Shown here one piece after another: positions 1 through 64,000 of a DNA stretch of 64,000 nt (position 1 is its first letter; each line of letters begins with the position of its first letter). This DNA comes from Acidobacteria bacterium Ga0077551 (GTDB lineage: Bacteria > Pseudomonadota > Alphaproteobacteria > Caulobacterales > Hyphomonadaceae). Location of the stretch: NCBI GenBank assembly GCA_001464545.1, contig LNFC01000009.1, positions 1 to 64,000 of the forward strand, given 5' to 3'. Below the pieces are notes generated by a model. It saw only the letters and a list, made by a program, of their open reading frames with translations. It had not been told where the DNA came from and did not search any database. The position numbers were made by a program, and so were the translations under genes.

Positions 1-654
1 ATCACCGAGGCGTTCGCCGGAACAGACGATGTCACGCTTGCCGAAGTCATGGGCACCGTGCTCGCGGCGACCGTCTTCCTCTGGATGGGCGTGTTCGGCC
101 CCGGCATGGCTTCGGGCCTGATCACCGGCGCCCCGCAGCTGGGCGCGGGCTCGGCTATTGGCGCGGCGGCAGGTGTCGCGGCCGGAACGGTCGCCGCAGG
201 TCTCGGTGCCAGGGGCGCGCTGGGCGCCGCCGCAGGCGGCGCGGCAAGCGCCGTCAAAGCTGGCGCCTCGATGGCGGGCGGCGCCCGCACGGCGTTCGAT
301 CTTGGATCAACCGCTTCCGGAAAGTCCGACGCTGCTGGCTTTGCCGCTGGAATTGGCGGCGTCGCCCAGGCGGCTGGGGACACGGTGCGCCGCGCGGCCT
401 CCGGCCCAGCCAGCGCTGTGCGCGATGCTTACCGGCGCGGCGCCCGCGGCACGTTCGAAAGCACCGGCGGCTCAAGCTCATCCACTGCCGAGAGCCCATC
501 CGCCTCATCGCCCGAGAAGAGCCCTGGCTGGGCGCGCGGCATGCGCGCCTCCCAAAGGCTCGGCGAAGCCCGCCAGCTCGCCATGCACAGCCTGCGCGAC
601 GGCGATCGCGGCTCTTCGGGCGCCGCCCCCTCTCTGAAAGACAAGGACGAGTAA
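1..654 (+). CDS. trbL: Conjugal transfer protein TrbL, C-terminal part (5' truncated by window edge)
   Basis: Frame is open from base 1; Gly/Ala-rich hydrophobic segment then a Ser/Pro-rich tail typical of TrbL C-termini; directly followed by trbF, trbG and trbI. Confidence 0.85.
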   Translation: MTEAFAGTDDVTLAEVMGTVLAATVFLWMGVFGPGMASGLITGAPQLGAGSAIGAAAGVAAGTVAAGLGARGALGAAAGGAASAVKAGASMAGGARTAFDLGSTASGKSDAAGFAAGIGGVAQAAGDTVRRAASGPASAVRDAYRRGARGTFESTGGSSSSTAESPSASSPEKSPGWARGMRASQRLGEARQLAMHSLRDGDRGSSGAAPSLKDKDE

Positions 655-658
655 CCCC

Positions 659-1357
659 ATGCGCTTCAAACGCCCAACCGCTCACTATGGCACGTCGCCC
701 TATCCCGAGACGCCCTACCAGAAAGCCGGACAGGTCTGGGATGAGCGCATTGGCTCGGCCCGGGTCCAGGCGAAGAACTGGCGGCTGATGGCACTCGGGT
801 GCCTTACGCTCTCGTTCGCCACATCCGGCGCGCTGATCTGGCGGAGCCTGCAGTCGACGGTGACGCCCTATGTCGTCGAAGTTGACGAGACCGGCGCGGC
901 GAAGGCCATCGGGCCAGCCACCGAGACCTACACGCCGTCTGACGCGCAGATCGCGCATCATCTCGCCGGGTTCATCACCTTTGTGCGCAGCCTGTCGATC
1001 GATCCGGTGGTTGTCCGGGGGAACTGGCTCAAAGCCTACACCTTCGCCGGACCGGCAGCCGCCACCACGCTCTCAGAGTATGCCCGCGAGAATGATCCGT
1101 TTGCGGCGATCGGCCGGCGCTCACGCACGGTCGATGTCGTCAGCATCGTCCGTGTCAGCGAAGAAAGCTTCCAGGGCCGCTGGATCGAGAAAACCTATGA
1201 GGGCGGCGCGCTCACCGGCGCGAAGCGGTTCACGGGTGTTTTCACGATCACGGTCCAGCCGCCGAAAGATGCCGAGACCCTGCGCGCCAACCCCCTCGGC
1301 CTTTATGTCCGCTCGCTCAGCTGGAGCGAAGACCTTGTCACAGGAGAAAGACAATGA
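659..1357 (+). CDS. trbF: Conjugal transfer protein TrbF (VirB8-like)
   Basis: MRFKRP..HYG.SPYPETPYQKAGQVWDERIGSARVQAKNWR start typical of TrbF; gene order. Confidence 0.93.
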   Translation: MRFKRPTAHYGTSPYPETPYQKAGQVWDERIGSARVQAKNWRLMALGCLTLSFATSGALIWRSLQSTVTPYVVEVDETGAAKAIGPATETYTPSDAQIAHHLAGFITFVRSLSIDPVVVRGNWLKAYTFAGPAAATTLSEYARENDPFAAIGRRSRTVDVVSIVRVSEESFQGRWIEKTYEGGALTGAKRFTGVFTITVQPPKDAETLRANPLGLYVRSLSWSEDLVTGERQ

Positions 1358-2349
1358 CCCGGTTCCTGCTTGCCTCATCGGCTACCGCCCTGCTCGCGGC
1401 CTGCGCCACGCCGCTGCCACCAGAGCCGGTCATCGATACCGGCACCTTTATCGCGGCTATCCCACTGGCAGAGCCAAAGCCCGAACGAGTGGAGATTGTC
1501 GAAACGGCCATCGCGCTTCCCCTGCCAGGCCAGCTCAAGCCTCTTGACCCAGAGCCCGGCAAGAAAAGTCCGCAAACACCTGCAGCCGCCATCAAGGAAG
1601 GCCGCGCCGGCGCGGTGGTCGAGCCCTCCTCCGACGGCTTCGTCAATGCCGTCCAGATCTATCCTTATACGGAAGGTGCGCTCTACCGCCTCTATGCCAG
1701 CCCAGGCCAGGTCACGGATGTTGCGCTTCAGCCGGGAGAAAGCCTCGTGTCGGTCTCGGCGGGGGACACGGTGCGCTGGGTCGTCGGGGACACCGCGTCC
1801 GGTTCCGGCAGCGCGGCCCGTGCGCATATCCTGGTCAAGCCTGTTGCGACGGGCCTGCGCACCAACCTGATGATCGCGACCGACCGACGGACCTATCACC
1901 TCGAACTGGAATCGACCGCATCGACGTACATGGCAGCGCTCTCCTGGCGCTATCCGCAGGATGAGCTGGCGGGCCTCACGGCCCGCAACACGAGCGCTGC
2001 CGCAGAGGACGCCGTCTCGATCGAACGCGGCCTCAGCCTCGAGACCCTGAACTTCGACTACCGCGTCACGGGCGATACGCCGGACTGGAAACCCGTCCGT
2101 GTGTTCGATGACGGGCGCCAGGTGTTCATCCAGATGCCGGCAGCAATTTCTGCTTCCGAGATGCCGCCGCTCTTTGTCCTGTCATCCGAAGGAGAGGCCG
2201 AACTCGTCAACTACCGGGTCCGCGGGGCCTACTACATCGTCGACCGGCTGTTTGGCGCCGCCGAGCTGCGCCACGGGACAAGGCCCCAGACAGTCGTGCG
2301 GATTTCGAAAGTAAGCGCGGCGCAGAAGTCCCGCTGGTTCGGAGGTTGA
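1354..2349 (+). CDS. trbG: P-type conjugative transfer protein TrbG (VirB9-like)
   Basis: Lipoprotein-like N-terminus, VirB9-like body, 4-bp overlap with trbF. Confidence 0.92.
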   Translation: MTRFLLASSATALLAACATPLPPEPVIDTGTFIAAIPLAEPKPERVEIVETAIALPLPGQLKPLDPEPGKKSPQTPAAAIKEGRAGAVVEPSSDGFVNAVQIYPYTEGALYRLYASPGQVTDVALQPGESLVSVSAGDTVRWVVGDTASGSGSAARAHILVKPVATGLRTNLMIATDRRTYHLELESTASTYMAALSWRYPQDELAGLTARNTSAAAEDAVSIERGLSLETLNFDYRVTGDTPDWKPVRVFDDGRQVFIQMPAAISASEMPPLFVLSSEGEAELVNYRVRGAYYIVDRLFGAAELRHGTRPQTVVRISKVSAAQKSRWFGG

Positions 2350-2353
2350 GCCG

Positions 2354-3598
2354 ATGACCGAACCTCCCCCATTCAAGGAAGCAGCAAAGCAACTGCAGAT
2401 CCGCTCGGCGCCGAAGCCCGCCACACGGATCAACCGCAAACTCCTGATGGCCGGTGCAGGCCTCGGCGCGCTTGGCCTCTTTGCGGCAACCTCGATTGCG
2501 CTCGCGCCGCCGCGTCCTGCAAAGCCGGTCCAGCAGGAAGAGCTGGTCATGGCCGGCAAACGCAAGCCCGACGGGTTCTCGGCGCTACCGGCAGACTATA
2601 CGGCGCTTGCGGATGTGCCGGTGCTAGGGGCGCCGCTCTCCGGCGATCTCGGCTCGACCATTCTCGCCGCCGAGCAGGCTTACGGCATCGAAACAGAGTT
2701 CCAGACCGAGTACCGCACGGATTTTCGCACGCGTCCGGAAGACGAAGCTGTCCGCACCGCGCGGCTTGAAGCCGCTGCTCAAGCTGAAGAGGCTGCCCGC
2801 GCGCCACTCCTGTTCCGCCTTGGCGGGGCCGGTGCGCCGCCAACTTCAGCGCAGCCTACTCCGGAGCCTGGTTTCGACCTGTCTTCGCAGCTCCTCGCTC
2901 TCACACGGCAATCCCCGAACGCCGCATCAAGCAACGAGCCAGACCCGAACCTCCAGTCTCGCAAGGCCGCGTTTTCCCGTGAGCCGGCCTCAAGCCCGGT
3001 CTACAATCCGGACCGGGTGCAGGACCCGCTTTCGCCATACCAGCTGATGGCAGGCTCTCTGATCCCGGCGAGCCTTGTCACCGGCATCAACTCGGACCTT
3101 CCCGGCACGGTGATCGCGCAGGTCACGCAGAACGTCTACGACACCGTGCGCGGCCAGCACCTCCTGATCCCGCAGGGCAGCCGCCTGATCGGCCGCTATC
3201 AGTCGGAGGTCTCGTTCGGCCAGGACCGCGCACTCGTCGTCTGGGACCGGATCCTGATGCCCGATGGCAGCTCGATCACGATTTCTGAGCCGGGGAGCGA
3301 CGCCTCCGGCTACGCCGGCCTGAAAGACAGGACCGATCAACATTGGGATAAGGTGTTCGCGGCCGCCGGTCTCGCGACCCTGCTCGGCATCGGCGCTGAA
3401 CTCGGGCCAGGCGACGACGGCGACATCGAACGTGCGATCCGTCGCGGAACAACCGACACGATCAACGAAGCGGGCCAGCGGGCCGTTGATCGAAGCCTCA
3501 GCGTCCAGCCTTCGATCACCATCCGTCCCGGCTGGCCAGTCCGTGTCATCGTCACCAAGGATCTCGTCCTTCGCCCCTTTCAGGAGGCGGCCCCATGA
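2354..3598 (+). CDS. trbI: Conjugal transfer protein TrbI (VirB10-like)
   Basis: Single TM segment, Pro-rich region, C-terminal VirB10 signature (LIPQGSRLIGRYQSEVSFGQDRALVVWDRILMPDG). Confidence 0.95.
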   Translation: MTEPPPFKEAAKQLQIRSAPKPATRINRKLLMAGAGLGALGLFAATSIALAPPRPAKPVQQEELVMAGKRKPDGFSALPADYTALADVPVLGAPLSGDLGSTILAAEQAYGIETEFQTEYRTDFRTRPEDEAVRTARLEAAAQAEEAARAPLLFRLGGAGAPPTSAQPTPEPGFDLSSQLLALTRQSPNAASSNEPDPNLQSRKAAFSREPASSPVYNPDRVQDPLSPYQLMAGSLIPASLVTGINSDLPGTVIAQVTQNVYDTVRGQHLLIPQGSRLIGRYQSEVSFGQDRALVVWDRILMPDGSSITISEPGSDASGYAGLKDRTDQHWDKVFAAAGLATLLGIGAELGPGDDGDIERAIRRGTTDTINEAGQRAVDRSLSVQPSITIRPGWPVRVIVTKDLVLRPFQEAAP

Positions 3599-3831
3599 AC
3601 CTCCGCCTTGCAAAACTCGCCGACCGCACGCCGGTGAGGCTCACCCTCGCACTTGATCCGGAGACAGCGGCCGCGCTGCAAGATTATGCCGCAGTCTACC
3701 AAGAAGCTTATGGCGAAGCAGAGCGTAGCGAAACGCTCGCCGCCGCCATGATCGAGATGTTCCTGGCGTCAGATGCCGGGTTCAGACGGGCCCGGAAGGC
3801 CCTGCCCACCAATGCCAGCAAAGGAGACTGA
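3595..3831 (+). CDS. DUF2274 family protein
   Basis: Short ORF overlapping the trbI stop by 4 bp; usual position and sequence style of DUF2274 downstream of trbI. Confidence 0.8.
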   Translation: MNLRLAKLADRTPVRLTLALDPETAAALQDYAAVYQEAYGEAERSETLAAAMIEMFLASDAGFRRARKALPTNASKGD

Positions 3832-3834
3832 CCC

Positions 3835-4149
3835 ATGGCACAGATCGGCGCATTTACCCTGAAGGACGGAGCCTGGACCGGGACCATCCGTACCATGACC
3901 ATCAACGTGAAGGCACAGCTTGTCCCCAACAGGGAAAAGGGAAAGAGCAAGGACACGCCTGATTTCCGGCTATACGCCGGCGGCGCAGAGCTCGGCGCCG
4001 CCTGGCGTCAGGACTCGAAGGATGGCGAAACCCCATACCTCGCCGTAAAATTCGATGATCCGAGCTTTGCCCAGCCGATGCGCGCAGCCTTCTTCGAAAA
4101 CGAAAAGGAAGGCACCGGCGTCCTCGTTTGGAACCGTCCGAAACAATAG
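3835..4149 (+). CDS. DUF736 family protein
   Basis: MAQIGAFTLKDGAWTGTIRTMTINVKAQLVPN... characteristic DUF736 sequence common in ICEs/plasmids. Confidence 0.9.
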   Translation: MAQIGAFTLKDGAWTGTIRTMTINVKAQLVPNREKGKSKDTPDFRLYAGGAELGAAWRQDSKDGETPYLAVKFDDPSFAQPMRAAFFENEKEGTGVLVWNRPKQ

Positions 4150-4309
4150 AGATGCGCAGCAGCCGAGTCGTCTGCCTCGCCACAGGATCACAGATCGAAA
4201 GCATCGCGCGGAGGTCTTAAATGCGCCTTCCCGGACGGCGCCTTGACCGGGAACTGTGAGTTGGGAAGCGATGCTGCCAGCACGCCAACAGTACAAGGAG
4301 TAAAGTCAA

Positions 4310-4558
4310 ATGATGAGAAGCAGGCTCCACGACGCCGATTTTGTTGAGGAGACAAACTGGCTGACACCGAAACAGTGCTCAGAATTGACAGGATGGTCCC
4401 TGGCAGGGTTGGAAAAGCGTCGCGCACGCGGACAATGGCCACCCTATTCCATTCGCGCGGGGCGCCCCCGGTATCCGGGCGACTACATCCGGAAAAATTT
4501 CGCAGAGGCTGTCGTATCCAATACGGTTCAAGCAGCAACTTTGAGCGAAAAGCTCTAG
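4310..4558 (+). CDS. AlpA/excisionase-like helix-turn-helix protein
   Basis: WLTPKQCSELTGWSLAGLEKRRARGQWPPYSIRAGRPRYPGDYIRKNF resembles the HTH_17/AlpA DNA-binding fold. Confidence 0.6.
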   Translation: MMRSRLHDADFVEETNWLTPKQCSELTGWSLAGLEKRRARGQWPPYSIRAGRPRYPGDYIRKNFAEAVVSNTVQAATLSEKL

Positions 4559-4699
4559 CTAAGCTTTGTTCATTTAAATGCTCCTCGGGAGTTGGAACCT
4601 CTAATGGCCGATCTCCCTGCATCAAGAATCAAAAGCAAAATCCCTAAGAGCTTACCAGGGAGGCAATGCGCGCACCGCCGCTCGGCAAAGCATCCTAGT

Positions 4700-5509
4700 T
4701 TACCATCCGTTTCTGCGCTCCGCGAGGTCGATCAGACGGGTCCTGACAGGTACTATCAGGACCATGACACTCCGTCCGGCGGGCTCATCGCTCGCTCCAG
4801 CGCGCACTGCGTGCGCGAAGATCTCCTCTTCTTGGAGGTCATTGCCATTGAAATAGGTGCTGGCAGGCACGCGGCGCGTGTCGCGCGCTTCAGTGCACCG
4901 CTCGAACAGGAGACCCAGTACGTCCGAGTCCGCGCCAACTTCCTTGGCAGGGACCAGGGTCGAGGGCCAGTTCCTGGATTTCCGGTACCAGATCCGGCCC
5001 TTTGGGCCGTAGCAAATCAGGATTGAATAGAGTGGATCGGTGTCAACGAAACGAAGCGCTGTCGCTGTACGACTGGTTCGGAATTCAGCCGCAAGCTCGC
5101 CGATCGAACGAAATGATGGTCGATCATACGATTTAACCCTGGGCTCGAACATATATCTCGGCATGAGCAGTCCGGCAGAATAACTATCGGCCTGCCGCTC
5201 TTTCCCTGAGCCGGTATCCCGGGTCGAGCCAATCACGTCTTTCGAGCAATGCAGGTTCTGGTTCTTGTGGCATTGCCAGTGGCCAATTTCATGTCCGAGC
5301 GAGAAGCGCGCGCGTTCGGGCCCGCCCCGATCATCAATTGTGATGATCGCCCTGTCGCGGATGCCCATGATCTGCGCTTCGCACCCGTCCAGAGGACGGT
5401 ACCGGACCCTCGCCTTCAGCAGCCAGGCCAACGCCTCCAGATCAATCTGCTCGGGCGAGGTAATGCCGTAGCGTTGCATAAGGAGTTCAGGACGCAGAAA
5501 GACCGTCAC
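4700..5509 (-). CDS. ImmA/IrrE family metallo-endopeptidase
   Basis: RARFSLGHEIGHWQCHK (HExxH zinc motif) in an ImmA/IrrE-like context; overlaps upstream gene by 4 bp. Confidence 0.88.
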   Translation of the reverse strand: MTVFLRPELLMQRYGITSPEQIDLEALAWLLKARVRYRPLDGCEAQIMGIRDRAIITIDDRGGPERARFSLGHEIGHWQCHKNQNLHCSKDVIGSTRDTGSGKERQADSYSAGLLMPRYMFEPRVKSYDRPSFRSIGELAAEFRTSRTATALRFVDTDPLYSILICYGPKGRIWYRKSRNWPSTLVPAKEVGADSDVLGLLFERCTEARDTRRVPASTYFNGNDLQEEEIFAHAVRAGASDEPAGRSVMVLIVPVRTRLIDLAERRNGW

Positions 5510-5940
5510 TTTTCGCTTTCATCGCCCAAGTCTATATTGAGCTCCTCAAGCAGCTCCAAAACATCTTCAAGCTGCGCCAGGGCATCCCTGTCCGAGAGCT
5601 CCGACCCGTCCGCATTTCTGGCCGCGATCGTCAGTTCGCTCAGTTCTGATTGGACCCGGTGCAGGAATGCACGCGCCTCGTCTGGGGCTTGAGGCCGGCT
5701 ACGAGCCTCTCGCTTTCGTCGATCTTCCAGGAACTCAACCCTGGCTTTCCTGAACTCAACAAAGCCTGCCCGCCCTTTCGCCGCAATCAAGGCACGCTCA
5801 AACACGGATAGGCCATCGCCAGACTTGAAACCGAGAGATTCCAGTTCTTGTTGAACCTCCGCATTGGTCATGCCGACAATGTCGTCGAGCACAGCGTCGT
5901 CCAGACGGTCGAGCTCGTCGCGCTTTTTAGATTCGGTCAT
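5506..5940 (-). CDS. Hypothetical protein, predicted helical (small middle gene of sigma/ImmA operon)
   Basis: Acidic/charged 144-aa ORF, 4-bp ATGA overlaps with both neighbours; no family recognised. Confidence 0.7.
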   Translation of the reverse strand: MTESKKRDELDRLDDAVLDDIVGMTNAEVQQELESLGFKSGDGLSVFERALIAAKGRAGFVEFRKARVEFLEDRRKREARSRPQAPDEARAFLHRVQSELSELTIAARNADGSELSDRDALAQLEDVLELLEELNIDLGDESEK

Positions 5941-6509
5941 GATCCTCTCCGACCTTCGAATTCACTTATCTTGCGGCGAATCCTTCGCCTGATGGTGGCG
6001 AGCTGGTCCTTTGAGACACCTGTCTGCACGCAAAGCTCTTCACCTGACAGCCCTTCAAACACGCCCAGCAAAACCAGCTGGGTCTCGTCATCGTCGAATT
6101 GCTCATACAACCAGGCATGAAATGCCGCGTCATGCTCGTCCCGGCAGATAGTGTCTTCAACACCCGCCCGGCCATCGCTAACCGTATCGGCGAACAAGCC
6201 GAGATCCGCCGGCGTCTCAGCATACCCTGCGTCTTCACGGCGGGCGCGCTTTCGCACTTCTGAACTTGCAATACTCTTCATGACACCGCCAAGAAAAGCG
6301 ACAATGTCAACATCCGGAGGCCTCTGGCGATCTCCACAAAGCACTCTTGTCAGGGCCTCCTGCAGGAGATCCTCAGGGCTGAGACGCGCACGCGCCGCAA
6401 AGTACCTCGAAATTAGGAGCAGGCGGTCACCCTGATGGCGACTGACCTCCTCAATCTCGTCTTTGCAGTCTTCTGCGGACCGCTTTCGTGCAGCGTCAGC
6501 GGCGCTCAT
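5937..6509 (-). CDS. Sigma-70/ECF-like RNA polymerase sigma factor
   Basis: Region 2-like LSPEDLLQEALTRVL and a C-terminal region 4-like HTH (LSGEELCVQTGVSKDQLATIRRRIRRKI). Start set at 6509 because of a GGAG about 7 nt upstream; the track ORF begins at 6575. Confidence 0.72.
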   Translation of the reverse strand: MSAADAARKRSAEDCKDEIEEVSRHQGDRLLLISRYFAARARLSPEDLLQEALTRVLCGDRQRPPDVDIVAFLGGVMKSIASSEVRKRARREDAGYAETPADLGLFADTVSDGRAGVEDTICRDEHDAAFHAWLYEQFDDDETQLVLLGVFEGLSGEELCVQTGVSKDQLATIRRRIRRKISEFEGRRGS

Positions 6510-6527
6510 GCTCCAGCTCCAGCTCAT

Positions 6528-6541
6528 AGTATACCCATACT
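6528..6541. promoter_or_regulatory. Short inverted repeat AGTAT-ACCC-ATACT in divergent intergenic region
   Basis: Perfect 5-bp arms, 4-nt spacer, read from sequence. Confidence 0.35.
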
Positions 6542-6565
6542 CATCTATGCGCGCCGCAACCCTGC

Positions 6566-6594
6566 ATTCGGACAACTTTGAAAACTGTCCGAAT
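6566..6594. promoter_or_regulatory. 29-bp palindromic site ATTCGGACA-N11-TGTCCGAAT (candidate operator)
   Basis: Perfect 9-bp inverted repeat with 11-nt spacer, between the divergent sigma-like gene and the ubiquitin-like operon. Confidence 0.6.
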
Positions 6595-6663
6595 TCAGCC
6601 GTGCGGCGAGCCTTTGTTTACGTGGGCACTGACGTTGCCCGGTGCAACAAAGGAAATCCAATC

Positions 6664-7563
6664 ATGACCTCCCAGAACCCTGAATATTTCGACCTGGAAA
6701 CGGCTGCTCGCTGCGGCCAGCCGGTGACGGCCGACCGCTACTTCAAGATCCGCATCGACGACCGGTCCTATAATGTGGACGATCCCAAACTGACCGGAAG
6801 CCAGCTCCTGAGGCTCAGCGGCAAACGGCCGATCGACGAACATCTTGTCTTTCTGAAGCTTGCCAATGGTGGGTTCGAGGAAATTCGCCTCGATGAAACC
6901 GTTGACCTGACACAGCCCGGCGTTGAGCGGTTCTTGACGTTCGACAGCAGCGCTTCCTATCGCTTGGTCATCGATGGTGAGCGCATCGAATGGGGCGCTC
7001 AGCTGATTACGGGCCTCAAGCTGAAGCAAATCGCCGGGGTTGACCCTGACAAATATGCACTCTGGCGTGAAGTGCGCGGAAGCGAAGATATTGAACTGGC
7101 GAATGAAGACATCATTGATCTCAGTGAACCTGGGCTCGAGCGCTTCTTCACGGTCATTGCCCAAACCACTGCCGGAGACGCAGGCCCCGCCCTTCCCCAA
7201 GCCGATCAGCGCTATCTTTCCGAACAGGGCTACCGGTACGAGCTCGCACACGAAGCGGGACAAACGGCAATCATCCTCAAGGCCGTCGACCTCCCGAAGG
7301 GGCGCTATGATGTGGAACTGGCTGACATTCTGATCATGCTTCCGCCCGGCTATCCGGATGCCCCTCCTGACATGTTCTATTGTCTGCCCTGGCTTCGGCT
7401 TGTCGCACGCGGCGCCTACCCCAATTGCGCTGATGTTCCGCTCTCCTTTCAGGGGCAGACCTGGCAAAGGTGGTCGCGCCATAACAATGAATGGCGCGCT
7501 GGCAAGGACGGCATCTGGACCATGCTGAAGCGCGTTGAACATGCACTGGCGGAGGCGGCCTAA
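6664..7563 (+). CDS. Multiubiquitin-domain protein fused to a bacterial E2/UBC-like domain (Ubl-Ubl-E2)
   Basis: Two tandem Ubl repeats (YFKIRIDDRSYNV...VDLTQPGVERFLTF and YRLVIDGERIEW...IDLSEPGLERFFTV), then a Prok-E2_E-like domain (LPPGYPDAPPDMFYCLPWL...TWQRWSRHNNEWRAGKDGIWTMLKRVEHAL). Start at 6664 after AAGGAAA; the track start 6463 is upstream. Confidence 0.88.
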   Translation: MTSQNPEYFDLETAARCGQPVTADRYFKIRIDDRSYNVDDPKLTGSQLLRLSGKRPIDEHLVFLKLANGGFEEIRLDETVDLTQPGVERFLTFDSSASYRLVIDGERIEWGAQLITGLKLKQIAGVDPDKYALWREVRGSEDIELANEDIIDLSEPGLERFFTVIAQTTAGDAGPALPQADQRYLSEQGYRYELAHEAGQTAIILKAVDLPKGRYDVELADILIMLPPGYPDAPPDMFYCLPWLRLVARGAYPNCADVPLSFQGQTWQRWSRHNNEWRAGKDGIWTMLKRVEHALAEAA

Positions 7564-15966: not shown

Positions 15967-16908
15967 TCAGGCGCATTCGCGCAGCAGCTCCAGAAGCGCG
16001 CCGCCGGACTGGTAGGCCGCGAAGATATCGCCGCTCGGCAGGTAACCGAAGGGGATCGCCACCCGCTTCGACTCCGCCTCGAAACCCGCCTTCCAGGTGC
16101 TCGTCGTCTCGGCGCCCGACAGTGCAATCCCGCGCATCTTGGCAAACACACCGTCCGTGAGGAACGCATCATCGCTGAGCGAATAGCGCATCTCGTCCCG
16201 GAACGTGTCCCAATGGATGGTGGAACCGACGGCCCAGGCCGCCTCGACATCGCGGACGAAATTGCGCACGAACTCCACATCGCCGGGACTCTTCTGCGTA
16301 ACCGTCTCATAGAACCGCGACGGCCCGACCCGCCGGGCAATCTGGCGCAGCGCCTCCAGGGAGACCCGCGCGCCCGCAGGATTCTTCAGCGCCTGGACGA
16401 GGATCGGCCCGAACCATTGCGGGCGAAACTCCAACAGGATGTCCCGGTTGAACACGCAGTTCACATAAGCAGAATAACTCACCCGTGGCGAGGCCGCCGC
16501 CAGCCGGTAGCCCACCGGGCAGGCCGATCCGACCGAGACCAGCACCACGTTCTCCAGCTTCGCTTCATCGAGGAACTGCCCGAGCAGCGCCGCCTGTTCT
16601 TCTACCGCGCTGACCCGGTCCGACGCGCCGAAACCCGGCCGGCGAATCGCGAAAGTGCCAAACCCCGCTTCCGCAGCGTCAACGCAGAACCCCCAGGCCG
16701 GACAGTTGGCGTATTCCAGGGAATGCAGGAAAATCAGCGGCCTGAGATGATCGGCGCCAAACTGCATGTATTCCAGCCGCCGCTTCGACGGCCCGACCCG
16801 CGCCGACTGCCACACCCGCAGCACACGCTTCTTGTCGCCGACTTCGTCGAGCGCATTTCCGCGCGGAGTATCCGCCGGCGCAGGAGAGAGAATCGAGACA
16901 TTAGTCAT
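15967..16908 (-). CDS. Alpha/beta-hydrolase-fold protein, apparently lacking nucleophile (paralog 1)
   Basis: LRPLIFLHSLEY...VDAAEAGFGTFAIRRPGFGASD; nucleophile elbow reads VLVSVGSACPVGYRLA instead of GxSxG. Confidence 0.6.
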   Translation of the reverse strand: MTNVSILSPAPADTPRGNALDEVGDKKRVLRVWQSARVGPSKRRLEYMQFGADHLRPLIFLHSLEYANCPAWGFCVDAAEAGFGTFAIRRPGFGASDRVSAVEEQAALLGQFLDEAKLENVVLVSVGSACPVGYRLAAASPRVSYSAYVNCVFNRDILLEFRPQWFGPILVQALKNPAGARVSLEALRQIARRVGPSRFYETVTQKSPGDVEFVRNFVRDVEAAWAVGSTIHWDTFRDEMRYSLSDDAFLTDGVFAKMRGIALSGAETTSTWKAGFEAESKRVAIPFGYLPSGDIFAAYQSGGALLELLRECA

Positions 16909-16991
16909 GCTTGATCAGCGAAGTTACTAAACCGCTGACGAGTTTTGGCAACCAGTGTGCAGGAAGCGCTGCAAAGTTGGTTTTGGGCGCG

Positions 16992-17948
16992 TCAGGCGCG
17001 GTCTTCAATCAGCTGCAGAAGGGCGCCCGAATTCTGGTAGAGCGCAAACAGGCTTCCGCTAGGCAGGATGGCCGTGGGGATCTCCAGCTCGGCAGACTTT
17101 GCCTCGAAACTGGCTCGCCATTCAGCCTGCGTATCGGCGCCGATGACCGCAATGCCGGGAAAACCTGCAAGGGCGCCCGGTGTCAGCGATGGATCCGGCT
17201 CCAGATTGCGCAACTCGCGCCGGAAAGTCTCGGGCTTCAACGCGCAGACACAGGCCCAGGCCTCGGCAAGGTCCCGCGTCTGGCTGTGGATGAATTGGGT
17301 ATCACTCTCCACCTTCAGGAAATTCTCGTACAGCGACAGATGACCGGAGCGGCGCCCGAAATGCGATATCGCTGTCAGCGCCAGACGTGCGCCCGCATCT
17401 GTCTGCACGGTCTGTATGAGCAGATCGCGAATCCAGGGCTCGATGCTGCCAAAGCTCGGCGCGGCATAGGCGGGCCGCGCCAGCAGCGTGAACGCGATTC
17501 GTTCGCTCGCCTGAGCCAGCCTCAACCCCGCCCGGCGGGCCGTGCCTTCAGCGATCAGCACGGCGTTCTCGAACTCAGCTTCTTCCAGGAAATCCGACAG
17601 CAGCCGGACTTCCTCGGCAATCGTGGAGACCGGGCTCGTCTCGCCAAATCCCGGGCGGCGCACAGAGACGACGCTGAATCCCATGTCCGCCGCATCAACG
17701 CAGAGCCCCCAGGGCGGCGCCATCGGATAGTCGACCGAATGCAGCCAGATCAGCGGACGCAGCCCCGGCTGCCCGAATTGCATGAACTGGACATGCTTGC
17801 CGAGGCCGCCAAGATAGGCGGTCTGCCAGACACGCAGGATTCGCTTGCGGCGGCCCACCTTGTCCAGCTGGTTCGCATACGGATCGACCGCTGCGCCGAG
17901 CCCCGAATCCTCGGGTGGCTTTCCAAGTCTCGTTATCGACTTAGCCAT
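16992..17948 (-). CDS. Alpha/beta-hydrolase-fold protein, apparently lacking nucleophile (paralog 2)
   Basis: Colinear similarity to the 15967..16908 product (KRxLRVWQ, RPLIxLHSxxY, CVDAAxxGF, RRPGFG); elbow reads VLIAEGTARRAGLRLA. Start set at MAKSITRL. Confidence 0.6.
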   Translation of the reverse strand: MAKSITRLGKPPEDSGLGAAVDPYANQLDKVGRRKRILRVWQTAYLGGLGKHVQFMQFGQPGLRPLIWLHSVDYPMAPPWGLCVDAADMGFSVVSVRRPGFGETSPVSTIAEEVRLLSDFLEEAEFENAVLIAEGTARRAGLRLAQASERIAFTLLARPAYAAPSFGSIEPWIRDLLIQTVQTDAGARLALTAISHFGRRSGHLSLYENFLKVESDTQFIHSQTRDLAEAWACVCALKPETFRRELRNLEPDPSLTPGALAGFPGIAVIGADTQAEWRASFEAKSAELEIPTAILPSGSLFALYQNSGALLQLIEDRA

Positions 17949-18194
17949 GCGCAGTTCCCAAGCAAGCAAGTTCGTCAGATTGTAGCATGCTTGCCGATTC
18001 GTGACGAGCACGGCAAGCAGACAGACAGCTGGGTGTGGTAACGATTGCGTGCCGGTTTTGCAGTTTTGCACAATCGTGCGTCAATCGGAACGGTAAAACG
18101 CCCCGAAGCGGCGGCCAAGTTTGGCTTGCATACCGTTGCGGTAAAGGCGCAGCCTGCTGCTGCACAAGAAACCAGACATATGGAGTGAAACGCG

Positions 18195-19145
18195 ATGCCC
18201 GATCCGAATATCCTCAAGCGCCTGCATCCAGAGTTCGAGCCGCTGTTTGCGCAGTTTGCCGCGGTGCCGGAAACGCCGCCGACAATTCCCGAGACACGCG
18301 CGATGTACCGGATGCTGCAACCCACCGCGCCGCAGCTGAAAGTCGGCGAAATCCGGGACGCGACCTTCCCCGGCCCTGCAGGTCCGGTGAAAGTGCGCCA
18401 CTACATCCCCGAGGGCAAAGGTCCCTTCCCGGTGATCGTGCACTTCCATGGCGGCGGCTTCATCATGGGCGACCTCGAGACGCATGATGCGCAATGCCGC
18501 CTGCTATGCCGCGAGAGCGGCTGTATCGTAACGGCGGTCGACTATCGTCTGGGCCCGGAACATCCCTATCCCGCCGGGCATGAAGACAGCTTTGCCGCCC
18601 TGCGCTGGGCCGGCTCCAACGCCACCCTTTTCGGCGGCGACGCCAGCCGTCTCGGCGTTGCGGGCGACAGCGCCGGCGGCCACCTCGCGCTTTATTGCGC
18701 CCTTCGCGCCAAGCGCAGCGGCGGCCCGTCGATCAAGGCCCTGCTCGCCATCGTTCCCGGCGTCGTGATGGGCCCTCCGCTGACGGACGACATCAAGGCC
18801 GGGCGCGAGACGCGCAACAACAGCCTGCTCGGCACCGAAGGCATGGACAATTTCGTCGCCGCCTATTTCCAGGATCCTTCAGACGCCAGCGACCCGGCGC
18901 TGAATTTCCTCGGCGCGGATGTTTCCGGCCTGCCGCCCTCGATCATCGCGCCTGCCGAGATCGACGTGTTGCATGACGAAGGCGTGGAGATGGCGAAACA
19001 CCTCGAAGCCGCCGGCGTGCCGACCCAGCTGATGGTCGCCGAAGGCATGGTGCACATCTATTTCTCGGTCACGGAAGTGTTCCCCTCCGCGAAGCCCTGG
19101 GCGGTGAAGGCGGCGCAGGCAATGGGGAAACTGATGCGGGCCTAG
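18195..19145 (+). CDS. Alpha/beta hydrolase / esterase of HSL family
   Basis: HFHGGGFIMGDLETHD oxyanion motif and GDSAGGHLA nucleophile motif. Confidence 0.93.
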   Translation: MPDPNILKRLHPEFEPLFAQFAAVPETPPTIPETRAMYRMLQPTAPQLKVGEIRDATFPGPAGPVKVRHYIPEGKGPFPVIVHFHGGGFIMGDLETHDAQCRLLCRESGCIVTAVDYRLGPEHPYPAGHEDSFAALRWAGSNATLFGGDASRLGVAGDSAGGHLALYCALRAKRSGGPSIKALLAIVPGVVMGPPLTDDIKAGRETRNNSLLGTEGMDNFVAAYFQDPSDASDPALNFLGADVSGLPPSIIAPAEIDVLHDEGVEMAKHLEAAGVPTQLMVAEGMVHIYFSVTEVFPSAKPWAVKAAQAMGKLMRA

Positions 19146-19152
19146 GCCCGCT

Positions 19153-21213
19153 TCACTCCCCCGCAGGCGCCACCACAACCGGAACGTCCGTGAACGGCTT
19201 GATGCCGAAGTGCGGATAGATCTCGCTCGGGAAGTAGACGGTGTCGCCTTTCGAAACGAGCCGGATGGTCTTGATCGCCTTCAGGTCCTCCACCGGATTG
19301 CCGGGCACGAGGAAGAAGTCCGCCTTCTTGCCGGGCTCGATCGAGCCGAGTTCGGCGCCGAGGCCCATATAGTCGGCGGCCTCGAAGGTGGCCCGGGCGA
19401 GGATTTCGGGCGCCGTAAATCCGGCCTTCTGGTAGAGTTCCAGTTCGCGGTGCAGCGTCAGCGCGCCGCCTAGGTCGGTGCCGAAGACGATGAAGATGCC
19501 GCGATCCTTCATGCGTTTGATCGTGCCGGACATCTGGTCGAAGGCGCCCTTATAGGCGGCGTCTTCTTCCGGGCTGCCGATGGCGGACCAGGCGGCCTTC
19601 GCCGCGCGCTGCACAGCGACGGGCATGTTGTCGACATAATCCGCCATGCCGGCCTGCAGCTCGCCATTGCGCGACAGCAGCAGCGCCTCATGGATCGCAA
19701 AGGTCGGGTCGATGGCGACGCCGTTGTGCGCCATAAGGTCCAGCGTATGGGCGACCTGCTCGCTATTGAGGTCAACCTTCGGCAGGCGTTGCAGCGCGGT
19801 GAGGCGCAGCAGGGTGCGGGTGTCTTCTTCCGGCGCCAGCACCCAGCCGAGCATCAGCTGGTTGATATGCGTGATCTCGTCATAGCCGGCTTCGATCATC
19901 GTGTTCGCATTGGTGAAGGCGGGCACGTGACCGGAGACGCGCAGGCCGCGTTCCCTGGCGCGCTCGACCATGGCCGGCACCCAGTCGGGGGTCATCGAGT
20001 TGTAGATCTTGATCTGCCGGAAATCGCCCTGGTCGGCGTACCAGTCGACAGCGGCGAGGGCCTCTTCCTCGGTGCTGACGAGAATGCCGTTGTTAGAGCT
20101 GAACGGGCTCTTGCCTTCAATGAAACCGGAGCGGACGACGCGGGGGCCGGCGAGCGTGCCGGCGTCGATCTTGGTGATCAGTTCACTGAGCACCGCGTTG
20201 TCATTGCCCATGTCGCGGACGAGCGTGACGCCGGCGGCGATGTTCTTCAGTGCGTCGTCTTCGCCGACATGGCCGTGCATTTCGGCGAGGCCGGGGATCA
20301 GCGAGCCGCCCTGCCCATCCACCACATAGGCGCCGGCGGTATCCGCCGCGCCCGCCGTGACGGCCTTGATCAAACCGTTCTCGACGATGACGGTCGACGG
20401 CGCGGTCATCGCCTTTGCTTTCGGATCAAAGACGCGGACATTGGTGATCGCCAGCGGCGCGTCGTACCGGTGCGCGGTCTCGGCCTGGATCGTCTCGAGG
20501 CGCTGCGTGGACAGACGCGTCGCCATGTCCTTCAGCTGGTCGTCGGCGTCTTCATAGCCTTCGCGCACGATGACGAAGCGGGGCGACATCAGGGCAAAAA
20601 GATCGCCTCCCGCATCGAGCAGGAAATAGCTGGGGTCCGTATCATTGCCGACGAGGGCATAGGCAAAGGCGTCCACCGGGCCGCCTGCGCCGTCGAGGCG
20701 GACGGTTTCCAGCAGGCTCATCGACAGGGCGCCGGCGGGCCAGGCCGGCAAGGAGAGGTCTGCGTCCGCCAGCAGCGCCTTGGCATAGACCGCCAGCGTA
20801 TACGGCGAGGCATTCTGCGGTACGTAGATCGTCGGCTCTGTCATCGCGGCGGTGGATGAGCCGGTCGTGTCGGTCCAGCTGGCGACGCCGTTCTCGAGCG
20901 CGAAGGTCTCGTGGATCTCGTTACCGAACGTGGTTGCGCCGTCGATGGTCCAGCTGACCGGCAGGCCGTCCGCGCCGAGCTTGATCGTCTCGGCCAGGGT
21001 GGGCCCGCGGCCATTGTTGCGGTATTCGTAGTCGACCTTGACGGTGTCGCCTGTCGTGGTCGCGACAAGCTGGCCGAGCGTCTTGTCGAACAGGCGGACG
21101 GAGAAGGTCTCGGTGGTCGCTTGCGGCTCTGCCAGCGGCGCCTTCGCCTCATGCGCGCAGGCGCCCAGTACGAAGAGCGCCGCGAGCGCCATGGAGCCAA
21201 ACCGGTTGATCAT
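19153..21213 (-). CDS. Secreted amidohydrolase family protein (imidazolonepropionase-like)
   Basis: Signal/lipoprotein N-terminus, SLIPGLAEMHGHVGED, VFGTDLGG..LHRELELYQKAGFTAPEILARATFEAADYMGLGAELGSIEPGKKADFFLV. Confidence 0.9.
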   Translation of the reverse strand: MINRFGSMALAALFVLGACAHEAKAPLAEPQATTETFSVRLFDKTLGQLVATTTGDTVKVDYEYRNNGRGPTLAETIKLGADGLPVSWTIDGATTFGNEIHETFALENGVASWTDTTGSSTAAMTEPTIYVPQNASPYTLAVYAKALLADADLSLPAWPAGALSMSLLETVRLDGAGGPVDAFAYALVGNDTDPSYFLLDAGGDLFALMSPRFVIVREGYEDADDQLKDMATRLSTQRLETIQAETAHRYDAPLAITNVRVFDPKAKAMTAPSTVIVENGLIKAVTAGAADTAGAYVVDGQGGSLIPGLAEMHGHVGEDDALKNIAAGVTLVRDMGNDNAVLSELITKIDAGTLAGPRVVRSGFIEGKSPFSSNNGILVSTEEEALAAVDWYADQGDFRQIKIYNSMTPDWVPAMVERARERGLRVSGHVPAFTNANTMIEAGYDEITHINQLMLGWVLAPEEDTRTLLRLTALQRLPKVDLNSEQVAHTLDLMAHNGVAIDPTFAIHEALLLSRNGELQAGMADYVDNMPVAVQRAAKAAWSAIGSPEEDAAYKGAFDQMSGTIKRMKDRGIFIVFGTDLGGALTLHRELELYQKAGFTAPEILARATFEAADYMGLGAELGSIEPGKKADFFLVPGNPVEDLKAIKTIRLVSKGDTVYFPSEIYPHFGIKPFTDVPVVVAPAGE

Positions 21214-21305
21214 GTCGAATACCTTCCCGCCCGGGCCGCTCGTGCAGCGGCCTTGTTGCGGGCATTGGTTGCATATTGCTGCTGGGCTGGGAAGTTAAGG
21301 CCGCG

Positions 21306-21334
21306 ACTCATCCTGAGCGAAGTCGAAGGATGGG
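21306..21334. repeat. REP-like element CTCATCCTGAGCGAAGTCGAAGGATGGG
   Basis: Intergenic; matches the style of a dispersed alphaproteobacterial repeat (CTCATcCTGAGCGAAGTCGAAGgATG). Confidence 0.5.
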
Positions 21335-21358
21335 CCGCATTGTTTGACGAACTTTTTC

Positions 21359-22891
<1,533 letters not shown>

Positions 22892-22998
22892 GCCCCGGCG
22901 CTCCTCAGGAAATCTGTTCAAAATCTGCCGGGAAGACTGATACCCCCTCGGGCGGGGATGGCAAGCTGGGGCGCCGCGACAGTTGAGCTTGCCGCAGC

Positions 22999-23034
22999 GG
23001 AAAAGAAGCGCCCCGGATGTCCGGTCCGGGGCGC
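22999..23034 (-). terminator. Rho-independent terminator
   Basis: Perfect 10-bp stem GCGCCCCGGA/TCCGGGGCGC, followed on the minus strand by TTCTTTTCC, downstream of 23062..23565. Confidence 0.65.
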
Positions 23035-23061
23035 GGTTGCAGGGATGGAGCTTACTCCGGG

Positions 23062-23565
23062 CTACCAGCCGCGGCTGTAGCCTTTGCTTTTGTAGGGGTA
23101 CGGGATGCCCTCGACGCTGACGACGCTGCCGCGGCGGATTTCGCACGAGACGCGGGTTTCCACATCGCGGCGGCGGCCTTCGAATTCGACCTCGTCGAGG
23201 GTGACGAAGAAGCCGCGAGGGCCGATCTGGCGGACATAGAGGTCGTCGTCGATTTCGACATCGCGGTAGCCTAGCTGGCGGGCTTCGTAGCGGACGGCCT
23301 GGCGGCAGGCCTGGACGGCGTCGCGTGAGAGTTCACGCACCTCCCAGTCGGTCTGGCCGTACTGGTTGAGACCGCGGCGATAGCCGCCGCCGCGGTGGTA
23401 GTCGTCATAGCCCGAGCCGATGGCGAGCGTCAGCGTCGTGTCGCTGCCGAGCAGGGTTTCGATCTTGGCAACGCTGCGCGTGTCGGCGGCGGCCGGGAGG
23501 GTGAAGAGCGCCGGCGCGGCAAGCGCAACGACGGCGGCTCCAAGGGACTTGATGGGTTTCATCAT
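23062..23565 (-). CDS. Hypothetical secreted protein
   Basis: Signal peptide [40 protein letters not shown]; unknown family. Confidence 0.6.
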
Positions 23566-23750
23566 GGGACCAGATTTGCACACCCCTGCGAAACCGGGGC
23601 TGAAGCGCGCGTTCATCCCCGGTTTCGCTCCGGTTCAACTCCGCTCGGCGACCCGGATCCCTGAAAATTAGTGAGCGCTCGTTCGCAATGCCGTATTTTC
23701 GCCACATTTAAGTGTGAGTGAATGTTTGTTCGCAAATATGGAGACCGAAC

Positions 23751-23930
23751 ATGACCGCCCGCCTGATGACCCCCTTCTGCTTTGCCTCGCTGCTCGCCGC
23801 CGCGCTGATCGCTGAAGGCGCGCTGGCCCCGTACATTGCCGCTGACACCGATCGGGTGCAGCCGGCCGCCGGCGAAGCGGCCACCTATGCGGATATCTAC
23901 CGGCTGGAACTGCTGCACGACGAAGCTTGA
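23751..23930 (+). CDS. Small secreted hypothetical protein
   Basis: 59-aa ORF with signal-like N-terminus and start after GGAGACCGAAC. Confidence 0.35.
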   Translation: MTARLMTPFCFASLLAAALIAEGALAPYIAADTDRVQPAAGEAATYADIYRLELLHDEA

Positions 23931-23982
23931 TCGGCGCTCTGGCCTGCCTGCCCTCCCTTGGGGGTAGGCGGCGGCCACCCCG

Positions 23983-24510
23983 TCAGAGAAGCGAAATGCC
24001 TCTGAGCGTGATCTTCTCGTCGATGATGAAGGAGCGGAAGTCTGTCAGGGCCTGTGACCATTGATAGGCTTCATCGAGGCCGAAGCTGTTGTCATCGTCG
24101 AGATGAACGCGAACGACCGTGCAGATCACGGGGCCGAGATCTTCGCTGTTGTCGATGGTCATCGTGCCGCCGTAGCGATTGAGGTTGAAGCGATTGGCAG
24201 CTTCCAGCAGGGCCGTGCGATCGCTGGTCTCCGCGAGGGGGAGACAGGCTTTCAGGGCCACTTCCTCACAGCGCTGGGAGTCGAGTATATCCACCACGCA
24301 GCGGCGCAGCCCTGCCACGAAGCCGAGGCCCTGCAACTCCGCCGACAGCATGGGCTGGCCGTAAAGGATTGCGGAGCGCGTTTTTTTGACACCCACCGAT
24401 TCCAGGGCGGCGCGGACCGAGGCGACACTCGCAGGCTCGGCGGCGGCGGCGCCGGACAGGGCCGCCAGCACCAGCAAGGGCGCTGCAAGCCGGCCGAAAG
24501 AAACATGCAT
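23983..24510 (-). CDS. Hypothetical secreted protein
   Basis: Signal peptide at MHVSFGRLAAPLLVLAALSGAAAAEP. Confidence 0.5.
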   Translation of the reverse strand: MHVSFGRLAAPLLVLAALSGAAAAEPASVASVRAALESVGVKKTRSAILYGQPMLSAELQGLGFVAGLRRCVVDILDSQRCEEVALKACLPLAETSDRTALLEAANRFNLNRYGGTMTIDNSEDLGPVICTVVRVHLDDDNSFGLDEAYQWSQALTDFRSFIIDEKITLRGISLL

Positions 24511-24704
24511 GGGAAGGACCTGACGGAAACTCTGGAGCTGTTGCAACGATAGGGTTTACACGCTGACCGGCAAGCGCCCAGCCGCAGCGTGCAGGAACCT
24601 TTCAGACGTCCGCTCGTTTACGCTTCATTAGGGGGGAATGATGCATGCGTGCGCGCATATTGGACACTTCAAATTCAACGTTGGAAACGCGGGCGCCGAA
24701 GGCG

Positions 24705-25130
24705 ATGCAGACCCTTAAAATCGAGATGGCCTTTGCCGGCGCCGCGCTGTTTGCGCTGGGCGCATTCTTTGGCACGCGCCCTTCCGGCGCAGAGGCAAGC
24801 ACCGCGGAATCCGCGCCGGTCCGGGCGTTCACTGAAGCGGACTATGCCGTTTTCGACCGCGGCTTCATGCTCGACAATGAGCCGTGCACCGTCGGCCTCG
24901 AGCGGCAGAATATCTGCTTCTCGCCCTCGCCGCTCGAAGCCCGCATCCATACCGGCGCCGTCGTCCCGCTGGATGTGCCGCTTGTGGCAGCTGAATTCCG
25001 CGTGATCGTCGAGACCGACCTCAAGGACCCTGCCCTGCGCACGGTGCGGTTCGGACAGACGCTGGCCCTGGTCGACCCTGAAACGCGCGTGGTCGTTGAC
25101 CTGATGCGACTGGCGCCTTCCGCGAGCTAA
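24705..25130 (+). CDS. Hypothetical membrane-anchored protein
   Basis: N-terminal TM (AFAGAALFALGAFFG); unknown family. Confidence 0.5.
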   Translation: MQTLKIEMAFAGAALFALGAFFGTRPSGAEASTAESAPVRAFTEADYAVFDRGFMLDNEPCTVGLERQNICFSPSPLEARIHTGAVVPLDVPLVAAEFRVIVETDLKDPALRTVRFGQTLALVDPETRVVVDLMRLAPSAS

Positions 25131-25168
25131 GGCTTGGCGCGGCAGCGGCTCCGGCGTAAGCGGGGCGG

Positions 25169-25879
25169 ATGACCGATCCACGACCCAAACGTTTCTACAA
25201 GATCGCCGCCGCTGAACGCCTTGGCGACGGCTGGACCGTGGCGCTCGACGGGCGCACGATCAAGACGCCCGAACGCGCGGCCCTTGCCTTCCCTACCCGC
25301 GGCCTCGCCGAGGTCATCGCGGCCGAATGGGACGCGCAGGAAGAGCATATCGACCTTCTCAACCTGCACCTGACACGCCTCGCGAACGTCGCCATAGACC
25401 GGACACCGGACGCGCGCGACGGGATGGCCGACGAGCTGGCCCGCTTCTGCGAGACGGACCTGATCTGCCACATTGCGGAGGAACCGGAGGAGCTGATCGC
25501 GCTGGAGGAAGGTCACTGGGCGCCCGTGCGCGACTGGGCGGCGGACACGCTGGGCGTGATCCTCGTGACGACCGAAGGCGTGCGCGCGACGCCGCAGCCC
25601 GATGCCTCGCTGGAAGCGGCGCGGGACTATGCCCTGAGCCTTGATGATTTCCGGCTGACCGGAGTGGTCTATGCCGCCGCGCTGTATGGCTCGGCGCTGC
25701 TGGCGATGGCGGTGTGCGAAGGTGTTCTGCCGGCGGAAGAAGCGTTCGAGATGTCGAAGCTGGACGAGGCCTGGCAAGCCTCGCGCTGGGGCGAGGACGA
25801 AGAGGCCGCCGCCGCGACCGAAGCGAAACGCGAGGAAGCGCGCGCGATCGGGCGCTGGTTCCGAGGGCTTGCGGGCTAA
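25169..25879 (+). CDS. ATP12-family F1-ATPase assembly chaperone
   Basis: RFYKIAAAERLGDGWTVALDGRTIKTPERAALAFPTRGLAEVIAAEWDAQ characteristic ATP12 start. Confidence 0.93.
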   Translation: MTDPRPKRFYKIAAAERLGDGWTVALDGRTIKTPERAALAFPTRGLAEVIAAEWDAQEEHIDLLNLHLTRLANVAIDRTPDARDGMADELARFCETDLICHIAEEPEELIALEEGHWAPVRDWAADTLGVILVTTEGVRATPQPDASLEAARDYALSLDDFRLTGVVYAAALYGSALLAMAVCEGVLPAEEAFEMSKLDEAWQASRWGEDEEAAAATEAKREEARAIGRWFRGLAG

Positions 25880-25978
25880 CAAGCGCGTTGGCGGCTTGAC
25901 GCCGCGACAGCGTTGGCAGGCCCCGCTTCGGTGTTATCCTCCCCCCAAAGACCAGACGCAGACGGGAGGAAGTTTGCC

Positions 25979-27139
25979 ATGGCGGACGATATGCGTTTCG
26001 TTCTGGAAGTGCCCGGCCAGGCACACCAGCCAGTCTCGCCGCAGCGGACAGCCTCGGCCAAGACCCGCGACTGGCCGGCAGGCACCACGATCATCTCCGC
26101 CGACAGCCATATGCTGGAGACCGATTGCTGGATCGACCGGTTTCCGGCGCACCTGAAGGACAAGGCGCCGCGGATGGAATTCCGCGACGGCGGCTGGCAC
26201 TTCACGATTGGCGGCAAACCGATGATGCGCCCGCATGACATCGTGCCGCTGTGCGAGGCGATGGAATGCCATCCCGGCCTGACGAATATCGACGCGCGAC
26301 TGAAAGATCTGGATACGGAAGGTGTCGACAAGGAGCTGATTTTCCCGCAGCGCCTGTTCGGCCTCTACATGATGACCGACATGGAAATGCGCGCGGAGAT
26401 ATTCAGCGCGTACAACGAGTCGATTGCCGAGCAGTGTGCGAAGGGCCAGGGGCGGCTGTTTGCGGTGATGGTGCCCAACTACTGGGACATGAGCGAGGCG
26501 CGCGCTTCGGTGCAGCGCTGCAAGGAGTTGGGCGCGCGGTGCCTGATGGTGCCGATCAATCCGCGCAAGGACCTCGATGGCAACCCGATCCTCTACAATG
26601 ATCCGAAGATGGACACGCTGTGGGAAGCGATTGCCGATAGTGGCATTCCGCTGTGCTTCCACATCGGCGAGAACATTCCGACCGCCGCACCTGGCGCGAC
26701 GGGCACGTTCGTCCTGACACAGATGGGCGGCTTCCGGCAGAACTGGGGCATGCTGACCTTCGCCGGCGTGTTCGACCGGTTCCCGGGACTGAAGGTCGTG
26801 TTTGTCGAGGCGGGTATCTCGTGGGTGGCGAGCATGATCCATGACGCCGACATGATCTACACGCACTTCCCGACGCAGGTTCAGCCGAAGCTGAAGCATC
26901 CGCCGAGCTGGTACTGGCACAATCACTGCTACGCGACGTTCATGACCGACCCGGCGGGCCTTGAGCTGCTGCACCGCATCGGCGCTGACCGGGTCATGTG
27001 GTCGTCCGACTATCCGCACCAGGAGAGCACGTTCGGCTATACGCGCGGCGCGATCCAGGCCGTGTTCGATGCGACGAGCGTGGAGAATGCACAGCTGATC
27101 CTCGGAAAGACGGCGGAGCAGCTGTTCCGGATGTGTTGA
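25979..27139 (+). CDS. Amidohydrolase family protein (amidohydrolase_2)
   Basis: IISADSHMLET, CFHIGEN, FVEAGISWVASMIHDAD, VMWSSDYPHQESTFGYTR. Confidence 0.92.
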   Translation: MADDMRFVLEVPGQAHQPVSPQRTASAKTRDWPAGTTIISADSHMLETDCWIDRFPAHLKDKAPRMEFRDGGWHFTIGGKPMMRPHDIVPLCEAMECHPGLTNIDARLKDLDTEGVDKELIFPQRLFGLYMMTDMEMRAEIFSAYNESIAEQCAKGQGRLFAVMVPNYWDMSEARASVQRCKELGARCLMVPINPRKDLDGNPILYNDPKMDTLWEAIADSGIPLCFHIGENIPTAAPGATGTFVLTQMGGFRQNWGMLTFAGVFDRFPGLKVVFVEAGISWVASMIHDADMIYTHFPTQVQPKLKHPPSWYWHNHCYATFMTDPAGLELLHRIGADRVMWSSDYPHQESTFGYTRGAIQAVFDATSVENAQLILGKTAEQLFRMC

Positions 27140-27145
27140 GGGATC

Positions 27146-27832
27146 TCAGGCGGGAGCGAACGCCGCGAGGCTTTCTGTCAGCGTACGGAATTCGTGGTGC
27201 ACTTCGTCGGCGCCGGCATCCTGCAGTTCATCCGCGCGGCCGAAGCCCCAGCTGACGCCGAGCGAGCGCACGCCGGCGGCGCGGCCCATGGCGATGTCAT
27301 GGATGGCATCGCCGATCATCAGGGACTGGACGGGCGCGCAGCCGAGGGCGCGCATGGATTGCTCGACCATGAAGGGGTGCGGCTTGCCGGGACCGTCATC
27401 GGCGCACCAGACCGTGTCAAAGTATGACTTGATATCGTGCTTGGCGAAGAGGCCGTCGAGGCCGCGATGCGTCTTGCCGGTGGCGATGGCCAGCAGCCAA
27501 CCGTCCTGTTTCAGCTGGTCCAGAACTTCGAGGGCGCCATCATACATCGGCTCGTGCAAGGCGGGATCGGCGCGCAGGCGCGTGAAAGTGTGGCGGTAGG
27601 CATCGACGAGGAATTCGAGACGCGCGGCGCCCAGGTCAGGCGGGGCGAGCTGAGCTATGCCGGCGGCGAGGCTCAGGCCGACGATGCGGCGCGTGGAGTC
27701 ATAGTCCGGAGGCGGAAGACCTGTGTCGCGGAACGCGGCCTCCATGCAGGCCTGGATGACCGCGCGGGAGTCGACGAGCGTGCCGTCCACATCCCAGATG
27801 GCGAGGCGCAGGCCGTTTGACGTCTGGGGCAT
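27146..27832 (-). CDS. HAD family hydrolase (phosphoglycolate phosphatase-like)
   Basis: AIWDVDGTLVDSRAVIQ, IATGKTHRGLDG, MIGDAIHDIAMGRAAGV. Confidence 0.92.
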   Translation of the reverse strand: MPQTSNGLRLAIWDVDGTLVDSRAVIQACMEAAFRDTGLPPPDYDSTRRIVGLSLAAGIAQLAPPDLGAARLEFLVDAYRHTFTRLRADPALHEPMYDGALEVLDQLKQDGWLLAIATGKTHRGLDGLFAKHDIKSYFDTVWCADDGPGKPHPFMVEQSMRALGCAPVQSLMIGDAIHDIAMGRAAGVRSLGVSWGFGRADELQDAGADEVHHEFRTLTESLAAFAPA

Positions 27833-28884
27833 CAGATGAAAGGCGCCAGCGGATCCTTGCCCGCTTCCTGTTCGAGGAAGCCGAGCGTCGCGAAGGTTTC
27901 GACCATGTGCGGCGGCAGCGGCGCAATGATCGTCGTCGGCTTGCCGCGCTCGCGCGGAATGACCAGCGCGCGGGCGTGCAGGTGCATGCCTTCGGCGAGG
28001 CCCTGCGGGACTTCGCGGCGGGACTGGTACTTGTAGTCGCCGAGGATCGAGGTGTTCATCTCCAGCATGTGGAAGCGCAGCTGGTGCATGCGGCCGGTTT
28101 CCGGGCGCATTGCGACCCAGGCCGCCTTGCCGCCGGCCTGCGAGATGACGGTATAATCCGTGATCGCGTGGCGGGCGCCTTCGACGCCCTGCGCAGAGCG
28201 GATCATCCGCTCGCGGTCTACATCGCGCCGCTTCGAAGTCGATTTCGGATCGTAAGGACGGTAGCCAGAGGGTTCGTCCGCATCCGGAATACCCTTGATC
28301 ATCCAGCAGCGGATCTGGCCCATCGGCGGATTGGGCACACCGACCGTGACCGCCCAGTAGACCTTGTCCATCTCGCGGCCCTTGAACATGTCCGCGAGCT
28401 GATGGGCCGCGCGCGGGTGCTTGGCGATCAGGAGGACGCCGGAGGTTTCCTTGTCGAGCCGGTGGACGAGGACGGGGCGGTGCTCCTCTTCGCCGTAGAC
28501 GCCCATCAGCAGGCCGTCGATATGGCGGCCCTGCCCCGAGCCGCCCTGCACGGCGATGCCGGCGGGCTTGTTCAGGGCCATCATGTCATCATCTTCGTAG
28601 ATGATGATCGACTTCAGGAATTCCTTGTCCTCGGCGCTTGCCCGGGCAGCGTGGTGGGCCTTCGGCGCCATCGTCTCGGTGCTGAAGATCGGCAGGCGGA
28701 CTTCATGGCCCGCCTCAAGGCGCGTGCTCGCCTTGGCGCGCGCGCCGTTGACGCGGATCTGGCCCGTGCGCAGCATCTTCTCGATCTGGCCCTGCGTCAG
28801 CTGGGCACGGCGCTTGATCCAGCGATCAAGGCGCGCGCCGGCTTCCTGATGGGAGACGGTTTCGGTGATGATCTGGCCGCTCAT
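27832..28884 (-). CDS. rluC: RluA/RluC family 23S rRNA pseudouridine synthase
   Basis: S4-like N-terminus, HRLDKETSGVLLIAK catalytic motif, KVYWAVTVG. Confidence 0.92.
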   Translation of the reverse strand: MSGQIITETVSHQEAGARLDRWIKRRAQLTQGQIEKMLRTGQIRVNGARAKASTRLEAGHEVRLPIFSTETMAPKAHHAARASAEDKEFLKSIIIYEDDDMMALNKPAGIAVQGGSGQGRHIDGLLMGVYGEEEHRPVLVHRLDKETSGVLLIAKHPRAAHQLADMFKGREMDKVYWAVTVGVPNPPMGQIRCWMIKGIPDADEPSGYRPYDPKSTSKRRDVDRERMIRSAQGVEGARHAITDYTVISQAGGKAAWVAMRPETGRMHQLRFHMLEMNTSILGDYKYQSRREVPQGLAEGMHLHARALVIPRERGKPTTIIAPLPPHMVETFATLGFLEQEAGKDPLAPFI

Positions 28885-29264
28885 GCGAAGGCCCGCCTTG
28901 CAATCCAGAGGCCGAGGCCGAGCGCAGCAACGCTGAGAATGACCGACAGCGCGGCATAGGCGAGCGCTTTGCCGGCCTCTCCGCTGCGGAGCATGTTCAT
29001 GGTTTCCAGCGAAAAGGCCGAGAAAGTGGTGAAGCCGCCGAGGACGCCGGTGGCGAGGAAAAGGCGCAGGTCGTTGCCGCCTTCCGCGCCCTTGTAAGCG
29101 AACCAGCCGGCAGCGAGCCCCATGGCGAAGCCGCCGAGGAGGTTCACCGAAAAGGTGGCCCAGGGCCAGTTGGCCGGAAGATGGCGCACGCTGAGAAGAC
29201 CGGCGCCGTGGCGCAGGGATGCGCCGATGGCCCCGCCTGCGGCGACGAGAAGAAAGCTGTTCAT
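28881..29264 (-). CDS. crcB: Fluoride efflux channel CrcB
   Basis: GGAIGASLRHG, TFSVNLLGGFAMG, LATGVLGGFTTFSAFSLET. Confidence 0.95.
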   Translation of the reverse strand: MNSFLLVAAGGAIGASLRHGAGLLSVRHLPANWPWATFSVNLLGGFAMGLAAGWFAYKGAEGGNDLRLFLATGVLGGFTTFSAFSLETMNMLRSGEAGKALAYAALSVILSVAALGLGLWIARRAFA

Positions 29265-29326
29265 GGCGGGCGTTTACACGCGGGAACGGCCCTGCGCCAG
29301 CGGGGATTGCTTTCAGGCTTAACGTG

Positions 29327-30937
29327 TCAGGGCGTGAGCGATCCGGGAGGCGTGTAATGAACGACCGCCCCCGGTCCGAGCGGCCAGCCGAAGGTCGCCC
29401 AGGCGCCAGTCATCGCGATGCCGGCGACCATGAAACAGAGCGCATAAGGCAGCATCAGGGCCAGCAGTGACCCCACCCCCATGCCTGGATCCCATCTGCG
29501 GGCAAAGGCCAGGATCAGCGGGAAATAGGACATCAGCGGCGTCATGATATTGGTATAGCTGTCGCCCATCCGGTAGGCGGCCGTAGTCATTTCCGGCGAA
29601 ATGCCGAGCAGCATGAACATGGGCACGACGACCGGGGCAAGCGCGCTCCACTTGGCGCTGGCTGAGCCGATGAAGAGGTCAAGAAAAGACGACAGGCCTT
29701 GCACGCTGACAAGCAGGGCGGCAGGTGGAAGATCCAGCGCCTGCAGCGCTTTAGCGCCGGAAATGGCCGCAATTGGGCCAAGGCGGGACCAGTTGAACAT
29801 CGCCACAAAATGCGCCGCGAAGAATGCGAAGACGAGATACGGCGCCAGCGAGCGCACCCCGTCTGCCATCATCGCGACGACATCCTTGTCGGATTTGACC
29901 GTGCCCGAGGCGAGACCGAAGGCAACGCCCGCGAACAGGAACAGGAGCGCAAAGGCAGCAATCAGCGCACCGTAGAACGGCTGCAGCTGAGCTGGCCCGA
30001 CGGCCGTCTCGTCGATCAACGGCGTATAGCCCGGCGTCAACGACAAGGCAGCAAACAAGGCGACGACGACCAGCGCCACAACACCCGCAGCGGCCAGCCC
30101 GCGCTTTTCGGCGGGCGTCACTTCCGACTTGGCAAGTTCGGCGCGGATTTCATTGTCCGGAGATCCAAGCCATGGGCCGAGCCGGGGTTCCACGATCCTG
30201 TCCGTGACGAACCAGATGATCGGTGTAAAGACAATCACGATAGCAAGAATGAACCACCAGTTTCCGAGCGGATTCATGGTCCATTCAGGATCAACAATAC
30301 GGGCAGCTTCCTGCGTAAAACCGAACAGCAGCACATCGAGCTGTCCGGGCGATATATTGCCCGCAAACCCTCCCGAGACGGCGGCGAATGCAGCCGCCAG
30401 CCCGACAAGCGGATGGCGCCCCACGGCTGCATAGAGCAAAGCGCACAACGGGATAAACACAACATAGGCGGCATCCGAGGCGTGATGCGACGTCATGCCA
30501 ATCACCGAGACGATCGGGGTCAACAGCCATCTGGGCGCATCGCGCAGGCTGGCCCGGATGAGCGCGCTGAAAAGCCCAGCCCGCTCGGCAACCGCTGCGC
30601 CGTACATGACTACCAACGCCAGCCCGAGAGGCGCAAAGCCGGTCAGAGTGCGCGGCATCTCGACCAGCAATCGCGCAATGTTCTCCTCCGTGAAGAGACT
30701 TTGAGCCTTGTAGGTCAGGACGCCGTCCTGGAGTTCGCCAAAGGAAGGAGCCGTCGTGCCAGAATAGGCGAGCGAAGCCTGCCAGCCTGACGCGGCACCG
30801 ATCGCCGACAAGATCATCAGCAGGCCGATCAGCCAGACAAAGATCATGACTGGGTCCGGCAACTTGTTTCCCAGACGCTCGACCAGCCCGAGAAAGCCGC
30901 GATCGCGGCGCGGGACAGTTTTTTCAGGCTCGCTCAT
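29327..30937 (-). CDS. AbgT family transporter (p-aminobenzoyl-glutamate type)
   Basis: RGFLGLVERLGNKLPDPVMIFVWLIGLL, multi-TM, PVVVPMFMLLGISPEMTTAAYRMGDSYTNIMTPLMSYFPL; start at MSEPEKTV. Confidence 0.93.
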   Translation of the reverse strand: MSEPEKTVPRRDRGFLGLVERLGNKLPDPVMIFVWLIGLLMILSAIGAASGWQASLAYSGTTAPSFGELQDGVLTYKAQSLFTEENIARLLVEMPRTLTGFAPLGLALVVMYGAAVAERAGLFSALIRASLRDAPRWLLTPIVSVIGMTSHHASDAAYVVFIPLCALLYAAVGRHPLVGLAAAFAAVSGGFAGNISPGQLDVLLFGFTQEAARIVDPEWTMNPLGNWWFILAIVIVFTPIIWFVTDRIVEPRLGPWLGSPDNEIRAELAKSEVTPAEKRGLAAAGVVALVVVALFAALSLTPGYTPLIDETAVGPAQLQPFYGALIAAFALLFLFAGVAFGLASGTVKSDKDVVAMMADGVRSLAPYLVFAFFAAHFVAMFNWSRLGPIAAISGAKALQALDLPPAALLVSVQGLSSFLDLFIGSASAKWSALAPVVVPMFMLLGISPEMTTAAYRMGDSYTNIMTPLMSYFPLILAFARRWDPGMGVGSLLALMLPYALCFMVAGIAMTGAWATFGWPLGPGAVVHYTPPGSLTP

Positions 30938-31164
30938 GAACAGACCTTCGATGACATTTACTTGCCTCTTTTGCGTCCTCAGCCGCACCAACATCAACCT
31001 GCTTAGGCAGGCCAGGAAAACTGCCCTTGGCGACAAAGCGGCCGGGAGGGAACGTAGCTTGCGCGCCGCCCCACGCAACGGCCGCCGGGCTTCAGACGGG
31101 AACAATTGCCAAGGATGACTGCCACTTGCGCAGACTCGCATTACGGATAAAATTTGTTGCCTAC

Positions 31165-31238
31165 GCGGGTGTAGCTCAATGGTAGAGCAGCAGCTTCCCA
31201 AGCTGACGACGGGGGTTCGATTCCCCTCACCCGCTCCA
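31165..31238 (+). tRNA. tRNA-Gly(CCC)
   Basis: GCGGGTG/CACCCGC acceptor, TTCCCAA loop, GGTTCGATTCC T-arm, CCA encoded. Confidence 0.95.
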
Positions 31239-31381
31239 GTCGCGTGCTTGCGCATTCTGCAAAGCGAATATATCCGATCTCGCTCTGCAATGATTCCCGC
31301 GTAAAAATTAAACACCAGCAGCCCAGAAACCCCCGGTTTTACGCTGCTTTTTGAACTCACCGCCTGACAAAGGAAAATGAA

Positions 31382-31810
31382 ATGGCCCTGAAACCGAAAA
31401 CCGCAACGAAAGCTTCCGCCGCCAAAGCACCGGCCAAAAAGGCCCCCGCAAAGGCAAAAGCGCCCGTGAAAGCTGCAGCGAAAGCGCCTGCAAAAGCTGC
31501 TCCGAAAGCCGCTGCAAAGAAAGCTGCGCCGGACGTGATGACGATCAAGCACCTCGCCGCTGAGCTTTCGGAAGCCCACCAGATGCCGAAAAAGCAGGCC
31601 GAATCGGTGGTCAGCGACTTCATCGACCGGATGGGCGGCTACCTGAAAAAGGGCAAGAAACTGCGCATTTCCGGCCTCGGCATCCTGCAGGTTCGCGCCC
31701 GCCCCGCCCGCAAGGGCCGCAACCCTGCCACCGGCGAAGCGATCAAGATCAAGGCTTCGAAGAAAGTGGCTTTCCGTCCGTCGAAAGACCTGAAAGACCG
31801 CGTTCTGTAA
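31382..31810 (+). CDS. HU-family DNA-binding protein with N-terminal Ala/Lys/Pro-rich (histone H1-like) tail
   Basis: ~50-aa AK/AP-rich N-terminus, then HU domain (GRNPATGEAIKIKASKKVAFRPSKDLKDRV). Confidence 0.93.
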   Translation: MALKPKTATKASAAKAPAKKAPAKAKAPVKAAAKAPAKAAPKAAAKKAAPDVMTIKHLAAELSEAHQMPKKQAESVVSDFIDRMGGYLKKGKKLRISGLGILQVRARPARKGRNPATGEAIKIKASKKVAFRPSKDLKDRVL

Positions 31811-31833
31811 GCTAAAGCTTCACAACGTTTCAG

Positions 31834-31872
31834 AACGCCCGGCCGCGATAAACTCGCCGCCGGGCGTTTTTT
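31834..31872 (+). terminator. Rho-independent terminator after HU gene
   Basis: AACGCCCGGC ... GCCGGGCGTT followed by TTTTT. Confidence 0.9.
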
Positions 31873-32026
31873 GTTGGAGGCGCGATGCTCATAATCGAGG
31901 GCGTTGGTCCGCCAACCTGCACGATTCAGGGCGTTTTCGTTTCATTCCCCTCATCCGGCAGCCGCGTTCGGAACGTTTGCGCCGGTGGCCCGTTCTCTGT
32001 GCTCACCTTCTGAAAAGTGTGCGCCC

Positions 32027-34333
32027 ATGCCAGCAACGTCCTTTCCCGTACGGCCCAATCTTGCCCGCATCGAACAAGTGCCGGTGCTACCAATTGTGTC
32101 GGCGCGCCTGTCGCCGCGCGTGGAGCCGGATACGCTCCGGCTGGCGCTGGTGGGCGGCTACGCGCCGCGCCGTTGCGGGATTGCCACGTTCACCACCGAC
32201 ATTGCGGAGACGTTGCAGGCGTTCCGTCCGGGGCTCGGTCTCGATGTATATGTGATCGACGATCCCGCACAGTCGATGCAGTACGGCCGTGCAACCGGCG
32301 TGATCTCGGCGAACGATCCTGCCTCGTACCGCGCCGCAGCAGAGCAGATCAACGACAGCGGCGTGGACGCCGTCTGGATACAGCACGAGTTCGGAATTTT
32401 TGGCGGCGAGAGCGGCGAGATGATCTGCAACTTTGCTGATCAGATTGCAGCGCCGCTCGTGCTCACGTTCCACACGGTTCTCGCAGAACCGTCCGCCGTG
32501 CAGCGCGGGATCATGCTGCGTCTGATCGCGCGTGCCACGCGCATCATGGTGATGTCCAGACACTCCCGCGACATCCTATCGCGCGTTTATGGAGCGCCTT
32601 CGACGGTGATCGACGTGATCGAGCACGGTGCACCCGACCGGCCGTTTGGACGGCAGGCGACCTTCAAGCAACGCTTTGGCCTGGAAGGGCGGACGGTACT
32701 GATGACGTTCGGATTGCTCGGCCCCGGCAAAGGGCTGGAGCATGCCATTGAAGCCCTCCCCGGCATCGTGCGCGATCATCCGGATGTGGTTTACAGAATT
32801 GTCGGCGCGACCCATCCGAACCTCGTCGCCCGTGACGGCGAAGCCTACCGCGAAGGCCTGATGGCCCTGGCGGAGCGCCTCGGTGTGGACGTGCACATTC
32901 AGTGGGACAATCGTTTCCTCGATCTGCCGGACTTGCTCGACCAGCTGGAAGCTTGCGACATTTACCTGACGCCGTATCCGAACTTGCAACAATCCACCTC
33001 CGGCACGCTCAGCTACGCCGTTGCGCTCGGCAAGGCCGTCGTCTCAACACCGTATGTGCATGCCAAGGAACTGCTCGCCGACGGCAACGGCGTTCTGATT
33101 GTCCCCGGCTCACCGGCGGCCGTGACCGAAGGTGTGAACCGGCTGCTGGATCAGCGCAGTGAGCTCAAGGCGCTGCAGCAGCGTGCCTACGAGCGCGGGC
33201 GCGCGACGATTTGGTCGCGCTTCGCCGACGCTACGGCCTCCATGCTGTCACGCGCGGTGACGCCGGCGCCGGCAATCCGTTCGCCGGTGCGGGCACCGGA
33301 CCTCGGCGCCATGTTCGCGATGAGTGACGATACCGGCATGTTGCAGCATGCCATCGGCGTGGTGCCCCACCGCGCGCACGGCTATTGCGTCGATGACAAT
33401 GCACGGGCGCTGATGGTGACGACACGCGCATCGCGGCATGATCCTTCCGTTTCCCGGGCGCGCCGGATCTATGCGGCCTTCGTGCAAGACGCCTGGAACC
33501 CGGACACGAGGAGATTCCGCAATTTCATGTCCTTTTCGCGCCAGTGGCTCGAAACAGAAGGGTCTGAAGACTCCAATGGCCGAGCCTTGTGGAGCCTCGG
33601 CTGCACGATACGCATGTGCCAGGAGCAGGACATCCGTACGTGGGCGGAAGGTATGTATGACTGCGCAGCGATCCATATGATGGCGCTGGGAAGCCCGCGT
33701 GCTAAGGCCTTCACCATGCTGGCAGCCGCTGAAAACCTAGCGGGCCGGCCCGGGCACGGCGTATCTCTCGACCTTATCGAAGCGGGCGCTGAGCGGCTGA
33801 GCGCCCTTCTCGCCACGGCGACAAAGGACTGGCGCTGGTTCGAACCTGTTCTGGCCTATGACAACGCGCGCCTCTGCCAGGCGATGATCGAGGCTGGCGG
33901 TATCCTGGGCCGCCGCAATCTGGTGGAAAAAGGGCTGGACACGTTGTCCTGGCTATCGGCTCGGCAATTGTCCGCCAACGGAAATTTCCGTCCGGTCGGT
34001 TCCGAGAGTTTCGGGCGCGTGCAGGAGCAATGGCCATTTGACCAGCAGCCGCTGGAAGCCTGGGCGGCCATTGATGCGGCCGCCGCAGCATACCGCGCGA
34101 CGCGCAACCCGGCCTGGTTCGAATATGCGCAAACTGCGTGGCGCTGGTTCCTGGGCGACAATGATCGCGGTGCCATCATCGCTGATCTTGATACGGGCAG
34201 ATGCTGGGACGGGCTGACCCCGCGCGGGGTCAACCGCAACAGCGGCGCTGAATCAATCCTTGCATTCCAGCTGGCTTACCATTCCATGCGTACGTTCGTG
34301 TCACCGATCTCTCGCCGCGACACTGGAGCCTGA
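32027..34333 (+). CDS. Glycosyltransferase family 4 protein with C-terminal (alpha/alpha)-helical domain
   Basis: GGYAPRRCGIATFTTDIAETL, DAVWIQHEFGIFGGESG, TPYPNLQQSTSGTLSYAVALGKAVVSTPY; ~330-aa helical C-terminus. Start at MPATSFPV. Confidence 0.85.
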   Translation: MPATSFPVRPNLARIEQVPVLPIVSARLSPRVEPDTLRLALVGGYAPRRCGIATFTTDIAETLQAFRPGLGLDVYVIDDPAQSMQYGRATGVISANDPASYRAAAEQINDSGVDAVWIQHEFGIFGGESGEMICNFADQIAAPLVLTFHTVLAEPSAVQRGIMLRLIARATRIMVMSRHSRDILSRVYGAPSTVIDVIEHGAPDRPFGRQATFKQRFGLEGRTVLMTFGLLGPGKGLEHAIEALPGIVRDHPDVVYRIVGATHPNLVARDGEAYREGLMALAERLGVDVHIQWDNRFLDLPDLLDQLEACDIYLTPYPNLQQSTSGTLSYAVALGKAVVSTPYVHAKELLADGNGVLIVPGSPAAVTEGVNRLLDQRSELKALQQRAYERGRATIWSRFADATASMLSRAVTPAPAIRSPVRAPDLGAMFAMSDDTGMLQHAIGVVPHRAHGYCVDDNARALMVTTRASRHDPSVSRARRIYAAFVQDAWNPDTRRFRNFMSFSRQWLETEGSEDSNGRALWSLGCTIRMCQEQDIRTWAEGMYDCAAIHMMALGSPRAKAFTMLAAAENLAGRPGHGVSLDLIEAGAERLSALLATATKDWRWFEPVLAYDNARLCQAMIEAGGILGRRNLVEKGLDTLSWLSARQLSANGNFRPVGSESFGRVQEQWPFDQQPLEAWAAIDAAAAAYRATRNPAWFEYAQTAWRWFLGDNDRGAIIADLDTGRCWDGLTPRGVNRNSGAESILAFQLAYHSMRTFVSPISRRDTGA

Positions 34334-34334
34334 T

Positions 34335-35654
34335 TTGAAATCCAATCCCGTCCTGCATCCTAACCCGATCAGGATATTCGACACGCGCCTGAAGGCCGAC
34401 CCTTCGCGGGTGGTGCTGCGGCCGTTTCATCTCGGTTGGCAGGCGCAAAACGCGCCGGGTGGCCGCGCCATGAAACTGGTGGAGGATATCGACGCGTTGT
34501 CGCCTGAGGATACGCGGGCAGAATACCGGCGTGTGCTGAAGGATTTCAAGGCGCGTCACTGGCAGACGGAAAAGATGTTCTCCGACCGTTTCGAGGAAGT
34601 AGTCACCTCCTTGGAACTCACGGCGGGCAACTACTCGGAGACCAAGCGCAAACTGATCGGCGCCTATTTCTGCCACGAATACACCTATGCCGCCGCCGCG
34701 CTGATGAACCCCTCGATTGTACCGCATCCGGATCAATCTGGCGTGATCGACGGACATTGCCGCTTCGTGATGAGCCTGCGCGCCGTGGGCGAAGGGCATA
34801 TCAGCACGATTGCCTTCCGGGAAGGCATCGCCAATCCGGACGGCAGCTTCTCACTCTGGCCGGACGGGCCGTTCGCGACGTCGGCAGAACTTGATGATGC
34901 GACCCTGACGGATGAAATGGGCGGTGTCATCGTTCACCGCCACTGCGACAGCACACTTTCCAACACGGTCATCTTTCCGATCACCGAGCAGCAACGCAAC
35001 GGTCTGGAAGACCTGCGCCTCGTACGTCTTGATCATGGCGGCGGAGATTTCGAATGGGTTGGCACGTATACGGCCTATTCGGGCTCGTCGATCCGGTCCG
35101 AGCTGCTGCGGACGCGGGACTTCTTCACTTTTGACCTCGAGCCGATCCGCGGGGAAGCCGGGCGCAACAAGGGCATGGCCCTGTTCCCGGAACGCATAAA
35201 CGGCCTTTACACGATGATCGGCCGGCAGGACGGCAAGAACCTTTTCCTGCTGCAATCCGACACGCTCTCGGAGTGGAATCGCGAGGGCACGCTCCTGATG
35301 GAGCCCAAGTATCCCTGGGAGTTCATCCAGATCGGCAATTGCGGCAGCCCTATCCGGACGAACGAAGGCTGGCTGCTGCTGACGCACGGCGTAGGCGCAA
35401 TGCGCAAGTACGCGTTGGGCTGCGCGCTGCTGGACCTGGACGACCCGTCAAAGGTGATCGCCCGTTCGCGCGAGCCGATCCTGACGGCAGAGAATGCGGA
35501 CCGGTCGGGCTACGTGCCCAATGTGGTCTATACCTGCGGCGCGCTGCGCACCGGAGACCATCTGTTGATCCCCTATGGTATCTCCGACAGCGCCATCGGC
35601 TTCGCCACGGCGCGCATCGACGACCTGCTGAACATGATGAAGTCTGGCGCCTAG
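34335..35654 (+). CDS. Glycoside hydrolase family 130 protein (glycosidase/phosphorylase)
   Basis: FNxS-less N-terminal variant with NPSIVPHPDQ, GLEDLRLVRL, FPERINGLYTMIGRQDG, SREPILTAENADRSGYVPNVVYTCGA. TTG start proposed; track start is 34260. Confidence 0.85.
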   Translation: MKSNPVLHPNPIRIFDTRLKADPSRVVLRPFHLGWQAQNAPGGRAMKLVEDIDALSPEDTRAEYRRVLKDFKARHWQTEKMFSDRFEEVVTSLELTAGNYSETKRKLIGAYFCHEYTYAAAALMNPSIVPHPDQSGVIDGHCRFVMSLRAVGEGHISTIAFREGIANPDGSFSLWPDGPFATSAELDDATLTDEMGGVIVHRHCDSTLSNTVIFPITEQQRNGLEDLRLVRLDHGGGDFEWVGTYTAYSGSSIRSELLRTRDFFTFDLEPIRGEAGRNKGMALFPERINGLYTMIGRQDGKNLFLLQSDTLSEWNREGTLLMEPKYPWEFIQIGNCGSPIRTNEGWLLLTHGVGAMRKYALGCALLDLDDPSKVIARSREPILTAENADRSGYVPNVVYTCGALRTGDHLLIPYGISDSAIGFATARIDDLLNMMKSGA

Positions 35655-36613
35655 GCGCTCCAGTTTCCGGCGGCCACGGCCTGCCGGGCCAGCGTGACGG
35701 CGCCGATCATCCCGGCGTCGTCTCCGAGCGCCGGGCGCTGGATCAGCGTCTCGATATCCGCATCGGAGAGTTCGAGATATCCGTTCAGCAATATCGCAAA
35801 GGCGGCGCGGATTTTCGGCATCAAGCCTTCGGCGAGCATGACCCCGCCCCCGAGCAGGATGCGCTCCGGCCGTGCGGTGAGGGTCAGCGCAAGACATGCC
35901 TGCGCCAGGTAGAAGGCCTCGATGTCCCAGGCCGGATGGTTTCTGGGGAGCAGCGTGGGATCGCCGTAGCGGCGCGTGAGCGCAGTCGCGTTCGCGAGCC
36001 CTTCGAGGCAGGCGCCATGGAAGGGACACACGCCTTCGAAGGCGTGATCGTCAGGATGGCGTTCCACACGGATGTGCCCGAACTCCGGATGCGCCGGTTT
36101 TGACAGAAAGCCGCCCGGACCGAAGAGGCCGGCACCGATGCCTGTGCCGATGGTGACGTAGGCGGCGGAACGCATGCCCTTGGCCGCGCCAAGTTCGCGC
36201 TCGGCCGCCAGGGCGCCGTTGACATCCGTATCCAGAACAACCGGCGCGCCGAGACCGGCGAAGAAGCGCTGCGTCAGGCGCGTGCGCGACCAGCCGGGCT
36301 TAGGCGTGGAAAGCAGCGTGCCATAGTCCGGAGAGGCGGGATCGACATCGACGGGCCCGAAGCTCGCGATGCCGAGGCAGGCGAGCTTTGCGCCGCGCGC
36401 CGTCAGCATCTCCCGGAAGAAGCCGAGGCAGGCGCCGATGGTTTCTTCCGGCGTGGTCACAGGAATGCGGCGCGTTTCAAGGATATGGCCTGTGGCATCC
36501 GCGAGAGTGCATTTGAAGGTCGTGCCGCCGGCATCGATTCCGCCGAGCAGGCGGATCGGAATCTGGGGCGCTGGGGTGTGCGACATGGTTACCGCTTTCT
36601 TGTCCGTCAGCAT
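35651..36613 (-). CDS. ROK family sugar kinase (fructokinase/glucokinase type)
   Basis: GGIDAGGTTFKC, VVLDTDVNGALAAERELGAAKG, YVTIGTGIGAG, PEFGHIRVERHPDDHAFEGVCPFHGACLEG. Confidence 0.92.
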   Translation of the reverse strand: MLTDKKAVTMSHTPAPQIPIRLLGGIDAGGTTFKCTLADATGHILETRRIPVTTPEETIGACLGFFREMLTARGAKLACLGIASFGPVDVDPASPDYGTLLSTPKPGWSRTRLTQRFFAGLGAPVVLDTDVNGALAAERELGAAKGMRSAAYVTIGTGIGAGLFGPGGFLSKPAHPEFGHIRVERHPDDHAFEGVCPFHGACLEGLANATALTRRYGDPTLLPRNHPAWDIEAFYLAQACLALTLTARPERILLGGGVMLAEGLMPKIRAAFAILLNGYLELSDADIETLIQRPALGDDAGMIGAVTLARQAVAAGNWSA

Positions 36614-36776
36614 GGCCAGACCTCCCGTTTGCGCGATCTCATTCGTTCCACGGGCGGATTGCGAAAGCTTTACAAGAACCTGTGCAAATAGCCGGTCCCG
36701 TGAAGCATGAAGCAACAGCTTGCGTTGCGGCGGGGTTGTGGGCAATCCGTAGGAATCGCGAACGGGTGGGAGCGGG

Positions 36777-38861
36777 ATGACAAAGTTTCAGGCGCTGCAC
36801 GGACGGGCCAGCTCGCTGGTGCTCGAGGTTGTGCCGGGCGGCGCGCCGCTCTGGCGCTACTGGGGCCTGCGTCTGCCGGAAGAGGCCTTGCCCGAGGCGG
36901 CTCTGGCGGCGACGCGGCCGCTGCCGACGTTTGCACTGGACAAGGATGTGGCGCTCAGCGTTTTCCCGCTGCTCGGCGAGGGCTGGTTCGCGCAGAGCGC
37001 ACTGCTGGCACACCGGACGGGCAAGGACTGGGCGCAGGCGGTGACGGCGGCAGACGTTAAGTGCGAGGGCGACGCACTGGTAGTTCGGCTCGCGGACTCG
37101 GCTTCTGCGCTGGAAGCGGTAGTCCGCCTTGCGCTTGATCCGGAGACGGATGTTCTGACGGTCTCGACGCAGTTGACCAATACAGGCACCGGCGCCTTGG
37201 ACGTTCAATGGCTCGCCGCCGCGTCCCTGCCCTTGCCGCCGGATACGCGGCGCATGCATTTCTACAACGGCCGGCATCAAGCGGAGTTTGGACCGCAAGT
37301 ACAGGAGCTGACGCGCAGTCTCTGGCGGCGGGAAAACCGGCGTGGGCTGACTTCGCATGATGCGCCGCCAACCGGATTTGCGGAAACGGCCGAGGGGCAT
37401 GTCTATGCGGCGCACCTCGCCTGGTCCGGCAATTCCGTGCAGCAGGCCGAGTGGCTGGATGATGGCCGGTATCTCTGGCAATTCGGCGAGTGGCTGGCGC
37501 CCGGCGAAGTGCGCCTGGAGCCGGGCGAAACGCTGGAGACGCCTGAACTGATCGCGACCTTCTCGTCCGATGGCCGAAACGGCGCCATGCAGAACTTCCA
37601 TGCCGCTATCCGTAAACGGATGACCTGGCCGGGCGGCAGGATGCGTCCGAGACCGGTGCAGATCAACACCTGGGAAGGCTTCTATTTCAATCACGACATG
37701 GCCGGCATGACCGCGGTGGCGGACGAGGCCGCGCGGCTCGGAATCGAGCGCTTCGTGCTGGATGACGGCTGGTTCGAAGGGCGCGGAAACGACAAGGCCG
37801 CGCTGGGCGACTGGACGCCGGACCGGAAGAAGTATCCGGACGGGCTTGGGCCGCTGGCCGCGCATGTGACCGGGCTCGGCATGGAATTCGGGCTCTGGGT
37901 CGAGCCGGAGATGATCAATCCGGACAGCGACCTCGCACGGGCCCATCCCGAATGGATCCTGACCGGCGTCGCGCGGCCGGCACTCACCGGGCGCAACCAG
38001 ATGGTGCTGGACCTGACGCAGCCCGGCGTGACGGACTATCTTTACGGCGTGCTGGCGGGCCTGCTGAAGTCGCTGCCGATCTCTTACCTCAAGTGGGACC
38101 ATAACCGGGAAATCGTGGCGGGTGGGCCGCGCGCGGTCTACCGTCGCCAGGTGCAGGCAACGTATGGATTGATGGCGCGATTGCGCGCGGATTTTCCGGA
38201 GGTCGAGATCGAGGCCTGCGCGGCCGGCGGCGGGCGGATCGATGCCGGAATCCTTCAGTACACGCACCGGTTCTGGACGAGCGATTCTCTCGACGCCGTT
38301 CAGCGCATCGCCATGCAGCGCGAATTCCTGCGCGTGTTCCCGCCTGAGGCGATGGGGTCGCACATCGGAACGGCGCCGGCGCACAGCACCCGGCGGCGCC
38401 AGTCGCTCGATTTCCGGGCCGGCGTAGCGCTGGCCGGGCATTTCGGCGTCGAGCTTGATCCGATGAAGCTGGACGCGAAGGACAAGGCGCGGCTGGCAGA
38501 CTGGATTGCGGAGCACAAGGCGCTGCGGGACCGGCTGCATTCCGGGCGCGTGTGGCTTGGCGAGGCGGGCGACGGGGTCTTGTGGCAAGCACACGGCGAC
38601 GCGCGTGACCTGATCCTGCTGCTCTACCGCGTCGAGCCGACCACGCAGCGGCACATGCCGCTGGTCCGGCTGCCCATGCTTGAGGATGGCGCCTACTCCG
38701 TCACGCGGCTCGACAGCACGCGGACGAACCATACGGCCCCTTTCATCGAGGCGATGAAAGACGGCGCTGAAGTATCCGGTGCCTGGCTGCGGCAATCGGG
38801 ACTGACGATGCCCACGATCGCGGCGGAGACCGTTGCGATCTTCAGGCTTGTGGCGAAGTGA
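36777..38861 (+). CDS. Alpha-galactosidase, GH36
   Basis: NTWEGFYFNHD, LDDGWFEGRGND..LGDWTPDRKKYPDGL, LKWDHNREI, ACAAGGGRIDAGILQYTHRFWTSDSLDA. Confidence 0.95.
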   Translation: MTKFQALHGRASSLVLEVVPGGAPLWRYWGLRLPEEALPEAALAATRPLPTFALDKDVALSVFPLLGEGWFAQSALLAHRTGKDWAQAVTAADVKCEGDALVVRLADSASALEAVVRLALDPETDVLTVSTQLTNTGTGALDVQWLAAASLPLPPDTRRMHFYNGRHQAEFGPQVQELTRSLWRRENRRGLTSHDAPPTGFAETAEGHVYAAHLAWSGNSVQQAEWLDDGRYLWQFGEWLAPGEVRLEPGETLETPELIATFSSDGRNGAMQNFHAAIRKRMTWPGGRMRPRPVQINTWEGFYFNHDMAGMTAVADEAARLGIERFVLDDGWFEGRGNDKAALGDWTPDRKKYPDGLGPLAAHVTGLGMEFGLWVEPEMINPDSDLARAHPEWILTGVARPALTGRNQMVLDLTQPGVTDYLYGVLAGLLKSLPISYLKWDHNREIVAGGPRAVYRRQVQATYGLMARLRADFPEVEIEACAAGGGRIDAGILQYTHRFWTSDSLDAVQRIAMQREFLRVFPPEAMGSHIGTAPAHSTRRRQSLDFRAGVALAGHFGVELDPMKLDAKDKARLADWIAEHKALRDRLHSGRVWLGEAGDGVLWQAHGDARDLILLLYRVEPTTQRHMPLVRLPMLEDGAYSVTRLDSTRTNHTAPFIEAMKDGAEVSGAWLRQSGLTMPTIAAETVAIFRLVAK

Positions 38862-38864
38862 GGT

Positions 38865-40811
38865 TCAAACCGGCCAGGCGGCCACGCCGCCGAGACTGAG
38901 GCGCGGGCCGCCCAGCTTGTAAGCGGCAGTGTCCGAGGGGGCTCCCAGGGTTGTCAGGTCAACCGTGTTGGGGCCGTAATTGAACGCAAACTGCAGCCCG
39001 CCCGCGCGGCGCAGGCGGATATCCGGACCCGTACGGCGGACGGGAAGACCGGCTTCGGCGCACAAGGTTTCCAGGATATCGTTGAGCAGCTTCTCGTCCG
39101 GCCATGTTGCAAGGTAATGCGCATGGCCGTTGCTGATCCATGCCGGGCTGCCCGTGTCGAATGTGGCGCGCGCCATCGCAACGGTCTCAATAGTTTCAAG
39201 CCAGCGGCCAGAGGTGTGCATCATGCCGTCCGTTCGCACCTTCAGCGTTATGTGCGGCGCGAGGCTTTCGAACCGGATCATCCGCATCGGGAGGAGTTCC
39301 GGCAGCGGGCCAAGATCAGGACTTGGCGGAAGATGGCCCTCTTGCGTGCGGCAGCCGGTGAGCGCGGTTGCGAGGACGACCGCGCCGCTCGCCTTGAGGC
39401 GCTTGTCGATACCTTCCGGCAAGATCGAAGGGCTGGGCAGAACAACGAGTTTGTATCCCGCAAAATCCGCCGTAGCCGGAACAACATCCACATCCAGACC
39501 AAGTTTGCGCAGGCCCGTATAGAGCAGGCGGCAAAGGTCAATGGCGGCGCCCCGGCGGCCTTGCGGCTGGATTTCGTGGTGCCAGAGGCTCGGGTAATCG
39601 AGGACAAGCGCGACGTCGGCGCGCCCGCGCGCCATATCCCCGAGCGCGTCAATTTCAGAGGCGACCGCGCGCACCTCGTCCATCACCGGCTGCGGCGCGC
39701 GGTCCCAGCGCAGCAGGCCGGCATGGGTCTGCTCCTGTGCAAACGGCGCCTGGCGCCAGCGGAAATAGCTGACGAACCGGGCGCCGTGCGCGAAGGCTTC
39801 CCAGGTCCACAGGCGTACCATGCCGGGCGCGGGCGCAGCGTTATGGCGGGCCCAGTTCACCGGGCCGGGCTGCTGCTCCATGATCGCCCAGGCAGGCGCC
39901 GTGCCGCGGTAGACGTCATGATTGAACGCCGCAAAATCCGGATGCCCCTGACGCAGCCAGCGGGTCTTCTCCTCCGGCGTGAAGTGGCCTTCGCTGAGCA
40001 GGCCGATCGGATAGCTGTCCCAGGTCGCGATATCGAGGTGCTTGCCGATATCGTGGTGGTTGAGGCGGACAAAGTCCCCTATGAAATTGTGCGTGACCGG
40101 ACGATCTGGACTGAGACGGCGGATGATCGCTTCCTGCCCGGCATGGAAGCTGACCATCTGGTCGCTGTTGAAGCGGCGAAAATCGAGGATGTGGGAGGGA
40201 TTGGCTTCTGTGACCGCGGCGCCCGGCAGATCGACTTCCGCGAAACTGCGATACTCCTGCGACCAGAAGACCGTGCCCCAGGCAGCATTGAGCGCATCGA
40301 CCGTGCCATAGCGGCCTTCCAGCCAGGCGCGGAACGCGGCCTGCGCATCCGGCGAGAAGCTCTCGTCGCTGCCATGGTGGCCAAATTCGTTGTCGGTCTG
40401 CCACATGGCAATCGCGGGATGCTCGCCATAGCGGCGGGCGAGCGCTTCGGTAATCCGCGCGCTCTCGCGGCGGTAAGTCTGCGAGGAAAAGCAGTAATGC
40501 CGGCGGGAGCCGAAGCGGCGCGGGTTGCCATGCTCGTCTTGCGGCAGGATGTCCGGATGCAGGTCCACGAGCCACTTGGGGGGCGTGGCAGTCGGCGTGC
40601 CGAGGATGATGCCCAGACCTTCCGCATGGAGCGTCTCGATGGCACGGTCCAGCCATGCCCAGGCGAAGCGGCCGGGCTCCGGCTCGATCCGGGACCAGGC
40701 GAACTCGCCGATCCGCACCAGGCTGAGCCCCAGTTCGCGCATCATCCGGGCGTCCTCGGCCCAGTCGGCCTCCGGCCAGTGTTCGGGATAGTAACAGACG
40801 CCCAGTTTCAT
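38865..40811 (-). CDS. Beta-galactosidase, GH42
   Basis: MKLGVCYYPEHWPEADWAEDARMMRELGLSLVRIGEFAWSRIEP, WQTDNEFGHH, YFRWRQAPFAQEQTHAGLL. Confidence 0.95.
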   Translation of the reverse strand: MKLGVCYYPEHWPEADWAEDARMMRELGLSLVRIGEFAWSRIEPEPGRFAWAWLDRAIETLHAEGLGIILGTPTATPPKWLVDLHPDILPQDEHGNPRRFGSRRHYCFSSQTYRRESARITEALARRYGEHPAIAMWQTDNEFGHHGSDESFSPDAQAAFRAWLEGRYGTVDALNAAWGTVFWSQEYRSFAEVDLPGAAVTEANPSHILDFRRFNSDQMVSFHAGQEAIIRRLSPDRPVTHNFIGDFVRLNHHDIGKHLDIATWDSYPIGLLSEGHFTPEEKTRWLRQGHPDFAAFNHDVYRGTAPAWAIMEQQPGPVNWARHNAAPAPGMVRLWTWEAFAHGARFVSYFRWRQAPFAQEQTHAGLLRWDRAPQPVMDEVRAVASEIDALGDMARGRADVALVLDYPSLWHHEIQPQGRRGAAIDLCRLLYTGLRKLGLDVDVVPATADFAGYKLVVLPSPSILPEGIDKRLKASGAVVLATALTGCRTQEGHLPPSPDLGPLPELLPMRMIRFESLAPHITLKVRTDGMMHTSGRWLETIETVAMARATFDTGSPAWISNGHAHYLATWPDEKLLNDILETLCAEAGLPVRRTGPDIRLRRAGGLQFAFNYGPNTVDLTTLGAPSDTAAYKLGGPRLSLGGVAAWPV

Positions 40812-40894
40812 GCCGCGAGAATCTCCATTCAAGGCTGCCTTTCTGGCACGGGCCGGGATGACTTGGAAAGAAAACGCTGCCAATCAGGCGGACG

Positions 40895-41968
40895 ATGACA
40901 GGCGATATCTTCAATACCCCTCTTGAGGGCCGGGCGCGCGGCTTTTACCGGCGCGACCATGCCAAGGCTGACGGCCGGGCGCTGCGGATCTACGGTTATG
41001 CGCCGCATCTGGGCCTGCCGGGCGAGGAACTGCTGGCGTCCGCCAGCGATCAGAGCGAGGTCCGGCGCGACCCGATGCGGGGGACATATTCGCTCTACGC
41101 GCCACACCGGCAGACGCGCACCTTCAATCCCTCGGCCGCAGCCGATCCGCTGGCGCCGGCCGGCGGCGCAGTGACCGAGATTCCCTTTTCGGATTTCGAG
41201 CTGGCCATCTTCGACAACCGCTTCCCCAGCCTGAAACCGGGCGCGCCAGCCGGGGCGCTGACCGGGTGGGCGGAAGGTCCGGCCACGGGGCGGTGCGAAG
41301 TTGTCGTTTACACGAGCGCGGCAGAGGGCAGCCTGCACACGATCGGGCAAGACCGCCGCGTGCTGCTTCTCGAAGCCTTGATCGACCGGTACCAGGCGCT
41401 GCATGACGACGGCGCAGCCTATGTGATGCCGTTCGAGAACCGGGGCGAGCAGGTCGGCGTCACCCTGCCCCATCCGCACGGACAGATCTATTCGTTTCCC
41501 TTTGTGCCCGCCCCTCAGGCTGCGGCCGCTAAGGCGTTCGCCGCGGGATATGATCTGACGGCGGATCATGCTGGTTGGGGCGGACGGTTTGATGTGACAT
41601 CAGCAGGCGGCGTGGCGGCGTTCTGCCCGCCATTCGCGCGCTTTCCCTATGAAACCTGGATCATGCCGACGCGGCGCTGCCCCGGGCCCTGGGCGATGAC
41701 CGGCGAAGAGATCGAAGCATTGGCCACGCTGCTTGGAGATGTGCCGAGGCGGATGGACGCGCTGTTCGGGGCGCCGATGCCCTACATGATGAGCTTCCAG
41801 GCTGCGCCCGGCGGCGAGAGCGCGGGCTTTCAGTTCACGGTACAGTTCTATCCGATCCTGCGGGATGCCGGGCGCCTGAAATATCTGGCGAGCGTGGAGC
41901 AGTTCACCGGCGTGTTCACGGTGGACGTGGTGCCGGAAGCTGCGGCAGAAAGGTTGCGGGCGCCATGA
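40895..41968 (+). CDS. galT: Galactose-1-phosphate uridylyltransferase
   Basis: RRDPMRGTYSLYAPHRQTRTFNP, FENRGEQVGVTLPHPHGQIYSFPFVP. Confidence 0.95.
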   Translation: MTGDIFNTPLEGRARGFYRRDHAKADGRALRIYGYAPHLGLPGEELLASASDQSEVRRDPMRGTYSLYAPHRQTRTFNPSAAADPLAPAGGAVTEIPFSDFELAIFDNRFPSLKPGAPAGALTGWAEGPATGRCEVVVYTSAAEGSLHTIGQDRRVLLLEALIDRYQALHDDGAAYVMPFENRGEQVGVTLPHPHGQIYSFPFVPAPQAAAAKAFAAGYDLTADHAGWGGRFDVTSAGGVAAFCPPFARFPYETWIMPTRRCPGPWAMTGEEIEALATLLGDVPRRMDALFGAPMPYMMSFQAAPGGESAGFQFTVQFYPILRDAGRLKYLASVEQFTGVFTVDVVPEAAAERLRAP

Positions 41969-42984
41969 GCGGAGAAACAATAGGCGTGCGGGTTCCGGGG
42001 CGCGTCAACCTCATCGGCGAGTGGATCGACTTCAGCGGCGGCACAGTGTTGCCGATGCCGATCCGGAGTGAAATCCGGCTGACCCGGACGCCGAATGGGA
42101 CGGATACGGATTATATCCAGTCAGCCGAATTCAGCGACGAAGTGCAGGTCGGCATCCATGCCCCCGCCGCGCGGGACTGGACCGATGCCATTCGCGGCGC
42201 GCTGCAGGCCGCGCGGGTCATGGACTGGATCGAGGGCGGCCAGGATGTAACGGTCCGCAGCGATATCCCCGTGGGCCAAGGTCTTTCATCGTCCGCCGCA
42301 ACCATCGTGGCGACACTGAAAGCCTGCAGGCCTGCGCACGCAAGCGATGACGTGGCGCTGGCCCAGGCAGCGCGGCGGGTGGAAAACGAATTCATGGGTG
42401 TGCCTTGCGGGATCATGGACCAGATGGCCGTGGCAGTTGGGCGGCGCGGACAGGTTCTGGCGCTGGATACGCGGGATTGCAGCTATGAACTTGTGCCGAT
42501 CCCGGAGGATTGGGAGATCGTGGTGATCCAGTCCGGTGTGCGGCGGGAGCTTGCAGACGGCAGCTACAAGGCGCGGCAGATGGAGTGCCAGCAAGCGATG
42601 GACGCCCTCGGGACGGCGGATCTCTGCCAGGCTGACCCGGCGCAGTTTGCAGGGCTGGACGGCGCGGTGGCTAAGCGCGTGCGGCATGTCTGGAGCGAGG
42701 GCCAGCGCAGCCTTGCGGCAGTGGCCGCGCTGAAAGCGCGCGACCGGGCGGCCTTCGGCGCGCTGATGCAGGCGAGCCATGTTTCCCTGCGGGATGACAT
42801 GGAAGTGTCGGTTCCGGTGATTGACCGGATTGTGGAAGACGCCGTTGCGCTGGGCGCGGCCGGCGCGCGCATCACAGGCGCCGGCTTTGGCGGCTGTGTT
42901 GTTGCCTTGGTCGCGCCGGAAAGCGTGCACACATGGTGGGCGGCGCTGAAGGCGCGCCACCCCCGGATCGAACGGGCCGACTGA
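41965..42984 (+). CDS. galK: Galactokinase
   Basis: VPGRVNLIGEWIDFSGGTVLPMPI, PVGQGLSSSAA, ITGAGFGGCVVALV; 4-bp overlap with galT. Confidence 0.95.
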   Translation: MSGETIGVRVPGRVNLIGEWIDFSGGTVLPMPIRSEIRLTRTPNGTDTDYIQSAEFSDEVQVGIHAPAARDWTDAIRGALQAARVMDWIEGGQDVTVRSDIPVGQGLSSSAATIVATLKACRPAHASDDVALAQAARRVENEFMGVPCGIMDQMAVAVGRRGQVLALDTRDCSYELVPIPEDWEIVVIQSGVRRELADGSYKARQMECQQAMDALGTADLCQADPAQFAGLDGAVAKRVRHVWSEGQRSLAAVAALKARDRAAFGALMQASHVSLRDDMEVSVPVIDRIVEDAVALGAAGARITGAGFGGCVVALVAPESVHTWWAALKARHPRIERAD

Positions 42985-42987
42985 CCG

Positions 42988-43845
42988 GTGGAGGCAAGCC
43001 CGCTGATCCTGCGCGCGCATGATTGGGTGGTCGAGCTGGACCCCGCCCATGGCGGACAGATCGTCCGCGCGGATTGGCAGGGACTGCCCGCGTTAGCGCC
43101 CGGGCAAGCGGGGCGCGCCGCAGCCGATCAACACGGGGGTTGTTTTCCGCTGGTGCCCTTCTCCAACCGGATACGGGACGCAGCGTTCCGGTTCCTCGGC
43201 CGCGAGATACATCTTCCGCCTCCGGAGTATATGGAGCCGCATGCCTTGCATGGGACGGGATGGCGAACCTCCTGGTCCGCAGAAGCGTCCGGACCTGGAA
43301 ACGCAAGGATGTGGTTTGAGCACCCACGCGGGCCGTGGCCCTGGCGTTACCGCGCCGAGCAGACGGTCAGCCTTGAAGCCGGCCAGTTGCACATCTCCTT
43401 GTCGATCCTCAATCTCGACAGTGAACCGATGCCGGCGGGTATCGGGCTGCACCCCTATTTCGTCAGGCCTCAAGGCTTGTGGCTGAACGCACACACTGGC
43501 GGACGGTGGGCAACGCTGACGGGAGAAACCGGCCTTCCGCACGCGCGAGACGCCGCGCCAGAAGACCTCGGCGCCCCTGGCCACGATCATTGCTTCTTCG
43601 GTTGGGACAGGCGGGCAGAATTTGGCGGCGCGGACGGGCTTGCCGTGTCGATCACCGCGTCACCCGCACTCGGAAACCTCGTGATCTACACGCCGCCGGA
43701 CGAAGCGTATTTCTGCCTCGAGCCGGTCTCGCATGTGAACAATGCGGTCAACATGGATGCGCTTGCGCAGGCCGAGCAGATGGCGGTGCTTGCCCCCGGT
43801 GAACAGCTGCAAGGCGCCATGACGATTTCGGTCCGGCCAGCCTGA
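42988..43845 (+). CDS. Aldose 1-epimerase family protein
   Basis: GTG start after galK; FPLVPFSNRIRDA, HALHGTGWR, GLHPYF, EPVSHVNNAVN. Confidence 0.9.
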   Translation: MEASPLILRAHDWVVELDPAHGGQIVRADWQGLPALAPGQAGRAAADQHGGCFPLVPFSNRIRDAAFRFLGREIHLPPPEYMEPHALHGTGWRTSWSAEASGPGNARMWFEHPRGPWPWRYRAEQTVSLEAGQLHISLSILNLDSEPMPAGIGLHPYFVRPQGLWLNAHTGGRWATLTGETGLPHARDAAPEDLGAPGHDHCFFGWDRRAEFGGADGLAVSITASPALGNLVIYTPPDEAYFCLEPVSHVNNAVNMDALAQAEQMAVLAPGEQLQGAMTISVRPA

Positions 43846-43975
43846 TCCTTTCGAAGGATTGACTTTGGGTCAGGCGGCTTCGGGAGTTGGCCAGCCCCGG
43901 CTTTTCTGTCAGCTTGCATGGACCAGAGACGGCCGGTCTTTATCGGCACAGTCCGCGCAGCGGGATATTGAAGCG

Positions 43976-45157
43976 ATGAACCTTGATCTGACAGCCCAGG
44001 ATGTAGAGTTTCGCAATGAAGTAAGGGCTTTCCTCGACAAGAACCTCACACCGGATCTGGCAGCGGCCGGACGGCTTGCGACCAGCGTGTTCATCGAGCC
44101 CGAGTTCACTCTCCCCTGGCAGCGCATCTTGCATGCGCGTGGCTGGGTCGCGCCGCATTGGCCAAAAGAATATGGCGGCACCGGGTGGGATGAGATGCAG
44201 CGATACATCTTCGCGTCCGAATGCGCGCGGGCGGGCGCGCCGGGGCTGTCACCCATGGGGCTTGGCATGGTGGGGCCCTGCATCATCGGCTACGGCACGC
44301 CGGAGCAGAAGGCGCACTACCTGCCCCGAATCCTCTCGGGTGAAGACTACTGGTGCCAGGGATATTCCGAGCCCGGCTCAGGATCGGACCTCGCCTCGCT
44401 GCAGCTGAAAGCCGAGAGCGACAGCGACGATTACGTGCTCAACGGCACCAAGATCTGGACGACACACGCGCATCACGCGAACAAGATGTTCTGCCTTGTA
44501 CGGACGGATCCGGCGGCCAAGCCGCAGATGGGCATCACCTTCCTGCTGCTGGACATGAAAACACCCGGCATCAAGGTCGATCCCATCATCACGCTGGCGG
44601 GCGAGCATGAACTCAACCAGGTGTTCTTCGACGACGTGCGTGTTCCGAAATCCGGACGGCTGGGCGCAGAGAATGATGGCTGGTCCGTGGCGAAGTACCT
44701 GCTCGAGTTCGAGCGCGGCGGCGGATCTTCGGCAGGACTGGAAGCCGTGCTGGCCCGCCTGCAGAAACATGTCCATTCCGATTCCAATTCCGACATGGCG
44801 CTGGTCCGTCGGATCGGCGAACTCTCTATGCGGCTTGAGGCGATCAAGACGACCGAGCAGCGTATCCTCTCGGATCTGACGAGCGGCCAGCCGCCGGGTC
44901 CGGCCGGGTCAATGCTGAAAATCCAGCGGACGGAACTCATGCAGGCCATCGACGAGGCGGGCGTCAGTTCGCTCGGCGCCCATGCCGCGCCCTATCAGCC
45001 GGACGCCTGGCAGCCCGGCGCGAACGCTCCGATCCTGGGCCCTGAAGCCCTCGTCACCGGTATGGCGCGGTATCTGAACAACCGTGCCGGCTCGATCTAT
45101 GGCGGTTCGAACGAAGTCCAGCGCAACATCATGGCGAAAGCCGTCCTCGGGCTTTGA
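43976..45157 (+). CDS. Acyl-CoA dehydrogenase
   Basis: GWVAPHWPKEYGGTGWD, QGYSEPGSGSDLASL, YLNNRAGSIYGGSNEVQRNIMAKAVLGL. Confidence 0.95.
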   Translation: MNLDLTAQDVEFRNEVRAFLDKNLTPDLAAAGRLATSVFIEPEFTLPWQRILHARGWVAPHWPKEYGGTGWDEMQRYIFASECARAGAPGLSPMGLGMVGPCIIGYGTPEQKAHYLPRILSGEDYWCQGYSEPGSGSDLASLQLKAESDSDDYVLNGTKIWTTHAHHANKMFCLVRTDPAAKPQMGITFLLLDMKTPGIKVDPIITLAGEHELNQVFFDDVRVPKSGRLGAENDGWSVAKYLLEFERGGGSSAGLEAVLARLQKHVHSDSNSDMALVRRIGELSMRLEAIKTTEQRILSDLTSGQPPGPAGSMLKIQRTELMQAIDEAGVSSLGAHAAPYQPDAWQPGANAPILGPEALVTGMARYLNNRAGSIYGGSNEVQRNIMAKAVLGL

Positions 45158-45301
45158 AACCTTCTGCGCCAGTTCATACGGGCCATCTGATGACAGGAAC
45201 CAGGCGAGGACGAAGATCGGTGCACAAACGACTCGCCTGACAGGCGAGCGGCAGGCATTTTGCAACAGGGCGGTCAGACCTGCGTTCGGAGACCCTTGTC
45301 C

Positions 45302-46351
45302 ATGTTGCGCCATCTCTTGCCTGCTGCCGCCCTTTTCGGCGCGGCCCTGATCACCGCCTGCGCCCAGACGGGCGCCGTTCCGGCCACCACACTGGCTGTA
45401 CCGGCTGAACCGGAAGCCGGTTGGCGCCCTTTCTCGGCCGACAGCCCGTGGAACACGAAGATCCCCGCGGACGCCAGGATTGACCCGAAATCGGACGTTC
45501 TGGTCGCCGATGTCGGCGCCGCCGGTTCGTTTTATGTGAACATGCCGGAATGGTCGGTTCTGGTTAAGTATATCGATTCGTCGCAGGCGCCGAAGCTGCC
45601 GGTGCGCGCCCTTTATGAAGGCCGCTATGGTCCGGGCTTCGAGCCGGGAAAACGGGTGCCTCTGCCCGCCGACACGCTGCCTGAAGACGCCACGTCCGCG
45701 CAGCGATACTACGTCACGCTGGTGGACCCGGCGCGCAACCTCGCCTGGGATACACGCCAGCTTGGCCGCACCGAGGAAGGCGAATGGTTCGCCGGTTTCG
45801 GCGCCGCGGTTGATCTCTCCGGCACGGGCGTCGCCATGCCCTGGATGAAAGCCGAGCGCGCGGATCTTTCCGGCGGGGCTCGTCCTTCGGGCGCGCCGCT
45901 GATGGCCGGACTGCTCCGGGTTGATGAAGTCAAGGCTGGCCGCATCGACCATGCGCTCGCCTTCGCCTATCCGCTCGCGCAAACCGGCAAGTTCCTGCCG
46001 CCGGCAAGCATGGCGCTCGACGCGCCGGGCAAGGCCAGCGAACGCCCGATCGGCCTGCCCATGGGCGCCCGCATCCAGCTCGACCCTGCATTTGATATCG
46101 ACAACACACTGCTTTCGCCCGGTGCCAAGACCGTTGCAAAAGCGCTTCAGGAGTACGGCGCCATTCTCGTCGATACGGCGGGCGCGACCGTGCTCTACGC
46201 CGAGAGCGGCCCTGAGCAGCTGGCAAAGTGGGAGGGCGTGCTTGCGCCCGGCGATCTCCAGTCTCTGTTCACGACCGATTTCATCGCCACGCACTTCCGC
46301 GTCATCGATACAGGCGAGCCCCTGCCGGGCGTTCCGCGCCCGGTAAAGTAG
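45302..46351 (+). CDS. Hypothetical secreted lipoprotein
   Basis: Lipobox-like N-terminus (FGAALITACAQ); WRPFSADSPWNTKIP; unknown function. Confidence 0.7.
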   Translation: MLRHLLPAAALFGAALITACAQTGAVPATTLAVPAEPEAGWRPFSADSPWNTKIPADARIDPKSDVLVADVGAAGSFYVNMPEWSVLVKYIDSSQAPKLPVRALYEGRYGPGFEPGKRVPLPADTLPEDATSAQRYYVTLVDPARNLAWDTRQLGRTEEGEWFAGFGAAVDLSGTGVAMPWMKAERADLSGGARPSGAPLMAGLLRVDEVKAGRIDHALAFAYPLAQTGKFLPPASMALDAPGKASERPIGLPMGARIQLDPAFDIDNTLLSPGAKTVAKALQEYGAILVDTAGATVLYAESGPEQLAKWEGVLAPGDLQSLFTTDFIATHFRVIDTGEPLPGVPRPVK

Positions 46352-46355
46352 GCCG

Positions 46356-46784
46356 TCAGCTCGGCCGCGAGGTATCGTAGGGACTGTCGAGCGAGAAGGT
46401 CGGGATCACCGCGACCATCTCCTCGCCGTTCTCGCCAATCAGGTCATAAGTCCCGCTCATGATGCCGGACGGCGTCGCGAGCGGTGTGCCCGAGGAATAG
46501 TTGAAGCACTCGCCCGGCGCGAGGGTCGGCGTCTGCCCGACGACGCCGTCGCCGTCCACAGCCATCATCCGGCCTGCCATATCGACGATCCGCCAGTGGC
46601 GCCGCGCAATCGTCCACGTCCGGTCGCTCTCGTTCTCCACATCCACCGTGTACGACCACATGAAACGGCTGCGGCCGGGTTCAGACTCGTCATGCAGGAA
46701 GCGCGTGCGCACCCGGATGCGCACGCCGTCGGTGACCGCTTCATATTGCGGAGGCGGGGCGCGCCTGGCCATCCCTTGAGGCAC
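46356..46784 (-). CDS. apaG: ApaG protein
   Basis: YEAVTDGVRIRVRTRFLHDESEPGRSRFMWSYTVDVENES, GVVGQTPTLAPGECFNYSSGTPLATPSGIMSGTY. Confidence 0.95.
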   Translation of the reverse strand: MPQGMARRAPPPQYEAVTDGVRIRVRTRFLHDESEPGRSRFMWSYTVDVENESDRTWTIARRHWRIVDMAGRMMAVDGDGVVGQTPTLAPGECFNYSSGTPLATPSGIMSGTYDLIGENGEEMVAVIPTFSLDSPYDTSRPS

Positions 46785-46794
46785 CTTTTCGAAT

Positions 46795-47997
46795 CTACAC
46801 TGCGCTCAGGGCGCCGAGAAAGTCTGCCTCAAGATCATCCCCGTCCTCAAGCCCGACCGATACGCGCACCCAGCTGCGGTCGAGCCCCATGGCGGCCTGC
46901 TCCGCGTCCGACAACGCCCGGTGGGTGGTGGTCGAGGGATGGCAGGCGAGCGTCTTGGTATCCCCGAGATTGTTGCAGATATCGGCAATTTTCAGCCCGT
47001 TGAGGAAGCGGAAGGCTTCCGCCTGACCGCCCTTCAGCGACATCGCCAGCAGCGTTCCGCCGGACTTCATCTGCTTCTTATGTATTTCGTAATGCGGGTG
47101 ATCCTTGCGGTGCGGATAGCGCACGGCAGCGACCGCCGGATGCGCGCCAATCGCATCCGCAAGCCGCGCGGCCGTCCGGCTCTGCGCCTCGACGCGGAGC
47201 TGCATGGTCTCAAGACCCTTCAGAACGACCCATGCGTTGAACGGCGAACAGGCGGGACCGACATGGCGCAGCCAGGGATCGTACACTTCGGACATGTACT
47301 TCTCAGTCGTCAGGATCGCGCCGGCAAGGACCCGGCCCTGCCCGTCCATGTGCTTCGTGGCGGAATACGCGATCACGTCCGCGCCGAGCTCCAGCGGGCG
47401 CTGGAGCACCGGCGTAGCAAACACGTTGTCGACCACGAGCAGGGCGCCGGCTTTCCTGCAAAGCTTGGCGACCGCTGCAATGTCGACGCCGTCCAGCAGC
47501 GGATTGGCCGGGCTCTCGATCAGCACCAGCTGGCAACCCTTGCCGATCTCGCGCTCCCAGGCCGCCATGTCGGCGCCGTCCACGAACACCGCTTCGATGC
47601 CAAATTTCGGCATCTGGTTGGCGAGAATCCAGCGGCACGAGCCGAACAGCGCGGTCGCGGCCACAACACGGTCCCCTGCCTTCAGCGGCGCGAGAATGGC
47701 CGATGAGATGGCGCCCATGCCGGAGCCGGTCACGCGGCAGGCCTCGGCGCCTTCGATCAGGCAGAGGCGCTGCTGCAGCATCTCGGCTGTCGGGCTGCCA
47801 TAACGGGAATAGACGAAGCCTTCTTCCTTGCCGGCCATACGCGCCTCGGCCTGCTCAGCCGAATCGTAGGCGTAGCCGGAAGTCAGGAAAATCGCCTCGG
47901 AAATCTCGCCGAACTGAGAGCGCATCAGGCCGCCGCGCACCGCCTGTGTGGCGGGCTTCCAGCCTTTTGGGTCATCTCCGCCGGGTGCGTCAGCCAT
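46795..47997 (-). CDS. metZ: O-succinylhomoserine sulfhydrylase
   Basis: Cys/Met-metabolism PLP enzyme: ATQAVRGG, YSRYGSPT, YSATKHMDGQGRVLAGAI. Confidence 0.92.
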   Translation of the reverse strand: MADAPGGDDPKGWKPATQAVRGGLMRSQFGEISEAIFLTSGYAYDSAEQAEARMAGKEEGFVYSRYGSPTAEMLQQRLCLIEGAEACRVTGSGMGAISSAILAPLKAGDRVVAATALFGSCRWILANQMPKFGIEAVFVDGADMAAWEREIGKGCQLVLIESPANPLLDGVDIAAVAKLCRKAGALLVVDNVFATPVLQRPLELGADVIAYSATKHMDGQGRVLAGAILTTEKYMSEVYDPWLRHVGPACSPFNAWVVLKGLETMQLRVEAQSRTAARLADAIGAHPAVAAVRYPHRKDHPHYEIHKKQMKSGGTLLAMSLKGGQAEAFRFLNGLKIADICNNLGDTKTLACHPSTTTHRALSDAEQAAMGLDRSWVRVSVGLEDGDDLEADFLGALSAV

Positions 47998-48062
47998 GTC
48001 AGCGCTCGTCCTTGTGTTTCCGGGAGACGGACTTATGCCTGATGACCCATGGGGTGCAAGTG

Positions 48063-49079
48063 ATGGCGGATTCGGCGGGCGTCTTGCCCGACTTCGAAAT
48101 AGAAGCGCTGGTGGCGAGCGGAGCGATCCGCAGCACGCTGGCGCTTGAGCCGGGACAGGTGCAGCCCGCCAGCCTCGACCTGCGCCTCGCCGAGGACGCC
48201 TACAGGCTGCGCGCCAGCTTCCTGCCCGGCAAGGACCGCGCCGTGGCCGACCTGCTGCAGGACCCCGGCATCCGGCTCCACCGCATCGACCTGACCGACA
48301 AGGGCGCCGTGCTGGAAACCGGCTGCGTCTATCTCGTGCCCCTGCAGGAATCGCTGCGCCTGCCGGCAGGCCTTGCGGCGCGGGCGAACCCCAAGAGCTC
48401 CACCGGCCGGATCGACGTCTTCACCCGGCTCGTCACCAATCGCGGGAAAGCCTTTGACGAAGTGCCGACCGCCTATTCCGGCCCGCTCTATCTCGAGGTC
48501 AGCCCCCGCACCTTCCCGATCATGGTGCGCCCCGGCGACCGCCTGGCGCAGCTGCGCTTCAAGCGGAAGAAGCCGGATACGCTGAAGGAAAAGGTTGTCT
48601 CGATCGATCTGGAACCACCCGCCGGCCAGCCCGCCGGCTACCGCGCCAAGCCGCACTCAGGCGTCGTTGATCTGCGCGGGATCGGCGCCCACGAAGTCAG
48701 CCAGTTCTGGGAGCCGGTGTATCCGAAGAACGGACGCATCGTCTTGAACCCGGAAGAATTCTACATCCTCGTCAGCCGCGAGACCGTGAAGGTCGCCCCC
48801 GATGAGGCCGCCGAAATGGCCCCGATTGCCCCCGAACTTGGCGAGTTCCGCGCCCACTATGCCGGATTTTTCGATCCCGGCTTCGGCATGAACAAGGACG
48901 GCAGCCGCGCGGTTCTGGAGGTGCGCTCGCGCGATGTGCCCTTCATTCTCGAGCACGGCCAACCCGTGGCGAAGCTCATCTATGAGCCGATGTCCGCGCG
49001 CCCGAAAGCGCTCTATGGCGGCCAGGGCTCGAACTATCAGGGCCAGGGGCTGAAGCTCTCCAAACATTTCGGATCCTGA
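48063..49079 (+). CDS. dcd: 2'-deoxycytidine 5'-triphosphate deaminase
   Basis: QPASLDLRLAEDAYRLRASFLPGKD, ANPKSSTGRIDVFTRLV, LYLEVSPRTFPIMVRPGDRLAQLRF. Confidence 0.92.
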   Translation: MADSAGVLPDFEIEALVASGAIRSTLALEPGQVQPASLDLRLAEDAYRLRASFLPGKDRAVADLLQDPGIRLHRIDLTDKGAVLETGCVYLVPLQESLRLPAGLAARANPKSSTGRIDVFTRLVTNRGKAFDEVPTAYSGPLYLEVSPRTFPIMVRPGDRLAQLRFKRKKPDTLKEKVVSIDLEPPAGQPAGYRAKPHSGVVDLRGIGAHEVSQFWEPVYPKNGRIVLNPEEFYILVSRETVKVAPDEAAEMAPIAPELGEFRAHYAGFFDPGFGMNKDGSRAVLEVRSRDVPFILEHGQPVAKLIYEPMSARPKALYGGQGSNYQGQGLKLSKHFGS

Positions 49080-49224
49080 CCCGGAACCTCCGCCGCTCTC
49101 ATGCGTTACAACGAAGACTGCCCGCACAAGCGGTCATCAGAGTCCCCTCGCTTCAGGCCCCAGAATACCGGTGCCTGCCCAGCTTGCGGGCCTTCTGGTC
49201 AAAGCAACTGAAGAGGACGACCCT

Positions 49225-49542
49225 ATGAAAATTCGTATTCCTGCAGCCATCGCCGCCGCATTTGCCGTCTCGCAAGTCGCTGCCCCGTTCGCGTTTGCTG
49301 AAGCCCCCGCCGCCCAGTTCCGCAGCGTCGAAGCGCAGCCGTTTAGCAGCGCTGACCTGCAATCCTACGGCCTGTCCTCTGAAGATGCCGCAACGGTTGT
49401 GGCCTACCAGGAGCAGGGCTACACGGTCCAACTCGTGACCGCCGAAGAAGCTGAAGCCTACAACGCCGGCATGTCCACCAACAACGTGCTCGCCATCGTT
49501 GGCCTCGTCGTCATCGTGCTCGTGGTCGCTTCCGCGATCTGA
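49225..49542 (+). CDS. Small exported protein with C-terminal TM segment (PA2779-like?)
   Basis: Signal peptide, ~60-aa acidic body, C-terminal AIVGLVVIVLVVASAI; adjacent to C39-like peptidase. Confidence 0.65.
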   Translation: MKIRIPAAIAAAFAVSQVAAPFAFAEAPAAQFRSVEAQPFSSADLQSYGLSSEDAATVVAYQEQGYTVQLVTAEEAEAYNAGMSTNNVLAIVGLVVIVLVVASAI

Positions 49543-49545
49543 TCG

Positions 49546-50253
49546 ATGTTGCGAACGGCAGCTGCGGCGCTGGCGTTCGGGGTCAGCGCTTGCGCCACCA
49601 CCCCGAGCGCCAGCCCCGACGCTTTCGCGGAGCGAAGCGCCGCCAACAGCTTTGAATTCTTTGACCGGGCCGTCGATCCCCCGTCAACGCTCCTCTTGCC
49701 GGTCGAGCACGATCGCCAGACCAACGGCATCGCCTGCGGCGCGCATGCTCTGGCTAGTGTCACGAACTACTGGCTCGGCCCTGGCCATGTTTCCGGCACC
49801 GATATCTTCGCCGCCACGCCGCCCGCTGACATGCAGACCGGCTATTCCATGGCCGAGATCCTGAAGCTGGCGGGCGAGCAAGGCTTGCTGGCCAGCGCAG
49901 TGCGTTTGCAGCCGGACGGCATCCTGCGCGAACTCGAAGCGGGCCGCCCCGTCCTCGTCCCGGTGCGCGTGCCCTCCGTCTTCGTGCAGGGCTGGCAGCT
50001 GCCCGGCGCCAATATTCCCGTGCTCGGATTTCCCGCCGCGCTCGTCATCTCACGCAGCGCGCAGCTTTCGGAAATGACCGGTCAGGGGATGCTCAACCAC
50101 TATGTCCTCGTCGCCGGCTACGATGGTGACACGTTCGTGATCCTCGAGCCGGTCATGGGTCTGCGCACCATCAGCGCCGAACGGCTGGACCGCTACCGCG
50201 AGGCCTTCGGCAACGCGGCAATCGTCTTTAGCCCTACCCCCAGCGCCACCTGA
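49546..50253 (+). CDS. C39-like (PA2778-like) cysteine peptidase
   Basis: NGIACGAHALASVTNYWLG (Cys motif) and MLNHYVLVAGYDGDTFVILEP (His motif). Confidence 0.78.
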   Translation: MLRTAAAALAFGVSACATTPSASPDAFAERSAANSFEFFDRAVDPPSTLLLPVEHDRQTNGIACGAHALASVTNYWLGPGHVSGTDIFAATPPADMQTGYSMAEILKLAGEQGLLASAVRLQPDGILRELEAGRPVLVPVRVPSVFVQGWQLPGANIPVLGFPAALVISRSAQLSEMTGQGMLNHYVLVAGYDGDTFVILEPVMGLRTISAERLDRYREAFGNAAIVFSPTPSAT

Positions 50254-50264
50254 CACCGAATACA

Positions 50265-50290
50265 ATTTCGCCGGCTTGCGCCGGCGAAAT
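50265..50290. terminator. Hairpin between convergent genes (bidirectional terminator candidate)
   Basis: Perfect 11-bp stem ATTTCGCCGGC-TTGC-GCCGGCGAAAT. Confidence 0.6.
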
Positions 50291-50304
50291 CTCAGGTTTG
50301 GGTC

Positions 50305-51825
50305 CTACACAGGCGGGACAGGCGGCGGCGGAATGCCGGCATCGTCCTCATGAACATCGATGATCCCTTTGCCGACATGGCTGCGGCTGCGGCTGTAGGC
50401 GAAGTAGACCGCGAGGCCCAAGGTCGCCCATCCTGCAAACAGGATCAACGTTCTGAGGTCGAGGTTGACGAAAAGATATAAGCAGCCGAGCACCGCCAGC
50501 GGCGCGACGATGAAAACGAAAGGCGTTCGGAACGGCCGCTTGCGGTCCGGATCCCTCACGCGCAGCATCATTACAGCAACCGCCACCATCGCAAAGGCAA
50601 AGAGTGTTCCCGAGTTCGAAACGTTAGCCAGCGCGCCGACCGGAAAGAACGCGGCGAACGCCGCTACAAAAACACCGGTCATGATGGTGATTACGTAGGG
50701 TGTGTTGAACTTCGGGTGGATGCGGGAGAACACGTTCGGCAGAAGGCCGTCGCGGCTCATCACGAAGAAGATGCGGGTCTGGCCGAACATCATCATCAAG
50801 ATGACCGATGGCAGGGCGAGACCGGCGGCGAGGCCGAGCAGGTTGCCGATTTGCGGCCAGCCGATTTCGCGCAGCGTCCAGGCCAACGCTTCTTTCGAGC
50901 AAACCACCGCGTCATCACCGATCGCATTGCAGGCCGCAGTCAGTTCCGCACTGCCCGGTGCCAGCCCGCGACCCGCTTCGTCCATCAGCGGCTGTGCGCC
51001 GACACCGCCTACCACGCCGGAAGCGACGAGCAGGTAGAAGATGGTGCAGATCGCGAGTGAACCGATGAGGCCGATCGGCACGTTGCGTTGCGGGTTCTTG
51101 GTTTCTTCAGCCGCAGTGGAGACCGCATCGAACCCGACATAAGCGAAGAAGATCGACGCCGCCGCCGCCGAGATGCCGGCAAAGCCGAGCGGGGCGAAAG
51201 GCTCGAAATTCTGCATGTTCATCGCCGGGATTGCGAGAACGATGAAGGCAGTCAGCGCCGTGATCTTGATGACGACGAGGATCGAGTTGACGAAAGCGCT
51301 TTCGGTCGTGCCGAGCACGAGCAGGCCTGTCACCAGCAGCGCGATGATCATGGCGGGAAGGTTGATAATGCCGCCCTGGCTTGGCCCGAGGGTGTAAGCG
51401 TCAGGTAAGTTTATCCCCGCCATGTTTTCTATGAGGCCGACGAAGTAGCCCGACCAACCGACCGACACGGCGCCGGCGGCAACCGCGTATTCGAGCACCA
51501 GCGCCCAGCCGACCATCCAGGCGAGCAGCTCGCCCATAACGGCATAAGTGTAGGTGTAGGCAGAGCCCGACACCGGGACCATCGAGGCGAGCTCGGCGTA
51601 GCAGAGCGCCGCGACGGCGCAGACCACGGCGGCGATTATGAAGGAGATCATCATGCCCGGGCCGGCCTTCTGGGCCGCTTCCGCGGTAAGCACGAAAATG
51701 CCGGTGCCGATGATGCCCCCGATACCCAGCATCGTGAGCTGGAATGCCCCCAGCGTCCGCGTCAGCGATTTCTTTTCAGCCGTCGCAAGAATCGCGTCGA
51801 GCGATTTTACCCGATCAAAGATCAT
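50305..51825 (-). CDS. APC family amino acid permease (cationic amino acid transporter-like)
   Basis: LGAFQLTMLGIGGIIGTGIFVLTAEAAQKAGPGMMISFIIAAVVCAVAALCYAELASMVPVSGSAYTYTY; start at MIFDRVKSL. Confidence 0.94.
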   Translation of the reverse strand: MIFDRVKSLDAILATAEKKSLTRTLGAFQLTMLGIGGIIGTGIFVLTAEAAQKAGPGMMISFIIAAVVCAVAALCYAELASMVPVSGSAYTYTYAVMGELLAWMVGWALVLEYAVAAGAVSVGWSGYFVGLIENMAGINLPDAYTLGPSQGGIINLPAMIIALLVTGLLVLGTTESAFVNSILVVIKITALTAFIVLAIPAMNMQNFEPFAPLGFAGISAAAASIFFAYVGFDAVSTAAEETKNPQRNVPIGLIGSLAICTIFYLLVASGVVGGVGAQPLMDEAGRGLAPGSAELTAACNAIGDDAVVCSKEALAWTLREIGWPQIGNLLGLAAGLALPSVILMMMFGQTRIFFVMSRDGLLPNVFSRIHPKFNTPYVITIMTGVFVAAFAAFFPVGALANVSNSGTLFAFAMVAVAVMMLRVRDPDRKRPFRTPFVFIVAPLAVLGCLYLFVNLDLRTLILFAGWATLGLAVYFAYSRSRSHVGKGIIDVHEDDAGIPPPPVPPV

Positions 51826-51950
51826 AAGTTTCAATCCTGATTGTTGGCGTTCGTGCCGTGCGCGTCGCCTCGGCCCCCCGATGGCCGGAGCCTTAGCCAA
51901 ACACCTGCCTCGTTCAAGGCAAAATGCGCTGTATCAGGCGCTGGAGAGCG

Positions 51951-52682
51951 TCAGAATGAAAATCCGGGCAGCGAATCAAAAGCCTTCTTCAGCGCTTCGC
52001 CCCAGCCGTTCGATATGGTCTGGTAGTACGGGTCTTCGCCCTCGATCCGCTTGGACATCCCGAGACGCAGGGCGTCCCGGTCAATGACCTGCAGATCCAG
52101 CGGCAGGCCGACCGAGAGGTTGGCTTTCACCGTGGAGTCGAAAGAAACAAGCAGCAGTTTCGCCGCGTCTTCGAAGCTCATCGCCTTGTTGTAGGCCCGT
52201 ACGAGGATGGGCCGGCCATACTTCGTCTCGCCGATCTGGAAGAAGGGCGTGTCTTCGCTCGCCTCGATGAAATTCCCTTCCGGGTAGATCATGAACAGGC
52301 GCGGCTCCATGCCCTTCACCTGCCCGCCCAGGATGATTGTCGAGTTGAACGCCGAGTCCGCCTTTTGCCCGGTGGCCGAGTTGGAATGGATCACGTCCCG
52401 CAGCGTTTCGCCCACATAGCGCGCGATCTGGAACATCGTCGGCATCTCGAGGATCGACGGCCGGCGCTCGGACGGCGCCTTGGTGCGCTCCTCGAGGATG
52501 CTGACCACTGACTGCGTGGTCGCCAGGTTTCCCGCCGTCATCAGCACAAGCGCCCGCTCCCCCGGCACCTGCCAGGTGAACAGCTTGCGAAAGCGCGAGA
52601 CATTGTCGACCCCGGCATTGGTCCGGGTATCGGACATGAAAACGAGGCCGCGATTGAGCTTTAGACCGACACAGTAAGTCAT
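51951..52682 (-). CDS. Anbu proteasome-type protease (ancestral beta subunit)
   Basis: MTYCVGLKLNRGLVFMSDTRTNAGVDNVSRFRKLF with Thr2, Ntn-hydrolase/HslV-like fold, operon context. Confidence 0.92.
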   Translation of the reverse strand: MTYCVGLKLNRGLVFMSDTRTNAGVDNVSRFRKLFTWQVPGERALVLMTAGNLATTQSVVSILEERTKAPSERRPSILEMPTMFQIARYVGETLRDVIHSNSATGQKADSAFNSTIILGGQVKGMEPRLFMIYPEGNFIEASEDTPFFQIGETKYGRPILVRAYNKAMSFEDAAKLLLVSFDSTVKANLSVGLPLDLQVIDRDALRLGMSKRIEGEDPYYQTISNGWGEALKKAFDSLPGFSF

Positions 52683-52709
52683 GGGGCGAAGAACCGAGAG
52701 GCGGGTTTC

Positions 52710-53513
52710 TTATTGTTGTTGCACCTGTATCGACACATCGAGCGATTCGCTCGCGGCGCCGAACCGCATGCCAGAAACGGGTGCGGCCTCCCGGTAGTCA
52801 AGTCCTGTCGCTACGCGAACGTAGCGGCTATCCGGAGAAATAGCATTCGAGATATCGAAACCAACCCAGCCGATGCTGTCGACATGGACCTCGGCCCAGG
52901 CATGGCCGGCATCCTGCTGGATCCGGTCGTTCATCATCAGGTAGCCGCCGGCATAGCGCGCCGGATAGCCGAGCAGCCGGGCCGCCGCGATGAATACGTG
53001 CGCATGGTCCTGGCAGACGCCGTGCCCCTTCTCGAGTGCGTCTTCGGCCTTGGTGTCGGCGTCCGTCCAGCCGGGTTCATACCGGATGGCGCCGCGCACC
53101 TGCTCCGCGATGGCATGCAGGCGCGCAAGATCGCCGTGCGAGCCGTCGGGCGCCGCCTTCGCCAGCTTGCGCAGCAGCGGACCCGGCCGTGTCAGCGGGG
53201 TGGACCGCTTGAACAGCCAGAGCGGCGTGAACCCGCGGTGCTGGCCGATCACACCCGCCCGGTCCTCAACGTCGACTTCACCTTCGCTCGCGATTGTCAG
53301 CGCCTTGGCGCCGGGATCGAGACTGATCAGCTGGACCCAGTTGGCATTGTGGTCTTCGTATTCCGCCTCGATCCGGCCGCCTTCGATGACGTGCTTCCAC
53401 CGCAGCACCGTCTGGCCGACGCGCGACTTGGGCGTCTGGCGTAGCTGCAACAGGCCATACGACACGGGGCTCGTATAGCTGTAGTTCGAGGCATGGTTGA
53501 TTTTCAGACGCAT
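52710..53513 (-). CDS. Transglutaminase-like cysteine protease family protein
   Basis: GHGVCQDHAHVFIAAARLLGYPARYAGGYL, GHAWAEVHVDSIGWVGFDISN. Confidence 0.94.
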   Translation of the reverse strand: MRLKINHASNYSYTSPVSYGLLQLRQTPKSRVGQTVLRWKHVIEGGRIEAEYEDHNANWVQLISLDPGAKALTIASEGEVDVEDRAGVIGQHRGFTPLWLFKRSTPLTRPGPLLRKLAKAAPDGSHGDLARLHAIAEQVRGAIRYEPGWTDADTKAEDALEKGHGVCQDHAHVFIAAARLLGYPARYAGGYLMMNDRIQQDAGHAWAEVHVDSIGWVGFDISNAISPDSRYVRVATGLDYREAAPVSGMRFGAASESLDVSIQVQQQ

Positions 53514-53523
53514 CGATCTTTCC

Positions 53524-54465
53524 TCATCTGTTGAATCGGAAGTCTTCCTCGACGAGGGCGGCGAGGGCGTTGTTGGACTGGATGAACTTGGTCAGGAATT
53601 CGTGCAGGCCGCGCTCCATCACCTGGTCGATGGTCAGCTCCTCCAGCTCGTCGCGCAGGCTCAGGGCGTAGTCGAGGCTCGGCCGCCGCACGCCGTAATC
53701 CGTGCACAGATGACCCAGGTTGCCGGCAATCTTGCGCAGGCAGTAGAGCAGCGAGCGCGGCATGCGCCGGTCAAGGATGAGGAAGTCGGCGATCGTCAGC
53801 GGACGCGTCTCCCCGCCATATAGCCACCGGAACGAGCGCTCGGCCGACGCCGCGCGCAGGATCGTCTCCCACTGGACGTTATCCAGCGTCGTGCCAACCA
53901 GCTGCACTGAGGGCAGCAGGACATAATATTTCACATCGAGGATCCGGGCGATATTGTCGGACCGCTCGACGAACGTGCCCACGCGCGCGAAATTGTAGAT
54001 GTCGTTGCGCAGCATCGTGCCGACCGTTGCGCCCCGCACCAAGGCGCTCTGGTTGCGGATAAGGGTCAGCACATCCGGCAGGTCCGTCTCGCGGACCGGG
54101 CGCGCCAGCGCCGCCTTCAGCGTCATCCAGGTCTCGTTGACCGCTTCCCACACTTCCCGCGTCAGCGCCGTGCGCACCAGTCGCGCATTGTTGCGGGCGG
54201 CTTCAGTCACCGAAATCACGCTGGAGCGGTTGGCCGGATCACGCAGCAGGAAATTGATCACGCTCGGCCCGTCGAACTTGCCGCCAGCGTCGAGGAAAGC
54301 TTTACGCGCCGAAGCCGTGTCGATGATCGAGGCCCACTCGTCCTCGGCATGGTCGGAACGCGTCAGCGCGATACGGAATCCCGCATCCGCCAGACGCGCG
54401 GTGTTCTCCGCGCGCTCGAGATAGCGGTACATCCAGAACAGGCCGCCTGCGGTTTTGCCCAGCAT
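53524..54465 (-). CDS. Alpha-E domain-containing protein
   Basis: MLGKTAGGLFWMYRYLERAENTARLADAGFRI characteristic alpha-E (DUF403) start. Confidence 0.95.
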   Translation of the reverse strand: MLGKTAGGLFWMYRYLERAENTARLADAGFRIALTRSDHAEDEWASIIDTASARKAFLDAGGKFDGPSVINFLLRDPANRSSVISVTEAARNNARLVRTALTREVWEAVNETWMTLKAALARPVRETDLPDVLTLIRNQSALVRGATVGTMLRNDIYNFARVGTFVERSDNIARILDVKYYVLLPSVQLVGTTLDNVQWETILRAASAERSFRWLYGGETRPLTIADFLILDRRMPRSLLYCLRKIAGNLGHLCTDYGVRRPSLDYALSLRDELEELTIDQVMERGLHEFLTKFIQSNNALAALVEEDFRFNR

Positions 54466-54470
54466 CGCGC

Positions 54471-55907
54471 CTAGTCCTCCAGAACCCAGGTGTCTTTGGT
54501 GCCGCCGCCCTGGCTCGAATTGACGACGAGGGACCCCTTCTTCAGCGCCACGCGCGTCAGCCCGCCCGGCGTAATCTCGATCCCGTCCGGCGACATCAGC
54601 ACGAAGGGGCGCAGGTCTACATGCCGCGGCGCAAGACCGGCGCGCGTCAGGATCGGCACCGTCGAGAGCGCAAGGGTCGGCTGCGCGATGTAGTTGGAGG
54701 GCTTCGCCGCGAGCTTCGCGCGGAACGCTTCCAGCTCCTTCTTAGAGGCCGCAGGCCCGACCAGCATGCCGTAGCCGCCGGAGCCATGCACTTCCTTGAC
54801 GACCAGTTCGGCGAGATGCTCGAGCACGTAGGCAAGCGAGGATGGCTCCGAACAGCGCCAGGTCGGCACGTTCTTCAGGATTGGTTTCTCGCCGGTGTAG
54901 AACTGCACGATGTCCGGCATGTAGGAGTAGATCGCCTTGTCATCGGCGATGCCGGTCCCGGGCGCGTTGGCAATCGTGATGCCGCCGGAGCGGTAGATAT
55001 CCAGGATGCCCGGTACACCCAGGAACGAGTCCGGGCGGAAGTTCAGTGGGTCGAGATAGTCATCATCGACGCGGCGGTAGAGCACATCGATCGGCGTATA
55101 GCCGAGCGTCGTGCGCATCGCGATCCGGCCGTCGACCACGCGCAGGTCATGCCCCTCGACCAGCTCCGCGCCCATCTGGTCGGCAAGAAACGCATGCTCG
55201 TAATACGCCGAGTTGTGGATGCCGGGTGTCAGCACCGCCACGACGGGCTTGCCCTTGCAGGCGGGCGGCGCGCAGGCCGACAGCGACCGGCGCAGCATCT
55301 TGGGATAGTCCGAGACCGGCCGTACACGGATCTTCGTGAACAGCTCCGGAAACATCTGCAACATCGTTTCCCGGTTCTCCAGCATGTACGAGACACCGGA
55401 CGGCGTGCGGGCATTGTCCTCCAGCACGAAGAACTCGTTCTCGCTGGTGCGCACGAGGTCCACCCCGACGATATGGGTAAAGACCCCGCCGGGCGGCGAG
55501 ACACCCAGCATCTTCGGCAGGAAAGCGTCGTTGTTCTCGATCAGCGCCGCCGGCACGCGGCCCGCCCGCAGGATTTCCTGGCGGTGATAGATGTCGTGCA
55601 GGAAGGCGTTGATCGCGCGGACACGCTGCTCGATGCCCTTGGTGAGACGTGCCCATTCCTTGGCCGAGATGATGCGCGGCACGATGTCGAACGGGATCAG
55701 CCGCTCGTCGGCGTCCGCCGCGCCATAGACGTTGAAGGTGATCCCGGTGCGCCGGAAGAAGCTTTCCGCCTCACGGGCCTTGCGCCGCAACCGCTCGGGC
55801 GGCTCGCCCGCAAACCAGTCACCATACCGGGCGTAAGGCGCGCGAGGCCGCTCGCCGCCCCCATCCATCTCATTGAAAAACGTCGGAGTTTCTCCCATGC
55901 GGGCCAC
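54471..55907 (-). CDS. Circularly permuted type 2 ATP-grasp protein
   Basis: FFRRTGITFNVYGA, RAINAFLHDIYHRQEIL, VLEDNARTPSGVSYMLENRE, VVKEVHGSGGYGMLVGP, LSTVPILTRAGLAPRHVDLRPFVL. Confidence 0.95.
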   Translation of the reverse strand: MARMGETPTFFNEMDGGGERPRAPYARYGDWFAGEPPERLRRKAREAESFFRRTGITFNVYGAADADERLIPFDIVPRIISAKEWARLTKGIEQRVRAINAFLHDIYHRQEILRAGRVPAALIENNDAFLPKMLGVSPPGGVFTHIVGVDLVRTSENEFFVLEDNARTPSGVSYMLENRETMLQMFPELFTKIRVRPVSDYPKMLRRSLSACAPPACKGKPVVAVLTPGIHNSAYYEHAFLADQMGAELVEGHDLRVVDGRIAMRTTLGYTPIDVLYRRVDDDYLDPLNFRPDSFLGVPGILDIYRSGGITIANAPGTGIADDKAIYSYMPDIVQFYTGEKPILKNVPTWRCSEPSSLAYVLEHLAELVVKEVHGSGGYGMLVGPAASKKELEAFRAKLAAKPSNYIAQPTLALSTVPILTRAGLAPRHVDLRPFVLMSPDGIEITPGGLTRVALKKGSLVVNSSQGGGTKDTWVLED

Positions 55908-56022
55908 CTTACCGGGGATTCACGGCTGCTCAACGGCCTTCGCCTGCGAGGCACAGTCGGGGCGACCCTGCCCCATCACCGGGCAAACCACCAGAAAGTG
56001 TGCCCGAAAATGTGGCAACACC

Positions 56023-64000: not shown

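Follow-up and report, generated by a model that had tools for sequence, protein, structure and literature searches.

Immune operons that can kill their host must stay off until they are needed. The three Cap controllers named for such operons all repress (PMC13373217). In CapH+CapP, the protease CapP is activated by ssDNA and cuts the helix-turn-helix (HTH) repressor CapH (PMC13373217, PMC10904395), its output being derepression. CapK+CapS (a STAS/kinase pair) and CapW/BrxR (with a WYL domain) are modular, DNA-damage-responsive repressors without a sigma factor, found beside bacterial ubiquitination-like (Bub), CBASS and other operons; of the Bub class, which counts 544 loci, some are under CapW, CapH+CapP or CapK+CapS (PMC13373217). 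In PprI/IrrE-DdrO and ImmA-ImmR, a metallopeptidase likewise acts on a transcription regulator upon DNA damage, the target being an HTH repressor. In the Calp system of type III CRISPR, which senses cA4 by a SAVED-Lon protease and works without CapP, CalpL cleaves the anti-sigma factor CalpT, by which the sigma factor CalpS is freed (PMC12751052). RseA-SigE and RsiW-SigW pair an ECF sigma factor with a Class I anti-sigma factor.

The locus described here lies in a 64,000-nucleotide stretch of DNA (the window) and combines genes for an ECF sigma factor, a new helical protein (the middle protein) and a CapP-type protease, together called the triad. Of the known systems, CapH+CapP is nearest to it through the descent of one component, CapP: both have a CapP-family ImmA/IrrE-like protease encoded next to immune operons, Bub and CBASS among them, and the ssDNA trigger and the cleavage of the neighboring gene's product are presumed for the triad as well. 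The triad differs in having the HTH repressor replaced by an ECF sigma factor plus the helical middle protein, in CapPs that are separate from the CapH-type CapPs sampled, and in its output, which would be activation from dedicated promoters rather than derepression. The closest mechanistic precedent is CalpL-CalpT-CalpS, also composed of a protease, a linking protein and a sigma factor for immune transcription; the triad, however, is not a CRISPR accessory, and assignment of the window module to Calp was rejected, as its protease is of the Peptidase_M78/CapP type and not SAVED-Lon. Like CapK+CapS and CapW/BrxR, the triad is modular, has Bub, CBASS and other operons as neighbors and would respond to DNA damage; unlike them, it has a sigma factor. 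Compared with PprI/IrrE-DdrO and ImmA-ImmR, the target of the metallopeptidase would be a sigma/anti-sigma pair. With RseA-SigE and RsiW-SigW the triad shares the order of an ECF sigma factor followed by a presumed anti-sigma factor, and an autoregulated promoter, but it carries a soluble metalloprotease in the operon, and its middle protein is without a recognized membrane anchor or anti-sigma domain. No description of a controller made of a sigma factor and CapP was found in the open-licence papers searched, and an earlier mention elsewhere is possible.

Layout of the locus and the circuit it may encode

The sigma, middle and protease genes form one overlapping minus-strand operon (4700-6509), divergent from a Bub-type operon (6664-9326). 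They encode an ECF-like sigma factor of 190 aa (5937-6509, ATG start at 6509), an acidic, all-helical middle protein of 144 aa that represents a new family (5506-5940) and a CapP-family zinc metalloprotease (4700-5509, GTG start). The initial annotation had all three genes joined by 4-nt ATGA overlaps; both junctions do overlap, but ATGA is found at the sigma/middle junction only (5937-5940), and at the middle/protease junction (5506-5509) the overlap is GTGA, GTG being the start codon of the protease gene. The distance of about 150 bp that had been noted to the ubiquitin-like operon is borne out by a gap of 154 bp to the ATG of that operon (6664). The ATG at 6509 is most likely the start of the sigma gene, since the ORF of a close relative (L020/L023) starts at the matching codon and since the TTG at 6575, the start given by the ORF tool, sits upstream of the triad promoter. 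The assembly is that of a Hyphomonas-type alphaproteobacterium, and near-identical DNA is present in a named Hyphomonas record.

From its domains, the three-gene plus-strand operon at 6664-9326 is taken to be a Bub operon. Its first gene (6664-7563) encodes a fusion of two Multi_ubiq domains with Prok-E2_E (Pfam E = 1e-38 and 3e-48), the second (7563-8951) JAB and ThiF/E1 (Pfam E = 2e-40 for ThiF and 3e-4, under the cutoff, for Prok-JAB) and the third (8955-9326) DUF6527 (Pfam E = 4e-17). The Ubl, E2, E1, JAB and DUF6527 components of a Bub operon are all found in the window, JAB by a weak Pfam match.

We propose that in the resting cell the middle protein would keep the ECF sigma factor inactive. 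Damage or phage attack would cause ssDNA to build up and CapP to be activated, as is known for CapP-CapH, and active CapP would then cut the middle protein. The released sigma factor would guide RNA polymerase to two back-to-back promoters, of which the triad promoter would provide positive feedback and the other, in a step that the sequence strongly supports, would drive the adjoining immune operon, here Bub. Such a controller would activate, unlike the repressors CapH, CapW and CapS. We regard it as fairly probable that the triad is an immune controller complete in itself and portable, with this full circuit of anti-sigma factor, CapP and two promoters.

The middle protein and the CapP-type protease

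The middle protein is kept between the sigma factor and CapP in 62 aligned homologues, which share a C-terminal motif (LT-AAR-G-LSD-D-L-DL-ELG) with an invariant R108; the family is all-helical, with a mean pI of 4.9. It had no Pfam family above cutoff and no PDB sequence or fold match, no anti-sigma domain was detected in it by sequence or fold (Pfam, PDB), and no membrane anchor was recognized. Its predicted structure was only moderately confident (pLDDT, 78; pTM, 0.41). By analogy with CapP-CapH and CalpL-CalpT-CalpS, we infer as the best reading that the middle protein is an anti-sigma factor and is cut by CapP once ssDNA triggers the protease, and we propose it in both roles, that of anti-sigma factor and that of CapP substrate. 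The same circuit could run without an anti-sigma factor in the middle position, CapP or a middle-CapP complex holding the sigma factor, or CapP processing it, with the middle protein as an adaptor or sensor. This would fit with the lack of anti-sigma fold matches, and the tight linkage of all three genes makes a three-way complex possible. We consider it unlikely, as CapP relatives cut a transcription regulator encoded by their partner gene (CapH; DdrO in the case of PprI [PMC10904395]) and the middle gene lies directly before capP, the position of CapH in CapH-type loci.

The protease had been described as an ImmA/IrrE protease. Pfam assigns it to Peptidase_M78; it is not a generic ImmA/IrrE enzyme and is of the CapP type. 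It matched the PADLOC capP model (E = 2.3e-48, over 8-236), and the profile of its family (57 homologues) matched solved CapP (7t5t; E = 2e-20, residues 86-277) ahead of IrrE (2e-10). Among the 57 homologues, H73, E74, H77, E104 and C88 are invariant. The aligned counterpart of C88 in 7t5t is the cysteine in the sequence FQCSD, which we take to be the one proposed as the gate of the zinc site. Features by which CapP proteins are recognized, namely, the match to the CapP profile and to solved CapP, HExxH, a third zinc ligand and the cysteine, are thus all found in the window protease. To call the triad a damage-responsive switch, as had been suggested from the outset, is well grounded by analogy because known CapP members are activated by ssDNA (PMC13373217, PMC10904395). 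A circuit as proposed with a different signal, in which CapP senses something such as a metabolite or phage protein, or in which the promoters merely coexpress the triad and the operon, would be in keeping with the low similarity of the window protease alone to solved CapP (single-sequence E = 2e-5, limited to the catalytic region). We hold such a signal to be distinctly improbable, given that the alignment of the family profile with CapP extends through the C-terminal domain (86-277) and that the cysteine lining up with that of solved CapP does not vary.

CapH, the XRE-type repressor gene, is absent beside capP in the window, where the sigma and middle genes are found instead, and the window module was for this lack of CapH rejected as a member of CapH+CapP. 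For comparison, the PADLOC capP model was run on 349 genomes of the phylum, and the 26 other top loci were taken. The sigma and middle HMMs gave no match in these 26 loci; the upstream genes inspected were XRE-type and CapH-like, and one locus (L129) was a truncated orphan capP. In a CapP tree of 60 sequences, CapH-type and sigma-type CapPs were split by one branch (support, 100/99). On these sequences, a single origin of the swap of CapH for the sigma and middle genes is likely, with limited sampling of intermediates.

The sigma factor and its paired promoters

The sigma protein is a divergent ECF sigma factor. It matched the TIGR02937 sigma70-ECF model with an E value of 1e-8 (under the model cutoff), and the profile of 42 homologues matched ECF SigH structures across both regions (E = 4e-6). 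The top fold matches of its predicted structure (pLDDT, 88) were ECF sigma factors with weak E values (0.03 to 0.2), possibly as a result of relative movement of the two modeled domains. Regions 2 and 4 of ECF sigma factors were found by profile, model and fold matches, and a cognate two-block promoter was found both for its own gene and for the target operon. A formal ECF group may already include the triad sigma factor.

In the window, the putative triad promoter on the minus strand consists of a −35 element TGTCCG (6569-6574; PWM score, 23.9) and a −10 element CGCGCATA (6546-6553), and that of the Bub operon on the plus strand consists of a −35 element TGTCCG (6586-6591; PWM score, 21.1) and a −10 element CGAGCCTT (6607-6614). 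When all sites on both strands were scored with the PWM, they ranked first and third, respectively, in the 64-kb window. The two mirror-image promoters give rise to a 31-nt imperfect inverted repeat (6549-6611) with arms that are 77% complementary. A promoter-like match on the plus strand, antisense within the middle gene (5589-5616; score, 21.8), was rejected as a real promoter; it is probably due to chance, such a site being present in 1 of 61 homologues.

Intergenic regions of many triad loci contain TCGGACA...TGTCCGA with a spacer of 1 to 33 nt, and at a fixed distance of 14 to 15 nt past the TGTCCG hexamer there is a second block of 8 nt ending in GCATA or GCCTA, on the sigma side as well as on the operon side. 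The resulting signature is that of two back-to-back ECF-type promoters, each with a −35 element TGTCCGA, 14 to 15 nt and a −10 block ending in GCMTA. A variation of 1 to 33 nt between the two −35 elements is expected of two promoters and not of one dimer operator, and an operator of this kind at the palindrome was rejected because the spacer varies and the second blocks lie at a fixed distance. The half-sites do make an inverted repeat and the other Cap controllers are repressors (PMC13373217), so that the sigma-like protein might be imagined as a dimeric repressor or activator on TCGGACA-TGTCCGA that is removed by CapP in the manner of CapH; with each half-site tied to the second block of its own side, and with a protein that matches ECF sigma factors over regions 2 and 4, this is highly improbable.

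The relation between the two promoters was assessed in 36 nonredundant loci. A −10 matrix derived from either side selected offset 21 on the opposite one in 22 of the 36 loci, versus a mean of 0.8 to 0.9 and a maximum of 5 in 500 shuffles. Within a locus, the two −10 elements were alike beyond all permutations (z = 9.1; 0/10,000), and the −35 flanks were also alike (permutation test, z = 6.2). Base composition accounts for only part of this likeness, because the region between the promoters showed a weaker likeness (z = 3.5) and the downstream control none (z = −0.8). In 11 held-out loci outside the training set, with sigma identities of ≤60% to that set, the sigma side was above the 5% threshold in 10 and the operon side in 9. 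One or both recognizable promoters are missing in some loci (e.g., L036, L087 and L102), and in one exception, L146, an IS element lies within the intergenic region. Pattern searches of the assembly (3.08 Mb, 25 contigs) returned 29 matches, or 11 with the strict pattern, and are by themselves too unspecific to name a wider regulon.

At the sequence level, the evidence is strong that both promoters are read by a single sigma factor. Since the two sides predict each other, the held-out loci agree and the promoters covary, the sigma factor very probably activates its own triad and the immune operon. The earlier proposal that the sigma factor drives the ubiquitin-like operon thereby gains strong support at the sequence level, with matching ECF promoters that face both ways and covary.

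Distribution and changing partners of the triad

In a CapP-only search that covered 85,462 species, with one genome per species, the best 80 loci were taken, on which HMMs for the sigma, middle and CapP proteins were run. The genes for sigma, middle and CapP proteins were found in that order in 74 of these best 80 loci, with overlapping genes at the triad junctions in 71/74 and 70/74; this arrangement is not due to chance. Loci without a full triad were at contig ends (L032 and L072) or had upstream genes that were truncated or missing (L034, L048, L085 and L093). Hosts include Alpha-, Beta- and Gammaproteobacteria, Geobacteraceae and relatives, a Spirochaetes MAG and an Acidobacteria MAG, and further cases are on plasmid records, including plasmid pDE of the laboratory strain Cereibacter sphaeroides 2.4.1, on which the triad (L143) adjoins a nucleotidyltransferase/SAVED CBASS-type operon and the sigma factor is annotated as hypothetical. 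In Hyphomonas atlantica (G120/L015, 8497-10908), DNA similarity ends at the start of the sigma gene, to which a channel-like gene is now adjacent, and neither promoter nor any Multi_ubiq gene is left. This triad is considered a relict because of the end of similarity at the sigma start and the loss of promoters and Multi_ubiq genes, and its use as an orphan was rejected.

Among 61 nonredundant triad loci, the divergent neighbor was Bub in 21, CBASS in 12 (PADLOC cyclases and phospholipases; Pfam SAVED), another E1-based operon in 6 (including a 6A-MBL-like set of MBL, E2-E1-JAB and patatin) and patatin in 2; other neighbors (13 loci) comprised Qat A/B/C, OLD/Gaj-like nuclease, GmrSD-type, type I methyltransferase and DUF2188-led sets, and 7 loci were given no class. 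With three classes (Bub, CBASS and the rest), at least 17 changes of neighbor class were counted on the CapP tree. From this exchange of neighbors, the triad is to be read as a portable controller and not as a Bub component. The six genes therefore do not form a fixed unit; the triad is also present beside CBASS, Qat and other operons. Its suspected tie to the ubiquitin-like operon is thereby half refuted, triad and operon each being found without the other, yet promoter coupling persists at most triad sites. A Bub operon without the triad is present at L136, where a like operon has another controller, an XRE-type CapH+CapP pair.

Small DUF2188 and other tiny proteins are frequently encoded by the first or early genes of the operon that the triad promoter pair serves (L036, L074, L077, L096, L097, L150, L156 and others). 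A protein of about 92 to 100 aa recurs between the sigma gene and the immune operon (L016, 9047-9325; L066, 3390-3692; L031, L037, L040, L043 and L051); it is SinR/Cas2-like by eye, with no Pfam matches.

The window locus is situated at one end of an ICE, with conjugation-type genes at 1-4149 and, at 9631-9657, a 27-bp att copy (tRNA-Pro 3' end) as one ICE end; on a separate contig (C15; L179, 3152-4802), the tRNA-Pro gene is intact and has a tyrosine-type integrase beside it, and the element spans contig breaks across which it is not closed. ImmR/ImmA controls ICE functions in ICEBs1. Control of mobile-element functions (ICE excision, conjugation) by the triad, with the immune operons as passengers, would suit this location and that of many triad loci on plasmids, but it is highly improbable, as the promoter pair points to the immune operon and persists while the operon type changes, and as none of the 11 places with the strict pattern in the 3.1-Mb assembly, in which contig breaks leave gaps, is in the genes at 1-4149.

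On balance, we lean towards a fourth portable family of DNA-damage immunity controllers, one that would work by activation: ssDNA-triggered CapP would destroy a new class of anti-sigma factor, and the ECF sigma factor would then fire itself and unrelated immune operons from mirror-image promoters. These data suggest that the triad is a previously undescribed means of switching on bacterial immunity, with DNA damage as the probable occasion. With its positive feedback, a controller built on a sigma factor would make the immune response sharper and closer to all or none, and it would show the same immune modules under a different control logic. The promoter signature (TGTCCGA, 14 to 15 nt and a −10 block ending in GCMTA) could be used to find unrecognized defense operons, and the family of the 144-aa middle protein gains a testable role.
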